Source: a bacterium
GTDB lineage: Bacteria; Pseudomonadota; Alphaproteobacteria; SP197
Direction of reading: 5' to 3'
Assembly: GCA_028821455.1 (NCBI GenBank)
Contig: JAPPGE010000005.1
Coordinates: forward strand, 1-64,000
DNA length: 64,000 nt
In this document: piece after piece, positions 1 through 64,000 of the stretch
Layout: every line of letters begins with the position of its first letter
How positions within the stretch are numbered: the first letter of the stretch is position 1
Notes under the pieces: generated by a model
The model's input: only the letters and a program-made list of their open reading frames with translations
What the model was told of the DNA's origin: nothing
Database searches by the model: none
Position numbers and translations under genes: made by a program

Positions 1-1
1 G

Positions 2-3000
2 TCTGAATCCTCAAAACCAAAACGTCACCAACTCTTCAAAAGCGATTCCCCTGGACTGCAGGCAGGGAACGCAAGCGATCCCGGGCTCGATGCCGGGCTT
101 GTCTTCACCGTCCTGCGAAACCAGCTCGCTGAACTTCGCACACTCTTAGGAAGCGATCCCGCCCTCCTGACCGCCCTCCACTGGCTCGTTACATCGAAGG
201 AGAACCCGCAGGGCTTCGACGCAATCTTCCGGTCAGTGAGAGACGCACCCCGGCCCGCCACGCCAGAGGCACACCAGGCGATCCGGCATGTCCTTGACGG
301 CCGGGCCTGCACCCGCCAGGCGAAGCAAGTGATCCTGGACGCCGAGCGGACCGGGTGGTCCCTTGCCTACGCCCTTTCCTGGATTTCCGTGGCAGGAGAG
401 AACTCCGTCATGCCGCCATGGGTGCGTCACCAGTTTCCCGAGACCGGCGTTCTCGTCCGAAGGCTTCGGGACACGTCCTGCACCGATCCCTCCTGCGAGT
501 GGTGCCGGACCTGGGCAGACCCGATCAGTCTTCTTGGGAAGTGGTTCGGATTCGGAGAGTTCAGACCGAAGCCGACCGGCGAAGATGGCCGCTCCTTGCA
601 GGAAACCATCGTTGCTGTCGCGCTCGCAAAATCTCCAGTTCTCGGAATCCTTCCGACCGGCACCGGCAAGTCCTTGTGCTATCAGCTTCCGGCACTCGCG
701 ACCTACCACCGGACCGGCGCACTCACCGTCGTCATCTCGCCGCTTGTCGCGCTCATGGCCGACCAGGTCGCAAGCCTGAGTCGCCAAGGCGTTTCGTCCT
801 GCGTCACGATCAACGGCCTTCTGTCTCTTCCCGAGCGTCACGAAGCGCTTGACCGGGTCCGGCTCGGTGATGCGTCAATGCTACTCATCTCGCCGGAGCA
901 ACTGAGAAACTCCTCGGTCCGATCGGTTCTGGAACAGCGGGAAGTAGGCTACTGGGTTATCGACGAAGCGCATTGCGTCTCCAAGTGGGGCCACGATTTC
1001 AGACCCGACTACCGATACATCGCACGCTTCATCCTGGAGTATTCGGGTGACAGCGAGCCTGCTCCCCTGATGTGTCTGACCGCGACAGCAAAACCCGGAG
1101 TCATCGACGACATCTGCGAGCATTTTCAGGAGAGGCTGGGCGTCGAACTCAACCGGATTGACGGAGGTGTGCACAGGGACAATCTCTCCTTCGAGATCGT
1201 CAAGACCGACAAGACCAGCAAGCTGGGAGACATCATCTCGGTTCTTGAGAACGCACTGCCCCCGGAAGGCACCTCAGGCGCGATTGTGTACTGTGCGACG
1301 AGAAGCGCGACCGAACGGGTGGCGGACTTCCTCAAGGAGAAGGGCTACGCCGCCAGCCATTACCATGCGGGCTTGAAACCGGAATCCAAGCTGGAGACGC
1401 AGCAGCAATTCGCAAACGGTACGCTCCGCGTCATTGCCGCCACGAACGCCTTCGGCATGGGGATCGACAAGTCCGACATCCGTCTCGTCGTCCACGCCGA
1501 TATCCCGAGTTCCCTCGAGAACTACGTCCAGGAAGCAGGGCGCGCCGGACGTGACGGCGAGCCCGCCCGCTGCGTGCTGCTCTACAACAATGACGATATC
1601 GAAAAGCAGTTCACGCTCTCGGCCCGTTCGCGCCTCGACAAGCAGGAGATCGCCGCCATCCTGAAGTCCTTGCGACGCCTCGGCCGGCGATCGAAGCGGG
1701 AAGGCGAGGTCGTTGCGACACCCGGCGAGATCGTCAAGGAAGATGTTGACGGCGATTTCGGACGGGACCGATGCACCGAGGACACGCGGGTTAAGATCGC
1801 CGTCTCGTGGCTCGAAGAGGCGGCTCTTCTGAAGCGCGACGAGAATTTCGTCCGCGTGTTCCCGTCGTCGCTGAAGATCCGGACGATGGAGGAGGCACAC
1901 CAGCGGATCGAGGCTTCCAATGCGGTCCCAGGATACCAGGCGAAGCTTCTCCGGCTCGTCCGCAGTCTGCTCGACTCCTCGCCCGACCGCGGCATCTCGA
2001 CCGATGAACTGTGTGGTGAGGCCGGCTTTACGCCAGCGCGCCTGCGAAGGGCGCTCAACTTTCTTGAAGGACTGGGGATCGCATCGAACGACACTGCGAT
2101 CACCGTCTTTGTTCATCTCGGCGTGGAGGATTCATCCGGCAAGCGCCTCGCCGAGGTCGCCGGTCTCGAGGGCAAACTACTCGACCAGTTCCGGGAGTTC
2201 GCGCCCGACCTTGAGCCCAACGAAGTATGGACCCTTAACCTCAGGCTTGCCTCGCAGCAGCTGCACGACGCCGGTCACGCGAAGATTCGGCCCGATATCG
2301 TCGAGAAACTCGTACGCGGAATCGCACGGGATGGCCGGCAGGACGCGGAGGGTGTCGGCAGTTTCCAGGTGCGCAAGATCGATCGCCAGCATCTCTCTCT
2401 TCGCCTGCAGCGCTCCTGGGACAAGCTCACACTGACGTCCCGGCTCCGCCGCCGTGCCGCCGACGTGCTGCTCGTCTCCCTCGCCGATACCGCGCCCGCC
2501 AGGGCCCGCGGCAAAGACGTGCAGGTCTCGACAACACTGGGTGCCCTGATCTCGGCGCTCGGAAGCGACCTCGAACTCTCACAGGAGATCAACGACCCGT
2601 CGAGCCTACTCGACCACGCCCTGCTCTGGCTCCACGAGCAGGGCGTGGTCACGTTGGGCAGGGGGCTCACGATCTTCCGCCCTGCCATTACCGTCCACCT
2701 CAATTCGGGCAACCGGAAGTTCACCGAGACCGATTTCCAGCCGCTTCACCTCCACTATGACGAGCAAACTCTTCAGACCCACATCATTGCGGCTTACGCC
2801 GAGCGCGGCCTTTACGCCATGTCCGACGCACTGCTTCTGATGGAGGATTACTTCACACACGATCGGCAGGCATTCGTCGAAAAGTGGTTACCCCGCAGCG
2901 CGGCGGCGCTCCGTCGCCAGGCCACCCCGGAATCCTGGCGTGCGATTGTCGATTCCCTTGGAAACCCCCGGCAGGCCCAAATCGTCGCCGACAATCGAGA

Positions 3001-4810
3001 GCAGACGAGCGTTCTCGTGCTCGCTGGCCCGGGCTCCGGCAAGACGCGTGTCCTGGTGCACCGTATCGCATATCTGATCCGGGTCCGCCGGCAGGATCCG
3101 CAGGGCATCCTCGCCCTCGTCTACAATCGCCACGCAGCGACCGAGATACGGCATCGGCTCTTCGATCTTCTCGGCGACGATGCCCGTGGCGTGACGGTCT
3201 CCACCTGTCACGGCCTGGCGATGCGCCTGGTCGGGGCCAGCTTCGCTGGGCAGTCCGGCGACATCTCGCAAGGAGAGTTCGACAGGATACTTCGGCAAGC
3301 GGTTTCGCTGCTGCGCGGTGACGGCCTTTCGCGCGACGAGGCCGAGGCGCAGCGCGATACGATGATCGAGGGTTATCGTTGGATTCTGGTTGACGAGTAT
3401 CAGGACATCGGACCAGACGAGTACGAACTGATCGCCGCTATCGCCGGGCGATCGGCCGAGGACGAGGACAGCCGGCTCAGCCTCTTTGCCGTCGGCGATG
3501 ACGACCAGAACATCTATGCCTTCAAGGGCGCGTCAGTCGCATTCATCAGGCGTTTCGAGGAAGACTACGCGGCGCGTCCGGTCCACCTCATCGAGAACTA
3601 CCGTTCGACCGCCAACATCGTCGACGCCGCAAACATGCTCATCGCGCGGGCCACGGATCGCATGAAGGCCGGTCATGACATCGTCGTGAACCAGACTCGG
3701 CGGAAGGATCGTCCCGGGGGTGACCTCGAAGGACTCGACCCCCTTGGCCACGGTCGGGTGCAAATTCTGCGCGCGCCCGCCAATGACGAAGCCGTCCAGG
3801 CGGTCCTGGCGGTGAACGAACTTCAGCGCCTGTCCCAGCAGATTCCCGACTGGCGCTGGGAGAACGCGGCGATAATCGCCCGCAACTGGCGCCAGCTGGG
3901 ACCGGTCCGGAGCTTCTGCGAAGCGCATGACATCCCCGTCCAGACCGCATCCGAAGATCCGCCCAACGTGTGGCGCCTGCGTGAGACCCAGAGCCTTGTA
4001 GACTGGCTCAGGGGACACTCGAATTCTGTGGTCCGCGCCGCCGACCTGCCAAGATGGATCGATCGACAACCCTCTGGTCCATGGTGGTCCGTGCTGCGAG
4101 AGGGTCTCGTTGACCTGTTCCATGAGCTCGGTGACCGCGAGATCGACTGCAGGGATGTCATCGAGTGGCTCGCCGAGTGGAGCCGCGGTGTCCGGAAGCG
4201 CCAGACAGGTCTGTTGCTCCTGTCGGCACACCGGGCGAAAGGCCTCGAGTTCGACGATGTGGTCATTCTGGACGGCGGCTGGGACCGGCCTTCGAACGGC
4301 GAAGACAGCGACGCCGAACGACGGCTCTACTACGTCGCGATGACGCGCGCCCGGCGCAATCTGGCGGTTGTTTCGATGGGAAAGCGTCATCCCTTCATCG
4401 GCCACCTGGACGGATCGGCAGTGGTCCATCGCGCCCCGCATGTGAGCGGCGGCGATGTGGCAAAATGCAGGAAAACCTACAGGACACTCGACCTGTCGGA
4501 GGTCGACCTCGACTTCGCGGGACGGTTGGCCGACGGTCATCCGGCACTTCGGGCTCTCGACACACTTGCTGCAGGCGATCCGATAAGCCTGAGACGAGAC
4601 GGTGACCGGCTGCTGATCGTCGACCGGCATGACATTGTCGTTGGTCGCCTCGCCTGGAGGTTCGAACCACCAAGAGACGCCACTTTTGTCGAAGGCACCG
4701 TCTCTGCGATCATGGCGCGCTATCGCTCGGACTCCGCGAAAGACTTTCTGTCACGACTCCGCCGGGACCGGTGGAGCGTCGTCCTTCCTGAACTTGTCTA
4801 CACAACCTGA
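2..4810 (+). CDS. RecQ-UvrD dual helicase fusion protein, 5' end outside window
   Basis: Two ATP-dependent DNA helicase engines lie in one polypeptide of at least 1,602 residues. The first is a RecQ-type SF2 helicase: Walker A PTGTGKS at nt 653-673, DEAH box at 962-973, and the RecQ motif QEAGRAGRDG at 1529-1558. The second is a UvrD/Rep-type SF1 helicase: Walker A AGPGSGKT at 3023-3046, DEYQD at 3392-3406, QNIYAFKGA near 3510, and RLYYVAMTRAR at 4322-4354. The region between (about 1.6-2.9 kb) may hold RecQ-C/winged-helix parts, and a cysteine cluster (CTDPSCEWC) lies just before the RecQ core. The GTG at 236 is not the real start: the frame is open and protein-like back to base 2, so the 5' end is outside. 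The role is probably recombination or repair; a defence role is possible but unproven. Confidence 0.9.
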   Translation, partial: SESSKPKRHQLFKSDSPGLQAGNASDPGLDAGLVFTVLRNQLAELRTLLGSDPALLTALHWLVTSKENPQGFDAIFRSVRDAPRPATPEAHQAIRHVLDGRACTRQAKQVILDAERTGWSLAYALSWISVAGENSVMPPWVRHQFPETGVLVRRLRDTSCTDPSCEWCRTWADPISLLGKWFGFGEFRPKPTGEDGRSLQETIVAVALAKSPVLGILPTGTGKSLCYQLPALATYHRTGALTVVISPLVALMADQVASLSRQGVSSCVTINGLLSLPERHEALDRVRLGDASMLLISPEQLRNSSVRSVLEQREVGYWVIDEAHCVSKWGHDFRPDYRYIARFILEYSGDSEPAPLMCLTATAKPGVIDDICEHFQERLGVELNRIDGGVHRDNLSFEIVKTDKTSKLGDIISVLENALPPEGTSGAIVYCATRSATERVADFLKEKGYAASHYHAGLKPESKLETQQQFANGTLRVIAATNAFGMGIDKSDIRLVVHADIPSSLENYVQEAGRAGRDGEPARCVLLYNNDDIEKQFTLSARSRLDKQEIAAILKSLRRLGRRSKREGEVVATPGEIVKEDVDGDFGRDRCTEDTRVKIAVSWLEEAALLKRDENFVRVFPSSLKIRTMEEAHQRIEASNAVPGYQAKLLRLVRSLLDSSPDRGISTDELCGEAGFTPARLRRALNFLEGLGIASNDTAITVFVHLGVEDSSGKRLAEVAGLEGKLLDQFREFAPDLEPNEVWTLNLRLASQQLHDAGHAKIRPDIVEKLVRGIARDGRQDAEGVGSFQVRKIDRQHLSLRLQRSWDKLTLTSRLRRRAADVLLVSLADTAPARARGKDVQVSTTLGALISALGSDLELSQEINDPSSLLDHALLWLHEQGVVTLGRGLTIFRPAITVHLNSGNRKFTETDFQPLHLHYDEQTLQTHIIAAYAERGLYAMSDALLLMEDYFTHDRQAFVEKWLPRSAAALRRQATPESWRAIVDSLGNPRQAQIVADNREQTSVLVLAGPGSGKTRVLVHRIAYLIRVRRQDPQGILALVYNRHAATEIRHRLFDLLGDDARGVTVSTCHGLAMRLVGASFAGQSGDISQGEFDRILRQAVSLLRGDGLSRDEAEAQRDTMIEGYRWILVDEYQDIGPDEYELIAAIAGRSAEDEDSRLSLFAVGDDDQNIYAFKGASVAFIRRFEEDYAARPVHLIENYRSTANIVDAANMLIARATDRMKAGHDIVVNQTRRKDRPGGDLEGLDPLGHGRVQILRAPANDEAVQAVLAVNELQRLSQQIPDWRWENAAIIARNWRQLGPVRSFCEAHDIPVQTASEDPPNVWRLRETQSLVDWLRGHSNSVVRAADLPRWIDRQPSGPWWSVLREGLVDLFHELGDREIDCRDVIEWLAEWSRGVRKRQTGLLLLSAHRAKGLEFDDVVILDGGWDRPSNGEDSDAERRLYYVAMTRARRNLAVVSMGKRHPFIGHLDGSAVVHRAPHVSGGDVAKCRKTYRTLDLSEVDLDFAGRLADGHPALRALDTLAAGDPISLRRDGDRLLIVDRHDIVVGRLAWRFEPPRDATFVEGTVSAIMARYRSDSAKDFLSRLRRDRWSVVLPELVYTT

Positions 4811-4986
4811 TGCGCCATTCAGCCGGGGGGTGATGTCACCGGATCCCGTGATGCCGTCCCATTGGAGAGGTCGATCGCCGCAAAGCCGTCGGGCAGGGAC
4901 TCGCGGTGCTGGGTGATGGTCTGGTTCAGCGCGTTGCGTCCATGACGTCCGTCAGGCAGGCTGAAGCCGTGTGCGGCAGGGCCGGT

Positions 4987-6144
4987 TCAGGCGAGGAAGC
5001 GTTGCAGCCTGTCTGCGGCGGCGTCGAGAATGTCGTCCTTCTTGCAGAAGCAGAAGCGGATGAGGGTGTCGATGCTGCCCTTGCGCATGAAGGCGCTGAC
5101 CGGAACGGCGGTGACACCGGCCTTTTCGGTGATGAGACGGCAGAAGGCCTCGTCACCACCGGCGATGCCGAATGGCGTGATGTCGGCGTTGATGAAATAG
5201 GTCCCCTGGCAGGACAGGACCGGGAATCCGGCCTTCGCAAGGCCGCCAGCCAGGCGGTCGCGCTTGCTCTGGAGGGCGGCCGCGAGATCGGTGTAATAGG
5301 CCGTCTCCTTGCCCAGCCCGTAGGCCACGGCCTTCTGCAGGTTGGGAGCCGTGGTGAAGGTGACGAACTGATGAGCCTTCATGACGGCGGCCATGAGCTC
5401 GGCCGGCCCCTCGATCCACCCCACTTTCCATCCCGTCAGCGAAAAAATCTTGCCGGCAGACGAGATCCGCAGAGTTCTCTCGCGCATGCCGTCAAGTGAC
5501 GCGATCGGCCGGTGCTCGAGACCGTCGAAGAGAAGATGTTCATAGACCTCGTCACACAGGCAGATGACATCGTGCTCGATGCACAGCCGCCGGATGAGGT
5601 CCAGTTCGGCCATGGTCAGTACGCGGGCGGCGGGATTCATCGGCGAGTTGAGAAGGATCATGCGTGTTCGCGGCGTGAACGCCGCCTCGAGGGCCACGGG
5701 ATCGAGTTCCCACCCCGGTGGCTCGAGGGTGACATACCGGGGGATCGCGCCGGCGCGCTCGATCATGGGCGGATAGGAATCGTAGAGAGGTTCAAGCAGC
5801 ACCACCTCGTCGCCCGGATTGAGCAGGGCAAGGAAGCAGTCGGCCAGGGCCTCCGTCGCCCCCGATGTGACGACGATCTCGCTCTGCCAGTCATAGTCGA
5901 GACCGTAGAAGCGCCGCGCATGGGCGGCGATTGCCTGGCGGAGTTCGGCGAGACCGGTCATGGGCGGGTACTGGTTGGGGCCTTCAACGAGAGCATCGGC
6001 TGCAACCTGGCGAATGTCCCGGGGGCCGTCCTCGTCGGGAAACCCCTGGCCAAGGTTGATGGATCCATGTTCCATCGCCAGGCGCGACATGACCTCGAAC
6101 ACCGTGGTCCCGAGGTTTGCCATGATGGTGTTGGCTGGTCTCAT
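4987..6144 (-). CDS. PLP-dependent aminotransferase, class I/II
   Basis: A fold-type I aminotransferase of 385 residues, resembling methionine or kynurenine aminotransferases that handle hydrophobic and sulfur amino acids. Visible landmarks are the DEVY aspartate (D198) that pairs with the PLP ring nitrogen, the Schiff-base lysine in SSAGKIFSLTGWKVG (K232), and SPMNP (N170) in place of the commoner NPHNPTG. The ATG at 6144 is preceded by GGAGG five bases upstream. A small inverted repeat, GGTCC-AAAT-GGACC at 6157-6170, lies just above the RBS. The gene stands alone, divergent from glnB. The substrate cannot be told from sequence. Confidence 0.9.
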   Translation of the reverse strand: MRPANTIMANLGTTVFEVMSRLAMEHGSINLGQGFPDEDGPRDIRQVAADALVEGPNQYPPMTGLAELRQAIAAHARRFYGLDYDWQSEIVVTSGATEALADCFLALLNPGDEVVLLEPLYDSYPPMIERAGAIPRYVTLEPPGWELDPVALEAAFTPRTRMILLNSPMNPAARVLTMAELDLIRRLCIEHDVICLCDEVYEHLLFDGLEHRPIASLDGMRERTLRISSAGKIFSLTGWKVGWIEGPAELMAAVMKAHQFVTFTTAPNLQKAVAYGLGKETAYYTDLAAALQSKRDRLAGGLAKAGFPVLSCQGTYFINADITPFGIAGGDEAFCRLITEKAGVTAVPVSAFMRKGSIDTLIRFCFCKKDDILDAAADRLQRFLA

Positions 6145-6191
6145 GTCGCCTCCGCCGGTCCAAATGGACCATTTCCCCGATTTCCCTGTGA

Positions 6192-6686
<495 letters not shown>

Positions 6687-6730
6687 AACCACGCCCGACT
6701 CTCCAACAGACACCCGGGAAGGACCCTGAC

Positions 6731-8143
6731 ATGTCAGATGCTGAAAGTGTTCTCAAGCGTATCAAGGATGACGACATCCCCTATGTCGACCTCCGGTTCA
6801 CCGACCCAAGGGGCAAGTGGCAGCACCTTACGCTGTCCAGACGCATGGTCGACGAGGACATGTTCACCGACGGTGTCATGTTCGACGGCTCCTCCATCGC
6901 CGGCTGGAAGGCCATCAACGAATCAGACATGACCCTCATTCCGGATCCGGGCACCATGGTTCTGGATCCATTCGAATCGCAGCCCACACTCATCCTGAAC
7001 TGTGACATTCACGAACCGTCGACAGGACAGGACTACGAGCGCGACCCGCGCTCGCTGGCCAGGCGCGCGGAAGCCTATCTGCAGTACACCGGCATCGGCG
7101 ACACGGCCTTCTTCGGTCCCGAACTCGAGTTCTTCGTCTTCGACAGCGTGCGCTTTTCCACCGAATCCCACTCCATGGGCTACGAAATCGATTCGGAAGA
7201 AGGGCCGTACAACGACAACACCGAGTACGAAGGCACGGGCAATCTCGCCCACCGGCCACGCCAGAAGGGCGGCTACTTCCCCGTTCCGCCGGTCGATTCG
7301 CTGAGCGACATGCGTTCCGAGATGTTGTCGACCATGGCCGAAATGGGCCTTCCCATCGACAAGCATCACCACGAAGTGGCACCGGCACAGCACGAACTCG
7401 GCATGACATTCGATTCGTTGCTGACCTGCGCCGACAGCGTGCAGGCCTACAAGTACGTCGTCCACCGGGTCGCCCACAGCTACGGCAAGACGGCGACCTT
7501 CATGCCCAAGCCGGTGATGTACGACAACGGCTCCGGCATGCATGTGCACCAGTCAATCTGGATGGACGGAGAACCTCTCTTCGCCGGAAACCGGTATGCG
7601 GACCTCTCCGACATGGCGCTCTACTACATCGGTGGCATCATCCGTCATGCCAAGGCGCTCAACGCGTTCACCAATGCCTCGACCAACAGCTACAAGAGGC
7701 TGGTCCCGGGTTACGAGGCGCCGGTGCTGCTCGCCTACAGTTCGCGGAACCGTTCCGCGTCCTGCCGCATTCCCTATGCCACATCACCGAAGGCCAAGCG
7801 TGTCGAGATCCGTTTCCCCGATCCGACCGCCAATCCCTATTTTGCCTTCTCGGCCATGCTGATGGCCGGCCTCGACGGCATCGAGAACCGTATCCATCCA
7901 GGCGACGCGATGGACAAGAATCTCTACGATCTGCCGCCCGAGGAACTCAAGGACGTGCCGACGGTGGCGGGCAGCCTGCGCGAGGCGTTGAATGCCCTCG
8001 AGGAGGACAACGACTTCCTCAAGAAGGGTGAAGTCTTCAACGACGACCTCATCAACGGCTATCTCGAGCTCAAGTGGGAAGAGGTGATGGCCTTCGAAAC
8101 CACCACCCATCCCATCGAGTTCGACATGTATTACAGTATCTAG
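6731..8143 (+). CDS. glnA: Glutamine synthetase type I
   Basis: Type I glutamine synthetase, 470 residues, making glutamine from glutamate, ammonia and ATP as a dodecamer. The N-terminal latch and beta-grasp ([13 protein letters not shown]), the ATP-binding [16 protein letters not shown] segment, and the adenylylation-site tyrosine in [10 protein letters not shown] (Tyr399) are all present. The enzyme is therefore likely to be controlled by GlnE, with PII encoded directly upstream. The start has an AGGA-type RBS (gggaagga) ten bases upstream. Confidence 0.97.
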
Positions 8144-8199
8144 GAAGTGAGCCTTCCCGGCCACCCACACCAGGCGTGCCCGGGAGACCGGGTTCCAGG

Positions 8200-8706
8200 A
8201 TGGCCGGCCGCACACTTTCCCTCATTCCAGTCATCGCCCTTCTGGCGGTGGTCGCAGGGAGTGTGGCCGAGGCCGGGTGCAACGACCTTCCGGAAGAAAA
8301 CGTCGACTGGCGCAGCTGCAATCTCTCGGGCATCGATTTCCCCGGAGCCGTCCTCGTCGGCGGCAACCTGCGCGGCGCGGCGCTCAGCAACGCGAACCTC
8401 CGGAATGCCGACTTCTCGCGCATCGACGGCTACCGCGTACGCTTCGTCGAGTCGGATCTTTCCGGCGCCACGTTCGACGGCGCCAGGCTGACCGGCGCAC
8501 GCTTCGACCGGGCGAACCTCTCGGGTGCCTCCATGCGGCACGTCGAGGTCCGGGACACCAAGTTCCTGTTCGCCGACCTGACCGGTGTCGACTTTACCGG
8601 AGCCGTTCTCAGGGATGTCGATTTCACCGGCGCTACCCTGTCCGGAGCCACGTGGACGGACGGGGCGAAGGTGTGCGCCGAGGGATCCCGGGGAATGTGC
8701 AGGTAG
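8200..8706 (+). CDS. Exported pentapeptide-repeat protein
   Basis: A 168-residue protein with a cleavable signal peptide (MAGRTLSLIPVIALLAVVAG followed by an AEA-type site) and about a dozen A(D/N)LxX pentapeptide repeats from residue ~45 onward, for example LRGAALSNANLRNADF and LTGVDFTGAVLRDVDF. Such repeats fold as a right-handed quadrilateral beta-helix. Cysteine pairs flank the repeats, at residues ~27/40 and near the C terminus (VCAEGSRGMC), suggesting periplasmic disulfides. The ATG at 8200 gives the signal peptide; the longer frame from 8074 overlaps glnA and is not needed. No function can be assigned. Confidence 0.8.
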   Translation: MAGRTLSLIPVIALLAVVAGSVAEAGCNDLPEENVDWRSCNLSGIDFPGAVLVGGNLRGAALSNANLRNADFSRIDGYRVRFVESDLSGATFDGARLTGARFDRANLSGASMRHVEVRDTKFLFADLTGVDFTGAVLRDVDFTGATLSGATWTDGAKVCAEGSRGMCR

Positions 8707-8720
8707 TTGGAGCCTGACGG

Positions 8721-10010
8721 TCAGGCCTTTTCCAGGGCCTCGTCGAGATCTCGGATCAGATCGCTGACCGTCTCGATTCCGATGGAGAGACGGATCGTAT
8801 CGTCGGCGGCTCCGGCGGTGGCGCGCTGTTCGGATGTGAGCTGGCGGTGTGTCGTGCTCGCCGGATGAATGACGAGGCTCCGCGTGTCACCGATGTTGGC
8901 AAGATGGCTGAAGAGACCGGATGCCTCGACCATGCGGGTACAGGCATCGAAACCATCCCTCAATCCGAAGGTGAAGACGCTGCCGAAACCGTTCTTCAGG
9001 TACTTGCGCGCCAGACCGTGCCACGGGCTCGACTCCAGCCCGGCATAGGAGACCCAGGCCACCTTGGGGTGGGTCTCGAGGTGGCGGGCGACCTCAAGCG
9101 CGTTGTCACAGTGTCGCTGCATGCGCAGGGGCAGGGTTTCGCATCCGGTGATGAGATGGAAGGCGTTGGCCGGTGACAGCGACGGACCGAAATCCCTCAA
9201 GGCCACGGCACGTGCCTTCATGGTGAATCCGAAGTCGCCGAAGGTCTCGGCAAAGGTGAGACCGTGATAGGCCTCTTCGGGTTCCGTCATGCCGGGGAAC
9301 TTGCCGCTGGCGAACCAGTCGAACGCACCCGACTCGACGACAACGCCTCCCATCGACGTGCCATGGCCGCCGATGAACTTGGTCGCCGAATGGATGACGA
9401 TATCAGCACCCCAGTGAAAGGGCTGGATGAGACACGGTGTCGCCATGGTGTTGTCGACGACAAGGGGAATCCGGTGGCGGCGCGCAATCGCGACCAGGGG
9501 TTCGAGATCGACGACGATGCCTCCGGGATTGGCCAGCACCTCGACGAAGATGGCGCGGGTCTCGTCACGAATGGCCGCTTCCACGACATCCGGATCGTTG
9601 GGGTCGACGAGGTCGGCCTGCCAGCCGAGGCGGGCAAAGGACTTGGTGAACTGCGTCACGGAACCGCCGTAGAGATAGCGCGACGCAACGATGTGGGAAC
9701 CGGGCTCAAGCAGGGTGAAGAAGGCCAGAAACTGCGCCGCATGGCCCGAGGCGCACGCGACGGCGGCGCGGCCGTCCTCGAGATTGGCGATCTTTTCCTC
9801 GAGGACCGCCACCGTCGGATTGGTCAGCCTCGAATAGAAATAGCCGAACGTCTGGAGATTGAAGAGCGAGGCGGCGTGGTCGATGTCGTCGAACACGTAA
9901 CTGGTCGTCTGGTAGACCGGCGTCTGCCTTGCTCCGGTTGCCGGGTCGGGGCGCGCCCCGGCGTGAACGGCACGGGTCTCCATGCCGTAGCGGCGATCGC
10001 CGTCATTCAT
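8721..10010 (-). CDS. metY: O-acetylhomoserine (thiol)-lyase
   Basis: A Cys/Met-metabolism PLP enzyme of 429 residues, probably O-acetylhomoserine sulfhydrylase, which makes homocysteine from O-acetylhomoserine and sulfide. The PLP lysine is in SATKFIGGHG (K211), DNTMATP supplies the ring-nitrogen aspartate, and the N-terminal ETRAVHAG and YSRLTNPT motifs are family typical. The ATG at 10010 has the RBS gaagggat and replaces a longer frame to 10148 that would run into the upstream gene. It lies 44 bases downstream of the CoA-binding protein gene, so it is probably the last gene of a three-gene operon. No SAM riboswitch fits in that gap. Confidence 0.9.
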   Translation of the reverse strand: MNDGDRRYGMETRAVHAGARPDPATGARQTPVYQTTSYVFDDIDHAASLFNLQTFGYFYSRLTNPTVAVLEEKIANLEDGRAAVACASGHAAQFLAFFTLLEPGSHIVASRYLYGGSVTQFTKSFARLGWQADLVDPNDPDVVEAAIRDETRAIFVEVLANPGGIVVDLEPLVAIARRHRIPLVVDNTMATPCLIQPFHWGADIVIHSATKFIGGHGTSMGGVVVESGAFDWFASGKFPGMTEPEEAYHGLTFAETFGDFGFTMKARAVALRDFGPSLSPANAFHLITGCETLPLRMQRHCDNALEVARHLETHPKVAWVSYAGLESSPWHGLARKYLKNGFGSVFTFGLRDGFDACTRMVEASGLFSHLANIGDTRSLVIHPASTTHRQLTSEQRATAGAADDTIRLSIGIETVSDLIRDLDEALEKA

Positions 10011-10054
10011 GCCTGATCCCTTCCGTGCAGTGGCAACACGGGAAACGGCGGTTG

Positions 10055-10552
10055 TCACAATCTCAGGACCTTTGCCGTGATGATCCCGGAGTTGATGCCG
10101 CTCCACGAGAGTTCCCCGGTGAGCCGTCCGTACTCGATCTTGGGGCACCGGTCCATGACGACCTCGAGACCGGCGGCCTCCGCCCTTCGCGCTGCGGCAT
10201 CGTTGCGCACCCCGAGCTGCATCCAGACAACCTGGAAATGCTTGTCACTGCGCAACCTGATGATCTCGTCGACAATGCCACCGGCCGCCTGGGAGTTGCG
10301 GAAGATGTCGACCATGGGAACGGGCGCCTGGAGTTCGTCCAGGGACCCGAGCACGGTTTCTCCCAGCACGGTCTCTCCCGCGGCCGCCGGATTGACCGGG
10401 ATGATGCGATACCCCTTGCCCTGGAGGTACTTCATTGCGAAATAGCTCGGTCGCACCCAGTTCGCGCTGGCGCCAACCATGGCGATGGTGCGACAGCGGC
10501 GCAGGATCGAGCGCAACGCCTCGTCGCTGTAGTGGTCGTGACCGGCCGTCAC
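10055..10552 (-). CDS. CoA-binding (YccU-like) Rossmann protein
   Basis: A protein of about 165 residues that is a single CoA-binding/succinyl-CoA-synthetase-alpha-type Rossmann domain: IAMVGASANWVRPSYFAMKYL near the N terminus, IIPVNPAAAGETVLG, then DIFRNSQAAG and WMQLGVRND. These small YccU-family proteins are widespread and uncharacterised. The GTG at 10552 overlaps the stop of the enoyl-CoA hydratase gene as GTGA with AGGG just upstream, implying coupled translation; a GTG at 10564 is the alternative. It is often found beside metY, as here, which hints at a role around sulfur amino acid or CoA metabolism (inference). Confidence 0.85.
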   Translation of the reverse strand: MTAGHDHYSDEALRSILRRCRTIAMVGASANWVRPSYFAMKYLQGKGYRIIPVNPAAAGETVLGETVLGSLDELQAPVPMVDIFRNSQAAGGIVDEIIRLRSDKHFQVVWMQLGVRNDAAARRAEAAGLEVVMDRCPKIEYGRLTGELSWSGINSGIITAKVLRL

Positions 10553-11328
10553 TCGCCCTGCCACTCGGGAGCGCGCTTGCCGAGGAATGCGTCAATTCCC
10601 TCCCGCGCGTCGCGCTTGAGCATGTTGTCGGTCATCACCCGGCTGGCATAGGCGTACGCCTCGTCCAGCGGCATCTCCAGCTGACGGTAGAAGGCCTCCT
10701 TGCCGATGGCCAGGGTCAGGGGGGATTTCGAGGCGATGTCTCGCGCCATCTGCGATGTCGCGGAATCGAGATCGCTGGCCGCCACGACGCGGTTGACGAG
10801 GCCCATTTGCCGTGCCCGCACAGCGTCGATCATGTCGCCGGTCAACAGCATCTCCATGGCATTCTTGCGCCCCACGTTGCGTGACAGCGCCACCATGGGC
10901 GTGGAACAGAAGAGCCCGATGTTGACACCAGGCGTGGCGAAGGATGCCTCCACCGAGGCCACGGCGAGGTCGCAGCTCGCCACCAGCTGGCAACCGGCCG
11001 CCGTCGCAATGCCGCCGACACTGGCGATGACCGGCTTGGGCAGCCTGACGATGGTCGACATCAGGCGGCTGCACTGATCGAAGAGGCGGTTGTAGTTGTC
11101 GGCTCCCGGATGGTCGCGGATTTCCTTCAGGTCATGGCCCGAACAGAACGCCTTGCCCCTGCCGGCAATGACGATGACATGCACATCGGACCGGTTCGCA
11201 AGGAGATCAAGTTCGTCCTGCAGTGCCGCCATCAATGCGACACTCAGCGCGTTGCGCTGTTTCGGGCGATTGAGTGCCAGGTGCGCCACCTGGCCCTCCA
11301 GCGAACTGAGGAGAAGCGGTTCGTCCAT
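10549..11328 (-). CDS. Enoyl-CoA hydratase/isomerase family protein
   Basis: A crotonase-fold protein of 259 residues, most like the ECHDC3 subgroup. The oxyanion-hole segments are visible: GRGKAFCSGHDLKEI and SVGGIATAAGCQLVASCDLAVA. The usual catalytic acid is not obvious (FATPGVNIGLFCSTP), so the reaction may differ from simple hydration. The ATG at 11328 yields the family N terminus (MDEPLLLSSLEGQVAHLALN); the frame upstream of it is out of character. First gene of the metY operon, divergent from rplM. Confidence 0.87.
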   Translation of the reverse strand: MDEPLLLSSLEGQVAHLALNRPKQRNALSVALMAALQDELDLLANRSDVHVIVIAGRGKAFCSGHDLKEIRDHPGADNYNRLFDQCSRLMSTIVRLPKPVIASVGGIATAAGCQLVASCDLAVASVEASFATPGVNIGLFCSTPMVALSRNVGRKNAMEMLLTGDMIDAVRARQMGLVNRVVAASDLDSATSQMARDIASKSPLTLAIGKEAFYRQLEMPLDEAYAYASRVMTDNMLKRDAREGIDAFLGKRAPEWQGE

Positions 11329-11392
11329 GGCTGCACTGTAGCCAAGCGGCAGACACGGGGGCAATGGATGTCTCGACGACGGGATTCGGGCA

Positions 11393-11421
11393 TTGACACC
11401 ACCGGCCATGTTGACTAGGTT
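11393..11421 (+). promoter_or_regulatory. Sigma-70 promoter of rplM-rpsI
   Basis: TTGACA at 11393-11398 and TAGGTT at 11416-11421 are separated by 17 bases. They sit about 60 bases upstream of the rplM start in the gap between divergent genes. The -35 is perfect; the -10 keeps the critical TA....T positions. Confidence 0.65.
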
Positions 11422-11423
11422 CC

Positions 11424-11440
11424 GCGCTCCCTTGGGGCGC
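11424..11440 (+). other. Hairpin in the rplM 5' leader
   Basis: GCGCTCC-CTT-GGGGCGC can form a 7-bp stem (one G-U pair) with a 3-base loop directly after the predicted promoter and before the rplM RBS. It could be an autoregulatory leader structure for the L13-S9 operon, but no known leader family was recognised. Confidence 0.35.
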
Positions 11441-11482
11441 ACGGTTTTCGTTGCGCCGGGCTGATTGCCATTCGGAACCCGC

Positions 11483-11947
11483 ATGAAGACCTATGTTGCC
11501 AAACCGCGCGAAGTCGAGCGCACGTGGTATCTGGTTGACGCCGAGGATCTCGTCCTCGGACGCATGGCCGTCGAAATCGCCGATATCCTGAGGGGCAAGC
11601 ACAAGCCGACCTTCTCGCCGCATGTCGACTGCGGGGATTTCGTGATTGTCATCAACGCCGAGAAGGTTCACCTGACGGGCAACAAGCGGGCCGGAGAGTC
11701 ATTCTACTGGCATACCGGGTGGCCGGGCGGCATCAAGGGCCAGACCCTTGGTGAACGGCTTGACGGGGCCTTCCCCGAGCGCGTCATCATCAAGGCTGTC
11801 GAGCGCATGATCTCCCGCAATCCGCTCGGTCGCCAGGTCATGAAGAAGCTCAAGGTGTATGCGGGGTCACACCACCCTCACGAGGCACAGCAGCCTCAAG
11901 TTCTCGACCTGGCAGCGCGCAATCCCAAGAACAGAAGGGCTGCCTGA
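11483..11947 (+). CDS. rplM: 50S ribosomal protein L13
   Basis: Ribosomal protein L13, 154 residues with the alphaproteobacterial N-terminal extension. The core [21 protein letters not shown], the [20 protein letters not shown] region and the [10 protein letters not shown] tail are all conserved. The ATG at 11483 is chosen over a TTG 18 bases upstream. rpsI follows two bases after the stop, the usual L13-S9 operon. Confidence 0.98.
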
Positions 11948-11949
11948 CC

Positions 11950-12414
11950 ATGGCGATTGTGGCCGAAACCCAGGAACCTGCCGTTTCCGAAGCCGAGATC
12001 CAGCTTCCCGAGCCCCAGATCGATTCCCTGGGACGCTCCTATGCCACCGGCAAGCGCAAGAACGCCATTGCCCGCGTCTGGCTGAAGCCCGGTGTCGGAC
12101 GCATCATCGTCAACGGGCGAAGCGTCGAGGAGTACTTCACGCGCGGCACCTGGCGGCTGATCCTTGGCCGCCCCTTCCATGTCGCCGATCGTGTCGACCA
12201 GTATGACGTCTTCTGCACGGTGAAGGGGGGCGGGCTGTCAGGCCAGGCCGGCGCCCTGCGTCATGGCATCTCGAAGGCGTTGGCACTCCATGAACCGGTC
12301 CTGCGCAAGACGCTCAAGTCCAACGGCTATCTGACGCGTGATCCACGGGTCGTGGAACGCAAGAAGTACGGCAAGCGCAAGGCACGCCGCAGCTTCCAGT
12401 TCTCCAAGCGCTGA
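11950..12414 (+). CDS. rpsI: 30S ribosomal protein S9
   Basis: Ribosomal protein S9, 154 residues with an acidic N-terminal extension common in alphaproteobacteria. The diagnostic [18 protein letters not shown] start of the globular domain, [19 protein letters not shown], and the C-terminal [17 protein letters not shown] tail that reaches the P-site tRNA are all intact. Co-transcribed with rplM. Confidence 0.98.
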
Positions 12415-12426
12415 CGACAGGCGCTT

Positions 12427-13029
12427 TCACTCAACCTCGATCTCGAGTTCCGTCGGCCGGTTCCCGGCATTGATCTCCCAGCCTTCGGCCTGCATGTCGA
12501 AGGGGCACGAGGAGACCACGCAGATGAGGTCCATCAACGCCTCCATGGTCACGCCGGCACCCGGCCTGACCCGGTTGGCGGGGGCCGTCAGGCGTCCTTC
12601 GTCATCCACCGGCACGTTGGTGAAGAAGTTGATCGGCTGGGGAATGACCGAAATCTCGTAACCCTCGCGGCGCATGGCGATTTCCAGGTTCCCGGAACAG
12701 CTGGCGTGCACGCCCCGGTAGCCGAAGAACTCGTAGCGGAACTGATCGCAGGCCGCGAGCAGCATGTCGTGGACGCCATCGGCCGTGTCCCCGGTCATCG
12801 TCAGCATGGGTCGGCGAAATCGCGACAGGAAGACATCACCCGGCCGCGGCTTGAGCGAGAACGTGGTCACCCATGTGTGCGGCGGCGACAGCCACTCGTC
12901 GACATTGGCGCTGTTGTAGGCGAAGAAGTCGGCCGCCTGTCCGCCCTTCGGTGTCGTGACGGAAATGGACTGGCCGGCGGCGACACGCACTGCACGACCT
13001 TCTGACGGCGGGACAATGATTCGTTTCAT
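12427..13029 (-). CDS. DUF1989 / urea carboxylase-associated family protein
   Basis: A 200-residue DUF1989 (UCAF) protein. Relatives include subunits of carboxyguanidine deiminase and proteins next to urea carboxylase; others are unassigned. Conserved family features are GQAADFFAYN, TGDTADGVHDMLLAACD, GVHASCSGNLEIAM, and PINFFTNVPVDDEG with the late cysteine segment SSCPFDM. The ATG at 13029 has a GAGGAGCC RBS; the frame extends to 13110 but overlaps the upstream gene. It lies ten bases after the cysteine hydrolase gene, so the two are one operon. A role in amide, urea or guanidine-type nitrogen breakdown is an inference. Confidence 0.83.
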   Translation of the reverse strand: MKRIIVPPSEGRAVRVAAGQSISVTTPKGGQAADFFAYNSANVDEWLSPPHTWVTTFSLKPRPGDVFLSRFRRPMLTMTGDTADGVHDMLLAACDQFRYEFFGYRGVHASCSGNLEIAMRREGYEISVIPQPINFFTNVPVDDEGRLTAPANRVRPGAGVTMEALMDLICVVSSCPFDMQAEGWEINAGNRPTELEIEVE

Positions 13030-13039
13030 GGGCGGCTCC

Positions 13040-13756
13040 TCAGGCTGTCTCTTCCCGCAGACCGGTCTCGCCGGTTGCGGGAAATCCGGCGAGTTCGGTG
13101 ACGACGTCACCGCTCGTCACGATCCGGCAATACCCCGAATACATGCCAAGCGACTGCTCGTGCCGTTCCCTGCTCATGGTGGCGCAGGCATCTTCCGGCA
13201 CCGTCACCAGGTAACCGAGATCGCAGGCATCGCGCACCGCCGATTCGACACACTGGTCGGTCAACAGACCGCAGATCACGAGCTGTTCGATCTCGAGAGC
13301 GCGCAATACGTAGTCGATGTTCGTCGACATGAAGACATTCGAGGATGTCTTCGGGATGACAATCTCGTCGTCGCGGCGGGCGATGGCATCGGGAATGGCG
13401 GCCCAGGGCGAACCTCTCGGTACGCCGATGCCCGAGATGCGATAGTCGAGTCCAAGATCCCGCATATCGCCGGTCAGGGCCTCGACGACGGTGTACATCA
13501 CCTCCATGCCGATCCGCCTCGACGCTCCCTGAAGACGGGCGATCGCCGGCAAGGTCACCCCTTCAAGGCGGTCGAAGTAGTAGGCGAGGTGGTCCGGAAC
13601 ACATGAGGGGTCGATGTCGCTGAATTCGCCATCTCCGGGCGTCACCGTGTAGACCTGCACATCCACCACCAGCAAAGCCGCGTGACGGGGCGTCCTGATT
13701 GGCACATTTCGTGTCAGACCACCCATTCCGTCACTGGCGAAGCGTGCGCGCGACAT
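13040..13756 (-). CDS. Isochorismatase-like cysteine hydrolase
   Basis: A cysteine hydrolase of the isochorismatase superfamily, about 238 residues. The catalytic triad can be read directly: Asp in ALLVVDVQ, Lys in IVIPKTSSNVF, and Cys in LLTDQCVESAVRDACDLGY. Such enzymes hydrolyse amides such as ureidoacrylate, N-carbamoylsarcosine or biuret. The ATG at 13756 has aaggggaa upstream; an ATG at 13726 would also work. The frame runs on to 14053 without protein-like sequence. It pairs with the DUF1989 gene and is transcribed away from the ammonia-lyase homologue. Confidence 0.85.
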   Translation of the reverse strand: MSRARFASDGMGGLTRNVPIRTPRHAALLVVDVQVYTVTPGDGEFSDIDPSCVPDHLAYYFDRLEGVTLPAIARLQGASRRIGMEVMYTVVEALTGDMRDLGLDYRISGIGVPRGSPWAAIPDAIARRDDEIVIPKTSSNVFMSTNIDYVLRALEIEQLVICGLLTDQCVESAVRDACDLGYLVTVPEDACATMSRERHEQSLGMYSGYCRIVTSGDVVTELAGFPATGETGLREETA

Positions 13757-13895
13757 GGGCCCTGTTCCCCTTGAACCAGACCACCCTAAGGCGGCCCGAT
13801 TGTCCTGCGCAACCCGCCATCCGGATGCCGGGACTTGGAGAGAGCCGGGGTCCCGGCTACGTTGCCCCGAGGCATGCGGGCCGGAGGACGTGGGC

Positions 13896-14147
13896 GTGAT
13901 CAATGCGGTCATCTTCGACTGGTCCGGCAACGTGCTCGACTTCGGTTCCACGTCCCCGATGGAGACCTTCGCCGATCGTGACGACGAGGCACGAGGGCTC
14001 GTGGACCTCGGCAAGCGCCAGCGTATCGAGGCTCTGGCGCGGATGCGCCGCATCGCTGCTGCCTGGCATCACGTTCATGGCCAGGACATCACGGGACGCC
14101 TTGCTGCAGGACACACGCCCCATGACGACCGGGAGAACGGACGATGA
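13896..14147 (+). pseudogene. Truncated phosphonoacetaldehyde hydrolase (phnX-like) reading frame
   Basis: An 83-residue frame whose first part matches the N terminus of HAD-family phosphonoacetaldehyde hydrolase: INAVIFDWSGNVLDFGSTSP carries the nucleophile Asp of the FDWAGT motif. This is followed, after an apparent internal loss of roughly a dozen residues, by LGKRQRIEALARMRRIAAAW and then HGQDITG, as in PhnX cap sequences. The C-terminal two thirds, including the Schiff-base lysine region, are missing. Yet the GTG start has a perfect GGAGG eight bases upstream, and the TGA overlaps the next ATG as ATGA. It may be a decayed gene now serving as a translational leader for the lyase gene. Confidence 0.6.
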
Positions 14148-15667
14148 CGACGATCCTGCTGGGCGGGGCGCCGCTTGAAATCAACGACGTGGTGGCGGTG
14201 GCCCGAGGCGGCGCAAGGGTCGGCATCGCCCACGAGGCGCGATCACGCATGGAAGAGAGCCGTGCCGTGGTCGAGAGGTTCAGCGCCTCCGACCGTCCTG
14301 TCTACGGCCTCACCCGGGGCCTTGGCGGGCGCGTGGTGAACCAGGTGGATCATGCCGATCGCGAGGACTACAGCCGGGTGGTGGTGCTGGCCAGGGCCTG
14401 TGGCGCCGGCGAACCACTGACCGGGGAAGCCGTGCGGGCCGCCATGTTCTCGCGGGCCGCCGGAATGGCCCAGGGAGGAGCCGGCGTGCGCCCGCTGATC
14501 GCTGAGACGCTGTGCGCCATGCTCGACGAAGGGGTTCATCCCCTTGTTCCCGGCATCGGCTCCGTCGGCGCCTCGGACCTCGCTCTGTGCGCCAACATGG
14601 CGCTCCCCGTGATCGGCGAAGGGCGCGCCTGGTTCCGGGGAACACTTCTCGACGGCGCCGACGCCATGGCGCGCGCCGGCATCGATGTGGTCGATCTCCT
14701 TGAGAAGGAAGGTCTCGCGCTCTGTTCCTCGAACGCCGTTTCCGTTGGCCAGGCGGCCCTGGTGATTGCCGACCTGGAACATCTCCTGGAGTTGATGGAC
14801 GGCATCGTGGTTCTCGGTTTCGAGGCCTTCCGCGCCAATCCCGGGCCCATCGACCCCCGCGTCGTGATGGCCCGGGGCGCACCGGGCCAGGCGCGGGCGG
14901 CGCTGAGCCTGCGCAGCAAGCTCGAAGGAACGGCGCTGTTCGACCCCGAGGAACCCCGCCGTGTGCAGGACCCGATCAGCCTGCGCTGCGTCAGCCATGT
15001 CCATGGCAGCCTGAGGGCGGCGATCGACTTTGCGACACCCAATGTCACCGTCGAGCTCAACGGTGCCGGGGACAACCCCCTGGTTCTGCCGGCGGATGGC
15101 GACATCCTGTCCACCGGCAACTTCCACACCCCGGCCATGGCGGTCGCTTTCGATGCCCTCACGCTCGCCATGGCCCAGACGGCGACGATGGCGGCGCAAC
15201 GCATCGGCCGCCTGCTGCAGAACCAGTTCAGCGGATTGCCCGACATGCTGACGCGTCACGGCACCACGAGGGCCGGTCTCGGCCTCCTGTCGCTCACGTC
15301 GGAGACCCTGTCGAAGGAGATTCACCTGCTCGGCGCACCGGCCAGCCTGCTGGACAGTTCGAGCTACAATGTCGAGGATCACGCGCCGATGACCTGGGTG
15401 GCGGTCCGCCAGGCGCGGGACGCGGTCGGTCACCTCATCCGCATCGCCGCCTCCGAACTCATCGTTGCCGCCCAGGCCTTCGATCTGCGCAATCCGCCGC
15501 GCCATGCCCGCGTCGCAGGACGCTTGCACGACGCACTGCGCCTCATCGTTCCGCCCCTTGACGACGATCGCAGCATGACCGGCGAGCTCGCTGCCGTCGC
15601 CACTGCCATCGCCGAAGGCGCATTCCGTCACTGTCTCGGCCCGGAAGCGGAGAGCTTGACGGCATGA
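14144..15667 (+). CDS. Aromatic amino acid/histidine ammonia-lyase family protein with altered MIO motif
   Basis: A 507-residue member of the HAL/PAL/TAL superfamily, whose standard enzymes eliminate ammonia using the self-made MIO group from an Ala-Ser-Gly triad. Here the motif reads GSVGASDLALCANMAL: Ala143-Ser144 is followed directly by Asp145, so the MIO glycine has been lost by a one-codon deletion. Other landmarks remain: VYGLTRGLGGRVV (catalytic Tyr), GLALCSSNAVSVGQAAL, QDPISLRCVSHVHG, and NGAGDNPLVL. It starts inside the stop of the phnX remnant (ATGA). It may be an ammonia-lyase with unusual chemistry, an aminomutase-like enzyme, or a non-MIO protein. The substrate is unknown. Confidence 0.85.
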   Translation: MTTILLGGAPLEINDVVAVARGGARVGIAHEARSRMEESRAVVERFSASDRPVYGLTRGLGGRVVNQVDHADREDYSRVVVLARACGAGEPLTGEAVRAAMFSRAAGMAQGGAGVRPLIAETLCAMLDEGVHPLVPGIGSVGASDLALCANMALPVIGEGRAWFRGTLLDGADAMARAGIDVVDLLEKEGLALCSSNAVSVGQAALVIADLEHLLELMDGIVVLGFEAFRANPGPIDPRVVMARGAPGQARAALSLRSKLEGTALFDPEEPRRVQDPISLRCVSHVHGSLRAAIDFATPNVTVELNGAGDNPLVLPADGDILSTGNFHTPAMAVAFDALTLAMAQTATMAAQRIGRLLQNQFSGLPDMLTRHGTTRAGLGLLSLTSETLSKEIHLLGAPASLLDSSSYNVEDHAPMTWVAVRQARDAVGHLIRIAASELIVAAQAFDLRNPPRHARVAGRLHDALRLIVPPLDDDRSMTGELAAVATAIAEGAFRHCLGPEAESLTA

Positions 15668-16014
15668 CGACACGTGCCACCCACGACCGGGGACCGACCG
15701 GCGGATCTCCGGCGTCCGTGGACGATCGGTGAGATCCGTGCCGCCGGAACATGGCGGGACCACCAGGAGAGTCGAGACAACGGGGATGTCGCGCAACACG
15801 TCCTGCGCGCGATCGAGAAAGCCTGGTCAGGATCTGGGCCGGTTGGCGGATGCGCCACCGCGCCGTTGACGGACACGCTGGTGCTCCGTCCAGACGTCAT
15901 CGACATGACTTTGAAGGTGAGCCGGCCCGGAAACCGGGAACCCAGGCAGCGTGATTGCCTTTCGAACCCCGCAACCCCACGTGTCGAACTCAATCTCCCG
16001 CTGGAGGACAAGCC
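15668..16014. other. Spacer without a supported gene
   Basis: This stretch lies between the lyase homologue and the sodium channel gene. A GTG-initiated frame at 15674-16018 (114 codons) runs through it but shows no recognisable domain, no good RBS, and ends inside the channel start region. A GGAGG at 16003-16007 belongs to the channel gene. Nothing else is seen. Confidence 0.5.
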
Positions 16015-16860
16015 GTGACCGCACTGCCGCCGCCGAATTCGCCGCTCAACCGGGTGCGCCGCCGGGTCGGCGTCTTCATGGAGAGCCGAGGGGTCACGCG
16101 CGCGATCACCGCGGTCATCGTCTTCAACGCCGTCACCCTTGGCCTGGAAACGTCATCCGGCGTGATGGAACACGCCGGGACGCTGTTGCGGTATCTCGAC
16201 GACGCCGTGCTGGCCATTTTCGTGATCGAACTCTTCTCCAAGCTGTTCGCCTTCGGCTGGCGCTATTTCTCGAACGGCTGGAACGTCTTCGACTTCGTTG
16301 TCGTCGGCATTGCCCTGGCGCCGGCGAGCGGCAACCTCTCGGTGCTGCGCGCGCTGCGCATCCTGCGCGTCCTGCGGCTTGTCGCCATCGTGCCGTCGAT
16401 GCGCAAGGTGGTCATGGCCCTGATGGCGGCGATCCCCGGTGTTTCCAGCGTGCTCGCCCTGCTGGCGCTGGTCTACTACGTCTTCGCCGTGATGGTGACC
16501 AAGCTCTATGGCAAGGCATTCCCGGACTGGTTCGGCACCGTCGGCGACAGCATGTACTCGCTGTTCCAGATCATGACCCTGGAAAGCTGGTCCATGGGCA
16601 TTGTCCGCCCGGTGATGGAGCAGTACCCGGGCGCCTGGATGGTCTTCGTGCCCTTCATCCTGATGACCAGCTTCGCCGTCATCAACCTCTTCATCGCCGT
16701 GATCGTCAACGCCATGACCGAACAGAGCCATGCCGAGTCCGTGGAGCTCCGGGACGATTTGCATGCCGTCAGCGAGGCCGGGGTCCAGGCGCTGCTGCAG
16801 CGCATGGAGGTGATGCAGCGACAGATGGACGAGATCAGGGACATGCTGGACCGACGCTGA
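16015..16860 (+). CDS. Bacterial voltage-gated sodium channel (BacNav)
   Basis: A 281-residue single-domain six-helix channel that should assemble as a homotetramer in the inner membrane. S1 starts near residue 30. The S4 sensor shows regularly spaced arginines (SVLRALRILRVLRLV), and the pore carries the sodium selectivity filter TLESWS at residues 188-193, as in NaChBac and NavAb. S6 is SFAVINLFIAVIVNAM, followed by a C-terminal heptad-like helix (LLQRMEVMQRQMDEIRDML) typical of the coiled-coil tetramerisation domain. The GTG at 16015 with GGAGG seven bases upstream is preferred to a TTG at 15955. Physiological roles in this organism (motility, pH or sodium homeostasis) are inference. Confidence 0.95.
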   Translation: MTALPPPNSPLNRVRRRVGVFMESRGVTRAITAVIVFNAVTLGLETSSGVMEHAGTLLRYLDDAVLAIFVIELFSKLFAFGWRYFSNGWNVFDFVVVGIALAPASGNLSVLRALRILRVLRLVAIVPSMRKVVMALMAAIPGVSSVLALLALVYYVFAVMVTKLYGKAFPDWFGTVGDSMYSLFQIMTLESWSMGIVRPVMEQYPGAWMVFVPFILMTSFAVINLFIAVIVNAMTEQSHAESVELRDDLHAVSEAGVQALLQRMEVMQRQMDEIRDMLDRR

Positions 16861-16923
16861 CCCTGACCGGTCCGGTCGACGGATGGCGCGTCCAGGTCCG
16901 CAGAGTGGGCGTCAACGCCTTGA

Positions 16924-20165
<3,242 letters not shown>

Positions 20166-20232
20166 TGACGTGGCGCATGATGCGCTGTCTTGCGGTAGAA
20201 CACCCATCCGGAACCGTTCCGCGCGAGCGCCG

Positions 20233-22020
20233 ATGACAACAACCGACACTGTCGATCTCACGACACGCGCCATTGTCGAGCGCATCGTGCGTGAACATGT
20301 TCGCCGCTACATTCCGCGCATTCTCGTCGCCATCTTCTTCATGGGTCTCGTGGCCGGCAGCACGGCGGGTTATGCCTGGCTGGTCCAGCCCATCCTCGAC
20401 GAGGTCTTCATCGAGAAGGATCGCGGACAACTGGTGTGGATCACCGTTGCCGTCTTCCTGCTCTTTCTCGTCAAGGGCCTTTCGGAGTACGCCCAGGCGG
20501 TGATCATGGCCCGCACCTCCATGCGCATAGTCGCGGACATACGCGAAAGGGTCTGCCGCAGTCTGATTCGCGCCGACCTGGCGTACTTCCACAAGGCCTC
20601 GACCGGCGCCCTGATCGCCGGATGCATGACCAATGTCGACGCCCTGCAGTCGACGGTGGCGCAGACCCTGACAACGATGGTCAAGGACCTGCTGACCCTC
20701 ATCTTCCTGGCCGCCATGATGTTCTACCAGGACTGGGTCCTGGGCCTTATCTCGTTCTTCATCTTCCCCGCCGCCTTCGCCAGCGTCCAGAGGATCGGGC
20801 GCAAGGTCAGGATCAGATCGCGCGAGGTGGCGATCGAGCGCGAGCACATCACGGGTTTCATTTCCGACATGCTGCGCGGCATCCGCCACATCAAGGCTTA
20901 CGGTCAGGAAGGCCACCACATGGCGCGCCTGGGCGACCGTATCCACCTTCTCTTCCGGCGCAGTGTCAGGACCGTAAAGACCAGTGAATCGATCTCGCCC
21001 ATCATGGAATCCCTGGCCGGCATCGCCATTGGCGCCACCATCGTCTACGGCGGGCTCAAGGTCATCGAGGGCACCACCACCCCCGGCGCCTTCTTCAGCT
21101 TCATCACCGCCCTGCTCCTCGCCTACAGGCCTCTGAAGAGCTTTGCCCGTCTCAACAACACCCTGCAGCAGGGGTTGGCCGCTGCCCAGCGGGTGTTCGC
21201 CCTCATCGACATCAGACCGGCAATCCAGGATCGCGAGAACGCTCGGCCGCTGTCAGTCGAGGGCGGCACGGTGAGATTCGATGACGTCTCCTTTGCCTAC
21301 CATGACAAGCCGATCCTCGATCACGTGTCCTTCGAGGCGCCGGCCGGTCAGACCACCGCCCTGGTCGGACCCTCGGGCGCCGGAAAATCGACTGCTCTCA
21401 ACCTTGTTGCCCGCTTCTACGATGTCGACAGGGGAGAAATCTCCATCGACGGTTTCGACGTGCGTGACGTCACCCTGACAAGTCTGCGCGATGCGGTTGC
21501 CGTTGTGAGCCAGGAGGTCGTGCTCTTCAACGACACCATCGAGGCCAACATCGCCTTCGGCAAGCCGAACGCCTCGCCGGACGAGATTCAGGCGGCGGCA
21601 CGGATTGCCGACGCCCACCACTTCATCGAGAACCTCGACCACGGCTACGGGACTCTCATCGGCGAAAACGGCATCCGTCTGTCGGGAGGCCAGCGGCAGA
21701 GAATATCCATCGCCCGGGCCGTGTTGCGCGACGCGCCGATCCTCATTCTTGACGAAGCCACCAGTTCTCTCGATTCCGAGTCCGAACGCCAGGTCCAGCA
21801 GGCTCTCGCCCGCCTCACCAGCGGCCGTACATCGATTGTCGTGGCCCACCGGCTCAGCACCATTGCCGATGCCGACGTCATCCATGTCCTCAATGAAGGG
21901 CGAATCGTCGAGTCCGGCACCCACGACGCGTTGCTGGCCCATGGCGGACTCTATGCCCAGCTGTCACGCCTGCAGCCGGTCGAGGAGGAAGGCGTCGACG
22001 GCTCTGCCAGGGTGCCATGA
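20233..22020 (+). CDS. MsbA-like ABC exporter (lipid A flippase)
   Basis: A 595-residue half-transporter: six membrane helices (about residues 25-320) fused to one ATPase domain with Walker A GPSGAGKST (~379), signature LSGGQRQR (~482) and Walker B ILILDEATS (~503). Followed, with overlapping starts, by waaA, lpxK and an acyltransferase gene, it is most likely the lipid A-core flippase of the inner membrane. Substrate assignment rests on this context. The ATG at 20233 is chosen over a start at 20170 because it lies directly before the family-like N terminus. Confidence 0.88.
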   Translation: MTTTDTVDLTTRAIVERIVREHVRRYIPRILVAIFFMGLVAGSTAGYAWLVQPILDEVFIEKDRGQLVWITVAVFLLFLVKGLSEYAQAVIMARTSMRIVADIRERVCRSLIRADLAYFHKASTGALIAGCMTNVDALQSTVAQTLTTMVKDLLTLIFLAAMMFYQDWVLGLISFFIFPAAFASVQRIGRKVRIRSREVAIEREHITGFISDMLRGIRHIKAYGQEGHHMARLGDRIHLLFRRSVRTVKTSESISPIMESLAGIAIGATIVYGGLKVIEGTTTPGAFFSFITALLLAYRPLKSFARLNNTLQQGLAAAQRVFALIDIRPAIQDRENARPLSVEGGTVRFDDVSFAYHDKPILDHVSFEAPAGQTTALVGPSGAGKSTALNLVARFYDVDRGEISIDGFDVRDVTLTSLRDAVAVVSQEVVLFNDTIEANIAFGKPNASPDEIQAAARIADAHHFIENLDHGYGTLIGENGIRLSGGQRQRISIARAVLRDAPILILDEATSSLDSESERQVQQALARLTSGRTSIVVAHRLSTIADADVIHVLNEGRIVESGTHDALLAHGGLYAQLSRLQPVEEEGVDGSARVP

Positions 22021-23285
22021 TCCAGGGTCTCTACCGCCACGCCACTGCCCTCCTCGAACCCCTTGCCCCCCTCCTCATCGAGCGGCGCCTGCGGCACGGC
22101 AAGGAGGATCCGGCGCGCCGGGAGGAACGGCTCGGGCGGAGCACGGTTTCGCGGCCGGAAGGGCCTCTCCTGTGGATTCATGCCGCCAGCGTCGGAGAGT
22201 CGCTGTCCGTGCTGCCCCTTGCGGAAAGACTGACTCGAGCCCATGGCACGGGCGTTCTCTTCACCACCATGACAACCTCGGCTGCCGCAGCACTGGCGAC
22301 GCGGCAGCCACCCGGTTCCATTCATCAGTACATCCCCTTCGACACGCCGGGAGCGGTGGCGCGCTTCCTCGACAGGTGGCGACCGGATGCCGCCCTGTGG
22401 GTCGAATCGGAACTGTGGCCCAATCTCCTCCTCGAGGCGCAGCGTCGGCACATCCCCACCGCGCTCGTGAACGGACGTCTCTCCGTTCGCTCCTTTGCCC
22501 GGTGGAGTCGCCTTCCTGCCTTCAGCCGCAGACTTGTTGGCGGCTTCACCACCATCCTTGTCCCCGGAGACAGCCAGGGCCGGCAGTTCACCGCCCTGGG
22601 CGCCACGCGGGTCGTGGTCACCGGCGACCTCAAGGCGACCGCCGGCCCGCCCCAGGCTGATCCGGAAGTCCTGGAACGCTTGAGAGACGCCGTCGCCGGC
22701 CGCCGTGTCTGGCTGGCGATCAGCACACACGAAGGCGAGGAACGGCTGGCCTGCGACATTCACCTGGATCTGACCGCCACGATCGACGGGCTTCTCACCG
22801 TCATCGTGCCACGCCATCCGGCGCGGGCGGACAGCATTGCCGAAGAGGCAACGGCGCGAGGTCTCACGGTAGCGCGGCGGTCGCGCGCGGACATGCCGGA
22901 TTCCACCACGGATATCTTCCTCGGCGACAGCATCGGAGAGATGGGCCTCTATCTCGGTCTCGGCAATCCGGTCTTCATCGGCAAGTCGATGATTGAGCAC
23001 GGTGGCCACAATCCGCGCGAGGCGGCATGGCTGGGAAAGACGACCGTGTTCGGACCGCACATGCAGAACTTCGCCGACATCGCCCGCCGGCTCGTGGCGG
23101 CGGGCGGGGCCATCGAGGTTGCCGATGCCACGTCCCTGCGCCACCATATCGCCGGACTTCTTGGAGATGACCCGACCTGCCGCACCATGGGCGAGCGGGC
23201 GAGGACCATCGTCGAAGGTGACGCCGCAGGTGTGCTGGACCGGGCCTTCGAGGCACTGCAACCGCTTTTCAATCAGGAGCCATGA
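22017..23285 (+). CDS. waaA: 3-deoxy-D-manno-octulosonic acid transferase
   Basis: Kdo transferase (KdtA/WaaA), 422 residues, a GT-B glycosyltransferase at the inner membrane that adds Kdo from CMP-Kdo to lipid IVA. Family motifs: LLWIHAASVGES with the catalytic glutamate (~62), WVESELWPNLL (~127-137), the SQGRQF region, STHEGEE at the start of the second Rossmann lobe, and GHNPREAAW near the C terminus. Starts within the stop codon of the upstream ABC transporter gene and ends overlapping lpxK. Confidence 0.95.
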   Translation: MIQGLYRHATALLEPLAPLLIERRLRHGKEDPARREERLGRSTVSRPEGPLLWIHAASVGESLSVLPLAERLTRAHGTGVLFTTMTTSAAAALATRQPPGSIHQYIPFDTPGAVARFLDRWRPDAALWVESELWPNLLLEAQRRHIPTALVNGRLSVRSFARWSRLPAFSRRLVGGFTTILVPGDSQGRQFTALGATRVVVTGDLKATAGPPQADPEVLERLRDAVAGRRVWLAISTHEGEERLACDIHLDLTATIDGLLTVIVPRHPARADSIAEEATARGLTVARRSRADMPDSTTDIFLGDSIGEMGLYLGLGNPVFIGKSMIEHGGHNPREAAWLGKTTVFGPHMQNFADIARRLVAAGGAIEVADATSLRHHIAGLLGDDPTCRTMGERARTIVEGDAAGVLDRAFEALQPLFNQEP

Positions 23286-24259
23286 TCCGGGAACCGGCAT
23301 TCTGGGAGAGTGACGGCCTGACGGCACGGGCCCTGCAACCCCTTGCCGGCGTGTGGACCGCGGCAACGCGCCTGCGCATGGCGGCGGTGCGGCCCTGGCG
23401 GGCGCCGGTACCCGTGTTGTGTGTCGGCAATGTCACCGTGGGCGGCGGCGGCAAGACACCGGCGGCGCGGGCTCTCACCGACCGGCTCTCTTCCCGCGGA
23501 TGGCAGCCCCACATCCTGTCGCGCGGCTTTGGCGGACGCCACGCCGGACCGGTCACCGTTGACCCCGGGCGCCACACGTCCCGCGACGTGGGGGACGAAC
23601 CCCTGCTGCTGGCGCGCCATGCACCTGTCTGGGTGGCAAGGAACAGGGCGCGGGCGGCAGCGGCAGCGGTCAACGCCGGTGCCGACATTCTGGTCATGGA
23701 TGACGGCCTGCAGAACGTGCGTCTTGCCCGGACACTCTCCTTTATCGTCATCGACGGCCCACGCGGTTTCGGCAACGCGAAGGTGTTGCCTGCCGGTCCT
23801 TTGCGCGAGCCCCTGGCCGACGCGCTGTCGCGCGCCGGCACGGCGGTCATCGTCGGTAATGATCCTCACGGCCTGGGCGAGAGACTGGCAGGCAAAGGTC
23901 TGTGCGTTCTCCATGCCCGCCTGGAGGCCGGTCGCCTTCCGGGTGACGGCATGCCGCTCTTCGCCTTCGCCGGGATCGCCAGGCCCGGCAAGTTCTTCGC
24001 CACTCTCGAGGAACATGGCGCCGACGTGGTGAAGACACGGAGCTTTGCCGATCATCACCGGTATGATCCCATGACCGTGACGGAGATGTTCGAGGAAGCA
24101 AACGCTCTCGGCGCGAGACTTGTGACGACGGAAAAGGACTGGGTGCGCCTCGATGAAGCAACGCGTCCCCTGGCCGAGCCGGTTCCGGTGACGATGGTGT
24201 TCCGGGAAGCGGAACTTCTCGATGCCCTGATCGATCGGGTCGGGATTGCCGCATCATGA
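23282..24259 (+). CDS. lpxK: Tetraacyldisaccharide 4'-kinase
   Basis: LpxK, 325 residues, phosphorylates the 4' position of the lipid A disaccharide at the inner membrane. The N-terminal membrane-associated helix precedes a P-loop, VGNVTVGGGGKTP (~47-59). ILVMDDGLQNVRL is the characteristic DDGxQ motif and ATRVVTTEKDWVRL-type sequence (RLVTTEKDWVRL) lies near the C terminus. Four-base overlaps on both sides. Confidence 0.96.
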   Translation: MIREPAFWESDGLTARALQPLAGVWTAATRLRMAAVRPWRAPVPVLCVGNVTVGGGGKTPAARALTDRLSSRGWQPHILSRGFGGRHAGPVTVDPGRHTSRDVGDEPLLLARHAPVWVARNRARAAAAAVNAGADILVMDDGLQNVRLARTLSFIVIDGPRGFGNAKVLPAGPLREPLADALSRAGTAVIVGNDPHGLGERLAGKGLCVLHARLEAGRLPGDGMPLFAFAGIARPGKFFATLEEHGADVVKTRSFADHHRYDPMTVTEMFEEANALGARLVTTEKDWVRLDEATRPLAEPVPVTMVFREAELLDALIDRVGIAAS

Positions 24260-25125
24260 GGGCAGGTCTGCGCGATGTCGTCGAGGCCGGATTCCTGTGG
24301 CTGGGTTTCACGCTGTTCCGGGCCATCGGGATCGAGCGCGCCTCGGCTCTCGGCGGTTGTCTCGGACGCCTCGCCGGACGCTTGGCCGGCTCGCGCAACC
24401 GTATCGCCCGGCGCAACATCGAGGAGAGTTTCCCCGGCATCGACGGAGAGGAAGTGCAGCGCATCATCACCGGCATGTGGGACAACTTCGGGCGTCTCGT
24501 GGCCGAGTTTCCGCATCTTCATGCAATCGATGTCTACGGCGGCACGCGCGTAACCATCACCCGTGACCCGGGCCTCGATGAATTCGCCAACCTGCCGGCA
24601 ATCTTCATGGGCGCCCACTTCGGCTGCTTCGACCTCGGCACCCTGCTCGCCACCCAGAAGGACATCGACATCACCGTCATCTACCGCCAGGCGAACAATC
24701 CTCTCACCGAGCGCCTGATCCAGTCATGGCGGCTCAAGTGCGGCGGCACATGGGCGCCTAAGGGACGCAAGGGCTCCCAGCTGGTGTTGAAGGGCATACG
24801 CCGCAAGGGGGCCATCGCCGTCCTCGCCGACCAGAAGTACTCGCAAGGGGTCGCGGTCCCCTTCTTCGGCCGGGAGGCGAAGACAGCCCCGGCCCTCGCC
24901 GAACTGGCGCTCCGGCACGACATTCCGCTCATTCCCATCCGTGTCCTGCGCAAACCCCGCGCACACTTTCACGTGCACCTCTTCCGGCCCCCGGAAATCG
25001 ACAGGACCGGAGACCCGGAGAAGGACGTCCACGCCATGCTGCGGGCGATCAATGCAACCTACGAAGACTGGATCCGCGAACACCCCGAGCAGTGGCTGTG
25101 GCTCCACCGCCGCTGGGACAACTGA
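24256..25125 (+). CDS. Lipid A biosynthesis acyltransferase (LpxL/HtrB family)
   Basis: 289 residues, one N-terminal membrane anchor and the HX4D acyltransferase motif in GAHFGCFD (His121, Asp126), with a later DQKYSQGVAVPFFG substrate-binding block. It should transfer a fatty acyl chain from acyl-ACP to Kdo2-lipid IVA or a related acceptor. Being last in the LPS operon supports this; which secondary acyl position it serves cannot be told. It ends four bases from the convergent cobM stop. Confidence 0.9.
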   Translation: MRAGLRDVVEAGFLWLGFTLFRAIGIERASALGGCLGRLAGRLAGSRNRIARRNIEESFPGIDGEEVQRIITGMWDNFGRLVAEFPHLHAIDVYGGTRVTITRDPGLDEFANLPAIFMGAHFGCFDLGTLLATQKDIDITVIYRQANNPLTERLIQSWRLKCGGTWAPKGRKGSQLVLKGIRRKGAIAVLADQKYSQGVAVPFFGREAKTAPALAELALRHDIPLIPIRVLRKPRAHFHVHLFRPPEIDRTGDPEKDVHAMLRAINATYEDWIREHPEQWLWLHRRWDN

Positions 25126-25129
25126 GACG

Positions 25130-25888
25130 TCAGCGCCGGGGCCGCAGCACGTGGTGGTGGGTCTCGTCGTAGAGCATGCTTGAACGGAAATCTGTCCCGT
25201 CGAGAACGCGCCCGACGAGAATGAGCGCCGTTCGCGTGATCCGGGCTCGCTTGACCTTGTCCCGGATGTCATCGAGCGTGCCGCGGATCAGCAACTCGTC
25301 GGGCCAGCCGACGCGATAGGCGACGATCACCGGGGAGTCGCCCCCGCACACCGGAACCAGCGTGCGCACAACGCGCGCGAGGTTGTTGACGGAGAGATGG
25401 ATCGCGAGGGTGGCACCGGATCGGGCCAGGTCGGCCAGGTTCTCGCCTTCCGGCATGGCGCTCGCCCGCACGGCGGTCCGCGTGAGGATGACCGTCTGCG
25501 AGACCTCCGGCAGGGTGAGTTCCCGGCCGATGGCGGCCGCGGCGGCGGCAAACGAGGGAACGCCGGGCGTGATGTCCCAGGCGATTCCGAGGGCATCGAG
25601 GCGGCGTATCTGCTCGGCGATGGCACCGTAGAGAGAGGGGTCGCCGGACTGCAGGCGGGCGACATCGTCACCGGCCCGACTGGCCCCGGCCATGAGGTCG
25701 ATGATCTCGTCGAGATGGAGGGGTGCCGTATCGACAATGCGCGCGCCGGCGGCCGCTTCGGCGACAAGTTCGCGGGGCACCAGGGAACCGGCATAGAGCA
25801 CCAGCGGCGATGAACGGATCAGCCTGCGGCCACGCACGGTCACGAGATCGGCCGCACCCGGCCCGGCGCCGATGAAGTGAACGGTCAT
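25130..25888 (-). CDS. cobM: Precorrin-4 C11-methyltransferase
   Basis: 252 residues, uroporphyrin-III-methylase-like SAM methyltransferase. The FIGAGPGAADLVTVRG P-loop-like start, YAGSLV, LQSGDPSLYGAIAEQ and TPGVPSFAAAAAAIG are characteristic of CobM/CbiF. Last gene of the cobalamin operon; its ATG overlaps the stop of the cbiG-cobJ fusion gene. Confidence 0.94.
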   Translation of the reverse strand: MTVHFIGAGPGAADLVTVRGRRLIRSSPLVLYAGSLVPRELVAEAAAGARIVDTAPLHLDEIIDLMAGASRAGDDVARLQSGDPSLYGAIAEQIRRLDALGIAWDITPGVPSFAAAAAAIGRELTLPEVSQTVILTRTAVRASAMPEGENLADLARSGATLAIHLSVNNLARVVRTLVPVCGGDSPVIVAYRVGWPDELLIRGTLDDIRDKVKRARITRTALILVGRVLDGTDFRSSMLYDETHHHVLRPRR

Positions 25889-27675
25889 GACGCGTCGTAG
25901 CCGCGCGGCGTGTAGACCACGGTGCGCCCCCGGTGGCGGTAGCGCCTGGTCTGCGACGAACCGACGATGACGAGACTCAACATGTCGACCGCGCCGGCAT
26001 CCAGCGAGTCCAGTGTCGTGTGAACGAGAGAACGCCCCTCGCGTCCCAGCAGCCGGCCGATGACCACCGGTGTGGCGGGATCGCGATGTTCAAGGAGAAT
26101 GTCCCGGGCGAGGCCGAGGAGAAGACGCCGGCGTCCGGACACGGGGTTGTAGAAGGCCACGACAAAATCACCCTCGGCGGCGGCTCGCACGCGGGCGAGC
26201 ACGGTGTCGCGTGGTGTCAGGAGATCCGAAAGGGAGATGGCGCAGAAGTCGTGGCCAATCGGGGCTCCCGACTCGGCTGCCGCGAGCTGGACCGCGGAAA
26301 TGCCTGGGATGACGCTGATCCCGACACCGCGCCACCGGGTGGAGCCGTCAATCAGTTCGTGAACCAGGCTTGCCATGGCGTAGATGCCCGGATCCCCGGA
26401 GCTGACAAGGACGACCTTCCTGCCGGTGGCGGCAAGATCGAGGGCGTGCCGGCAGCGCCCGGTCTCCTCGCCGAGGTCGAAGGCATGGCAGGTCTTGGAG
26501 CGCACCAGGGCGGGTATGAGATCGAGGTAGGCGCGATAGCCAACCACGTCGCTGGCTTCGCCGATCGCGCGGCTTGCCTGCAGGGTCCTCAAGTGCTCCG
26601 CACCCGGCCCGAGGCCGACAATGGCGAGATGGCCAGGCCTGGCGCCGAGGGCCTCGGCATCTATGGCGTCCGGCGCCCGGGCAACAGCGCAGGTGGCCCG
26701 GCGCGATCTGGTCTTTGCCACCACGAGATCACCCGCGTCTCCGGCCACCGCCAGGGCCGCACCCTCCGCCACGCCATGGCAACCCGTGACGGCATGGACA
26801 ATGTCCGACGGATGACGAAGACGCGGCAACTCCTCCTCGAGACGTTCGGCCGGGAAGACCACCAGCGGCACGTCAAGGTGCTCGGCGAGGGCCAGCATCG
26901 CCGGTTCATCGGACTTGATATCCAGACTGGCGACACAGGCGACCGCCTGTTGCGTCAGACCCGCTGCCGCCAAGGTCTCGAGCACCAGCGACACCAGCTC
27001 CCCGGCATCACAACCGCGTTCGCAACCGGCGCCGACGGCCAGCACAGGGGGATGCATCACGAGATCGGCAGACCGGTCACTGCGATCGGTCACGCACACC
27101 TCGAGACGCCCGTCGTCGGAGGATTCAAGGCCCGTCTCGTCGAGCCATGTCGCGTCACCCGCCTCGACGCTGAGGCGGACGGTCTCGCCGGCAGCCACAG
27201 CGGCCATCACCGGCGCCGTGCGGGAAGGCGCGGCAAGGCGCCAGCCTCGTGGCATCTCGTCGAGGGCGCGGGGAAAGCGCACGTCGCCCAGCGTGGTCGT
27301 GACCGCATGGCCGCCCGTCACTGCGGCGCAGTGGCGCGCCAGGCGGTTGGCGCCCCGGTGGCCACCGAGCAGCGGGATGATCGATGTTCCGTCCTCGGTC
27401 ACGGCCAGCAAGGGGGACTCATTCGTCTTGTCGACGACAAGGGGCGCCACCGCGCGAATCAGGATGCCGGTGGCGCACAGACCGATGACGGGCACGCCGG
27501 CCGCGAAGAGTTCCGCCACATGATCCACTGTCGCCGTGAACGTGACGTCGGCGTCCCCTACCCGGTGCGCGAGGCCGTGCACACGGGCGTCGGGCAGGCT
27601 TCCGGCGATTCGTTTCGCCATCGCCAGCCCCGAGGCGGCAAGGCAGATCACCGCAGCCCCGGCGGGTAGGGTCAT
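25885..27675 (-). CDS. CbiG-CobJ fusion: cobalamin ring-contraction protein and precorrin-3B C17-methyltransferase
   Basis: 596 residues in two parts. Residues ~1-330 are CbiG-like: an N-terminal domain (AAVICLAASGLAMAKRIA, then IPLLGGHRGANRLA) and the CbiG-C/CobE domain (VLAVGAGCERGC, ASLDIKSDEPAML). The remainder is the CobJ SAM methyltransferase (LAIVGLGPGAEHLRTLQA, VSSGDPGIYAMA, IPGISAVQLAAA, FVVAFYNPVSGRR). Together they act around C17 methylation and ring contraction of the corrin macrocycle. The ATG at 27675 overlaps the cobI stop (ATGA) and has GAGG seven bases upstream; an ATG six bases earlier is too close to that RBS. Confidence 0.9.
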   Translation of the reverse strand: MTLPAGAAVICLAASGLAMAKRIAGSLPDARVHGLAHRVGDADVTFTATVDHVAELFAAGVPVIGLCATGILIRAVAPLVVDKTNESPLLAVTEDGTSIIPLLGGHRGANRLARHCAAVTGGHAVTTTLGDVRFPRALDEMPRGWRLAAPSRTAPVMAAVAAGETVRLSVEAGDATWLDETGLESSDDGRLEVCVTDRSDRSADLVMHPPVLAVGAGCERGCDAGELVSLVLETLAAAGLTQQAVACVASLDIKSDEPAMLALAEHLDVPLVVFPAERLEEELPRLRHPSDIVHAVTGCHGVAEGAALAVAGDAGDLVVAKTRSRRATCAVARAPDAIDAEALGARPGHLAIVGLGPGAEHLRTLQASRAIGEASDVVGYRAYLDLIPALVRSKTCHAFDLGEETGRCRHALDLAATGRKVVLVSSGDPGIYAMASLVHELIDGSTRWRGVGISVIPGISAVQLAAAESGAPIGHDFCAISLSDLLTPRDTVLARVRAAAEGDFVVAFYNPVSGRRRLLLGLARDILLEHRDPATPVVIGRLLGREGRSLVHTTLDSLDAGAVDMLSLVIVGSSQTRRYRHRGRTVVYTPRGYDAS

Positions 27676-28379
27676 CGCCATGCCTCGCCACGGCGATGGA
27701 CAAGGATCATGGAAAAGTAGGGTCCGGCGGCGTCGGTTACGGCCGCAAGGGGCATCACGACCTGGTGACCCATGGTGGCATGGGCCACATACCAGGCATC
27801 GCTGAGCAGACCTGCCGCATCGAGAACGCGCCTGATCCTGGCCAGATGGCGCCCCACCTTGATGATGGCGACGGAGTCGGCAAGGGCGAGGCGCTCCGTC
27901 ATCGCGGCATCGCCGAGAGTGCCCGGACAGACCAGCAGTGCATCGTTGCGCGCTGCCAGTGGCACGCCGGCCGCGGCCGGACAGGCCATGAGGGAGGAAA
28001 CGCCAGGCACCACCTCCACCTGGTAGCGGTCTGCCACGCGGGCAAAGAGATACATGAAACTCCCGTAGAAGAACGGATCGCCCTCGCAGATGGCGGCGAC
28101 ATCCCGGCCGGCATCGAGATGGCGGCTGATGGCGTCGACCGCGCGACTGTAGACCTCTTCGGCCGGAAACCTGTTGGCGTCGAGCGGCATGCGAATGGCG
28201 ATTTCCTCCCGGTCGCCGCGCAGCCACGGGGCGATGATCGAGCGGGCCAGGCTTTCGCCCGACTGCGGAGCAGGCCAAGCGATGACGGGAACCTCGCCGA
28301 GAATGCGGTACGCCTTCAGGGTGACGAGTTCGGGATCGCCCGGGCCCACGCCAAGACCATAGAGAACCCCCGCAGTCAT
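27672..28379 (-). CDS. cobI: Precorrin-2 C20-methyltransferase
   Basis: 235 residues; adds the C20 methyl group to precorrin-2 with SAM. LYGLGVGPGDPELVTLKAYR at the N terminus, ICEGDPFFYGSFMYL and EVVPGVSSLMACPA are diagnostic for CobI/CbiL. The ATG overlaps the cobL stop by four bases, and the gene's own stop overlaps the next start in the same way. Confidence 0.95.
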   Translation of the reverse strand: MTAGVLYGLGVGPGDPELVTLKAYRILGEVPVIAWPAPQSGESLARSIIAPWLRGDREEIAIRMPLDANRFPAEEVYSRAVDAISRHLDAGRDVAAICEGDPFFYGSFMYLFARVADRYQVEVVPGVSSLMACPAAAGVPLAARNDALLVCPGTLGDAAMTERLALADSVAIIKVGRHLARIRRVLDAAGLLSDAWYVAHATMGHQVVMPLAAVTDAAGPYFSMILVHRRGEAWR

Positions 28380-29581
28380 GGCTTGATGACACGCCATTGC
28401 GTCACCGGCATCGACGGCTTCCAGCCGGAGAACCCACCCACCGGCCGGACGTGTGACACGGCAATCCGCACCAGGTCGCCCCCAAGATCCCGGTGAAGGG
28501 CGGCCAGCACCTGTTCGCTCTCCACGGTCACCGCGTTGGCAACCAGGCGTCCTCCCCGGGGCAGCGCCTCCCAGCAGGGCCCGGCAATGGTACCGGCTGC
28601 AAGGCCACCGCCGATGAATACCGCATCGGGTGCCTCGAGTTGCGCCAGGGCGGCCGGTGCGGAGCCCGTGACGATGCCGATCCGGGGAACACCCAGGGCC
28701 GCGGCGTTCTCGGCAATGATGGCCGAGCGCGCCGGACTGCGCTCGATGGCAATCGCCGTGGCGTGCCTGGCTGCCCGCATCCACTCGATGGCGATGGAAC
28801 CGCAACCGGCGCCGACATCCCACAGCCGCTGTCCGGCATAGGGCATGAGGGCTGCCAGTGTCGCCGCTCTCACTTCGCGCCGGGTCAGCTGTCCGTCGTT
28901 GCGGAAGGCGCTGTCGGGAAGACCGGGAGTGCGGGGAAGCGGCGACACCCCGGCATCGGCCTTCGGATCGATCGCCAGGGTATTGAGATCGTCTGCCTGG
29001 CAATCGACCAGGGTCTCAGCGGTGCCGCTCAACACACGCTCCCTGGCGCCGCCCAGGTGACAGAGGACGTGAACTTCGCTTGCACCGTAACCGGCCTCGC
29101 AAAGCAGGCGGCAGACGGTTGGCGGCGTTGTCGCATCGTGGGAAAGGGCCAGCATCTTCTGGCCCGGCACGAGGTGGGCGCGCAAGAGTTCCGGCGGCCG
29201 CCCGTGCAGCGTGAGCTGGACAGTCTCGGCCAGCGGCCAGGCAAGACGGGCACAGGCGAGGGAAAAGGCTGACGGCGCCGGCAGCACCACGAGAGCTTCC
29301 CTGCCGAAGCGGCGGGCCAGCGTGACACCGATGCCATAATGCATCGGATCCCCTGTCGCCAGGACGCAGACCCGGTGGCCCTCGTAGGCAGCAATCGCCT
29401 CCACCGTCCGCGAAAGGGGCGATTCCCAGGCGAGCGCGGGTCTTGCGCCCGCATCCACCATGGCGAGGTGACGGCGGCCACCCACCAGCACCTCGGCACC
29501 GTCAATCAACGCCCGCGCGGAGCCGGGCAGACCATCCGGCCCGTCCTCGCCGAGGCCGACTACGACAAGCCAGGGCGCCAC
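28376..29581 (-). CDS. cobL: Precorrin-6Y C5,15-methyltransferase (decarboxylating)
   Basis: 401 residues combining a CbiE-type methyltransferase (VVVGLGEDGPDGLPG, CVLATGDPMHYGIG) and a CbiT-type one (LWDVGAGCGSIAIEW, FIGGGLAAG). It methylates C5 and C15 and decarboxylates the acetate side chain, a reaction of the aerobic pathway. Starts with GTG at 29581 immediately after the cobH stop, so translation is probably coupled. Confidence 0.95.
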   Translation of the reverse strand: MAPWLVVVGLGEDGPDGLPGSARALIDGAEVLVGGRRHLAMVDAGARPALAWESPLSRTVEAIAAYEGHRVCVLATGDPMHYGIGVTLARRFGREALVVLPAPSAFSLACARLAWPLAETVQLTLHGRPPELLRAHLVPGQKMLALSHDATTPPTVCRLLCEAGYGASEVHVLCHLGGARERVLSGTAETLVDCQADDLNTLAIDPKADAGVSPLPRTPGLPDSAFRNDGQLTRREVRAATLAALMPYAGQRLWDVGAGCGSIAIEWMRAARHATAIAIERSPARSAIIAENAAALGVPRIGIVTGSAPAALAQLEAPDAVFIGGGLAAGTIAGPCWEALPRGGRLVANAVTVESEQVLAALHRDLGGDLVRIAVSHVRPVGGFSGWKPSMPVTQWRVIKP

Positions 29582-30199
29582 CTAGAGGGTCCCGCAAAGC
29601 GCATTCACCGCCGCCGCTGCCATGGCGCTGCCGCCCCGGCGACCGTGAACCGTGATGTAGTCGAGACCGCTTTCGGCCAGGGCAGATTTCGCCTCCGCCG
29701 CGCCGACAAATCCGACGGGCATGCCGACAATCAGGGCCGGGCGGACATCCGGCGCCTTCTCGAGAACCCGGTAGAGTGCGGTGGGCGCATTGCCGATGGC
29801 CACCACGGCCTCCTCGAGCATTCCGCCCCAGAGATCCGCCGCCGCCCAGGATCGCGTAGTAGCGGAACGCTCCGCATGTTGCCGCACCCGGGAGGTGTGA
29901 ACCGTACACACGACGCGGTTTTGCGCCGGCAGCAACCGGGTGATGATTCCTTTCGCCGTCATGTCGACATCACAGAGCACCGGCGCCCCGTGGGCAAGGG
30001 CTCGGCGGCCGGCGGCCACCGCCCCGGGCGAGGCATCGAGGTCCCTGACCACGTCGGTCATGCCACAGCTGTGGATGAGCCTCACCGCTATCTCTCGCAG
30101 GGCCTCCGGCACCACCGACAACCCGGCTTCAGCCTCGATGATCGATCGCGACCTGGCGTAGATCAGGGCCCCGTCGTTGAGGTAGCCGTAGGTGTTCAT
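29582..30199 (-). CDS. cobH: Precorrin-8X methylmutase
   Basis: 205 residues; moves the C11 methyl to C12 to give hydrogenobyrinate. The catalytic histidine is His43 in LIHSCGMTDV; CDVDMTAKGI, AIGNAPTALYRVLE and GMPVGFVGAAEAK are family signatures. The ATG at 30199 overlaps the moeB-like gene's stop as ATGA. A longer frame to 30256 has no family sequence. Confidence 0.96.
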   Translation of the reverse strand: MNTYGYLNDGALIYARSRSIIEAEAGLSVVPEALREIAVRLIHSCGMTDVVRDLDASPGAVAAGRRALAHGAPVLCDVDMTAKGIITRLLPAQNRVVCTVHTSRVRQHAERSATTRSWAAADLWGGMLEEAVVAIGNAPTALYRVLEKAPDVRPALIVGMPVGFVGAAEAKSALAESGLDYITVHGRRGGSAMAAAAVNALCGTL

Positions 30200-30999
30200 G
30201 GACACGTCCGGCTGGCGTGGGACGAGAGATCGACGATGCCTGGCGCCTCGCCGCACAACGCACAGCCCGGGTCGCGCTCGTAGGCGACCCGGTGAAAGGA
30301 GGCGGCCAGGGCATCATAGATCAGCAGGGTGCCGGCGAGGCGGTCACCGAGTTCGAGCAGTTCCTTGATGGCCTCGGCGGCCTGCAACGTCCCCATCACA
30401 CCGGCAATGGCGCCCAGTATTCCGGCCTCGGAGCAGGATGGCACGAGACCGTCCGGTGGCGCTTCGGGAAACAGGCACCGGTAGCATGGGCCGTCGGCAG
30501 GAAAGGTCGTCAGCTGGCCATCGAAACGCATCATGGCGGCACTCACCAGGGGCTTTGCCGCCAGATGACAGGCATCGTTGACAAGGTAGCGTGTCGGGAA
30601 GTTGTCCGAGCCGTCGCAGACCAGATCGTAGTCGGCAAGAATGGTCAGCGCATTGCGGTGGTCGAGACGTTCCGTGTGACAGCGGACCTCGACACCAGGA
30701 TTGATGGCGGCGATGGTGCTGCGCGCGCTTTCGGTCTTCCATCCGCCGATCCGCGGGGTCGTGTGAATGATCTGGCGCTGCAGGTTCGACAGGTCGACCC
30801 GGTCGCCGTCGATCACGCCCAGGGTACCGACGCCGGCGGCTGCCAGATACATGAGAAGTGGTGCCCCGAGACCGCCCGCTCCGACGACGAGCACCCGCGA
30901 ATTGAGCAACCTGATCTGCCCGGCGCCGCCGACCTCGGGCATGACGATGTGCCGGGCGTAGCGGTGAAGCTGCTCTTCGGTGAAGTCGGAAAGATCCAT
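30196..30999 (-). CDS. moeB: ThiF/MoeB-type adenylyltransferase
   Basis: 267 residues, an E1-like enzyme that adenylates the C-terminal glycine of a sulfur-carrier protein such as MoaD or ThiS. The nucleotide-binding VLVVGAGGLGAPLLMYLAAA, DLSNLQRQ, CDGSDNFPTRYL, and two zinc-binding CxxC pairs (CYRC and CALC) are present, plus the cysteine in PSCSEAGILGAIAG. It heads the cobalamin operon with overlapping translation into cobH, though its chemistry belongs to molybdopterin or thiamine synthesis. MoeB versus ThiF cannot be separated by sequence alone. Confidence 0.88.
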   Translation of the reverse strand: MDLSDFTEEQLHRYARHIVMPEVGGAGQIRLLNSRVLVVGAGGLGAPLLMYLAAAGVGTLGVIDGDRVDLSNLQRQIIHTTPRIGGWKTESARSTIAAINPGVEVRCHTERLDHRNALTILADYDLVCDGSDNFPTRYLVNDACHLAAKPLVSAAMMRFDGQLTTFPADGPCYRCLFPEAPPDGLVPSCSEAGILGAIAGVMGTLQAAEAIKELLELGDRLAGTLLIYDALAASFHRVAYERDPGCALCGEAPGIVDLSSHASRTCP

Positions 31000-31103
31000 G
31001 GATCAGCGCACGGATACCCCGGCCCCGCAGGACACCGCAACGGGTTGGACTGACCGTCGGCGAAGGCGCCCGCATGTAGGTGGGTCCCGGGGAATGAGCA
31101 CCG

Positions 31104-32309
31104 TCATGGGTTGAAGTGATCCGCAATTCTTGCCACCAGCCGTCGCGCGACGTCTGCCTTGGCCATGCGGGGCCACGCTTCTGCGCCCTGAGGACCCACC
31201 AGGTGTATGACGTTGTTGTCACCGCCAAAGGTGTCGGTTCCCGGGCTGACATCGTTGGCGACGATCCAGTCGCACTTCTTGGCGGCGCGCTTTTTCATCG
31301 CTTCATCGAGCACATCACCGGTCTCGGCGGCAAAGCCTATGACGAGGTCCGGCCGGCTGTTCCCCGAAGACGCGATGGTGGCAAGAATGTCGGGGTTCTC
31401 GACGAACTCGAGAACCGGCGTTCCTCCGGCATCCTTCTTCCACTTGACAGAACGGGGTTCGGCCACCCGCCAGTCGGCGACCGCGGCAGCACACACCGCG
31501 GCATCGGCAGGCAGGGCGTCAAGGCAGGCATGCAGCATGTCGCGGGCGGTCTCGACGTGGACAACATCAGTCCCCGGCGGATCGGCAAGGGCCACGGGCC
31601 CCGACACCAGAGTCACTCGCGCACCAAGGTCGACACAGGCCGTCGCCACCGCATGGCCCTGCTTGCCGGAACTGCGGTTGCCGACATAGCGGACCGGATC
31701 AACCGGTTCATGTGTCGGGCCGCTCGTGACGAGGACGTGGCGGCCGCTGAGCGGTCCGGTGTCGCTCCGCCCGAGGAGGGCGGCGATCGCATCGACGATG
31801 GCATCCGGTTCGCTCATGCGCCCCGGTCCGGTTTCGCCGCAAGCCAGATCCCCTGCTTCCGGCCCCACCATGGTGACACCGTCGGCGATGAGTCGGGCAA
31901 CATTGCGGCTGACGGCGGGATTCTCCCACATGCGCGTGTTCATGGACGGCGCCGCAAGCACCGGCTTGTCGGTGGCAAGCAGGATCGCAGTCGCCAGGTC
32001 GTCCGCCAAACCCCCTGCCATGCGGCCCATGATATCGGCTGTCGCCGGCGCCACCACGACGAGGTCAGCCTCCCGCGACAGGCGGATATGGTCCATCCCG
32101 GTGTCACCGGTCGGCGTGAAGAGGTCCTGGAAAACCGGCTCGTCGGAGAGTGACGCCACGGCAAGGGGTGTCACGAACTCGAGAGCGGCCGACGTGAGAA
32201 CACACCGCACGCTGGCCCCTTCCGCGCGCAAACGGCGGATGAGATCGAGAGACTTGCAGGCGGCGACACCGCCCGAGATGACGAGAAGGACACTCTTGCT
32301 GTCGAGCAT
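31104..32309 (-). CDS. coaBC: Bifunctional phosphopantothenoylcysteine decarboxylase / phosphopantothenate-cysteine ligase
   Basis: 401 residues; two consecutive steps of CoA synthesis. The N-terminal flavoprotein (CoaC) shows VISGGVAACKSLDLIRRL, SMNTRMWENPAV and the active-site cysteine in CGETGPGRM. The C-terminal CoaB domain starts near residue 190 (HVLVTSGPTHEPVDPVRYVGN) and has CAAAVADWRV and GFAAETGD. In many relatives ubiB precedes and dut follows coaBC; neither is here. Confidence 0.96.
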   Translation of the reverse strand: MLDSKSVLLVISGGVAACKSLDLIRRLRAEGASVRCVLTSAALEFVTPLAVASLSDEPVFQDLFTPTGDTGMDHIRLSREADLVVVAPATADIMGRMAGGLADDLATAILLATDKPVLAAPSMNTRMWENPAVSRNVARLIADGVTMVGPEAGDLACGETGPGRMSEPDAIVDAIAALLGRSDTGPLSGRHVLVTSGPTHEPVDPVRYVGNRSSGKQGHAVATACVDLGARVTLVSGPVALADPPGTDVVHVETARDMLHACLDALPADAAVCAAAVADWRVAEPRSVKWKKDAGGTPVLEFVENPDILATIASSGNSRPDLVIGFAAETGDVLDEAMKKRAAKKCDWIVANDVSPGTDTFGGDNNVIHLVGPQGAEAWPRMAKADVARRLVARIADHFNP

Positions 32310-32382
32310 CGTCGAGGTTCCCTTGTCCGTCCCTACTATACGCCTGTTGTCATGTCCTGGAGAACCGCCTGCCGCACAGCCG

Positions 32383-33135
32383 CTACAGGCGCCAGGCAGT
32401 CGTCAACGCGGCGATTCCGCCCGAGAGGTTGCGCGTCGCCACATGGCTGAAACCGGCCTCGCGGACCATGGCGGCGAAGCGGTGCTGGTCGGGAAAGCGG
32501 GCGATGCTCTCCACGAGATAGCGGTAGGATCCGGCGCTGCCGGCAACGAGGGCGCCGAGGCGCGGGATCACGTTTCGCGAAGCACGTTGGTAGAGGCCGG
32601 CGATGGGCCGCGCCGGACGGCCGAACTCGAGGCACAGGAACCGGCCTCCGGGCCTCAAAACCCGGAAGGCTTCGGCGAGAGCACGGTCAATGTGCGTGAC
32701 ATTACGGATGCCGAAGGCATTGGTGCAGCCGTCCAGCGATCCGTCGCGATAGGGCAGTGCCTCGGCGCGGCCGCACACGAAGGCCAGCGATCCGTCGGGA
32801 ATCCCTCTCCGCCGGCGCGATCGCGAGACATCGATCATGGACCTGCTGATGTCGACAACGTCCACCTGGAACCCGCGGCGCGCCAGGGCGAAGGCGACAT
32901 CTCCGGTGCCGCCGGCGACATCGATGATGCGACCGCGGGAGAGATCGCGGGCCATCAACGTCACCATCTCGTGCTTCCACAGGCGATGAACTCCTGCGGA
33001 CATGAGATCGTTCATCAGGTCGTAGGATTCCGCGACCTCGCCGAAGACGGCGCCGACCATGGCCTCCTTGCGGGACTCGCCGACATGCTCCTCGCCGAAG
33101 CGGCCGGCATGGTCCTGATAGTCTTCCCTGGTCAT
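32383..33135 (-). CDS. ubiE: Ubiquinone/menaquinone biosynthesis C-methyltransferase
   Basis: 250 residues, SAM-dependent methyltransferase that adds the C-methyl group of the quinone ring. FGEVAESYDLMNDLMSAGVH is the UbiE N-terminal signature, IIDVAGGTGDVAFALARRG the SAM site, and NAFGIRNVTHIDRALAEA the second UbiE pattern. The ATG at 33135 is preferred to one 15 bases upstream because it starts the conserved N terminus. Divergent from mutM. Confidence 0.95.
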   Translation of the reverse strand: MTREDYQDHAGRFGEEHVGESRKEAMVGAVFGEVAESYDLMNDLMSAGVHRLWKHEMVTLMARDLSRGRIIDVAGGTGDVAFALARRGFQVDVVDISRSMIDVSRSRRRRGIPDGSLAFVCGRAEALPYRDGSLDGCTNAFGIRNVTHIDRALAEAFRVLRPGGRFLCLEFGRPARPIAGLYQRASRNVIPRLGALVAGSAGSYRYLVESIARFPDQHRFAAMVREAGFSHVATRNLSGGIAALTTAWRL

Positions 33136-33288
33136 GACCCCTTGTAGCACAGGTTGACCTTGCCCGGTCCCGGGAGGCGTTACCCGGGCGATCGGGCCCT
33201 GGTGAGCGCAGGACGGAGGAGCGACCGGTTTATTGTGTACTTGTCATGAGCTTGTCACAATTGCCCGACATGGCCACTGGCAGCCTTC

Positions 33289-34119
33289 ATGCCGGAACTT
33301 CCTGAAGTCGAAACTGTCCGCCGGGGTCTCGAACCCGTTCTTTGCGACCAGCGCATCGTCGATGTCGAGGTGCGCCGGCCGGATCTCAGGATCCCCTTTC
33401 CCCTCGACTTTGCCAGACGCCTTGCAGGACGCCGGGTCACGGGGTTGCGGCGCCGGGCGAAGTATCTCCTGATCGATCTCGACGACGCAGAGGTGGTGAT
33501 CTGTCATCTCGGCATGTCGGGGAATTTTCTCGTCCGGTGGCGCACCGGTTCCCTCCCCGGGCCTCACGACCACGTGGTGTTCACGCTGGAAGACGGCAAC
33601 GAGGTCGTCTTCAACGACCAGCGCCGCTTCGGCCTCATGACCCTGGTTGCCGGAACCGCCGAGAACGATCATCCCCTGCTCCGCCGCCTGGCCCCCGACC
33701 CCCTCGACAACTCATTCACATCAGGGTCTTTTCTCGTGCGCCTTGCCGGGCGCCGGACACCGGTCAAGGCGGCGCTTCTCAATCAGGAGATTGTCGGCGG
33801 CGTCGGCAACATCTATGCCTCGGAATCCCTTCACCAGGCGCGTATCTCGCCTCGCCGCCTGGCAGCCCACATCGGCCCCGGCCGGGCGGCGGCACTCGCC
33901 GACGCGCTTGGCGATGTCCTTCGCCGTGCGATCGCCGCCGGAGGCTCGTCTCTCAGGGATCATGTCCGGACGTCGGGCGAGCCCGGCTATTTCCAGCACG
34001 ACTTCCGCGTCTACGGTCGCGAAAACGATCCGTGTCCGACCGCCGGGTGCGCCGGCATCATCCGGCGGATCGTCCAGTCGGGACGATCGACGTATCTCTG
34101 CGGCCACTGCCAGCGCTGA
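33289..34119 (+). CDS. mutM: Formamidopyrimidine-DNA glycosylase
   Basis: 276 residues; excises 8-oxoguanine and nicks the abasic site. The N-terminal PELPEVETVRRGLEP supplies the Pro2 nucleophile and Glu3, Lys58 lies in RRRAKYLL, and the H2TH region has NIYASESLHQARISP. The C-terminal zinc finger is spaced Cys-X4-Cys then CGHC, one variant of the usual Cys-X2-Cys pattern, with the DNA-contacting QSGRSTY loop between. Confidence 0.96.
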   Translation: MPELPEVETVRRGLEPVLCDQRIVDVEVRRPDLRIPFPLDFARRLAGRRVTGLRRRAKYLLIDLDDAEVVICHLGMSGNFLVRWRTGSLPGPHDHVVFTLEDGNEVVFNDQRRFGLMTLVAGTAENDHPLLRRLAPDPLDNSFTSGSFLVRLAGRRTPVKAALLNQEIVGGVGNIYASESLHQARISPRRLAAHIGPGRAAALADALGDVLRRAIAAGGSSLRDHVRTSGEPGYFQHDFRVYGRENDPCPTAGCAGIIRRIVQSGRSTYLCGHCQR

Positions 34120-34212
34120 GCGCGACTCGAGTCGGCCGATTCGCAAAGTGTTTGGTTTCGCAATTGCCCCCGACCACGCCGCAATGAAGCGTGACTCCGC
34201 AGATTTCCTGAA

Positions 34213-34241
34213 TTGACGGCCCCTGCGGCCACGGGTATAAG
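34213..34241 (+). promoter_or_regulatory. Sigma-70 promoter of rpsT
   Basis: TTGACG at 34213-34218 and TATAAG at 34236-34241 are 17 bases apart and lie about 28 bases before the rpsT start codon. Good matches at both boxes. Confidence 0.7.
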
Positions 34242-34268
34242 CCGCCTTTCCGTGATTGGATAAGCGAC

Positions 34269-34529
34269 ATGGCCAACAGCCTTCAGGCCCGCAAGAGAGT
34301 ACGCCAGACAGCCCGCAAAACCGCGGTAAACCGCCAGCGGATGAGCCGCATGCGCACTTTCGTGGTCAAGGTCGAGACGGCGATTGCCGCCGGCGAGAAG
34401 GACGCGGCGGCCACCATGCTGAGGCAGGCCGAGTCCGAGTTGGCGCGAGGGGCCAGGCTCGGAGTTATCCATCGCAACGCAGCGTCGCGGAAGGTTTCGC
34501 GACTCTCCAGGCGTATCGCCAAGATGTAG
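34269..34529 (+). CDS. rpsT: 30S ribosomal protein S20
   Basis: S20, 86 residues, an all-helical primary 16S rRNA binder. MANSLQARKRVRQTARKTAV and the alternating Lys/Arg helices ending in SRLSRRIAKM are characteristic. It sits directly upstream of dnaA, the usual alphaproteobacterial order. Confidence 0.97.
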   Translation: MANSLQARKRVRQTARKTAVNRQRMSRMRTFVVKVETAIAAGEKDAAATMLRQAESELARGARLGVIHRNAASRKVSRLSRRIAKM

Positions 34530-34888
34530 TGACCGGCAGCCTCGCGCTGCCCAATCTGGCGTAATCGGCTCCCCTTCCCGCGACAACGGGAAGGCAACCT
34601 TTCCCCGGTCCATACAGCAGCCGTCAACAGCTCCCGCCTGTCCTGCCGGGGGATTGGCGCTTGCGTTGTGTTGTTCTCCGACAGTGCCCGCTCTAGTTTG
34701 AGGAGCGGATCGTGAGCCGACCCTCACGGGAGGAGACGAGGCGAAATCTCAACGAAAACCTGAACGACCAGAAGCACAATTCGCGGAGAGCCGGGGGGCA
34801 TTGAATCGATGGGAGCCACAATTACGAGTGCAATAACAAAGCGTTGCCTGCGCATGGGCCTGTATGGACCAACCGGGGGGACGGGTTG
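34530..34888. other. rpsT-dnaA intergenic region
   Basis: 359 bases without a gene. It contains the rpsT terminator hairpin and, upstream of dnaA, a moderately AT-richer stretch around 34730-34840. I found no cluster of DnaA boxes (TTATCCACA-like) and no obvious unwinding element, so there is no evidence for an origin here; the nearest 2-mismatch box lies inside rpsT near 34465. Confidence 0.5.
34573..34604 (+). terminator. rpsT terminator
   Basis: CCTTCCCG and CGGGAAGG form a perfect 8-bp stem around the 6-base loop cgacaa, followed by caacctttc, 44 bases after the rpsT stop. The U tract is poor, but the stem is strong. Confidence 0.7.
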
Positions 34889-36316
34889 ATGGCCGCCAGG
34901 CAGCTCAAGCGCACGGCCCTCGTCGAGGACCAGTGGAAGCGTGTGCGCTCGCGGTTGAGGGCCGAGCTTGGAGAGGCGGCTTTCAGGACATGGCTGCGGC
35001 CACTCACCCTCGACGGCGTGTCGGGGACCAAGGTCGTTCTGCGGGTACCGGGAGACAACATGAAGAGATGGGTCATGTCGCGCTGTGGCGAGCGCCTGCG
35101 TGACCTGTGGTGCGGCGAAAGCGATGAGATCACCGACATCGCCATTACCGTCGGTGTTCCCGAGCGCCGTCCCAAGACCCGGGAGGTTCGTCCGCTCCAG
35201 CGCCGTCCCGGGACCGCTGACGGCCTGACACGGGTTTCCAGGGACGTGGCCGGCGCCGCCACCCAGCTCAATCCGCGGTTCACGTTCGAGAACTTCGTGA
35301 TCGGCGAGACCAATCACTTCGCCCACCGGGCCGCCATGGACGTCGCTGACAGCAACCGGGTGTCCTACAACCCGCTGTATCTCTACGGCAGCGTCGGACT
35401 GGGCAAGACCCACCTGATGAATGCCATCGCCTGGCGGATCCGTACGCAACGACCGGAACGCCAGGGCCTCTTCATGTCAGCCGAGAAGTTCATGACGCGC
35501 TTCGTGCACGCCCTTCGCTTCAAGGACACGATGGCGTTCAAGAACGAGTTCAGGTCGGTGGATGTCCTGATGATCGACGACATCCAGTTCATCGCCGACA
35601 AGGCATCCACCCAGGAAGAGTTCCTTCACACCTTCAATGCCCTTGCCGACCTCAATCGGCAAATCGTGATCACCGCTGACCGGGCGCCGTCGAATCTCGA
35701 GGGAATTGACGAGCGTCTGCGGTCCCGCCTCAACGGCGGTGTCGTGGCCCTGCTCCGTCCGGCAGACTATGCCTTGCGCCTCGACATCCTGAAGAACAAG
35801 CTGGTTCACAGCATCGGCGAAAAGCGGCCCGGCACCGACCCCGAAGACGTGGTGCCGACGGCTGTGCTGGAGTTTCTTGCCACCACCATCACCTCCAACG
35901 TCCGCGAACTCGAGGGAGCTCTCAACCGGGTTGTGGCCCATGTTCATATGGTGGGGCAGCCGGTAACCCTCGATTCGACCCGCGAGCTTCTGCGCGACCT
36001 GTTGCGCGCCCAGGAACGACGGGTGACGGTGGAGGAGATCCAGAAGATGGTGGCGGACCACTTCAACCTGCGTCTGGCAGACATGCTGTCGAGCCGCAAG
36101 GAACGGGCCATCGCCAGACCACGACAGGTTGCCATGTACCTCGTCAAGCGTCTGACCAACCGCAGTCTGCCTGAAATCGGCCGCCGGTTCGGCGGACGAG
36201 ACCATACGACGGTGATGCACGGCGTGCGCAAGATCGAGGAACTCAAGGCGAAGGATCCGGCCCTGGCCGAGGATGTCGAAACTCTTGAGCATCTGCTCGG
36301 CCAGCCTCAACGCTGA
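34889..36316 (+). CDS. dnaA: Chromosomal replication initiator protein DnaA
   Basis: 475 residues. Domain I is at the N terminus (QWKRVRSRLRAELGEAAFRTW) and the AAA+ domain has Walker A GSVGLGKTH and Walker B VLMIDDIQFIADK. The C-terminal domain IV helix-turn-helix carries the DnaA-box signature (GGRDHTTVMHGVRKIEEL). The ATG at 34889, behind a run of G, is preferred to the in-frame start at 34844. First gene of dnaA-dnaN-recF-gyrB. Confidence 0.97.
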   Translation: MAARQLKRTALVEDQWKRVRSRLRAELGEAAFRTWLRPLTLDGVSGTKVVLRVPGDNMKRWVMSRCGERLRDLWCGESDEITDIAITVGVPERRPKTREVRPLQRRPGTADGLTRVSRDVAGAATQLNPRFTFENFVIGETNHFAHRAAMDVADSNRVSYNPLYLYGSVGLGKTHLMNAIAWRIRTQRPERQGLFMSAEKFMTRFVHALRFKDTMAFKNEFRSVDVLMIDDIQFIADKASTQEEFLHTFNALADLNRQIVITADRAPSNLEGIDERLRSRLNGGVVALLRPADYALRLDILKNKLVHSIGEKRPGTDPEDVVPTAVLEFLATTITSNVRELEGALNRVVAHVHMVGQPVTLDSTRELLRDLLRAQERRVTVEEIQKMVADHFNLRLADMLSSRKERAIARPRQVAMYLVKRLTNRSLPEIGRRFGGRDHTTVMHGVRKIEELKAKDPALAEDVETLEHLLGQPQR

Positions 36317-36425
36317 GCCGCTATGGTGTGGCACATGCATGCCGCTTCCTGCTAGATTGGCGGTGTGACATGCCAGCCGGCGGGGCCGCACCCTGACCGG
36401 CATTCACTGCCAGGGATGCTGGTCC

Positions 36426-37547
36426 ATGAAACTTGTCGTTGAACGTAGCGCCCTGATGACGGCACTGACACACGCAAACAGCGTTGTCGAACGGCGCAGC
36501 ACCATCCCCGTTCTCGCCAACGTCAGACTCGATGCGGACGAACAGAACCTCCGTCTCACCGCTACGGACATGGACCTCGAGGTGGTGCAGAACCTCGCCG
36601 CCGACGTCACCACACCCGGGACCACGACGGCATCGGCGTTCCTGCTGCAGAACATTTGCCGCACCCTCCCCGACGGCGCCCAGGTGGCACTCGAACGCGA
36701 CCAGGTGAGCGGGCGCCTGTCGATCCTTTGCGGACCCACGCAGTTCGAGTTCGCCTGCCTGCCGCCCGAGGACTTCCCCCTGATGACGGCAACGGCCTTC
36801 AGCCACGGATTTTCGCTGCCGGCAACGGAACTACGGCGTCTTCTTGACCGCACGCACTTTGCTGCACTCGTGGAGGGCGCCCGGGAGAATCTGCAGGGCG
36901 TTTTCTTCCACGCAACGACAGGAGACGGCGGCCACGTGCTGCGCGCCGTCGCCACGGACGGCCACCGGCTTGCCAGGGTGGATACCGAGCAGCCCGAAGG
37001 CGCCGACGGCATGCCGGGGATCATTGTTCCCAACAAGACCATCCATGTGCTGCGCAGCCTGATCGACACCGCCGATGAGGACATCCACATCGAGGTGGCG
37101 GAACGCAAGTTGAGCTTCCGCTCCGGCACCATCCAGATGACGTCCAAGCTCATCGACGGCACCTACCCGAACTATGAAAAGGTGATTCCCGACGACAACG
37201 ACAGGCTCATGAAGGTCTCGAAGGACACGTTCGTGAGGGCGACCGACCGCATGTCCGTGATCACGACCACGGACAAGGGACGGCCCGTCAAGCTGGACAT
37301 TTCGACCGGCCGTCTGCTGGTGTCCGCCAGCAATCTCGAAGGCGTCACCGGAGAGGAGGAGCTTGAGGTCGATTACGAGGGAACACCCATGACCATCGGC
37401 TTCAACGCACGCTATATCTCTGAAATGGCAAAGAATTTCGATGGCGATGTCATGCTGGTCATCATGTCTCGCGACTCCTCGCCGGCTATCGTGCGTGATG
37501 CCGACGACAACCGGACACTCTATGTCCTGATGCCGCTCAGGGTCTAG
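36426..37547 (+). CDS. dnaN: DNA polymerase III beta subunit (sliding clamp)
   Basis: 373 residues with the three clamp domains. MKLVVERSALMTALTHANSV at the start, ATDGHRLARVDTEQPEG in domain 2 and the C-terminal YVLMPLRV are characteristic. It dimerises around DNA as processivity factor and protein docking platform. It lies 109 bases after dnaA. Confidence 0.97.
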   Translation: MKLVVERSALMTALTHANSVVERRSTIPVLANVRLDADEQNLRLTATDMDLEVVQNLAADVTTPGTTTASAFLLQNICRTLPDGAQVALERDQVSGRLSILCGPTQFEFACLPPEDFPLMTATAFSHGFSLPATELRRLLDRTHFAALVEGARENLQGVFFHATTGDGGHVLRAVATDGHRLARVDTEQPEGADGMPGIIVPNKTIHVLRSLIDTADEDIHIEVAERKLSFRSGTIQMTSKLIDGTYPNYEKVIPDDNDRLMKVSKDTFVRATDRMSVITTTDKGRPVKLDISTGRLLVSASNLEGVTGEEELEVDYEGTPMTIGFNARYISEMAKNFDGDVMLVIMSRDSSPAIVRDADDNRTLYVLMPLRV

Positions 37548-37558
37548 GCACGGCGACG

Positions 37559-41139
<3,581 letters not shown>

Positions 41140-41160
41140 CCGGGCGCCGCCTGACCCGAG

Positions 41161-43059
41161 ATGAAGAAACGCAAGCCCTGGCGTCTGATCGTTCCTGTCC
41201 TGCGCTGGTCCATCATCGCCACCATCTGGGCCTCCATCCTCGCCGGTGCCCTCGTCGGCTGGTACGCCCTCGATCTTCCCGATCCGGATCGCCTCATCAG
41301 CGACCGCACACCTTCGGTGACCGTTCTTGATTCCAATGACAGGATTCTCGCGACCTATGGCGACTTTCGCGGCGAGATCGTTCCCTTTGACCGTCTGCCG
41401 CCGGATCTCGTGGCGGCGGTCATCGCTGTCGAGGATCGCCGCTTCTTCGACCACGGCGGCATGGATGTCTTCGGCGTTCTGCGCGCCCTCGTCGCCAACC
41501 TGCGCGCCGGGGAGGTGGTCCAGGGCGGCAGCACCATCACCCAGCAGGTGATCAAGAATGTCTTCCTGACACCGGAACGCTCCCTCAAGCGCAAGATTCA
41601 GGAAGTGCTGCTCGCCTTCTGGCTGGAACGCAAGTTCACCAAGGAGGAGATCTTCGCCATCTATCTCAACCGGGTCTACCTGGGGGCCGGTGCCTTTGGC
41701 ATCGCCGCCGCTTCGCACCGCTACTTCGGCAAGAAGGCAGGAGAGCTTTCCCTGGGTGAATCCGCCATGATCGCCGGTCTCCTGAAGGCGCCTTCGCGCG
41801 ACAACCCCTTCAACAACCCTGGCCGGGCCATCGGGAGAACCACCACCGTCATCGACAGCATGGTGGATGCGGGCTTCATCGAACGAGACCGGGCCCGGCG
41901 AGCGAAGGCGACGCCCCTGGTGCTTGCCATCGCCAGCAACACCGGCGGTGATGCACGTTATGCCACCGACTGGGTGACCGCACGGGCATCCGAGTACATC
42001 GGTGTGGCCACCCGCAACCTCATCATCTCGACGACCATCGATGCGACGCTCCAGGAAAAAGCCCGCAACGCGCTCGTTTCCGGTCTCGCCGATGGCGGGC
42101 CGGCCTCCGCCGAGGAAGGCGCCATCGTCTCCATGGGCCCCGATGGCGCCGTGGTCGCCATGGTCGGCGGCTCGGGATACAGCAAGACCCAGTTCAATCG
42201 TGCCGTGCACGCCTACCGGCAACCGGGCTCGGCCTTCAAGCTCTTCGTCTACCTGGCGGCACTTGAAGCCGGCTGGCACCCCGATACCGGCGTCGAGGAT
42301 CGCCCGGTGACGATCAACGGCTGGAGTCCGGGGAACTTCCGCGATGGCAACGAGGGCATGATGACGCTCGCCGATGCCTTTGCCGGCTCGGTCAACACGG
42401 TGGCGGCCGACACCGCCTGGAAGGTCGGCATCGCGAATGTCATCGAGGTCGCGCATCGCCTCGGCATCGACCGGGAATTGCCGGAGGTCCCGAGTCTTGC
42501 TCTGGGAACGACGGAACTCAGTCTCGTCGAACTGACCGGCGCCTACGGCACCATGGCCAACCAGGGCCTGGCCACCTGGCCCTGGGTGATCCGGGAGATC
42601 CGCACGTCATCGGGCGAGGTCCTCTACCGGCGGCACGTTCTGCCCGCACCACGCCTCATTGAACCGGCTGTTCACGCCGCAATGACGGCGATGCTGGGCA
42701 AGGTCATGGAAGACGGCACCGGCCGCGCGGCACAAATCGACTGGCCAGCCGGGGGCAAGACCGGCACCAGCCAGGATTTCCGCGACGCCTGGTTCATCGG
42801 ATTCACCCGCCAGTACGTGACCGGCGTATGGGTGGGGAACGACGACGGAAGCCCCACCGGCAAGGTCACCGGCGGTGGCCTGCCGGCCCGCATCTGGGCC
42901 GCCTACATGTCGCAAGCCCTCGCAGGGGAACCATCCCTGAAGCTCGTCGACCATGCGCCGCCTCCTGCAACCGGCGACTTCACGGATCTCGTCAGCGACC
43001 TCCTGGGCGAACTCACCGGCGACAGCCCCGACTCCCGCCAAAGAGGACCCGAGTGGTAG
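41161..43059 (+). CDS. Class A penicillin-binding protein (PBP1A family)
   Basis: 632 residues: an N-terminal membrane anchor (~residues 12-38), a GT51 transglycosylase with EDRRFFDHGG and GGSTITQQVIKN, and a transpeptidase with the serine motif in GSAFK, the SVN motif and KTGTS. It polymerises and cross-links peptidoglycan at the outer face of the inner membrane. The OB-type insert of large PBP1A proteins is absent, so it is closer to compact PBP1A/1C forms. It lies 21 bases after gyrB and may be read through from it. Confidence 0.93.
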   Translation: MKKRKPWRLIVPVLRWSIIATIWASILAGALVGWYALDLPDPDRLISDRTPSVTVLDSNDRILATYGDFRGEIVPFDRLPPDLVAAVIAVEDRRFFDHGGMDVFGVLRALVANLRAGEVVQGGSTITQQVIKNVFLTPERSLKRKIQEVLLAFWLERKFTKEEIFAIYLNRVYLGAGAFGIAAASHRYFGKKAGELSLGESAMIAGLLKAPSRDNPFNNPGRAIGRTTTVIDSMVDAGFIERDRARRAKATPLVLAIASNTGGDARYATDWVTARASEYIGVATRNLIISTTIDATLQEKARNALVSGLADGGPASAEEGAIVSMGPDGAVVAMVGGSGYSKTQFNRAVHAYRQPGSAFKLFVYLAALEAGWHPDTGVEDRPVTINGWSPGNFRDGNEGMMTLADAFAGSVNTVAADTAWKVGIANVIEVAHRLGIDRELPEVPSLALGTTELSLVELTGAYGTMANQGLATWPWVIREIRTSSGEVLYRRHVLPAPRLIEPAVHAAMTAMLGKVMEDGTGRAAQIDWPAGGKTGTSQDFRDAWFIGFTRQYVTGVWVGNDDGSPTGKVTGGGLPARIWAAYMSQALAGEPSLKLVDHAPPPATGDFTDLVSDLLGELTGDSPDSRQRGPEW

Positions 43060-43178
43060 GGCGGACAGTCCTTGCAACAGCCTCGCAAGGGCCCGTATCG
43101 GACGTCTGCCGGTATCCCCTCACGACCAGAGGAATGACCGGCCGGTTCTGTCGGCGGAACTGGTCGGGAAGGAACGAA

Positions 43179-43394
43179 TTGACCATTGCGCTGTCTCTCG
43201 ACGACGATCTCAAGGCCCGACTCATCGCCACCCGCGACATGTCCAAGGTGGTGCAGCACATTCGGCAGACGATTCGCCGCGAGAACATCGAGATGCCGGA
43301 GCCGGCGTTCGACCCGAACTTGCCAGGTGGGCACCGTGCGCGGTTCGGCGGCACGCTTGCGGACCATCACCATCCTGTCGCAAGAGCAGTTTGA
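43179..43394 (+). CDS. Small unrecognised protein before the toxin-antitoxin promoter
   Basis: A 71-codon frame starting at TTG 43179 behind gaagga, or 86 codons from ATG 43134. The beginning (ALSLDDDLKARLIATRDMSK, then VVQHIRQTIRRENIE) looks like a short amphipathic helical or ribbon-helix-type protein; the remainder is Pro/Gly/His-rich. No family was recognised. Its TGA lies inside the -35 box of the next promoter. It could be a decayed antitoxin-like gene or a chance frame. Confidence 0.35.
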   Translation: MTIALSLDDDLKARLIATRDMSKVVQHIRQTIRRENIEMPEPAFDPNLPGGHRARFGGTLADHHHPVARAV

Positions 43395-43420
43395 CAGATT
43401 CCACGTTTCTTCAATATAAG
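43391..43420 (+). promoter_or_regulatory. Sigma-70 promoter of the DUF7662-PIN operon
   Basis: TTGACA at 43391-43396 is a perfect -35 box, and TATAAG at 43415-43420 matches the -10 at five of six positions, with an 18-base spacer. The stretch 43391-43446 is strikingly AT-rich against the GC-rich surroundings. Confidence 0.75.
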
Positions 43421-43421
43421 G

Positions 43422-43442
43422 TATGTAAGACCTAATTACATA
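43422..43442. promoter_or_regulatory. Palindromic operator overlapping the transcription start
   Basis: TATGTAA-N7-TTACATA is a perfect inverted repeat of 7-bp arms with 7-base spacing, so the half-site centres are about 14 bases apart. It begins one base after the -10 box, so a bound protein would cover the transcription start and block initiation. The position suits autorepression by the antitoxin or the toxin-antitoxin complex. Confidence 0.6.
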
Positions 43443-43462
43443 ATACACCGAGGATAGCGGCC

Positions 43463-44200
43463 ATGGCTCAGCACAGAGAACAGCTTGCCAAGCGCGCTGC
43501 CGCGCGTGGCAAGTATTCCCCCCTTTATCGCCGTCTGGCCGGCACCGAGGGACCGAACTGGAGAGTGTCCTTTTCCGAGATCGAGACCATTCTGGGATTC
43601 ACGCTGCCGGACTCGGCGCGCCTTCACAGGCCCTGGTGGGCAAACCAGTCTCGCGGAGGTGGTCACAGCCACTCTCTGGCCTGGCAGGCTGCGGGCTGGA
43701 GGACCAGTGAGGTCGATCTGGATGCAGAGACACTGATCTTTCAACGCATCCAGACCGAAACTGACCATCCCGTGGCTGGAGGCAGGAAGAACATCGCCCG
43801 TGAAGCCGCCGCGAACGGCAAGTACGCGCTTCTCTACAAAAGCCTCAGTACAAGGCCGGGCTCCCGTTGGCGGACTACGTTTTCCGAGATCGAGGCCGTA
43901 CTTGGCTTCAAGCTGCCACCTTCGGCGCGGCACCACCGGCCGTGGTGGGCAAACCAGAGGCACGGCGGCGGTCTCGGCCATTCCCTGGCCTGGCAGGCTG
44001 CCGGCTGGCAGACCGCGCAGGTCGATCTTGCAGCCGAAACACTCGTGTTCGAACGCGAAGAGGGCGTCGGACCGCCCACCGGACAGGCGAAGTCGACTCG
44101 TCCTTTCGTCCTTGCCCGCGACTTCCCGGCAATGGACATGGGACCTTGGCCCGAGGACTTTGCGGTGAGGCGGGAAGAGATCTACGACGACAGAGAATGA
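43463..44200 (+). CDS. Double DUF7662-like protein with acidic tail, putative antitoxin
   Basis: 245 residues: two copies of a ~79-residue domain (residues ~17-95 and ~119-197), each reading GKYxxLYxxL, WRxxFSEIExxLGFxLPxSA and HRPWWANQ, then GG..HSLAWQAAGW and VDLxAETLxFxR. This resembles the uncharacterised DUF7662 family (recognised from memory). The C-terminal tail (ARDFPAMDMGPWPEDFAVRR, then EEIYDDRE) resembles toxin-binding tails of AbrB- or VapB-type antitoxins. RBS GAGGA lies eight bases before the ATG. The gene precedes a PIN-domain RNase gene by 47 bases under a promoter with an operator palindrome, so an antitoxin role is the best inference. No classical DNA-binding fold is seen. 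Confidence 0.8.
   Translation: MAQHREQLAKRAAARGKYSPLYRRLAGTEGPNWRVSFSEIETILGFTLPDSARLHRPWWANQSRGGGHSHSLAWQAAGWRTSEVDLDAETLIFQRIQTETDHPVAGGRKNIAREAAANGKYALLYKSLSTRPGSRWRTTFSEIEAVLGFKLPPSARHHRPWWANQRHGGGLGHSLAWQAAGWQTAQVDLAAETLVFEREEGVGPPTGQAKSTRPFVLARDFPAMDMGPWPEDFAVRREEIYDDRE
43511..44053 (+). repeat. Intragenic tandem duplication of a DUF7662-like domain
   Basis: Two diverged copies, 43511-43747 and 43817-44053, offset by 306 bases (102 codons), encode the same domain twice. Blocks such as FSEIE, LGF.LP.SAR, HRPWWANQ, SLAWQAAGW and AETL are kept at identical offsets, showing an in-frame duplication with selection on both copies. Confidence 0.85.
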
Positions 44201-44247
44201 CGTTCCGGTAGATCCGAAACGAATTCACAAGAGCGACGTCGAGCGGA

Positions 44248-44685
44248 ATGTTCATTGACACGAACGTTTTCGTATCGGCCCGCAGTGCACGGGCCCCCCA
44301 CAATTCGCTCGCTCGAGCGGCGCTCTCCCGGGCACAGCGGACGGGCGAACCCTTGCGCATCAATCGTCAAGTGCTTCGCGAGTACTTGTCGACCATGACT
44401 CGACCGCAAACCTGGCAGGTTCCGCTCTCCTTGGCCGACACCTTGAACGACCTCGCGTGGCTGAGTGCAACATTCGAGATCCTCGAAGACGGCGCCCATG
44501 TGACAGACATGCTCGTTGCTCTGTGCCAGGAGGTCCTGCTCGCCGGCAAACAACTGCACGACGCCAATATCGTGGCCACCATGCTGGCTCACGGCGAGCG
44601 GCGGCTTCTGACATTCAACGCATCCGACTTTCGACGCTACGGCGAACGCATCGATCTGATCGTACCGGATGTTCAGATATCCTGA
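44248..44685 (+). CDS. PIN-domain ribonuclease, VapC-like putative toxin
   Basis: 145 residues, a PIN fold with the metal-binding acid set: Asp4 in MFIDTNVFVSA, Glu45 in VLREYL, Asp105 in LHDANIVATML, and the Asn124/Asp127 segment TFNASDFRRY. VapC toxins of this type cleave tRNA or rRNA as free enzymes and are held inactive by the cognate antitoxin. The gene follows the DUF7662-repeat gene by 47 bases in the same orientation, with gagcgga before the ATG. The target is unknown. Confidence 0.85.
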   Translation: MFIDTNVFVSARSARAPHNSLARAALSRAQRTGEPLRINRQVLREYLSTMTRPQTWQVPLSLADTLNDLAWLSATFEILEDGAHVTDMLVALCQEVLLAGKQLHDANIVATMLAHGERRLLTFNASDFRRYGERIDLIVPDVQIS

Positions 44686-44997
44686 CCTCGGCCAGTTTCA
44701 GGTGACACGCTCGCCTGGTGGCCCTGAATTGGACCTCGAGAGTGTCGTCATCGACTGTCTGCGGACGCCTTGCGCTGGCAATGAGGCCGGCAGCCGTCGA
44801 AACCGGCCGTAATCCGGCGGCGCCCGAGACCTTCAAGTTCCCATTGTCGTGGAGTACAGTTTGGCGATGCGGCGATGGCTCCCTTGGTTCACTTAAGTAT
44901 TTGGACTCATCCACATATGTCACAGACTCCGTCCCCGTGAAGAGGCGCTGATGAATGGTCCGGGCGCTTTGGTCGTCCGCACAACGAGGAGATCGCA
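44686..44997. other. Spacer without a supported gene
   Basis: 312 bases between the PIN gene and the esterase. A minus-strand frame (44615-44998) crosses it, overlapping the end of the PIN gene, and shows no domain or RBS. The right end (about 44880-44935) is AT-richer and probably carries the esterase promoter, but no clear boxes were found. Confidence 0.5.
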
Positions 44998-45897
44998 ATG
45001 CTGAGCAAACAGATGACTGCCAACCTCAAGCTGCTCGCCGAAGGCTCGCTTTCGGCCGATGCGACATGGCAGGAATACCGGGAGTCGTACGACAGCCTGG
45101 GAGAGGCATTTCCTGCGCTGCCGGAGGTTCGGCGGGAGAACGCCGAGTTCGGGGGTATCAAGGGCTTTCGCTACGTGCCGCCCGGAGCCGACGAGACGCG
45201 CGCCATCGTCTACTTCCATGGCGGAGGATATTGCATCGGCTCAGAGAGGAGTCACGAGATGATCGTCACCACGCTGGCCATGATGGCCGGCTGTCCTCTC
45301 TGGTTTCCTCTCTACAGACTGGCGCCCGAGCACCCCTTTCCCATCCCGGTCGAAGACTGCATCGCGGCGTGGCAGGGATTCGCGGAATCGGGAGCAGAGC
45401 CGGGTCGTGTCGGGTTTGCCGGTGATTCGGCCGGTGGCGGCCTGGTCTTCAGTGTTTCCCAGGCCGCCAGGGACCGAGGCATGGCTCTTCCGAAATGCTG
45501 CGTCGCTCTCTCGCCCTGGACCGACATGGAAGGAACCGGCACGTGGCGTGCCGGCGACCCGGAGCGCGACGCTCTCCTGTCCCCGGCGGAACTCGACATG
45601 CTCGTTGACGGCTTCCTGGCGGGTGCGGACCGGCGCGACCCCCTTGCCGCACCGATTTTTGGCAGTTTTCAGGGATTGCCGCCCTTTCTGATCCAGGCCA
45701 GCCGAAGCGAACTTCTCTACGACGATGCAGTGCGCCTCGCCGGGGCGCTCGAGCGCGCCAACAACCCTCCGATTCTTGAGCTTGCCGAGGAGGGGACACC
45801 CCATGTCTGGCACCACATGGTGCCCGATGTGCCGGAAGCGGTGAGAGCTCTCGGCAATGCCGCCGCTTATGTGCGGCACCTCACGAACGGTGGCTGA
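44998..45897 (+). CDS. Alpha/beta hydrolase, hormone-sensitive-lipase (family IV) esterase
   Basis: 299 residues. The oxyanion-hole HGGGY motif (YFHGGGYCIGSE), nucleophile serine in GDSAGG, and a C-terminal catalytic histidine in TPHVWHHM define the HSL family. It probably hydrolyses short-chain esters in the cytoplasm. No signal peptide is present. A GAGGAG RBS precedes the ATG. Monocistronic, convergent with the PhoX-type gene across a strong hairpin. Confidence 0.9.
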   Translation: MLSKQMTANLKLLAEGSLSADATWQEYRESYDSLGEAFPALPEVRRENAEFGGIKGFRYVPPGADETRAIVYFHGGGYCIGSERSHEMIVTTLAMMAGCPLWFPLYRLAPEHPFPIPVEDCIAAWQGFAESGAEPGRVGFAGDSAGGGLVFSVSQAARDRGMALPKCCVALSPWTDMEGTGTWRAGDPERDALLSPAELDMLVDGFLAGADRRDPLAAPIFGSFQGLPPFLIQASRSELLYDDAVRLAGALERANNPPILELAEEGTPHVWHHMVPDVPEAVRALGNAAAYVRHLTNGG

Positions 45898-46252
45898 TCC
45901 GGGGAAAGGGGTCGGGAAGTGCGCACGGCACCCATGGCGATGCCAGAGGTTGGGGATCACCCGGCAAGTCAGGTCCATGGCATCGCAAGAGGTTGAAAGC
46001 TCGTACTCGAGAACGGCACCGCTGCCACCTGCCATCGACCCGATCGTGGACCTGGAAGCCAATGTTCCGAAGGGGGACGAGAATGCGCATGACTGCCGCT
46101 GACACGCCCGGCGACACCGTGGAGTGTGAACGGTGTACGCGATCTTTCGGCGGCACCGGTTGCAGGGCGACCGGACACCACGCTGCAGACGGGAAACGTC
46201 TCCCGGCCGGGCCAGAGAAGCGCTCTTGCCCGGCCGGGAGTGTCAGGTGAAC
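45898..46252. other. Convergent intergenic region with terminator
   Basis: 355 bases between the esterase and PhoX-type stops. Apart from the hairpin at 46201-46239, I see no coding sequence with a domain or RBS. Confidence 0.5.
46201..46239. terminator. Bidirectional terminator hairpin between convergent genes
   Basis: TCCCGGCCGGGC and GCCCGGCCGGGA are perfect 12-bp arms, with a further AGAG/CTCT pairing inside the loop. It lies 13 bases beyond the PhoX-type stop and can serve both convergent genes. No T tract is present on either side. Confidence 0.65.
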
Positions 46253-48190
46253 TCAGCCGCCAACCACGCCGCCGTCTTCGCGGGTGACGACCACGACCGA
46301 GGGTCGCGGTGGCAGGCCTGCATCAAAATCCGGCCAGCGAGTCGTCAAGCTGTCATAGGTCTCCGAATCCTCGCCCGGGTGCTGAACGGCGATGAACAGC
46401 GTCCTGCCGTCGGGCGTGAAACTCGGTCCGGTGCATTCGGCGCCAGCCGGACAGGCATAGAACGCCTGTGCCTTGCCCCGAGCCGGTCCGTCCAGGTCCA
46501 CGGCGAAAAGGCCGTCTGCCAGGTCAAGGCTGTTCATGCCGTCGGTCCCGATCCACAACCGTCCCTGTGGGTCGAAGGCGATGTTGTCCGGCGTGGAGAA
46601 CCACCCGTTGGCCGAGGTCTCGGGATGGAAGCTGGCCCCCTGTTCCGGCTTTGACGGATCGCCACACAGAACCAGGATGTCCCATCCAAAGCGGTCGGCG
46701 GCATGGTCGACAGCCGGTCCGTCACCCGGCGGAATCAGCTCCACGAGGTGGCCCTGGCGGTTTTCCTCGCGTGTGTTGACGACATTCAGGTTGTCCGCAC
46801 GGCGTTTCTTGTTCTTGGTCAACACGACATAGACCCGACCGGTTACCGGATTAACTTCGAAGTCTTCGGGTCGGTCCATCGTGGTGGCGCCGAGCGCATC
46901 AGCGGCAAGTCGGGCGTTGATGACCACTTCGCCCTGGTCGGCGAAACCGTTTTCGGGCGTCAGCGGTCCTTCTCCGTGAACCAGGGGCAGCCAGGACATC
47001 GTACCGTCCTCGTCGAATTTCGCGACCGAAAGCACGCCATGATCGAGCAGATCCTTGTTGGCGGCCCGATCGTTCATGTCGATCTTGTCTCGCGAAACGA
47101 AACGGAAGAGGTATTCAAAACGGGCGTCATCACCCGAATAGACAACCAGACGTCCGTCAGAACTGACCGCGGTCTGCGCCCCTTCGTGGCCAAACCTGCC
47201 CAGAGCGCTGCGCTTGACGGGAACGGACTGGGGATCATAGGGATCGAACTCGACCACCCAGTGGAAGCGGTTCGTCTCGTTTGGTTCTTGTTCAAAGTTG
47301 AAGCGAGGGTGATAGCGAGCCAGGCTCAACCCATCGTGACCATCGTAACCGTAACGAGTCAGACTCTCTTCCTGATCCGTTTTAGCGGGGTCTCCGCCAA
47401 AGTCGTAGTAGGCCCATTCCTCGCAGGTGAGAATTGTTCCCCAGGGCGTGACGCCTCCGCTGCAGTTGGTATGGGTGCCGACGGGCCTCGTGCCGGAGGG
47501 ATCCTCCGAGGTCTTGACAAGATCGTGCCCGGCAGCGGGACCGGACATGGCCATTTCGGTGAAGAGATCGAGGCGGCGATTGTACTCGGAATCGGCCACC
47601 ACTCGCCACTCGCCGTCAATCTTCTCGATTTCCACAACCGAATGACCAGTCGCCGCCATCAGCGTGTCAACCTGCTCCGCGGTGAGATCGGGACTCGACG
47701 CCCAGGCCTCACCGACCCATCCGGGAATCGAGATATGGGGATCGGGATACTCGTTGTTGACACACAGCAGACCGTGCTCGGAATTGTCGGAACCAAAGGG
47801 CAGTGGCAGGAAGGCCGTGAAATCGCAGTTGTACCCGAATTGTCCGGACTGCGTTTGCCTGCTCTGGTTGTCGGGATCGAAATCCGATGCCCCGGCGATG
47901 ATGGGATCACCCCAGCGCAGCAGGATTTCCGCACGGTATCCGCTGGCGACATGATGTGTCTCATCGTAGATCCGTTCGATCTCTTCGAAGTCGAACGCAC
48001 TGGCGGCTCCGGCGGACGCCGGCGGACTGAAAACGGAGCCCGCCGTTCCCATGGCGACAGCCGCCGATGTTCCGGCAGCACCGTGCAGGATGGCACGCCG
48101 CGAGAGGCGCGCTTTCAGGATATTGGCAAAGTCGGGCTGAGACGTGAGTTCACTCCGACCCTGTCGGTTACTCTTGGAACCGTTCGTCAT
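46253..48190 (-). CDS. PhoX-type (DUF839) alkaline phosphatase, Tat-exported
   Basis: 645 residues. A twin-arginine signal (LSRRAILHGAAGTSAAVAMG) near residue 30 directs folded export, consistent with the Fe/Ca cofactor of PhoX enzymes. Family blocks: GYNCDFTAFLPLP, GLLCVNNEYPDPH and HTNCSGGVTPWGTILTCEEW (~residues 237-256), HEGAQ, and the C-terminal IAVQHPGED segment. It probably releases phosphate from organic phosphoesters in the periplasm. The ATG at 48190 has a GGGAGG RBS; no clear Pho box was identified. Confidence 0.9.
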   Translation of the reverse strand: MTNGSKSNRQGRSELTSQPDFANILKARLSRRAILHGAAGTSAAVAMGTAGSVFSPPASAGAASAFDFEEIERIYDETHHVASGYRAEILLRWGDPIIAGASDFDPDNQSRQTQSGQFGYNCDFTAFLPLPFGSDNSEHGLLCVNNEYPDPHISIPGWVGEAWASSPDLTAEQVDTLMAATGHSVVEIEKIDGEWRVVADSEYNRRLDLFTEMAMSGPAAGHDLVKTSEDPSGTRPVGTHTNCSGGVTPWGTILTCEEWAYYDFGGDPAKTDQEESLTRYGYDGHDGLSLARYHPRFNFEQEPNETNRFHWVVEFDPYDPQSVPVKRSALGRFGHEGAQTAVSSDGRLVVYSGDDARFEYLFRFVSRDKIDMNDRAANKDLLDHGVLSVAKFDEDGTMSWLPLVHGEGPLTPENGFADQGEVVINARLAADALGATTMDRPEDFEVNPVTGRVYVVLTKNKKRRADNLNVVNTREENRQGHLVELIPPGDGPAVDHAADRFGWDILVLCGDPSKPEQGASFHPETSANGWFSTPDNIAFDPQGRLWIGTDGMNSLDLADGLFAVDLDGPARGKAQAFYACPAGAECTGPSFTPDGRTLFIAVQHPGEDSETYDSLTTRWPDFDAGLPPRPSVVVVTREDGGVVGG

Positions 48191-48671
48191 GATGAATCCT
48201 CCCAATTGGTAAAAGATGGTCTTCATTCTCCTCGTCTGCGCGTCTTGTCATGTTGTTGGCGCCGACGTCGAAATCGAGGATACGGCGGAACGAGTGCGCC
48301 TGACCATCGCCGAACGTGGAAGTTTGCGTGAGGTCCACCTGCCTGTCAAAGGCGGCCGGATATTGAGGCCTGCGCGTTGATGCGTCGACCTCGATGCAAT
48401 CCTCTGCGTCAGCGCTGTGCTCGATGCGCAGGCTCATGTCGTCTCGCCCGCGGACCCGCGCAACGCAAGATCCCGCGTGCGGCCGGTCGTGCGCCCTGGC
48501 ACATACCAATGGTCGTGTACGGAATGTTCTGCAACCGTGCCAGCGGTCCCTGGCACACAACGGGTTTGCGCCTCGCTTGATCGCATGCCCTGAGATTTCG
48601 CTCGACGCTGGTCGAGTGCAACGTTTGCGTTGAATTTCGGCTCAGCGCTTCGTGAGTTGATCTCCAACCTT

Positions 48672-48690
48672 TGCGTATCTAACATACGCA
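48672..48690. promoter_or_regulatory. Palindromic operator upstream of the hipA-like gene
   Basis: TGCGTAT-CTAAC-ATACGCA is a perfect inverted repeat (7-bp arms, 5-base spacer) lying just upstream of the -35 box. A second, smaller repeat, GTTAA-C-TTAAC, lies at 48735-48745 at the predicted transcription start. These are natural sites for autoregulation by the HTH-like domain of the encoded protein. Confidence 0.55.
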
Positions 48691-48704
48691 TAAGTAGCAA
48701 AACG

Positions 48705-48733
48705 TTGACGTCTAGCGGCAGATTCCCTACTTT
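48705..48733 (+). promoter_or_regulatory. Sigma-70 promoter of the hipA-like gene
   Basis: TTGACG at 48705-48710 and TACTTT at 48728-48733, spacing 17. The predicted start of transcription is about 20 bases before the ATG at 48763, leaving a very short leader. Confidence 0.6.
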
Positions 48734-48762
48734 TGTTAACTTAACGTGCGAAAAGGTTGGAA

Positions 48763-50562
48763 ATGTTGCATCTCGTTGGTGAGACCATTGACAAGCACCG
48801 CGTTCAACATGGCGTGGAGACCGGTAGGCTCGTCCAGATCATGCGGGGCATTTATGTTGCAGCGGAGGACGACGCCGACGCCATGCTGTTCGATCACGCG
48901 CTCCGGATCGCCGCCTACCTCTACCCGAACACCTATCTTTGCGGGTCCAGCGCCGAGCGTCTCGCACCAACGCCGGACAGGCGCCTCTTTCTGAGCGGGA
49001 GACGCAATGCACGCACACGACTGCGCGAGCTGGAAATCTTGCAGACGCGCGCGCCTGATGCTCCCGAGACCGAGACCGTTCAGATCACCGACCCGATGGG
49101 TGACTTGAGGGTCCGGCGCTCGACACTGCGATTTCGTTACCTGGAATCCTTCCGTCGGCGCAGTGAAGCCGGCGCTGCCATGCCACTCGACGTGCAGGTG
49201 GACATTGCCGCGCGTCTGGTTGAGGCCGCTGGCGGCCAGCAGGAAGCGATCATCGCGTGCTGGCGATTGGGCGAAGCCAATGGATGGCGAACGGAGGCGG
49301 CGCGTGCGGAACAACTCATTGCCACGCCACTTCGAGAAGCACCGCCACCGCGGGCAACGCTCCATGTGGGATGGCATGGCGAAAAGACCGGCTCCCTGTC
49401 TCATGACGGATCGGCTTGGCAGTGGGAACCTGTCGCCACCGAAGGCGCAACGCCGGTTCGAACCGGCCCGCCGGGCCGTTTGCCGCCCTTCATCGAGAGT
49501 CTGCTGCCCGAAGGCTGGCTTGAGCGCGTGTTGAGGCCGAAGTCGGAGCAGGAACGAATATCCGGAAAGCGCTATATGTCGAACATCGTCGTTTCCGGGG
49601 ACGAGAATGACCTTCAGGCTCTTCCGGCGGACGTGCTGGAAGGACGGCTCGAGGAGTTTGCGAATGAGGGTGCATTCGTCGGCGGCTACGCCGGTCCAGC
49701 ACCTTCGTTCGACGAAACGCTGGAAGACCGCATGGCCGGATTGTATGCGTCGGCAACGATGCCGCGCTTGTCGGGTGTTCAGGTCAAGGCGCCGATGAAC
49801 CTCTCGCATGACGGCATGCTGCGACCGGCTCGGGATCAGCGCGCCTTCACGCATATCCTGAAACCGTCGCCGGGCGCCGGCTTCGAAGAGCTTCCCCTGG
49901 TTGAAGCGGCATGTCTGGCGGCAGCTCAGGCTTGCGGATTCGAGACCGCCGCTCACGCGATCGTCACGATGCCGGGCGATTTGCCCGACGCCCTGCTGGT
50001 CGAGCGATTCGATATCCGGCAAGGCCGCAACGATCGTCGCAAGATTGCAATGGAAGATATGGCGTCCGTTCGCGGGGTCGCGCCCTCGGAAAAGTACGAA
50101 GGTTCCATCGAGCAAGTCGCACGGGCGCTGCGCGGTGTCTCCAGCGACGCACAAGCAGACATCGCTGTGCTGCTGGGTCGGGCCGTGTTCGCCTGGCTCA
50201 TTGCCGATGGCGACTTTCACCTGAAGAACATGGCTGTCCTGAGGGTTGCGGCGGAAAGTGGACAGAATTTCTCGTCTGTGCGGTTCGCACCGACCTACGA
50301 TGCCGTGACGACCCGGGCCTTCCCGGGGCTTGAACAGGACGATCTGGCGCTTTCGCTGGCAGGCAAGAGAAATCGCCTGTTGTCCGGGGACTTCATTCGG
50401 GCGGGCGCTACGATGGGCATCGATGCGCACCAGGTCCGCGACAGCATCGAGTCTCTGTGTGCCTGTCTGAGTGCCCATCTCGATGGCCTTGAACCCGCTT
50501 GCGGACGCGTGGGTCGGGCGCTGGGGATCTGGCGGCAGAGAATCGAAAGCGTTCGCGACTGA
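48763..50562 (+). CDS. HipA-type serine/threonine kinase fused to an AbiEi-like N-terminal domain
   Basis: 599 residues. Residues ~1-190 resemble AbiEi-type antitoxin/transcription-regulator proteins (LVQIMRGIYVAAE, then a YLYPNTYLCGSSA core). From ~198 the HipA N-subdomain starts (ATLHVGWHGEKTGSLS). The kinase core has the ATP lysine in HILKP (~366), the EEL region, catalytic DGDFHLKN (~482-489) and the metal-binding FAPTYDAVTT (~510). HipA toxins phosphorylate targets such as aminoacyl-tRNA synthetases. Here antitoxin-like and toxin parts are in one chain and no hipB gene is adjacent. The ATG at 48763 with AAGG six bases upstream is preferred to TTG 48757. Confidence 0.85.
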   Translation: MLHLVGETIDKHRVQHGVETGRLVQIMRGIYVAAEDDADAMLFDHALRIAAYLYPNTYLCGSSAERLAPTPDRRLFLSGRRNARTRLRELEILQTRAPDAPETETVQITDPMGDLRVRRSTLRFRYLESFRRRSEAGAAMPLDVQVDIAARLVEAAGGQQEAIIACWRLGEANGWRTEAARAEQLIATPLREAPPPRATLHVGWHGEKTGSLSHDGSAWQWEPVATEGATPVRTGPPGRLPPFIESLLPEGWLERVLRPKSEQERISGKRYMSNIVVSGDENDLQALPADVLEGRLEEFANEGAFVGGYAGPAPSFDETLEDRMAGLYASATMPRLSGVQVKAPMNLSHDGMLRPARDQRAFTHILKPSPGAGFEELPLVEAACLAAAQACGFETAAHAIVTMPGDLPDALLVERFDIRQGRNDRRKIAMEDMASVRGVAPSEKYEGSIEQVARALRGVSSDAQADIAVLLGRAVFAWLIADGDFHLKNMAVLRVAAESGQNFSSVRFAPTYDAVTTRAFPGLEQDDLALSLAGKRNRLLSGDFIRAGATMGIDAHQVRDSIESLCACLSAHLDGLEPACGRVGRALGIWRQRIESVRD

Positions 50563-51162
50563 CGCACGCAGCGCAACCAGACGGCTGAGAGATTGCGTAC
50601 GGAAATCGTCCGGCACGTCGCAGAAAGGAAGATGTACAATCCCTCCGCCAGTTCCATGCCTGACGGGAACCGGTGCGACTCCTTGTCCGGATAGATTACC
50701 AACCCTACGAATTCCTCCAGAGGTCCGCGCCAGAATTCTCTTCGAGCCTGGACGCAGATAGGGGTACCGAGGACATGCGAAGCGCGACTTCGACGACAGT
50801 GGTTGCCGGGGCTTCAGGCCCGGAAGCCCGCCTGGAACATCAGCCGGATTTCGCCTTCGTCGAGCGGCGTGGGCCCAGTGGTCCCACCATTCCCACTGGC
50901 AAGTGGCGTCATGTGCCGCACGTGACGCCCGATCACGCAGACGAAGCGTAAACGGCCTTCGCGGGTCGCGTCACCGAAGAATGCGGGAACCCGGTTTCCG
51001 ACGGACTCACCGGGAAAACGGCCGGGAGTTCCGGTGTGAAGACCACCAGCCGGCTTCCGGGGAGTGGTTCGGCGAATCGAATGCCGGGGTATGTTACGGG
51101 CTGATGGAAGTCGGCCGCTTCATGAGGTCGCGAGACGGCGCGCAGGAACCCAAACCGGCGTG
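50563..51162. other. 600-base spacer of unclear nature
   Basis: Between the hipA-like gene and dapB. Short frames exist on both strands (50673-50951 plus; 50933-51229 minus), but none has a domain or a convincing RBS. A 7-bp hairpin GGGCTTC-N7-GAAGCCC lies near 50804-50824. The uninterrupted minus-strand frame and the even composition suggest possible remnant or multicopy non-coding DNA. Confidence 0.4.
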
Positions 51163-51975
51163 TCAGTCTCCGGTGAGGCCGAGTACGTCCTCCATGCCGT
51201 AGAGGCCGGCGGGGCGCTTGTGGAGCCACCGGGCGGCCGTGATGGCGCCACGCACGAAGATGACCCGGTCGCTGGCGCGATGGCCGATCTCGATGCGCTC
51301 GCCGGGGGCGAGAAACATTACCTGATGTTCGCCGACGACATCACCGCCCCTCATGGCGGCCATGCCGATGGCGCCGCGCCGGCGCGCGCCGGTGATACCG
51401 TCGCGGCCCCGGTCGGCCACCTCGTCGAGGGCGACACCGCGCCCCTTCGCGGCGGCCTCGGCCAGCATCAGCGCCGTGCCCGAGGGCGCGTCCACCTTGT
51501 GTCGGTGATGGGTCTCGACCACTTCGATATCGAACTCCTCGTCAAGTGCGGCGGCGACTTTCCTTGTGATGCCGAGGAGAAGGTTGACCCCGAGGCTCAT
51601 GTTCCCGGCGCTGACGATCGCGGCCGTGCGGGACGCTTCGGCAATCACCGCACGCGCGGAAGCATCGAGACCGGTGGTTCCCGCCACGAGACCCTTGCCC
51701 GTGGCTGCCGCCACGCGGGCATTGGCAACGGTGGCCGCGGGCGATGAGAAATCGATGACGACATCGCAGGACGCAAACAGGGCCTCGGCGCTGTCGACGA
51801 CGGTGACGCCGAGAGTTCCGGCCCCGGCGACCTCGCCGGCATCCCGGCCGATGGCGTCGCTCGATGGATGCTCGCTGGCCGACGCCACCACGATGTCGTC
51901 GCGTTCGCTGATCACCTGCACGAGCATCCTGCCCACGCGTCCCGATGAACCCGAGATTCCTGCATGCACGGTCAT
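51163..51975 (-). CDS. dapB: 4-hydroxy-tetrahydrodipicolinate reductase
   Basis: 270 residues; reduces the dihydrodipicolinate precursor with NAD(P)H in lysine and diaminopimelate synthesis. The nucleotide site GISGSSGRVGRMLVQ, the GTTG motif and the active-site block ETHHRHKVDAPSGTALML are intact. RBS GGAGGGG lies seven bases before the ATG. Nineteen bases downstream of dnaJ, so it probably shares the chaperone operon. Confidence 0.96.
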   Translation of the reverse strand: MTVHAGISGSSGRVGRMLVQVISERDDIVVASASEHPSSDAIGRDAGEVAGAGTLGVTVVDSAEALFASCDVVIDFSSPAATVANARVAAATGKGLVAGTTGLDASARAVIAEASRTAAIVSAGNMSLGVNLLLGITRKVAAALDEEFDIEVVETHHRHKVDAPSGTALMLAEAAAKGRGVALDEVADRGRDGITGARRRGAIGMAAMRGGDVVGEHQVMFLAPGERIEIGHRASDRVIFVRGAITAARWLHKRPAGLYGMEDVLGLTGD

Positions 51976-51994
51976 GGACCCCTCCTGGCTGTTG

Positions 51995-53122
51995 TCAATC
52001 GGTCAGATTCTGCCAGAAGTCCCTGACGCGCGAGAAAAATCCTTCCGTCTCGGGGTTGTGCCTTCCCGAATGGCCGGCCGCGTCGAATTCCCTGAGCAAC
52101 TCCTTCTGCCGTGAGTTCAGGTTGACCGGAGTCTCGACCACGGTTTCGATGATCATGTCGCCACGGTGGGAACCGCGCACTTCCTTCATTCCCTTGCCGC
52201 GCAGGCGGAACTGGCGGCCGGTCTGAGTTCCAGGGGGAATGGCTATCCGCGCGCGCGTGCCTTCGATGGTCGGAATGTCCACGTCCCTGCCCAGGGCCGC
52301 GGAGGTGATGGAAATCGGCACACGGCAGTAGACCGTGCCCCCCTCGCGCTGGAAGAAGGGGTGCGGCTCGATGGAGACTATGATGTAGAGATCGCCCGGA
52401 GGGCCACCACGCACACCGGCCTCTCCCTTGCCCGAGAGGCGGATGCGCATGCCATCCTCGATGCCGGGGGGAATCGTGACGCTGAGCGTCGATTCCCTGT
52501 GCACGCGGCCCGAGCCCGAACACGCCGTGCAGGGATCGCGGATGACCCGCCCGGCTCCGCCACAGGCCGGACACGTCCTTTCAATCGAGAAGAACCCTTG
52601 CTGCGTGCGTACCTTGCCGTAGCCCGAACACGTGCCGCACGAGGTGGTCGCATCGGGATCCTGCGCGCCGCTGCCACCGCATGCCTGGCAGGACACGCTG
52701 GTCGGCACGCGAACATCCGCCTGCTTGCCGGAGAATGCCTCCTCGAGCGTGATCTCCATGTCGTGGCGGAGATCCGCGCCCTGCATGCCGCCGCCACGGC
52801 GGCGGCGGCCACCGCCGCCGAAATTGCCGAAGAGGTCGTCGAAGACATCGGCGAAGCTGCTGGCGAAGTCATGACCCTGGCCCACTCCCATGGAGCCGTC
52901 AAACGCCGCATGCCCGAACCTGTCGTAGGCCGCACGCTTCTGCGTGTCCTTGAGAACCTCGTAGGCTTCGTTGACCTCCCTGAACCTGACCTCCGCAGCG
53001 GCATCACCGGCATTGCGGTCAGGATGGTACTTCATCGCAAGCTTGCGATACGCCTTCTTGATGGTGCTCTCGTCGGCATCCCGAGCGACACCGAGCACAT
53101 CGTAGAAATCCTGTTCCGCCAT
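51995..53122 (-). CDS. dnaJ: Chaperone protein DnaJ
   Basis: 375 residues, Hsp40 type I: J-domain with the HPD tripeptide (MKYHPDRN), Gly/Phe linker, four zinc-binding CxxCxGxG repeats ([32 protein letters not shown]), then the substrate-binding C-terminal domains. Stimulates DnaK ATP hydrolysis. 23 bases separate it from dnaK. Confidence 0.97.
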
Positions 53123-53145
53123 GACCCTGGCTCGTGTCGTGGCGG

Positions 53146-55044
<1,899 letters not shown>

Positions 55045-55142
55045 GACGTCAATTCCCCAAAGGTCCGGCGGGTCGGTGTCGAAGCCCGGCTCCCGGCGCT
55101 CCGCAATGATCCCCTGGTCCTCATGTCGTTGTGATGGTTGAG

Positions 55143-55170
55143 ATATAGGTCTCGCCGGCCCGCCCGCAAG
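55143..55170 (-). promoter_or_regulatory. RpoH-type heat-shock promoter upstream of dnaK
   Basis: Read on the minus strand, CTTGCG (55170-55165) and CTATAT (55148-55143) are separated by 16 bases, giving the alphaproteobacterial sigma-32 pattern CTTG...CCTATAT. It lies about 100 bases before the dnaK ATG in the grpE-dnaK gap, so dnaK-dnaJ can be induced separately from hrcA-grpE. Confidence 0.65.
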
Positions 55171-55176
55171 ACGCTG

Positions 55177-55200
55177 GGCCCTTCCTCAGGGCAGAGGGCC
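55177..55200 (-). terminator. Hairpin after grpE
   Basis: GGCCCT and AGGGCC arms around a 12-base loop, seven bases beyond the grpE stop and just before the dnaK promoter. No T tract is present; it may attenuate or process the grpE-dnaK transcript. Confidence 0.4.
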
Positions 55201-55206
55201 GGGTCT

Positions 55207-55797
55207 TCACGTCTGATCGTCCGCCGGCGCCTTCGCCACGCCTACCATTGCCGGCCGAAGCAGACGATCGTGTATCGTGTAGCCGACACGCATGACCTGC
55301 ATGACGTGCCCGGCCGCGACATCGGCGCTCTCCAACTCGAACATCGCCTGGTGAAGATTGGGATCGAAGGGCGCACCCATGGCTTCGACGGGACGGATCC
55401 CGTGCCGTTCGAGAATGCTTGCGAACTCCTTGAGTGTCATCTCGACACCTTCGATGAGTCCCTTGCTCCCATCATCCTTGCGCGCCTCGTCAGTGACGTA
55501 CTCCAGGGCCCGCGCCAGGTTGTCGGCGACCGCCAGCACATCTCCGGAAAACTGCCGCGTGGCGAACTTTCTCGCATCATCGACATCCTTGAGGGAGCGC
55601 TTCCTGATGTTCTCCGTCTCGGCCGCCGCCCGCAGCAGGCGATCCTTCAGATCCGACACCTCCTCCTCAAGTTCGGCGATCCGGGCTTCCTGATCGTCGA
55701 TCTCCGCGTCGGCGGCGGCTTCTTCCGCTTCCGCCGCCTCGACTTCGTCGCAGCACTCTGCGGCCTCGTCGGCTTTTGTTTCGGGTGTGCTTGTCAT
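55207..55797 (-). CDS. grpE: Nucleotide exchange factor GrpE
   Basis: 196 residues: an acidic Ala/Glu-rich N terminus, a long coiled coil (RIAELEEEVSDLKDRLLRAA) and the C-terminal beta domain with HGIRPVEAMGAPFDPNLHQA. Releases ADP from DnaK. The ATG at 55797 has an AGGAAGG RBS. An upstream in-frame ATG at 55830 overlaps the hrcA stop (TGATG) and would add eleven residues. Confidence 0.95.
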   Translation of the reverse strand: MTSTPETKADEAAECCDEVEAAEAEEAAADAEIDDQEARIAELEEEVSDLKDRLLRAAAETENIRKRSLKDVDDARKFATRQFSGDVLAVADNLARALEYVTDEARKDDGSKGLIEGVEMTLKEFASILERHGIRPVEAMGAPFDPNLHQAMFELESADVAAGHVMQVMRVGYTIHDRLLRPAMVGVAKAPADDQT

Positions 55798-55829
55798 CTT
55801 TCCTTCCTGTTTGCCTCCAGGTGCGGTCA

Positions 55830-56873
55830 TCAACCCAGCAGGCGGCCGACAACCCGCGCCGTGTAGTCCACCATGGGAATGATCCGGGCGTAGTTCATGC
55901 GGGTCGGGCCGATGACGCCCAGGGTGCCGATGAAGCGTCGCGATGCATCGGTGACCGGTGCCACGATGGTGGCGCAACCCGACAGGCGGAAAAGATCGTT
56001 GTCGGCGCCAATGAAGATGCTGACACCGTCTGCGTCCTGGGTGAGGTCGATGAGCTGCATCATGTGCCGCGCCTGGTCGAGCTTGTCGAGCAGGTCGCGA
56101 ATGCGCTCGAGATCGTCCATGGCCTTGATGTCGTCGAGCAGGTTGGCCTGTCCCCGGACGATCAGCATGGCGCCGTCATCGTCGGCACGGTCTCCCGTCC
56201 AGGTCGCGATACCGGCCTCCACGACCCGCCTTGACAGGGTGTCGAGCTCCGCTTCATGGAGATCGAGTTCTCGGGTGATCTCGTCAACCGCCTCGGCAAA
56301 CGTCCTTCCCGCGAGCCGAGCCGAAAGATAGTTGCCAGCGCGCACCAGGGTCGACGGCGTCACCCCGGAGGGAAGCTGGATGATGCGATTCTCCACCATG
56401 CCGTTCTCGTGGACGACGATGACGAGGGCCCGGTCGGCGGTCAGGGACACGAACTCGATGTGGCGGTAGGGCGTGTCCATCTTCGGAGCCACGACAACAC
56501 CGGCATGGCGCGTGAGGTCCGAAAGAAGATTGGTCGCTGCCTCAAGGACCTCCTCGTAGTTGCGGCCCGCTTCCTGACAAGCCGCAACGATCGCCGCGCG
56601 GTCCTCGCCGGAAGGGTCCCCGACCTCCAGGAGGGCCTCGACAAAGAGTCGTAGCCCGAGATCGGTGGGCTGGCGACCGGCGCTTGTGTGAGGGGCGGCG
56701 ATGAGGCCGGCATCCTCGAGGTCCGACATGATGTTGCGCACCGACGTGGCCGACAGCGTGCTCGGGAACTTGCGTGCGATCGAACGCGAGCCGACGGGCT
56801 CCCCCGTGCGGACAAACTCGTCCACCAGGATACTGAGGATCTTGCGTGACCGGCTGTCGAGTTCCTGAATCAC
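55830..56873 (-). CDS. hrcA: Heat-inducible transcription repressor HrcA
   Basis: 347 residues: N-terminal winged helix (RKILSILVDEFVRTGEPVGS, SATSVRNIMSDLEDAGLI, HTSAGRQPTDLG) followed by the GAF-like dimerisation domain. HrcA represses chaperone genes through the CIRCE repeat. I found no CIRCE in the upstream region, so its target is probably groESL elsewhere. The GTG at 56873 gives the family N terminus MIQELDSRSRKIL; a TTG at 56909 is the alternative. Confidence 0.95.
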   Translation of the reverse strand: MIQELDSRSRKILSILVDEFVRTGEPVGSRSIARKFPSTLSATSVRNIMSDLEDAGLIAAPHTSAGRQPTDLGLRLFVEALLEVGDPSGEDRAAIVAACQEAGRNYEEVLEAATNLLSDLTRHAGVVVAPKMDTPYRHIEFVSLTADRALVIVVHENGMVENRIIQLPSGVTPSTLVRAGNYLSARLAGRTFAEAVDEITRELDLHEAELDTLSRRVVEAGIATWTGDRADDDGAMLIVRGQANLLDDIKAMDDLERIRDLLDKLDQARHMMQLIDLTQDADGVSIFIGADNDLFRLSGCATIVAPVTDASRRFIGTLGVIGPTRMNYARIIPMVDYTARVVGRLLG

Positions 56874-56973
56874 AAGGCCCGCCGTGAGCGAAGAGTGCCG
56901 CTGCCGCAATCGACAGCTGAGGCGGAGGACATTCCGCCGCTGTCCATGTAGGAACTGATGTCCCTGAATTCAA

Positions 56974-56997
56974 TGTGTTCCGGGGGCCCCGGACACA
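56974..56997. promoter_or_regulatory. Palindrome in the hrcA-rph divergent region
   Basis: TGTGT-(T)-CCGGG-GGC-CCCGG-ACACA: two 5-bp arm segments on each side, with one unpaired T. It sits centrally between the divergent starts of hrcA and rph and does not match CIRCE. A regulator site or a hairpin that insulates the two promoters are both possible. Confidence 0.4.
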
Positions 56998-57056
56998 CTT
57001 CCCAAGATCGACGCCAAGGTCTAGTTTGCGGGTCCACAGCATTCTCTTGCCATGCC

Positions 57057-57779
57057 ATGACCCGACCTTCCGGCCGCGCTGCCGATGAGCTGCGCACGAT
57101 TGAACTCCACACCGGTGCCGCGCGACACGCGGAGGGCTCCTGCATGGTGCGTTTCGGTCATACCCGGGTGCTGTGCACCGCCTCTCTCGAAGGCCGCGTT
57201 CCGGTGTGGATGAGGGGTCAGGGTCGCGGCTGGGTCACCGCGGAGTACGGCATGCTGCCGCGCTCCACCCACTCTCGCACCGTGCGCGAGGCGTCGCGCG
57301 GCAGGCAGTCCGGCCGGACTCTCGAGATTCAGCGCCTCATCGGCCGCAGTCTGAGGGCTGTGATCGATCCTGCAAAGCTGGGCGAACGCCAGTTCATCGT
57401 CGACTGCGACGTCATCGAGGCCGACGGCGGCACCCGCACGGCGGCCATCACGGGAGCGTATGTGGCGCTCCGCCAGGCCATCGATGTCGTCCTTCCCGGT
57501 CACGGGCAGGATGCCCGGCCGGTGATCGGCATGGTGGCGGCCGTATCCTGCGGAATCGTTGGCGGTGTCGCGGTTCTCGATCTCGACTACGAGGAGGATT
57601 CTTCGGCCGAGGCCGACGCCAACTTCGTGATGACGGACACGGGCACCATCATCGAGATCCAGACGACCGCCGAGAGAAAGGCCTTCACCCGCGACCAGTT
57701 CGACCAGCTGTTCGATCTCGCCAGGGATGGTATCGACCACATCGTCGGACTGCAGCGATCGGCACTGGGAACGGGTTGA
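57057..57779 (+). CDS. rph: Ribonuclease PH
   Basis: 240 residues; phosphorolytic 3'-5' exoribonuclease that trims tRNA 3' ends. [20 protein letters not shown] at the start, [16 protein letters not shown], and [20 protein letters not shown] are family blocks. The ATG at 57057 matches family length; a start at 56958 would add 33 unconserved residues. Its stop overlaps the rdgB ATG by one base (TGATG). Confidence 0.97.
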
Positions 57780-58363
57780 TGGCGCTTCCGCCACACCTCG
57801 TCATTGCCAGCCACAATGCCGGCAAGGTGGCGGAGATTGCCGATCTCCTGCACGGTCTCGATGTCCGCGTGACGGGTGCCGGCGAACTGGGCCTTGCCGT
57901 CCCGGAGGAGACCGGGGAGACCTTTGCAGCCAACGCGCTGCTGAAGGCCAAAAGCGCCACGCAGGCAACGGGCCTGCCGGCGCTGGCCGACGATTCCGGC
58001 CTTGCTGTCGCCGCGCTCGACGGTGCACCGGGGATCCACTCCGCCCGTTGGGCGGGGGAGACCCGCGACTTTGCCGCCGCCATCGTCCGGCTCGAGCGTC
58101 TCCTCGCCGGAGTGCCGACGCCCGATGCCGCCTTCCACTGTGTTCTGGCCCTTGCCTGGCCGGACGGAACAAGCTGCACATTCTCCGGCGTGGTCGAGGG
58201 AGCGCTCACCTTTCCGCCGAGGGGAACGAACGGGTTCGGCTATGATCCCGTCTTCGTGCCCGCCGGGGATGTCCTGACCTATGGCGAGATGTCGATGACC
58301 GGAAAGATGGCCACCAACCATCGCGCCCGTGCCTTCCGCGCGCTCTTGGCAGCGTTGGCATGA
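57779..58363 (+). CDS. rdgB: XTP/dITP pyrophosphatase (RdgB/HAM1)
   Basis: 194 residues; removes non-canonical purine nucleotides by hydrolysing XTP, dITP and ITP to monophosphates. VIASHNAGKVAEIADLL, ALADDSGLAVAALDGAPG, and GTNGFGYDPVFVP are the characteristic motifs. Coupled to rph upstream and overlapping hemW downstream by ATGA. Confidence 0.96.
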   Translation: MALPPHLVIASHNAGKVAEIADLLHGLDVRVTGAGELGLAVPEETGETFAANALLKAKSATQATGLPALADDSGLAVAALDGAPGIHSARWAGETRDFAAAIVRLERLLAGVPTPDAAFHCVLALAWPDGTSCTFSGVVEGALTFPPRGTNGFGYDPVFVPAGDVLTYGEMSMTGKMATNHRARAFRALLAALA

Positions 58364-59517
58364 CCGCTGCCCCGGGATTCGGGGTCTATGTTCACTGGCC
58401 CTTCTGTCAGTCGAAGTGTCCCTACTGCGATTTCAACAGCCATGTGCGAACCACCATCGACGAGGCGTCATGGAGCCGTGCGCTGACGCGTGAAATCGCC
58501 TTCATGGCCTCCCTGGCGCAGGGGCGTGAGGTAACGAGCGTCTTCTTCGGCGGCGGAACACCGTCACTCATGGCGCCGGCGACGGTCGAGGCGGTCCTCT
58601 CGGCGATCGCCGGTCACTGGACCACCGGGCCAGACGTTGAGGTAACCCTGGAGGCGAACCCGGGCTCATCGGACGCCAGCCGCTTTGCCTGCTACCGCAA
58701 CGCCGGCATCAACCGTATCTCGATCGGCGTTCAGGCTCTCGACGACGTTGCGCTGCGGGCACTCGGGCGACTCCATGACGTTGCCGATGCCCGCGCTGCC
58801 ATCGCGGCCGGACGACGCACCTTCGATCGCCTCTCGTTCGATCTCATCTATGGCCGCAGCGGCCAGACCGTCCCCGGCTGGCGCGACGAACTGGCCGGAG
58901 CGCTCGCCCTGGGCGCCGACCACCTGTCGCTCTACCAGCTCACCATTGAGGCCGGCACCCGGTTTGCAACGCTGGCAGCGCGCGGCGACCTCGTCCTTCC
59001 GCCTGCCGATGCGCGGGCCGACATGCGCGACGTCACTCAGGATCTTGCCTCGCAGGCAGGTTTGCCGGCCTACGAGATTTCCAATCACGCGCGGCCGGGA
59101 GAGGAGTGTCGCCACAATCTCGTCTACTGGCGCTCCGGCGAATGGATCGGTGTCGGTCCCGGCGCCTGCGGCCGCCTCGACTCCGCACCCGGGGTCAGCA
59201 TCGAGCGGCGCCAGGAACGGCGTCCGGAGACCTGGCTGGCGCGCGTCCACGAACACGGTCACGCGACCCGCGAGAAGGAAACGGTGAAGGGGACGGAGCG
59301 CTTGCGGGAAGTGCTCATGATGGGGTTGCGCCTCACAGCGGGCCTCGATGGGGACGACCTCGTCCGCGCGGCCGGTCCTGACTGGTCCCACCGCCTGGAC
59401 GCGGCGGCGCTTGACACCCTGATCGACGCCGGCTTCCTCTGCCGCCGCAACGGCGGTCTCGCCGCGACACCCCGCGGTCACGATGTCCTCAACGCCGTCC
59501 TGGAAAGGCTGCTGTAG
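58360..59517 (+). CDS. hemW: Radical SAM heme chaperone HemW (coproporphyrinogen oxidase-like)
   Basis: 385 residues. The radical-SAM cluster CQSKCPYCDF (CxxxCxxC), FFGGGTPSLM, and RISIGVQALDD define the HemN/HemW group. The N terminus is short and lacks the HemN extension, favouring HemW, which delivers heme rather than oxidising coproporphyrinogen. Last gene of rph-rdgB-hemW; convergent with the lipoprotein gene that follows. Confidence 0.94.
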   Translation: MTAAPGFGVYVHWPFCQSKCPYCDFNSHVRTTIDEASWSRALTREIAFMASLAQGREVTSVFFGGGTPSLMAPATVEAVLSAIAGHWTTGPDVEVTLEANPGSSDASRFACYRNAGINRISIGVQALDDVALRALGRLHDVADARAAIAAGRRTFDRLSFDLIYGRSGQTVPGWRDELAGALALGADHLSLYQLTIEAGTRFATLAARGDLVLPPADARADMRDVTQDLASQAGLPAYEISNHARPGEECRHNLVYWRSGEWIGVGPGACGRLDSAPGVSIERRQERRPETWLARVHEHGHATREKETVKGTERLREVLMMGLRLTAGLDGDDLVRAAGPDWSHRLDAAALDTLIDAGFLCRRNGGLAATPRGHDVLNAVLERLL

Positions 59518-59529
59518 AAGCGGAGCGCC

Positions 59530-60801
59530 TCAGGCCCCAGGATCCGCCGGCGGGGCGAAGGCAGCCGGCGCGGCGTCTTCGACGACGGGGCCCGTCGGGG
59601 TGATGCGCATGACGGTAAGTTGTCTTTCGGTGCGACCGTCCGCAAGGAAGCGGAAGAGTCCATCAATCCCGCCGAAGCCCCGCCAGTCGCCGATCTGGCG
59701 TTGCCGCGGACCCGAGATGACGGCGGAAACCAGCGCCATCGCGTCGTAGGCGGGTGTCACCGCATCGTCCGGGTCGTAACCGAAGGTGTCGCGGAAGCGG
59801 CCGAGCATGGTGCTGCGGCCGGCATCGGGGGGCACGGCGAACCACGCGCCGTTCATGAGCGGTTCGCGGAACAGCGCCGCATCGTCGAGGGTTTGGAGGC
59901 CGAACAACTGGACCTCGCCGGCGAGAAAGTCGTGATGACCCATCCAGGCGGCGATTCTCTGCAAGAGAAGACTGGAACCGGGGAGGAACACGGCATCGAA
60001 GGCGCGCTGGTTTCCGGGGCCAAGCAGCCTCTCGATCGCAACCTCCGCGGCGAGCCCCTCCTGGTCCCGCAACCAGGCGACGGCGCGGGCCGTGTCACCA
60101 GGATGGACGGGGGTGGCGGCCAGGGTTTCCACCGCGGCATCGATATCGTTTCCCGCAGGGTCATGAAACACCTCGGCGGTCACGAACCCGCCCGCCTCGG
60201 CAACGGCCCCGCGCAGGAGTCCGGCCATGCGTTGGCCGAAGGCAGACCGCGGCGCCAGCAGGGCAAAGCGCACGTTGCCGGACGCCACGGCATGGTGGAC
60301 AAGGCGTCTCACCTGTTGGTCCGGGGTGTGACCCATCACAAGAATGTCGGCACCGGCGGCGGCAGGACCGGATGTGAGGGCGAAGACATGCCTTTCCGGA
60401 CCGGCGAGTATCCCGGCAGCCTCGTCGATGGAGCGGGCCAGCAACGGTCCGATCACCGCATCGACACCGGCGGTGACGACCTGCCGGGCCGCCGCCGCCC
60501 CACCGTGGGCGGTATCCGCGACGACGAGTTCGATGTCGTCGCGACCGACGTCGAAGAGCGCCAGGGTGGCGGCATCGAGAACGCTGCGGCCCAGCCCGCC
60601 GTGCTCCCCGGACAGCGGAACCAGGAATCCGACCTTGTAGCCGTTCGCCAATGCGGTGGCGGTGGCGGCCTCATCCGGTTCGGCGACCGGACCCGTCTCC
60701 TCGACGACGGATTCCGGTTCACTGACAACGGCCGTATTCTCCGGCACGGTCTTGCACGCTGCCAGAGCCACGGCGACGATGATGAAGAACGTTCGCGTCA
60801 T
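59530..60801 (-). CDS. Periplasmic-binding-fold lipoprotein, LpoA-like penicillin-binding protein activator
   Basis: 423 residues: lipoprotein signal with lipobox ending at Cys16 (IVAVALAAC), an acidic low-complexity linker, then a leucine/isoleucine-binding-protein fold (VGFLVPLSGEHGGLGRSVLD, GVDAVIGPLLARSIDEAAG, YDAMALVSAVI). Alphaproteobacterial proteins of this kind are named penicillin-binding protein activators by similarity to the C-terminal half of LpoA; function here is inferred. ATG 60801 is used; an in-frame GTG directly precedes it. Confidence 0.85.
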   Translation of the reverse strand: MTRTFFIIVAVALAACKTVPENTAVVSEPESVVEETGPVAEPDEAATATALANGYKVGFLVPLSGEHGGLGRSVLDAATLALFDVGRDDIELVVADTAHGGAAAARQVVTAGVDAVIGPLLARSIDEAAGILAGPERHVFALTSGPAAAGADILVMGHTPDQQVRRLVHHAVASGNVRFALLAPRSAFGQRMAGLLRGAVAEAGGFVTAEVFHDPAGNDIDAAVETLAATPVHPGDTARAVAWLRDQEGLAAEVAIERLLGPGNQRAFDAVFLPGSSLLLQRIAAWMGHHDFLAGEVQLFGLQTLDDAALFREPLMNGAWFAVPPDAGRSTMLGRFRDTFGYDPDDAVTPAYDAMALVSAVISGPRQRQIGDWRGFGGIDGLFRFLADGRTERQLTVMRITPTGPVVEDAAPAAFAPPADPGA

Positions 60802-60902
60802 CACCGGCGATCATGCGCCGTGGCGCCGGCAAGGTCCAGGCGACCTTGAACCGAGCAGCGTGATGAGCGCATTATGAAACCCGTCCATCCATCAGAGGCG
60901 CC

Positions 60903-61481
60903 ATGCCCGCCCTACTCCTTCTCCTTGTCGTCGCTCCACTGCTTGGGGGGTGCGTCGGCCTCGCCGTGGGGGCGGTCGCCACGAGCGGCGTATCGATTGC
61001 CGAGGAACGCAGTCTTGGCGAGCAGGTCGATGACCTGGCGCTCACTTTCGATATTTCCCAGCGTTTCACACAGTTCAACGAGACCAACGATGGCGCGCTT
61101 TCAGGTGTCTCCCTCGATGTGACCGAAGGACGTGTCCTGCTAACCGGGAACGTCGCCGAAGCACGCCTGCGCATGGAGGCCGTGCGGCTTGCCTGGCAGG
61201 CCGAGGGGGTTGCCGAGGTAAGGAACGAGATCGATGTCGACGCGGCCAATGCCGGAAGCACGTCTCTCGCGGATATCGCCATCTCCAACGAGTTGCGCGC
61301 CCTGCTGCTGTTCGATTCCGACGTCTCCAAGATCAACTTCAACGTGGAGACCGTCGATCGCGTGGTCTACATCACCGGAATCGCCAAGGATGACGCGGAG
61401 CTGGAACGCGTTCTCAATCATGCGCGCACGATATCCGGTGTCGAAGAGGTGGTGAGCTACGTTCGCATCCTGGACGGCTGA
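60903..61481 (+). CDS. BON-domain lipoprotein
   Basis: 192 residues. A lipoprotein signal (APLLGGC, Cys17) is followed by two BON domains, about residues 50-118 ([17 protein letters not shown]) and 125-190 ([18 protein letters not shown]). BON domains bind phospholipids or envelope surfaces; relatives (OsmY/DolP type) protect outer-membrane integrity. It lies 11 bases before gshB, so the two are probably co-transcribed. Confidence 0.9.
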
Positions 61482-61492
61482 GCCTCGGTGCC

Positions 61493-62443
61493 ATGACGCT
61501 TGACGTTGCCTTCCAGATGGATCCGGTGGAATCCATCGACATCGATGCGGACACCACTTTCGTTCTCGCTCTCGAGGCCCAGGAACGCGGTCACAGGTTA
61601 TGGTTCTACCAGCCTGACGATCTGGTGTTCCGCGACGGCGCCGTCCTAGCCCATTGCCGGCCGATGGCCCTGAGGCGCAGGAAGGGAGACCATGTCAGTC
61701 TCGACGAGGCTCGCTGGCTGGATCTGGCGACGGTTGACGTGGTGCTCATGCGCCAGGATCCGCCGTTCGACATGGCCTACATCACCGCCACCCACCTTCT
61801 CGAGAAACTCCTTCCCGCCACCCTGGTCGTCAACGACCCGGCCGGCGTGAGGAACGCGCCGGAAAAACTCTTCGCGACGGAGTTTCCGGGCATCATGCCG
61901 CCGACCCTGATCACCCGTTCCCTGGAGGCGATAAAGGCGTTTCGTGACGACCACCGCGACATCATCGTCAAGCCGCTCTACGGCAACGGTGGCGCCGGCG
62001 TCTTCCACATTCCCCCCGGAGACGAAAACCTTGCCTCCCTCCACGAGATGTTCACCAGCGTCTCGCGGGAGCCCTTGATGGTCCAGGCCTACCTGCCGGA
62101 AGTCCGGCAGGGGGACAGGCGGATCATTCTCATCGATGGCGAACCGGCCGGCGTCATCAATCGCGTGCCGCCCAGGGGCGAGGCACGCTCCAACATGCAT
62201 GTCGGAGGCCGACCCGAGCGCGCGGCCATGACTCCCCGCGACCTCGAGATCTGCCGCATCATCGGACCGGAACTGGTGCGCCGCGGCATGGTTCTCGTCG
62301 GCATCGATGTCATCGGCGACTGGCTGACGGAAATCAATGTCACCTCACCAACCGGAATCCAGGAAATCAACCGTTTCGACGGCAGCAGACTGGAGTCCAG
62401 TGTGTGGGAAGCGATCGAGAAACGTTGCTCGGAGCGTCCCTGA
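61493..62443 (+). CDS. gshB: Glutathione synthetase
   Basis: 316 residues, ATP-grasp ligase that joins gamma-glutamylcysteine and glycine. [20 protein letters not shown] at the start, [32 protein letters not shown] (ATP-grasp loop) and [19 protein letters not shown] (metal and ATP site) are conserved. Confidence 0.97.
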
Positions 62444-62450
62444 TCCGGGG

Positions 62451-63176
62451 TCAGCCGCGCAGCGCGTCGAGGGCATCGATGCCGACGATGCGTCCGCTGA
62501 ACTCCGCCATGGCGTCGACAAGACATCCCCAAAGGTAGACCGCCGAGGCGCTGTCGAAGATCAGGTCATAGGCGGGTGAGGCGCCCCGGTCGTTGCGCAG
62601 GACGATGACGTTCATGCGGGCCACGCTTGTCTGCGCGATGGCGTGGTCGGCGAAACGGTGGCCTCGCAGATCGACACCGCACATCTTCGCCATCATCGCC
62701 GCGCTCTCGTCACCGGTCACGGCAAGGCGCGCGCTGGCATCGGCGCGCGGGACAGGAAAGCAGACGGCATCGTCCATGGACCAGGTCTCACTGAGACGAT
62801 CGATCAGTGACGCCTGGTCGTCATCGGCGAGCAGCAGGAGTTCCCCGGAGGAAAGCCGGCAGGCCAGGGTACCGTCCTCCTGGCGGAGGGCCCGGTTGGG
62901 CTCGGGCAGGGACACCCCCTGGCCCTGAATCCAGTCCGCCATCCCCCAGCCCTTGTATCCCGCCCGCGGCAATGCCGTCAGGTCGGCAATGGCGAGATGC
63001 GCCGCGGCGGCGGTCTCGCCGTCGACATCGCCATAGTGCGCCGGCACGCCAAAGTCGTTCATGGCGCGCCAGTGGGCGCCGGCCTCGCGACAGACCCGGT
63101 AGAGATGGGACCGACGCTGGAACTTTTCGGGCCGTGTCATCGGCTCTTCCCGCGGTGAGCAACCGGCGGCGCTCAT
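62451..63176 (-). CDS. soxG: Sarcosine oxidase gamma subunit
   Basis: About 241 residues. Small, GcvT-like fold subunit of heterotetrameric sarcosine oxidase: HLAIADLTALPRAGYKG, ARLAVTGDESAAMMAKMCGV, IVLRNDRGASPAYDLIFDSA and SAVYLWGCLVDAMAEF resemble SoxG. The ATG at 63176 overlaps the upstream stop (ATGA); ATG 63140 is an alternative start. The complex oxidises N-methylglycine to glycine, passing the methyl group to tetrahydrofolate. Confidence 0.8.
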   Translation of the reverse strand: MSAAGCSPREEPMTRPEKFQRRSHLYRVCREAGAHWRAMNDFGVPAHYGDVDGETAAAAHLAIADLTALPRAGYKGWGMADWIQGQGVSLPEPNRALRQEDGTLACRLSSGELLLLADDDQASLIDRLSETWSMDDAVCFPVPRADASARLAVTGDESAAMMAKMCGVDLRGHRFADHAIAQTSVARMNVIVLRNDRGASPAYDLIFDSASAVYLWGCLVDAMAEFSGRIVGIDALDALRG

Positions 63177-64000
63177 GGTCCTGCGTTCCCTGGTTCCTGA
63201 CGGGCGTTCTCCGGATCGTAGAAGGGCAGCGGCACGACCCGGCAGGCAACGTACGTATCGGGCGTAATTCTCACCCGGCGGCCGTCAACGCGCCCGGACT
63301 TGATCCTGACCTGGAAGGTGCTTCCCGGCTCTGCCTGGTCGGGCGCCACGTAGGCGAGCCCGATGACCTTGTCGAGAGTCGGCGAGTAGCTGCAGGACGT
63401 CACCCTGCCGGTGATGTCCCCGTCGCGGATCACCAGGTGGCATTCCCTGGGAATGCTGCCGTCACGATCGCGGGATTCGATCTCGAATCCCACCAGTTTG
63501 CGCTCGACGTTGTCGCGCTGGATGTCGATCGACCGCTTGCCGATGAAGAAGGGGCGCTTCTTGGCCAGGGCCCAGTCCATGTCCGCCTCCAGGGGATTGG
63601 TGAGACCGTCGGTATCCTGGCTGACGATGATGTGGCCCTTCTCGAGACGCAGCAGTCTCTGGCATTCCACGCCGAAGGGCCTGATATTGTGATCCCTGCC
63701 GGCTTCCATCAGGGCATCCCACAGGGCCTCGCCCGAGTGCGCCGGGCAATGGAGCTCGTATCCGAGCTCGCCGACGAATCCGACCCTCAGCAGGCGGCAG
63801 GGAATGCCGGCGACGTTCGCCTGCCTGACGGCCATGTAGGGGAAGGATTCGGCATCGAGTTTCTCGTCGGTAAGGCGGGTGAGCACGGCGCGCGACCTTG
63901 GTCCGGCAATGTTGACGCCGCACCAGGCGCCCGTGACGTTGGTGATGTCGACCCTGAGACGCCACTGCGCGTTCCAGAACAGCATCTCCTGGTAGACGCC
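63173..64000 (-). CDS. soxA: Sarcosine oxidase alpha subunit, C-terminal part (runs off right edge)
   Basis: 276 residues visible; the frame stays open to base 64000, so the start and N-terminal NAD-binding part lie outside. The visible part is the folate-binding GcvT-like domain: VNIAGPRSRAVLTRLTDE, RVGFVGELGYELHCPAHSGE, RLEKGHIIVSQDTDGLTNPL, then DWALAKKRPFFIGKRSI. The internal ATG at 63985 is not the start. It is translationally coupled to soxG. An aminomethyltransferase-like dehydrogenase of another type is the alternative. Confidence 0.85.
   Translation of the reverse strand, partial: GVYQEMLFWNAQWRLRVDITNVTGAWCGVNIAGPRSRAVLTRLTDEKLDAESFPYMAVRQANVAGIPCRLLRVGFVGELGYELHCPAHSGEALWDALMEAGRDHNIRPFGVECQRLLRLEKGHIIVSQDTDGLTNPLEADMDWALAKKRPFFIGKRSIDIQRDNVERKLVGFEIESRDRDGSIPRECHLVIRDGDITGRVTSCSYSPTLDKVIGLAYVAPDQAEPGSTFQVRIKSGRVDGRRVRITPDTYVACRVVPLPFYDPENARQEPGNAGP

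Follow-up and report, generated by a model that had tools for sequence, protein, structure and literature searches.

The gene at positions 14144..15667 on the forward strand of the window (the whole 64,000-nucleotide stretch of DNA that was analyzed) encodes a 507-residue protein of the aromatic-lyase family. The preferred reading, to which we assign a probability of roughly 0.6, is that it functions as a C-N lyase with the histidine ammonia-lyase (HAL) fold, makes no MIO and acts on a betaine-type substrate, the substrate class being suggested by ergothionase. Independence of MIO is the well-supported part of this reading. An enzyme of this kind is already known through ergothionase, and the new element is the branch that contains the window protein, in which the ergothionase lysine has been exchanged. 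This branch is best read as a set of undescribed MIO-free quaternary-ammonium lyases.

The family assignment is based on the open reading frame, the Pfam and HutH models and an AF2 model. PF00221 (Lyase_aromatic) matches the protein with 437.9 bits and is covered end to end, and the AF2 model has a pLDDT of 93.2. The MIO-loop motif GSVGASDLALCANMAL (residues 139-154; 14558..14605, forward strand) is one residue short. It reads GSVGASDL compared to GSVGASGDL in MIO enzymes, and the Ala-Ser-Gly triad is replaced by Ala143-Ser144-Asp145 (14570-14578, forward strand). Alignment of the Pseudomonas putida HAL with the window protein opens a single gap, which lies inside ASGD. An earlier note on this DNA had described a triad of Ala143-Ser144-Asp145 that is short by one residue, and both the translation and the alignment bear this out. 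The short motif is real and conserved.

The discussion of ergothionase in a 2026 paper (PMC13405746) gives the enzyme as lacking MIO and cites Maurer et al. 2019 for the Treponema denticola ergothionase (ergothioneine trimethylamine-lyase; PDB 6s7j/6s7q). The printed MIO-loop residues of 6s7j are an unmodified SSIGEGDI; the MIO-bearing chains 3kdy and 7tqr have an X in this loop. Compared with 6s7j, the AF2 model of the window protein aligns along 493 residues with Z = 45.9 and TM-scores of 0.92/0.94. HAL and tyrosine aminomutase chains match the model about as well, and so the fold alone cannot choose between ergothionase and the MIO enzymes. The window protein shares with T. denticola ergothionase the fold, the one-residue-short MIO loop, the loss of N195 and Y280, the retained Tyr, Arg and Glu, and a position in the MIO-free half of the tree. 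It differs in being only 26% identical, in having Leu384 in place of the ergothionase lysine and a new Lys391, in having Arg84 where ergothionase has a His, and in having no ert genes nearby. With P. putida HutH (1b8f) the window protein has in common the fold and the Y53/R283/E414 residues, and the two are 30% identical when matched by structure, but the window protein lacks the ASG triad along with H83, N195 and Y280, and its 373.8 bits against the NCBIfam HutH equivalog fall below the cut-off of 539.15. The lyases of the fumarase/aspartase superfamily work without MIO. Their likeness to the window protein is a distant one of fold (Z up to 13.7), with about 10% identity and an rmsd of at least 4 Å.

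A closer comparison is offered by the L123 lyase of Rhizobium setariae, which is an ergothionase by genomic context. Its gene adjoins those for a thiourocanate hydratase (1024.3 bits, NCBIfam cut-off 930), a thiohydantoin desulfurase (571.3, cut-off 440), ErtD (766.4, cut-off 600) and ErtE (590.6, cut-off 520). The L123 lyase has a short motif (GSIGAADL) and falls on the same side of the tree as the window protein, but the two are 38% identical, and L123 retains the lysine and has the complete ert gene set adjoining. A search of titles and abstracts for ergothionase, MIO-free lyases and betaine lyases found neither a description of the window clade nor biochemical data on it. The passages of PMC3903478 and PMC12535398 that use 'MIO-less' or 'MIO-independent' apply these terms to engineered mutants or a suggested pathway, and PMC8364193, where it names ergothionase, only lists it among the enzymes that release trimethylamine (TMA).

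The MIO and MIO-free proteins are separated by phylogeny when the motif is left out of the calculation. A quick, unrooted tree of 81 rows, computed without bootstrap after the motif columns were dropped, splits 24 MIO from 57 MIO-free rows by one branch with a support of 99 and places the window protein in a clade of 14 rows with a support of 100. T. denticola ergothionase (6s7j) falls on the MIO-free side of this tree on a long branch (2.4). The split still has a support of 99 in a second tree of the same quick kind (63 rows) to which tyrosine aminomutase and archaeal HAL were added. For the first tree, 32 rows were removed beforehand, mostly near-duplicates but also the broken copy L057; for the second, another 20 were taken out. 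A coherent group of homologues with AS-D or A-D motifs, which the earlier note proposed to look for, therefore exists with a support of 99 in the absence of the motif columns. A single ancient loss of the MIO-loop residue is the simplest account of this distribution. The window protein belongs to the MIO-free branch of PF00221 as delimited here by its short motif, its lack of Tyr280 and its position in the tree.

Active-site residues were counted in one MAFFT alignment of 111 rows consisting of 24 MIO and 87 MIO-free proteins (15 from the window clade and 72 others); L057 was left out and the 6s7j row was counted apart. None of the 111 rows deviates at Y53, D145, R283 or E414. In the window protein these include Tyr54 (14303..14305), the equivalent of HAL Tyr53 and the likely base (15/15 clade, 72/72 other MIO-free and 24/24 MIO rows), Arg281 (14984..14986), the equivalent of HAL Arg283 and the likely carboxylate binder, and Glu411 (15374..15376), the equivalent of HAL Glu414, all on the forward strand. 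Asn311 and Phe327 correspond to HAL N313 and F329 and are also kept. The window protein thus combines a predicted HAL fold with the catalytic Tyr53/Arg283/Glu414 set. The residues that contact MIO behave differently. In MIO rows, H83 and N195 are each present in 24/24 and Y280 in 22/24. In MIO-free rows, position 83 is Arg in 85/87, Y280 is found in 0/87 (I, L or V instead) and N195 is replaced by S, G, V or A in 64/87. The Asn that remains at 195 in the other 23 rows, all among the 72 outside the window clade, argues against a strict co-loss. The window protein has Arg84 (14393..14395, forward strand; Arg in 15/15 clade and 70/72 other MIO-free rows, His in 24/24 MIO rows), Ser195 and Ile278 in these three places. 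The claim that the other blocks of the enzyme remain is therefore correct for HAL Y53, R283, N313, F329 and E414, but H83, N195 and Y280 have changed.

Gene neighborhoods were compared between MIO and MIO-free loci by tblastn; other neighbor counts depend on a codon-usage gene caller. With seeds taken from MIO-free loci, which favors matches there, and with flanks whose lengths vary with contig ends, an OCD/mu-crystallin gene was found near 25/43 MIO-free loci that belong neither to the window clade nor to the Streptomyces-type group, compared to 0/20 MIO loci (Fisher p = 3e-6). Between the same two sets, in which the MIO controls all come from the window's class and the MIO-free loci from several phyla, an OpuAC-type betaine binding protein was found near 13/43 versus 0/20 (Fisher p = 0.006) and MttB near 5/43 versus 0/20 (Fisher p = 0.17). 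Urocanase has the opposite distribution, near 4/43 versus 13/20 (Fisher p = 1e-5), and the urocanase seeds, taken from the MIO-free loci as well, still found these 13 MIO loci. The MIO-free lyases outside the window clade are thus mostly accompanied by OCD or betaine uptake and not by urocanase, which suggests that many of them have substrates that are not histidine-type betaines. In Streptomyces-type loci, OCD is near 23/29 and the betaine binding protein near 27/29.

Several individual loci are recorded here as separate observations. Two Streptomyces loci (L060, L063) encode a pair of distinct MIO-free lyases, one with GSIGASDL or GSIGAADL and the other with GSIGQADL, along with a urocanase, and in Polaromonas and Burkholderiales (L104, L105, L110, L112) a MIO enzyme with GSVGASGDL is encoded near a MIO-free one. 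On Rhizobium plasmids (L044, L135), a lyase annotated as HutH, MIO-free in L044, lies beside genes for a CoA-transferase, an SDR, a MaoC dehydratase and a glycine-betaine transporter; our guess is that this cluster breaks down an arylacrylate derived from a betaine, possibly that of tryptophan. A divergent MIO-free lyase (GSIGAADL) lies between an OCD gene and a gene named glutaminase-like by appearance at L041 (G105:C22).

The window clade has other neighbors. By tblastn, OCD, betaine transporter and urocanase genes were each found near 0/15 of its loci, and MttB near 1/15, this one being the broken copy L057. Six loci of the clade have a 2OG-Fe(II) oxygenase gene 32-70 bp downstream of the lyase, and a seventh has it after one intervening gene. 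In the nearest relatives L045 and L047, an intact gene for a 275-residue phosphonoacetaldehyde hydrolase (TIGR01422, 314.5 bits in L045) precedes the lyase gene and overlaps it by 4 bp. These neighbors, together with the lack of betaine-type ones, fit a MIO-free lyase, hydratase or aminomutase whose substrate is no betaine but, for example, an N-substituted or phosphonate-linked compound, or else a non-catalytic role. We regard this as the strongest alternative, but an unlikely one. Comparison of the window with L045 and L047 shows that its own phosphonoacetaldehyde hydrolase is a remnant (13890..14147, forward strand) that has lost about 540 bp from its interior but retains the 4-bp overlap with the lyase start, and the gene is almost gone in L046. 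The hydrolase is therefore broken or lost in 2/4 close species in which the lyase is intact, which weakens its candidacy as a pathway partner. The 2OG oxygenase was set aside as a partner of the window protein; its nearest copies in the window's genome are 34% identical or partial matches and lie on other contigs. A dead enzyme is argued against by the invariant Tyr, Arg and Glu and by a low dN/dS. The window also has an isochorismatase-family hydrolase gene (13040..13756) and a DUF1989 gene (12427..13110), both assigned by family match, side by side on the reverse strand (12427-13756), an arrangement kept in L045-L047.

The feature that distinguishes the window clade from its relatives is the position of a lysine. 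Ergothionase Lys384 (SEQRES 383 of 6s7j, Lys384 in the entry) reportedly proved essential in the work of Maurer and colleagues. Its place is taken in the window protein by Leu384 (15293..15295, forward strand) and in the clade by L in 10, H in 3, M in 1 and V in 1 of 15 rows, but the 72 other MIO-free rows keep a basic residue there (K 71, R 1). Seven residues further on, a clade-specific lysine, Lys391 (15314..15316, forward strand), is K in 14 and R in 1 of the 15 clade rows and K or R in 0/72 others. Both positions lie in one predicted helix of the AF2 model (380-396), and this segment is aligned gap-free for nearly all rows shown. The clade also has Arg58 in 15/15 rows compared to 1/72 of the other MIO-free rows. 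We consider it an even bet that the window clade, which occurs mainly in uncultured Alphaproteobacteria, is an undescribed MIO-free lyase in which the lysine moved two helical turns (384 to 391) and which, with Arg58, acts on a different quaternary-ammonium (or other) substrate.

T. denticola ergothionase also has the rare Arg58, the window protein has the fold and the short loop of 6s7j, and the host genome has two urocanases. These points are consistent with an ergothionase proper that removes trimethylamine from ergothioneine (or from S-methyl-ergothioneine or hercynine). The ergothionase lysine is however replaced by L, M, H or V in 15/15 clade members, and no ert genes lie in the neighborhood of the window gene. 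The two host urocanases (contig C23) score 596.6 and 538.6 bits, far below the thiourocanate-hydratase cut-off of 930, and the divergent one (L161, at least 72% identity) is found in only 5/16 family genomes compared to a lyase match in 14 of the same 16. The second urocanase was rejected as a pathway partner on this last count. Loss of the ergothionase lysine and the presence of Lys391 and Arg58 indicate that ergothioneine is probably not the substrate of the clade, and the window protein is probably not an ergothionase itself; the opposite view is quite improbable.

The host encodes a true HutH separately on contig C1 (646.3 bits, cut-off 539.15). A third aromatic-lyase homologue of the same genome (G000:C11:135217-136506; L003, L004) is 27% identical, has GQGGAGE at the MIO site, and is a far more divergent second protein without the ASG triad. 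The 4.4-Mb genome also has four OCD genes and is rich in MttB-family methyltransferases, with 15 matches that are close to full length on the family model; of 14 genomes scanned as controls, only Methanosarcina has any MttB match. The MttB genes make methylamine and betaine metabolism in the host plausible, short of proof.

The earlier note had left two alternatives for the short motif, that the protein works without MIO or that it forms an altered group with Asp. The first is favored by the coherent group that includes ergothionase and by the loss of residues next to MIO. The second, in which Ala143-Ser144-Asp145 cyclizes to a MIO-like group with Asp in the place of Gly, would fit the conservation of Ser144 in 15/15 window-clade rows. 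In the 72 MIO-free rows outside the clade this serine is S in 34, G in 19, A in 18 and D in 1, which amounts to replacement in 38/72, and with a serine so variable across the wider MIO-free group a cyclized Ser group cannot be a family feature. The window protein has also lost N195 and Y280, which contact MIO, and the structurally solved relative 6s7j has no such group, going by its printed chain and by PMC13405746. An altered Asp group is accordingly very improbable.

The short motif recurs in many genomes. Among the loci read from a first search of 289 genomes of the window's class, six more share it (L006, L007, L009, L010, L011, L016), with ASD within the genus and AAD or AGD in more distant loci. 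An alignment of ten short-motif proteins, used to scan genome contigs, returned 377 relatives, and the short motif is present in 79 of the best 80, which were ranked by closeness to the window protein and are no census, so that all shares taken from them are biased towards the window. The remaining locus, L057, lacks the motif stretch and contains a stop codon. The lyase gene was matched in 10/10 same-genus genomes searched, the short-motif relatives come from independent assemblies that include a 3.4-Mb single-contig chromosome (L052), and dN/dS values of 0.13-0.15 between the window gene and its three nearest relatives (L045, L046, L047) show purifying selection. A sequencing or assembly error that hides GSVGASGDL, or a gene in decay, to which the decayed phosphonatase gene next door and the broken L057 copy (G163) might point, is thus already refuted by the identical motif in independent assemblies, the gene's presence throughout the genus and the dN/dS. 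The L057 copy (G163:C14, on the contig of L008 and L037) has its stop at the position of the catalytic Tyr and lies among genes that by appearance are SoxB/D/A/G-like, MttB-like and transporter genes.

The proposed reaction of the window protein, a MIO-free lyase acting on a betaine, is modeled on ergothionase. The substrate would be a zwitterion with a fully alkylated nitrogen, and trimethylamine or another tertiary amine would leave without activation by MIO. A tertiary amine leaves as a neutral molecule, and for this reason it is proposed to need no MIO. Tyr54 may take the β-proton, as in ergothionase, Arg281 may hold the carboxylate, and Glu411 would be turned towards the side chain. An α,β-unsaturated acid would result. 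Trimethylamine as the leaving group is carried over from relatives and is to be taken as provisional. The same is true of the substrate class, which is carried over from the sister clades because the window clade has no betaine-transporter, OCD or ert genes and lacks the lysine.

The MIO-free group as a whole is large, related to ergothionase and often mislabeled. The Rhizobium protein WP_025397227 carries the public label histidine ammonia-lyase, yet it lacks the residue that makes the HAL cofactor. HutH models are matched by 45/45 of the MIO-free members scanned against NCBIfam and an ergothionase model by 0/45, and no NCBIfam model specific to the MIO-free group was found. The group probably makes trimethylamine from betaines. 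If this is true, MIO-free betaine lyases would bear on the prediction of TMA sources and of histidine catabolism. The group also provides a natural series on when MIO is needed, in which the leaving group, the MIO loop, the contact residues and a moving lysine can be followed together.

Follow-up and report, generated by a model that had tools for sequence, protein, structure and literature searches.

One gene encoding an AbiEi-like regulator, a HipS-like domain and a HipA/HipT-type kinase: a candidate single-polypeptide Hip module

A gene in the window, by which we mean the whole 64,000-nt stretch of DNA that was analyzed, encodes an AbiEi-like regulator domain, a HipS-like domain and a HipA/HipT-type kinase in one chain (Table 1), and we consider it somewhat probable that the product is a single-polypeptide Hip module that unites an autorepressor, a plug acting in cis and a HipT-like kinase. 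The regulator-HipS-kinase order is kept in 19 full-length relatives and, as read from the sequence matches, is the gene order of hipBST within a single chain. The gene is under purifying selection, with dN/dS of approximately 0.1–0.3 in each of the three parts when compared with close orthologues. The first-pass annotation, which had proposed an AbiEi-like domain joined to a HipA kinase as a self-inhibited toxin, overlooked two features, the double operator and a HipS-like domain in the middle of the protein. Self-inhibition is still plausible but is better placed in the middle domain: judging from the sequence, the AbiEi-like part more likely serves as the repressor and the HipS-like domain as the plug.

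In the proposed module, the AbiEi-like N-domain would bind two palindromes in its own promoter and repress the gene, and the HipS-like domain would lay E250 and W252 against the Gly-rich loop of the kinase, as HipS does with Glu63 and Trp65, so that the kinase would be kept off in cis. Candidate triggers for plug release are DNA occupancy, a ligand, proteolysis and autophosphorylation at S337; the freed HipT-like kinase would then phosphorylate a target in the cell, which by analogy may be an aminoacyl-tRNA synthetase, and growth would stop. In type II systems the toxin is usually restrained by an antitoxin made separately. Where the plug is part of the toxin's own chain, antitoxin loss could not free the toxin, which would therefore have to be switched by a signal or a structural change; this makes the fusion a compact test of Hip kinase activation.

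Table 1. Features of the fusion gene and its upstream region (positions in the window; aa, residues of the encoded protein)
Feature	Position	Strand	Basis or remark
AbiEi-like regulator, HipS-like domain and HipA/HipT-type kinase, one gene	48763..50562	+	599 aa; possible TTG start at 48757
Putative operator site 1, ACCTTTGCGTAT-ctaac-ATACGCATAAGT	48667..48695		dyad centre 48681 (-82)
Likely -35 box, TTGACG	48705..48710	+	by eye; 17 nt before TACTTT
Putative operator site 2	48725..48761		centre ~-20; covers -10 and likely transcription start
Likely -10 box, TACTTT	48728..48733	+	by eye; inside left arm of site 2
AbiEi-like N-domain, aa 1-190	48763..49332	+	PADLOC AbiEi; hhalign against AbiEi set; solo 217-aa relatives
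HipS-like / HipA N-subdomain-1-like domain, ~aa 197-300	49351..49662	+	Couple_hipA; hhalign
Predicted kinase plug, P249-E250-G251-W252	49507..49518	+	alignment; E. coli HipS P62-E63-G64-W65
HipA/HipT kinase core, ~aa 330-575	49750..50487	+	HipA_C; HipT(Lp) E = 2e-16
Gly-rich loop, L336-S337-G-V-Q-V-K342	49768..49788	+	S337 = HipT Ser59; R335 = HipT Ser57/HipA Ser150
Catalytic loop, D482-G-D484-F-H-L-K-N489	50206..50229	+	alignment; D484 = HipA D309, N489 = HipA N314
Metal-binding D513, TYD motif	50299..50301	+	alignment with HipT/HipA

The ORF opens with ATG; the only other in-frame start is the TTG, and an in-frame stop codon (TAA) lies upstream at 48742. No hipB-like HTH gene adjoins it, as had been noted at first pass, and no partner gene is common to the 12 annotated full-length plasmid relatives, the neighbors of which vary from plasmid to plasmid. 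An AbiEii toxin gene was likewise found adjoining neither the window gene nor the annotated plasmid relatives, one of which (L035) has a separate abiE operon. Pfam scans detected no HIRAN domain in the fusion proteins, and the window protein had no match in NCBIfam.

The kinase was described at first pass as a complete HipA kinase, and this description held: Pfam HipA_C covers aa 336–569 (E = 4.7e-39; 134.7 bits against a cut-off of 30.5), and the active-site residues, including the ATP lysine K367 (HILK), occupy the same alignment columns as their HipT and HipA counterparts. Among PDB sequences, HipT is the closest to the fusion kinase. In the Gly-rich loop, for which the reference residues (HipT Ser57 and Ser59, HipA Ser150) were taken from PMC10627512, S337 and G338 are invariant among the 19 members and R335 is present in more than 90% of them. 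A member on a Sinorhizobium plasmid (L042:4995-6830) has Glu at the position of the catalytic Asp484 and is possibly, as its sequence suggests, a natural dead kinase. The 19 fusions group as a single clade (support 99/98) on the HipA/HipT side of a tree of 53 kinases; the HipH clade (100/99) is separate and far from them (stem branch 3.2), and membership of HipH was rejected on this basis.

The middle domain matches Couple_hipA in 13 of the 19 members (best Pfam E = 4.5e-4), with the window protein below the Pfam cut-off, and hhalign gave 61% for it against HipS; against HipA N-termini its score (18.0, versus 17.0 for shuffles) was near noise. The window sequence PPFIESLLPEGWLERVL aligns with HPYFASLAPEGWLRQRY, the E. 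coli HipS counterpart (database chain 7ab3_B) that contains Glu63 and Trp65. The P-E-G-W motif occurs in 18 of the 19 members; all 19 have E250 and G251, and W252 is kept in 18, whereas Trp occupies this position in none of the 16 HipA references with a recognizable motif. Trp65 of HipS wedges under the Gly-rich loop of HipT, and the W65A substitution abolishes neutralization (PMC10627512). A Trp at the plug position is, however, not proof of inhibition, since Legionella HipS, which has Ile there, still neutralizes. The Pfam match behind the HipS-like assignment stays below threshold, and the assignment leans mostly on this one motif.

The N-domain comprises a recognition-helix/wing region and an AbiEi-type C-terminal part. 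The PADLOC AbiEi model matched aa 7–65 of the window protein (E = 3.3e-5), and at least 9 of the 19 relatives were matched by an AbiEi model. In a profile–profile comparison with eight AbiEi-type proteins (hhalign), the N-domain aligned over 144 colinear columns at 83% with a score of 41.7, versus 19 or less for 21 shuffled or reversed controls. The alignment begins at AbiEi position 37, with only about 20 residues preceding the wing; helices H1–H2 are absent, and the domain does not have the three-helix N-terminal winged HTH of AbiEi. The AlphaFold2 model of the full-length protein, built from 11 close relatives, was unusable (pLDDT 40.7), and that of the N-domain alone was poor (pLDDT 55.6). 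With the latter, Foldseek returned nothing at E < 0.001, and the VIA list was led by helical bundles, with AbiEi (6y8q) tenth at Z 3.2 among unrelated entries. A search of the N-domain profile against PDB sequences gave chance-level matches only, with no AbiEi chain. The AbiEi resemblance claimed at first pass thus stands as weak but consistent in PADLOC and in the profile–profile comparison, without H1–H2.

Most relatives carry two upstream dyads of one consensus, approximately ACTTTCnCGTAT-n5-ATACGnGAAAGT, centered near -82/-20, -85/-22 or -73/-18, with 54–55 or 62–64 bp between the centers. The two arms covary by subgroup (GTAT/ATAC versus GCAT/ATGC). Of 30 loci, 23 reach at least 9 of 13 pairs at the site near -20 and 13 do so at the upstream site, and the sites of relatives L022 and L035 are the strongest; the mean two-site score was 18.6, versus 15.6 (sd 1.2) in 268 control stretches. 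Site 1 of the window is the sole match with two or fewer mismatches in the 4.36-Mb genome; the window's site 2 is degenerate, but in most relatives this site is strong. A promoter scan of the upstream region gave no sigma-70 site, and the boxes in Table 1 were named by eye; a TTGAC-type box lies at the same place, between both dyads, in most close relatives. AbiEi and Rv2827c, its relative in Mycobacterium tuberculosis, autorepress by binding inverted repeats that span their own promoters (PMC7319586). Because two palindromes share a consensus and one of them covers the -10 box, the fusion protein is probably an autorepressor and, by analogy, probably represses its own gene as AbiEi does.

This AbiEi-like operator layout also speaks against a merely superficial AbiEi similarity, in which the N-domain would be a small DNA-binding or sensing domain of a different kind. 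The missing H1–H2, the low rank of the AbiEi structure against a poor model and the profile search of PDB sequences point to a superficial similarity; nevertheless, several members matched the same AbiEi models, and the colinear alignment extends across the wing and the C-terminal part with controls far below it, so that we regard a superficial similarity as somewhat unlikely.

Carriage of the gene is scattered across marine and soil Alphaproteobacteria and the plasmids that they harbor. A genome scan found 11 relatives at 76–82% identity in alphaproteobacterial MAGs, one of which is named as a sponge bin, and 94 plasmid records matched, 72 of them over at least 80% of the query length, with the best at about 48–51% identity; the plasmid relatives at about 48–50% are from rhizobia and roseobacters. 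In drawn samples, approximately 1–1.5% of alphaproteobacterial genomes carry the gene, and full N-domain matches in the genome samples were always part of an ORF of about 600–623 aa. One IMG/VR prophage contig (L043) has a full-length copy (5393-7228), located about 500 bp past a Fic/Doc-like gene (4467-4874) with a small upstream ORF. Solo 217-aa N-domain relatives (about 24% identity, without the kinase) are encoded after a replicative helicase gene on Xanthomonas/Stenotrophomonas plasmids (L029:4977-5630 and L030:4977-5630).

Broken copies are frequent (L012, L019/L020, L028, L032, L099 and L116), which fits a costly mobile gene. Three of them (L032, L099 and L116) retain the N-terminus and the operator and were considered as functional mini-repressors; this was rejected, and they are likelier relics, since L032 has lost internal sequence and L099 is decayed. 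The phage contig L116 (1930-2110) has an operator palindrome and the first ~47 codons of the gene, which continue in frame as a small ORF of unrelated sequence.

Two further readings turn on this distribution. The gene could encode a kinase/transcription regulator of normal signaling, the N-domain of which targets the kinase to DNA and the expression of which tunes its activity, as may hold for HipH/YjjJ. The one-gene layout like that of HipH, the autoregulatory operator and the absence of a partner antitoxin agree with such a role, which we nonetheless find improbable: the operator is unique in the genome, so that no other target is seen, the patchy plasmid and prophage carriage with frequent decay better fits mobile cargo, and HipH itself inhibits growth when induced (PMC8262856). 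Still less probable is a HipA-type toxin with its antitoxin gene at a different place, for instance another hipA locus of the genome, and with the N-domain acting only as a regulator. Three more HipA_C genes are present in the genome and other plasmids carry solo N-domain relatives, but the gene moves singly, with no conserved neighbor in any relative, and the protein has the HipS motif within its own chain.

DNA similarity blocks shared with same-genus genomes extend from about -14 to the end of the gene. In two other same-genus genomes, the gene is situated past the dapB end in the opposite orientation. In the window, same-genus DNA similarity breaks right at the dapB end (51163), and a same-genus relative (L015:3158-5870) has part of the dapB 3' end a second time, 88–90% identical, adjoining the fusion gene; together, the break and the partial copy suggest that the dapB end is an insertion hotspot. 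Elsewhere in the window, a PIN-domain protein, probably a VapC-like toxin by its domain match (44248-44685, +; Pfam PIN, E = 1.2e-8), follows a protein with two DUF7662 copies (43463-44200, +; E = 2.6e-26), and a PhoX-type alkaline phosphatase (46253-48226, -; E = 1e-154) was not found in the matching interval of L015.

The first-pass annotation had also raised a possible anti-phage role, to be checked by looking for conserved fusions in defense islands. No defense island was found in the window, and the contexts of the relatives are varied (plasmid, chromosomal and prophage). Abortive infection triggered by a phage is compatible with the single-polypeptide module, as its purpose, and TA modules, AbiE among them, can have defensive roles. 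Some relatives do lie near cas9 (L021), the abiE operon (L035) or TA genes (L033 and L040), or in the prophage (L043); however, the remaining relatives have unrelated neighbors and the gene occurred in none of the phage records searched, and we judge this purpose unlikely.

Set against known systems, the fusion resembles hipBST (E. coli O127 and Legionella; Gerdes clade III) in having regulator, HipS and kinase in this order and the E-G-W plug of E. coli, but hipB, hipS and hipT are three separate genes there and one ORF here, an AbiEi-like domain replaces the Xre-type HipB, and the position of HipT Ser57 is Arg. With HipH/YjjJ (Gerdes clade X) it shares a one-gene Hip kinase and an N-terminal DNA-binding region, whereas the kinase of HipH belongs to a distant clade, its N-domain is an HTH region of about 100 aa that is not AbiEi-like, and Phe occupies the plug position. 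Like hipBA, the fusion has a kinase core and N-subdomain-1; unlike hipBA, it is without hipB and has an extra 190-aa N-domain and the plug Trp. HipL (Gerdes clade XI) also combines kinase, HipS-like and DNA-binding domains in one gene but, by its published description, is set apart by the order kinase-HipS-HIRAN and the HIRAN domain (PMC8262856). The AbiEi-like N-domain and the dyads over the promoter recall the type IV AbiE system (AbiEi/AbiEii; MenA/MenT), although the fusion has no AbiEii nucleotidyltransferase, is joined to a Hip kinase and has a truncated winged helix.

The classification of Gerdes et al. (2021) comprises ten Hip organizations, none of which is AbiEi-HipS-kinase in one gene, and its text mentions no AbiE (PMC8262856); our literature search, which covered papers open without subscription, found none describing the fusion. 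The fusion adds a kinase clade beyond those in the text of that classification (PMC8262856). We tentatively suggest, as a possibility just short of even, an eleventh Hip gene organization: a TA system in one chain in which a type IV AbiEi-derived autorepressor replaces HipB, HipS would act as a plug in cis, and activation would occur by a conformational switch rather than by antitoxin decay. Such a protein would join two TA classes, with AbiEi from type IV and HipS/HipT from type II, and would do alone the job that is split over two or three genes in related TA systems.
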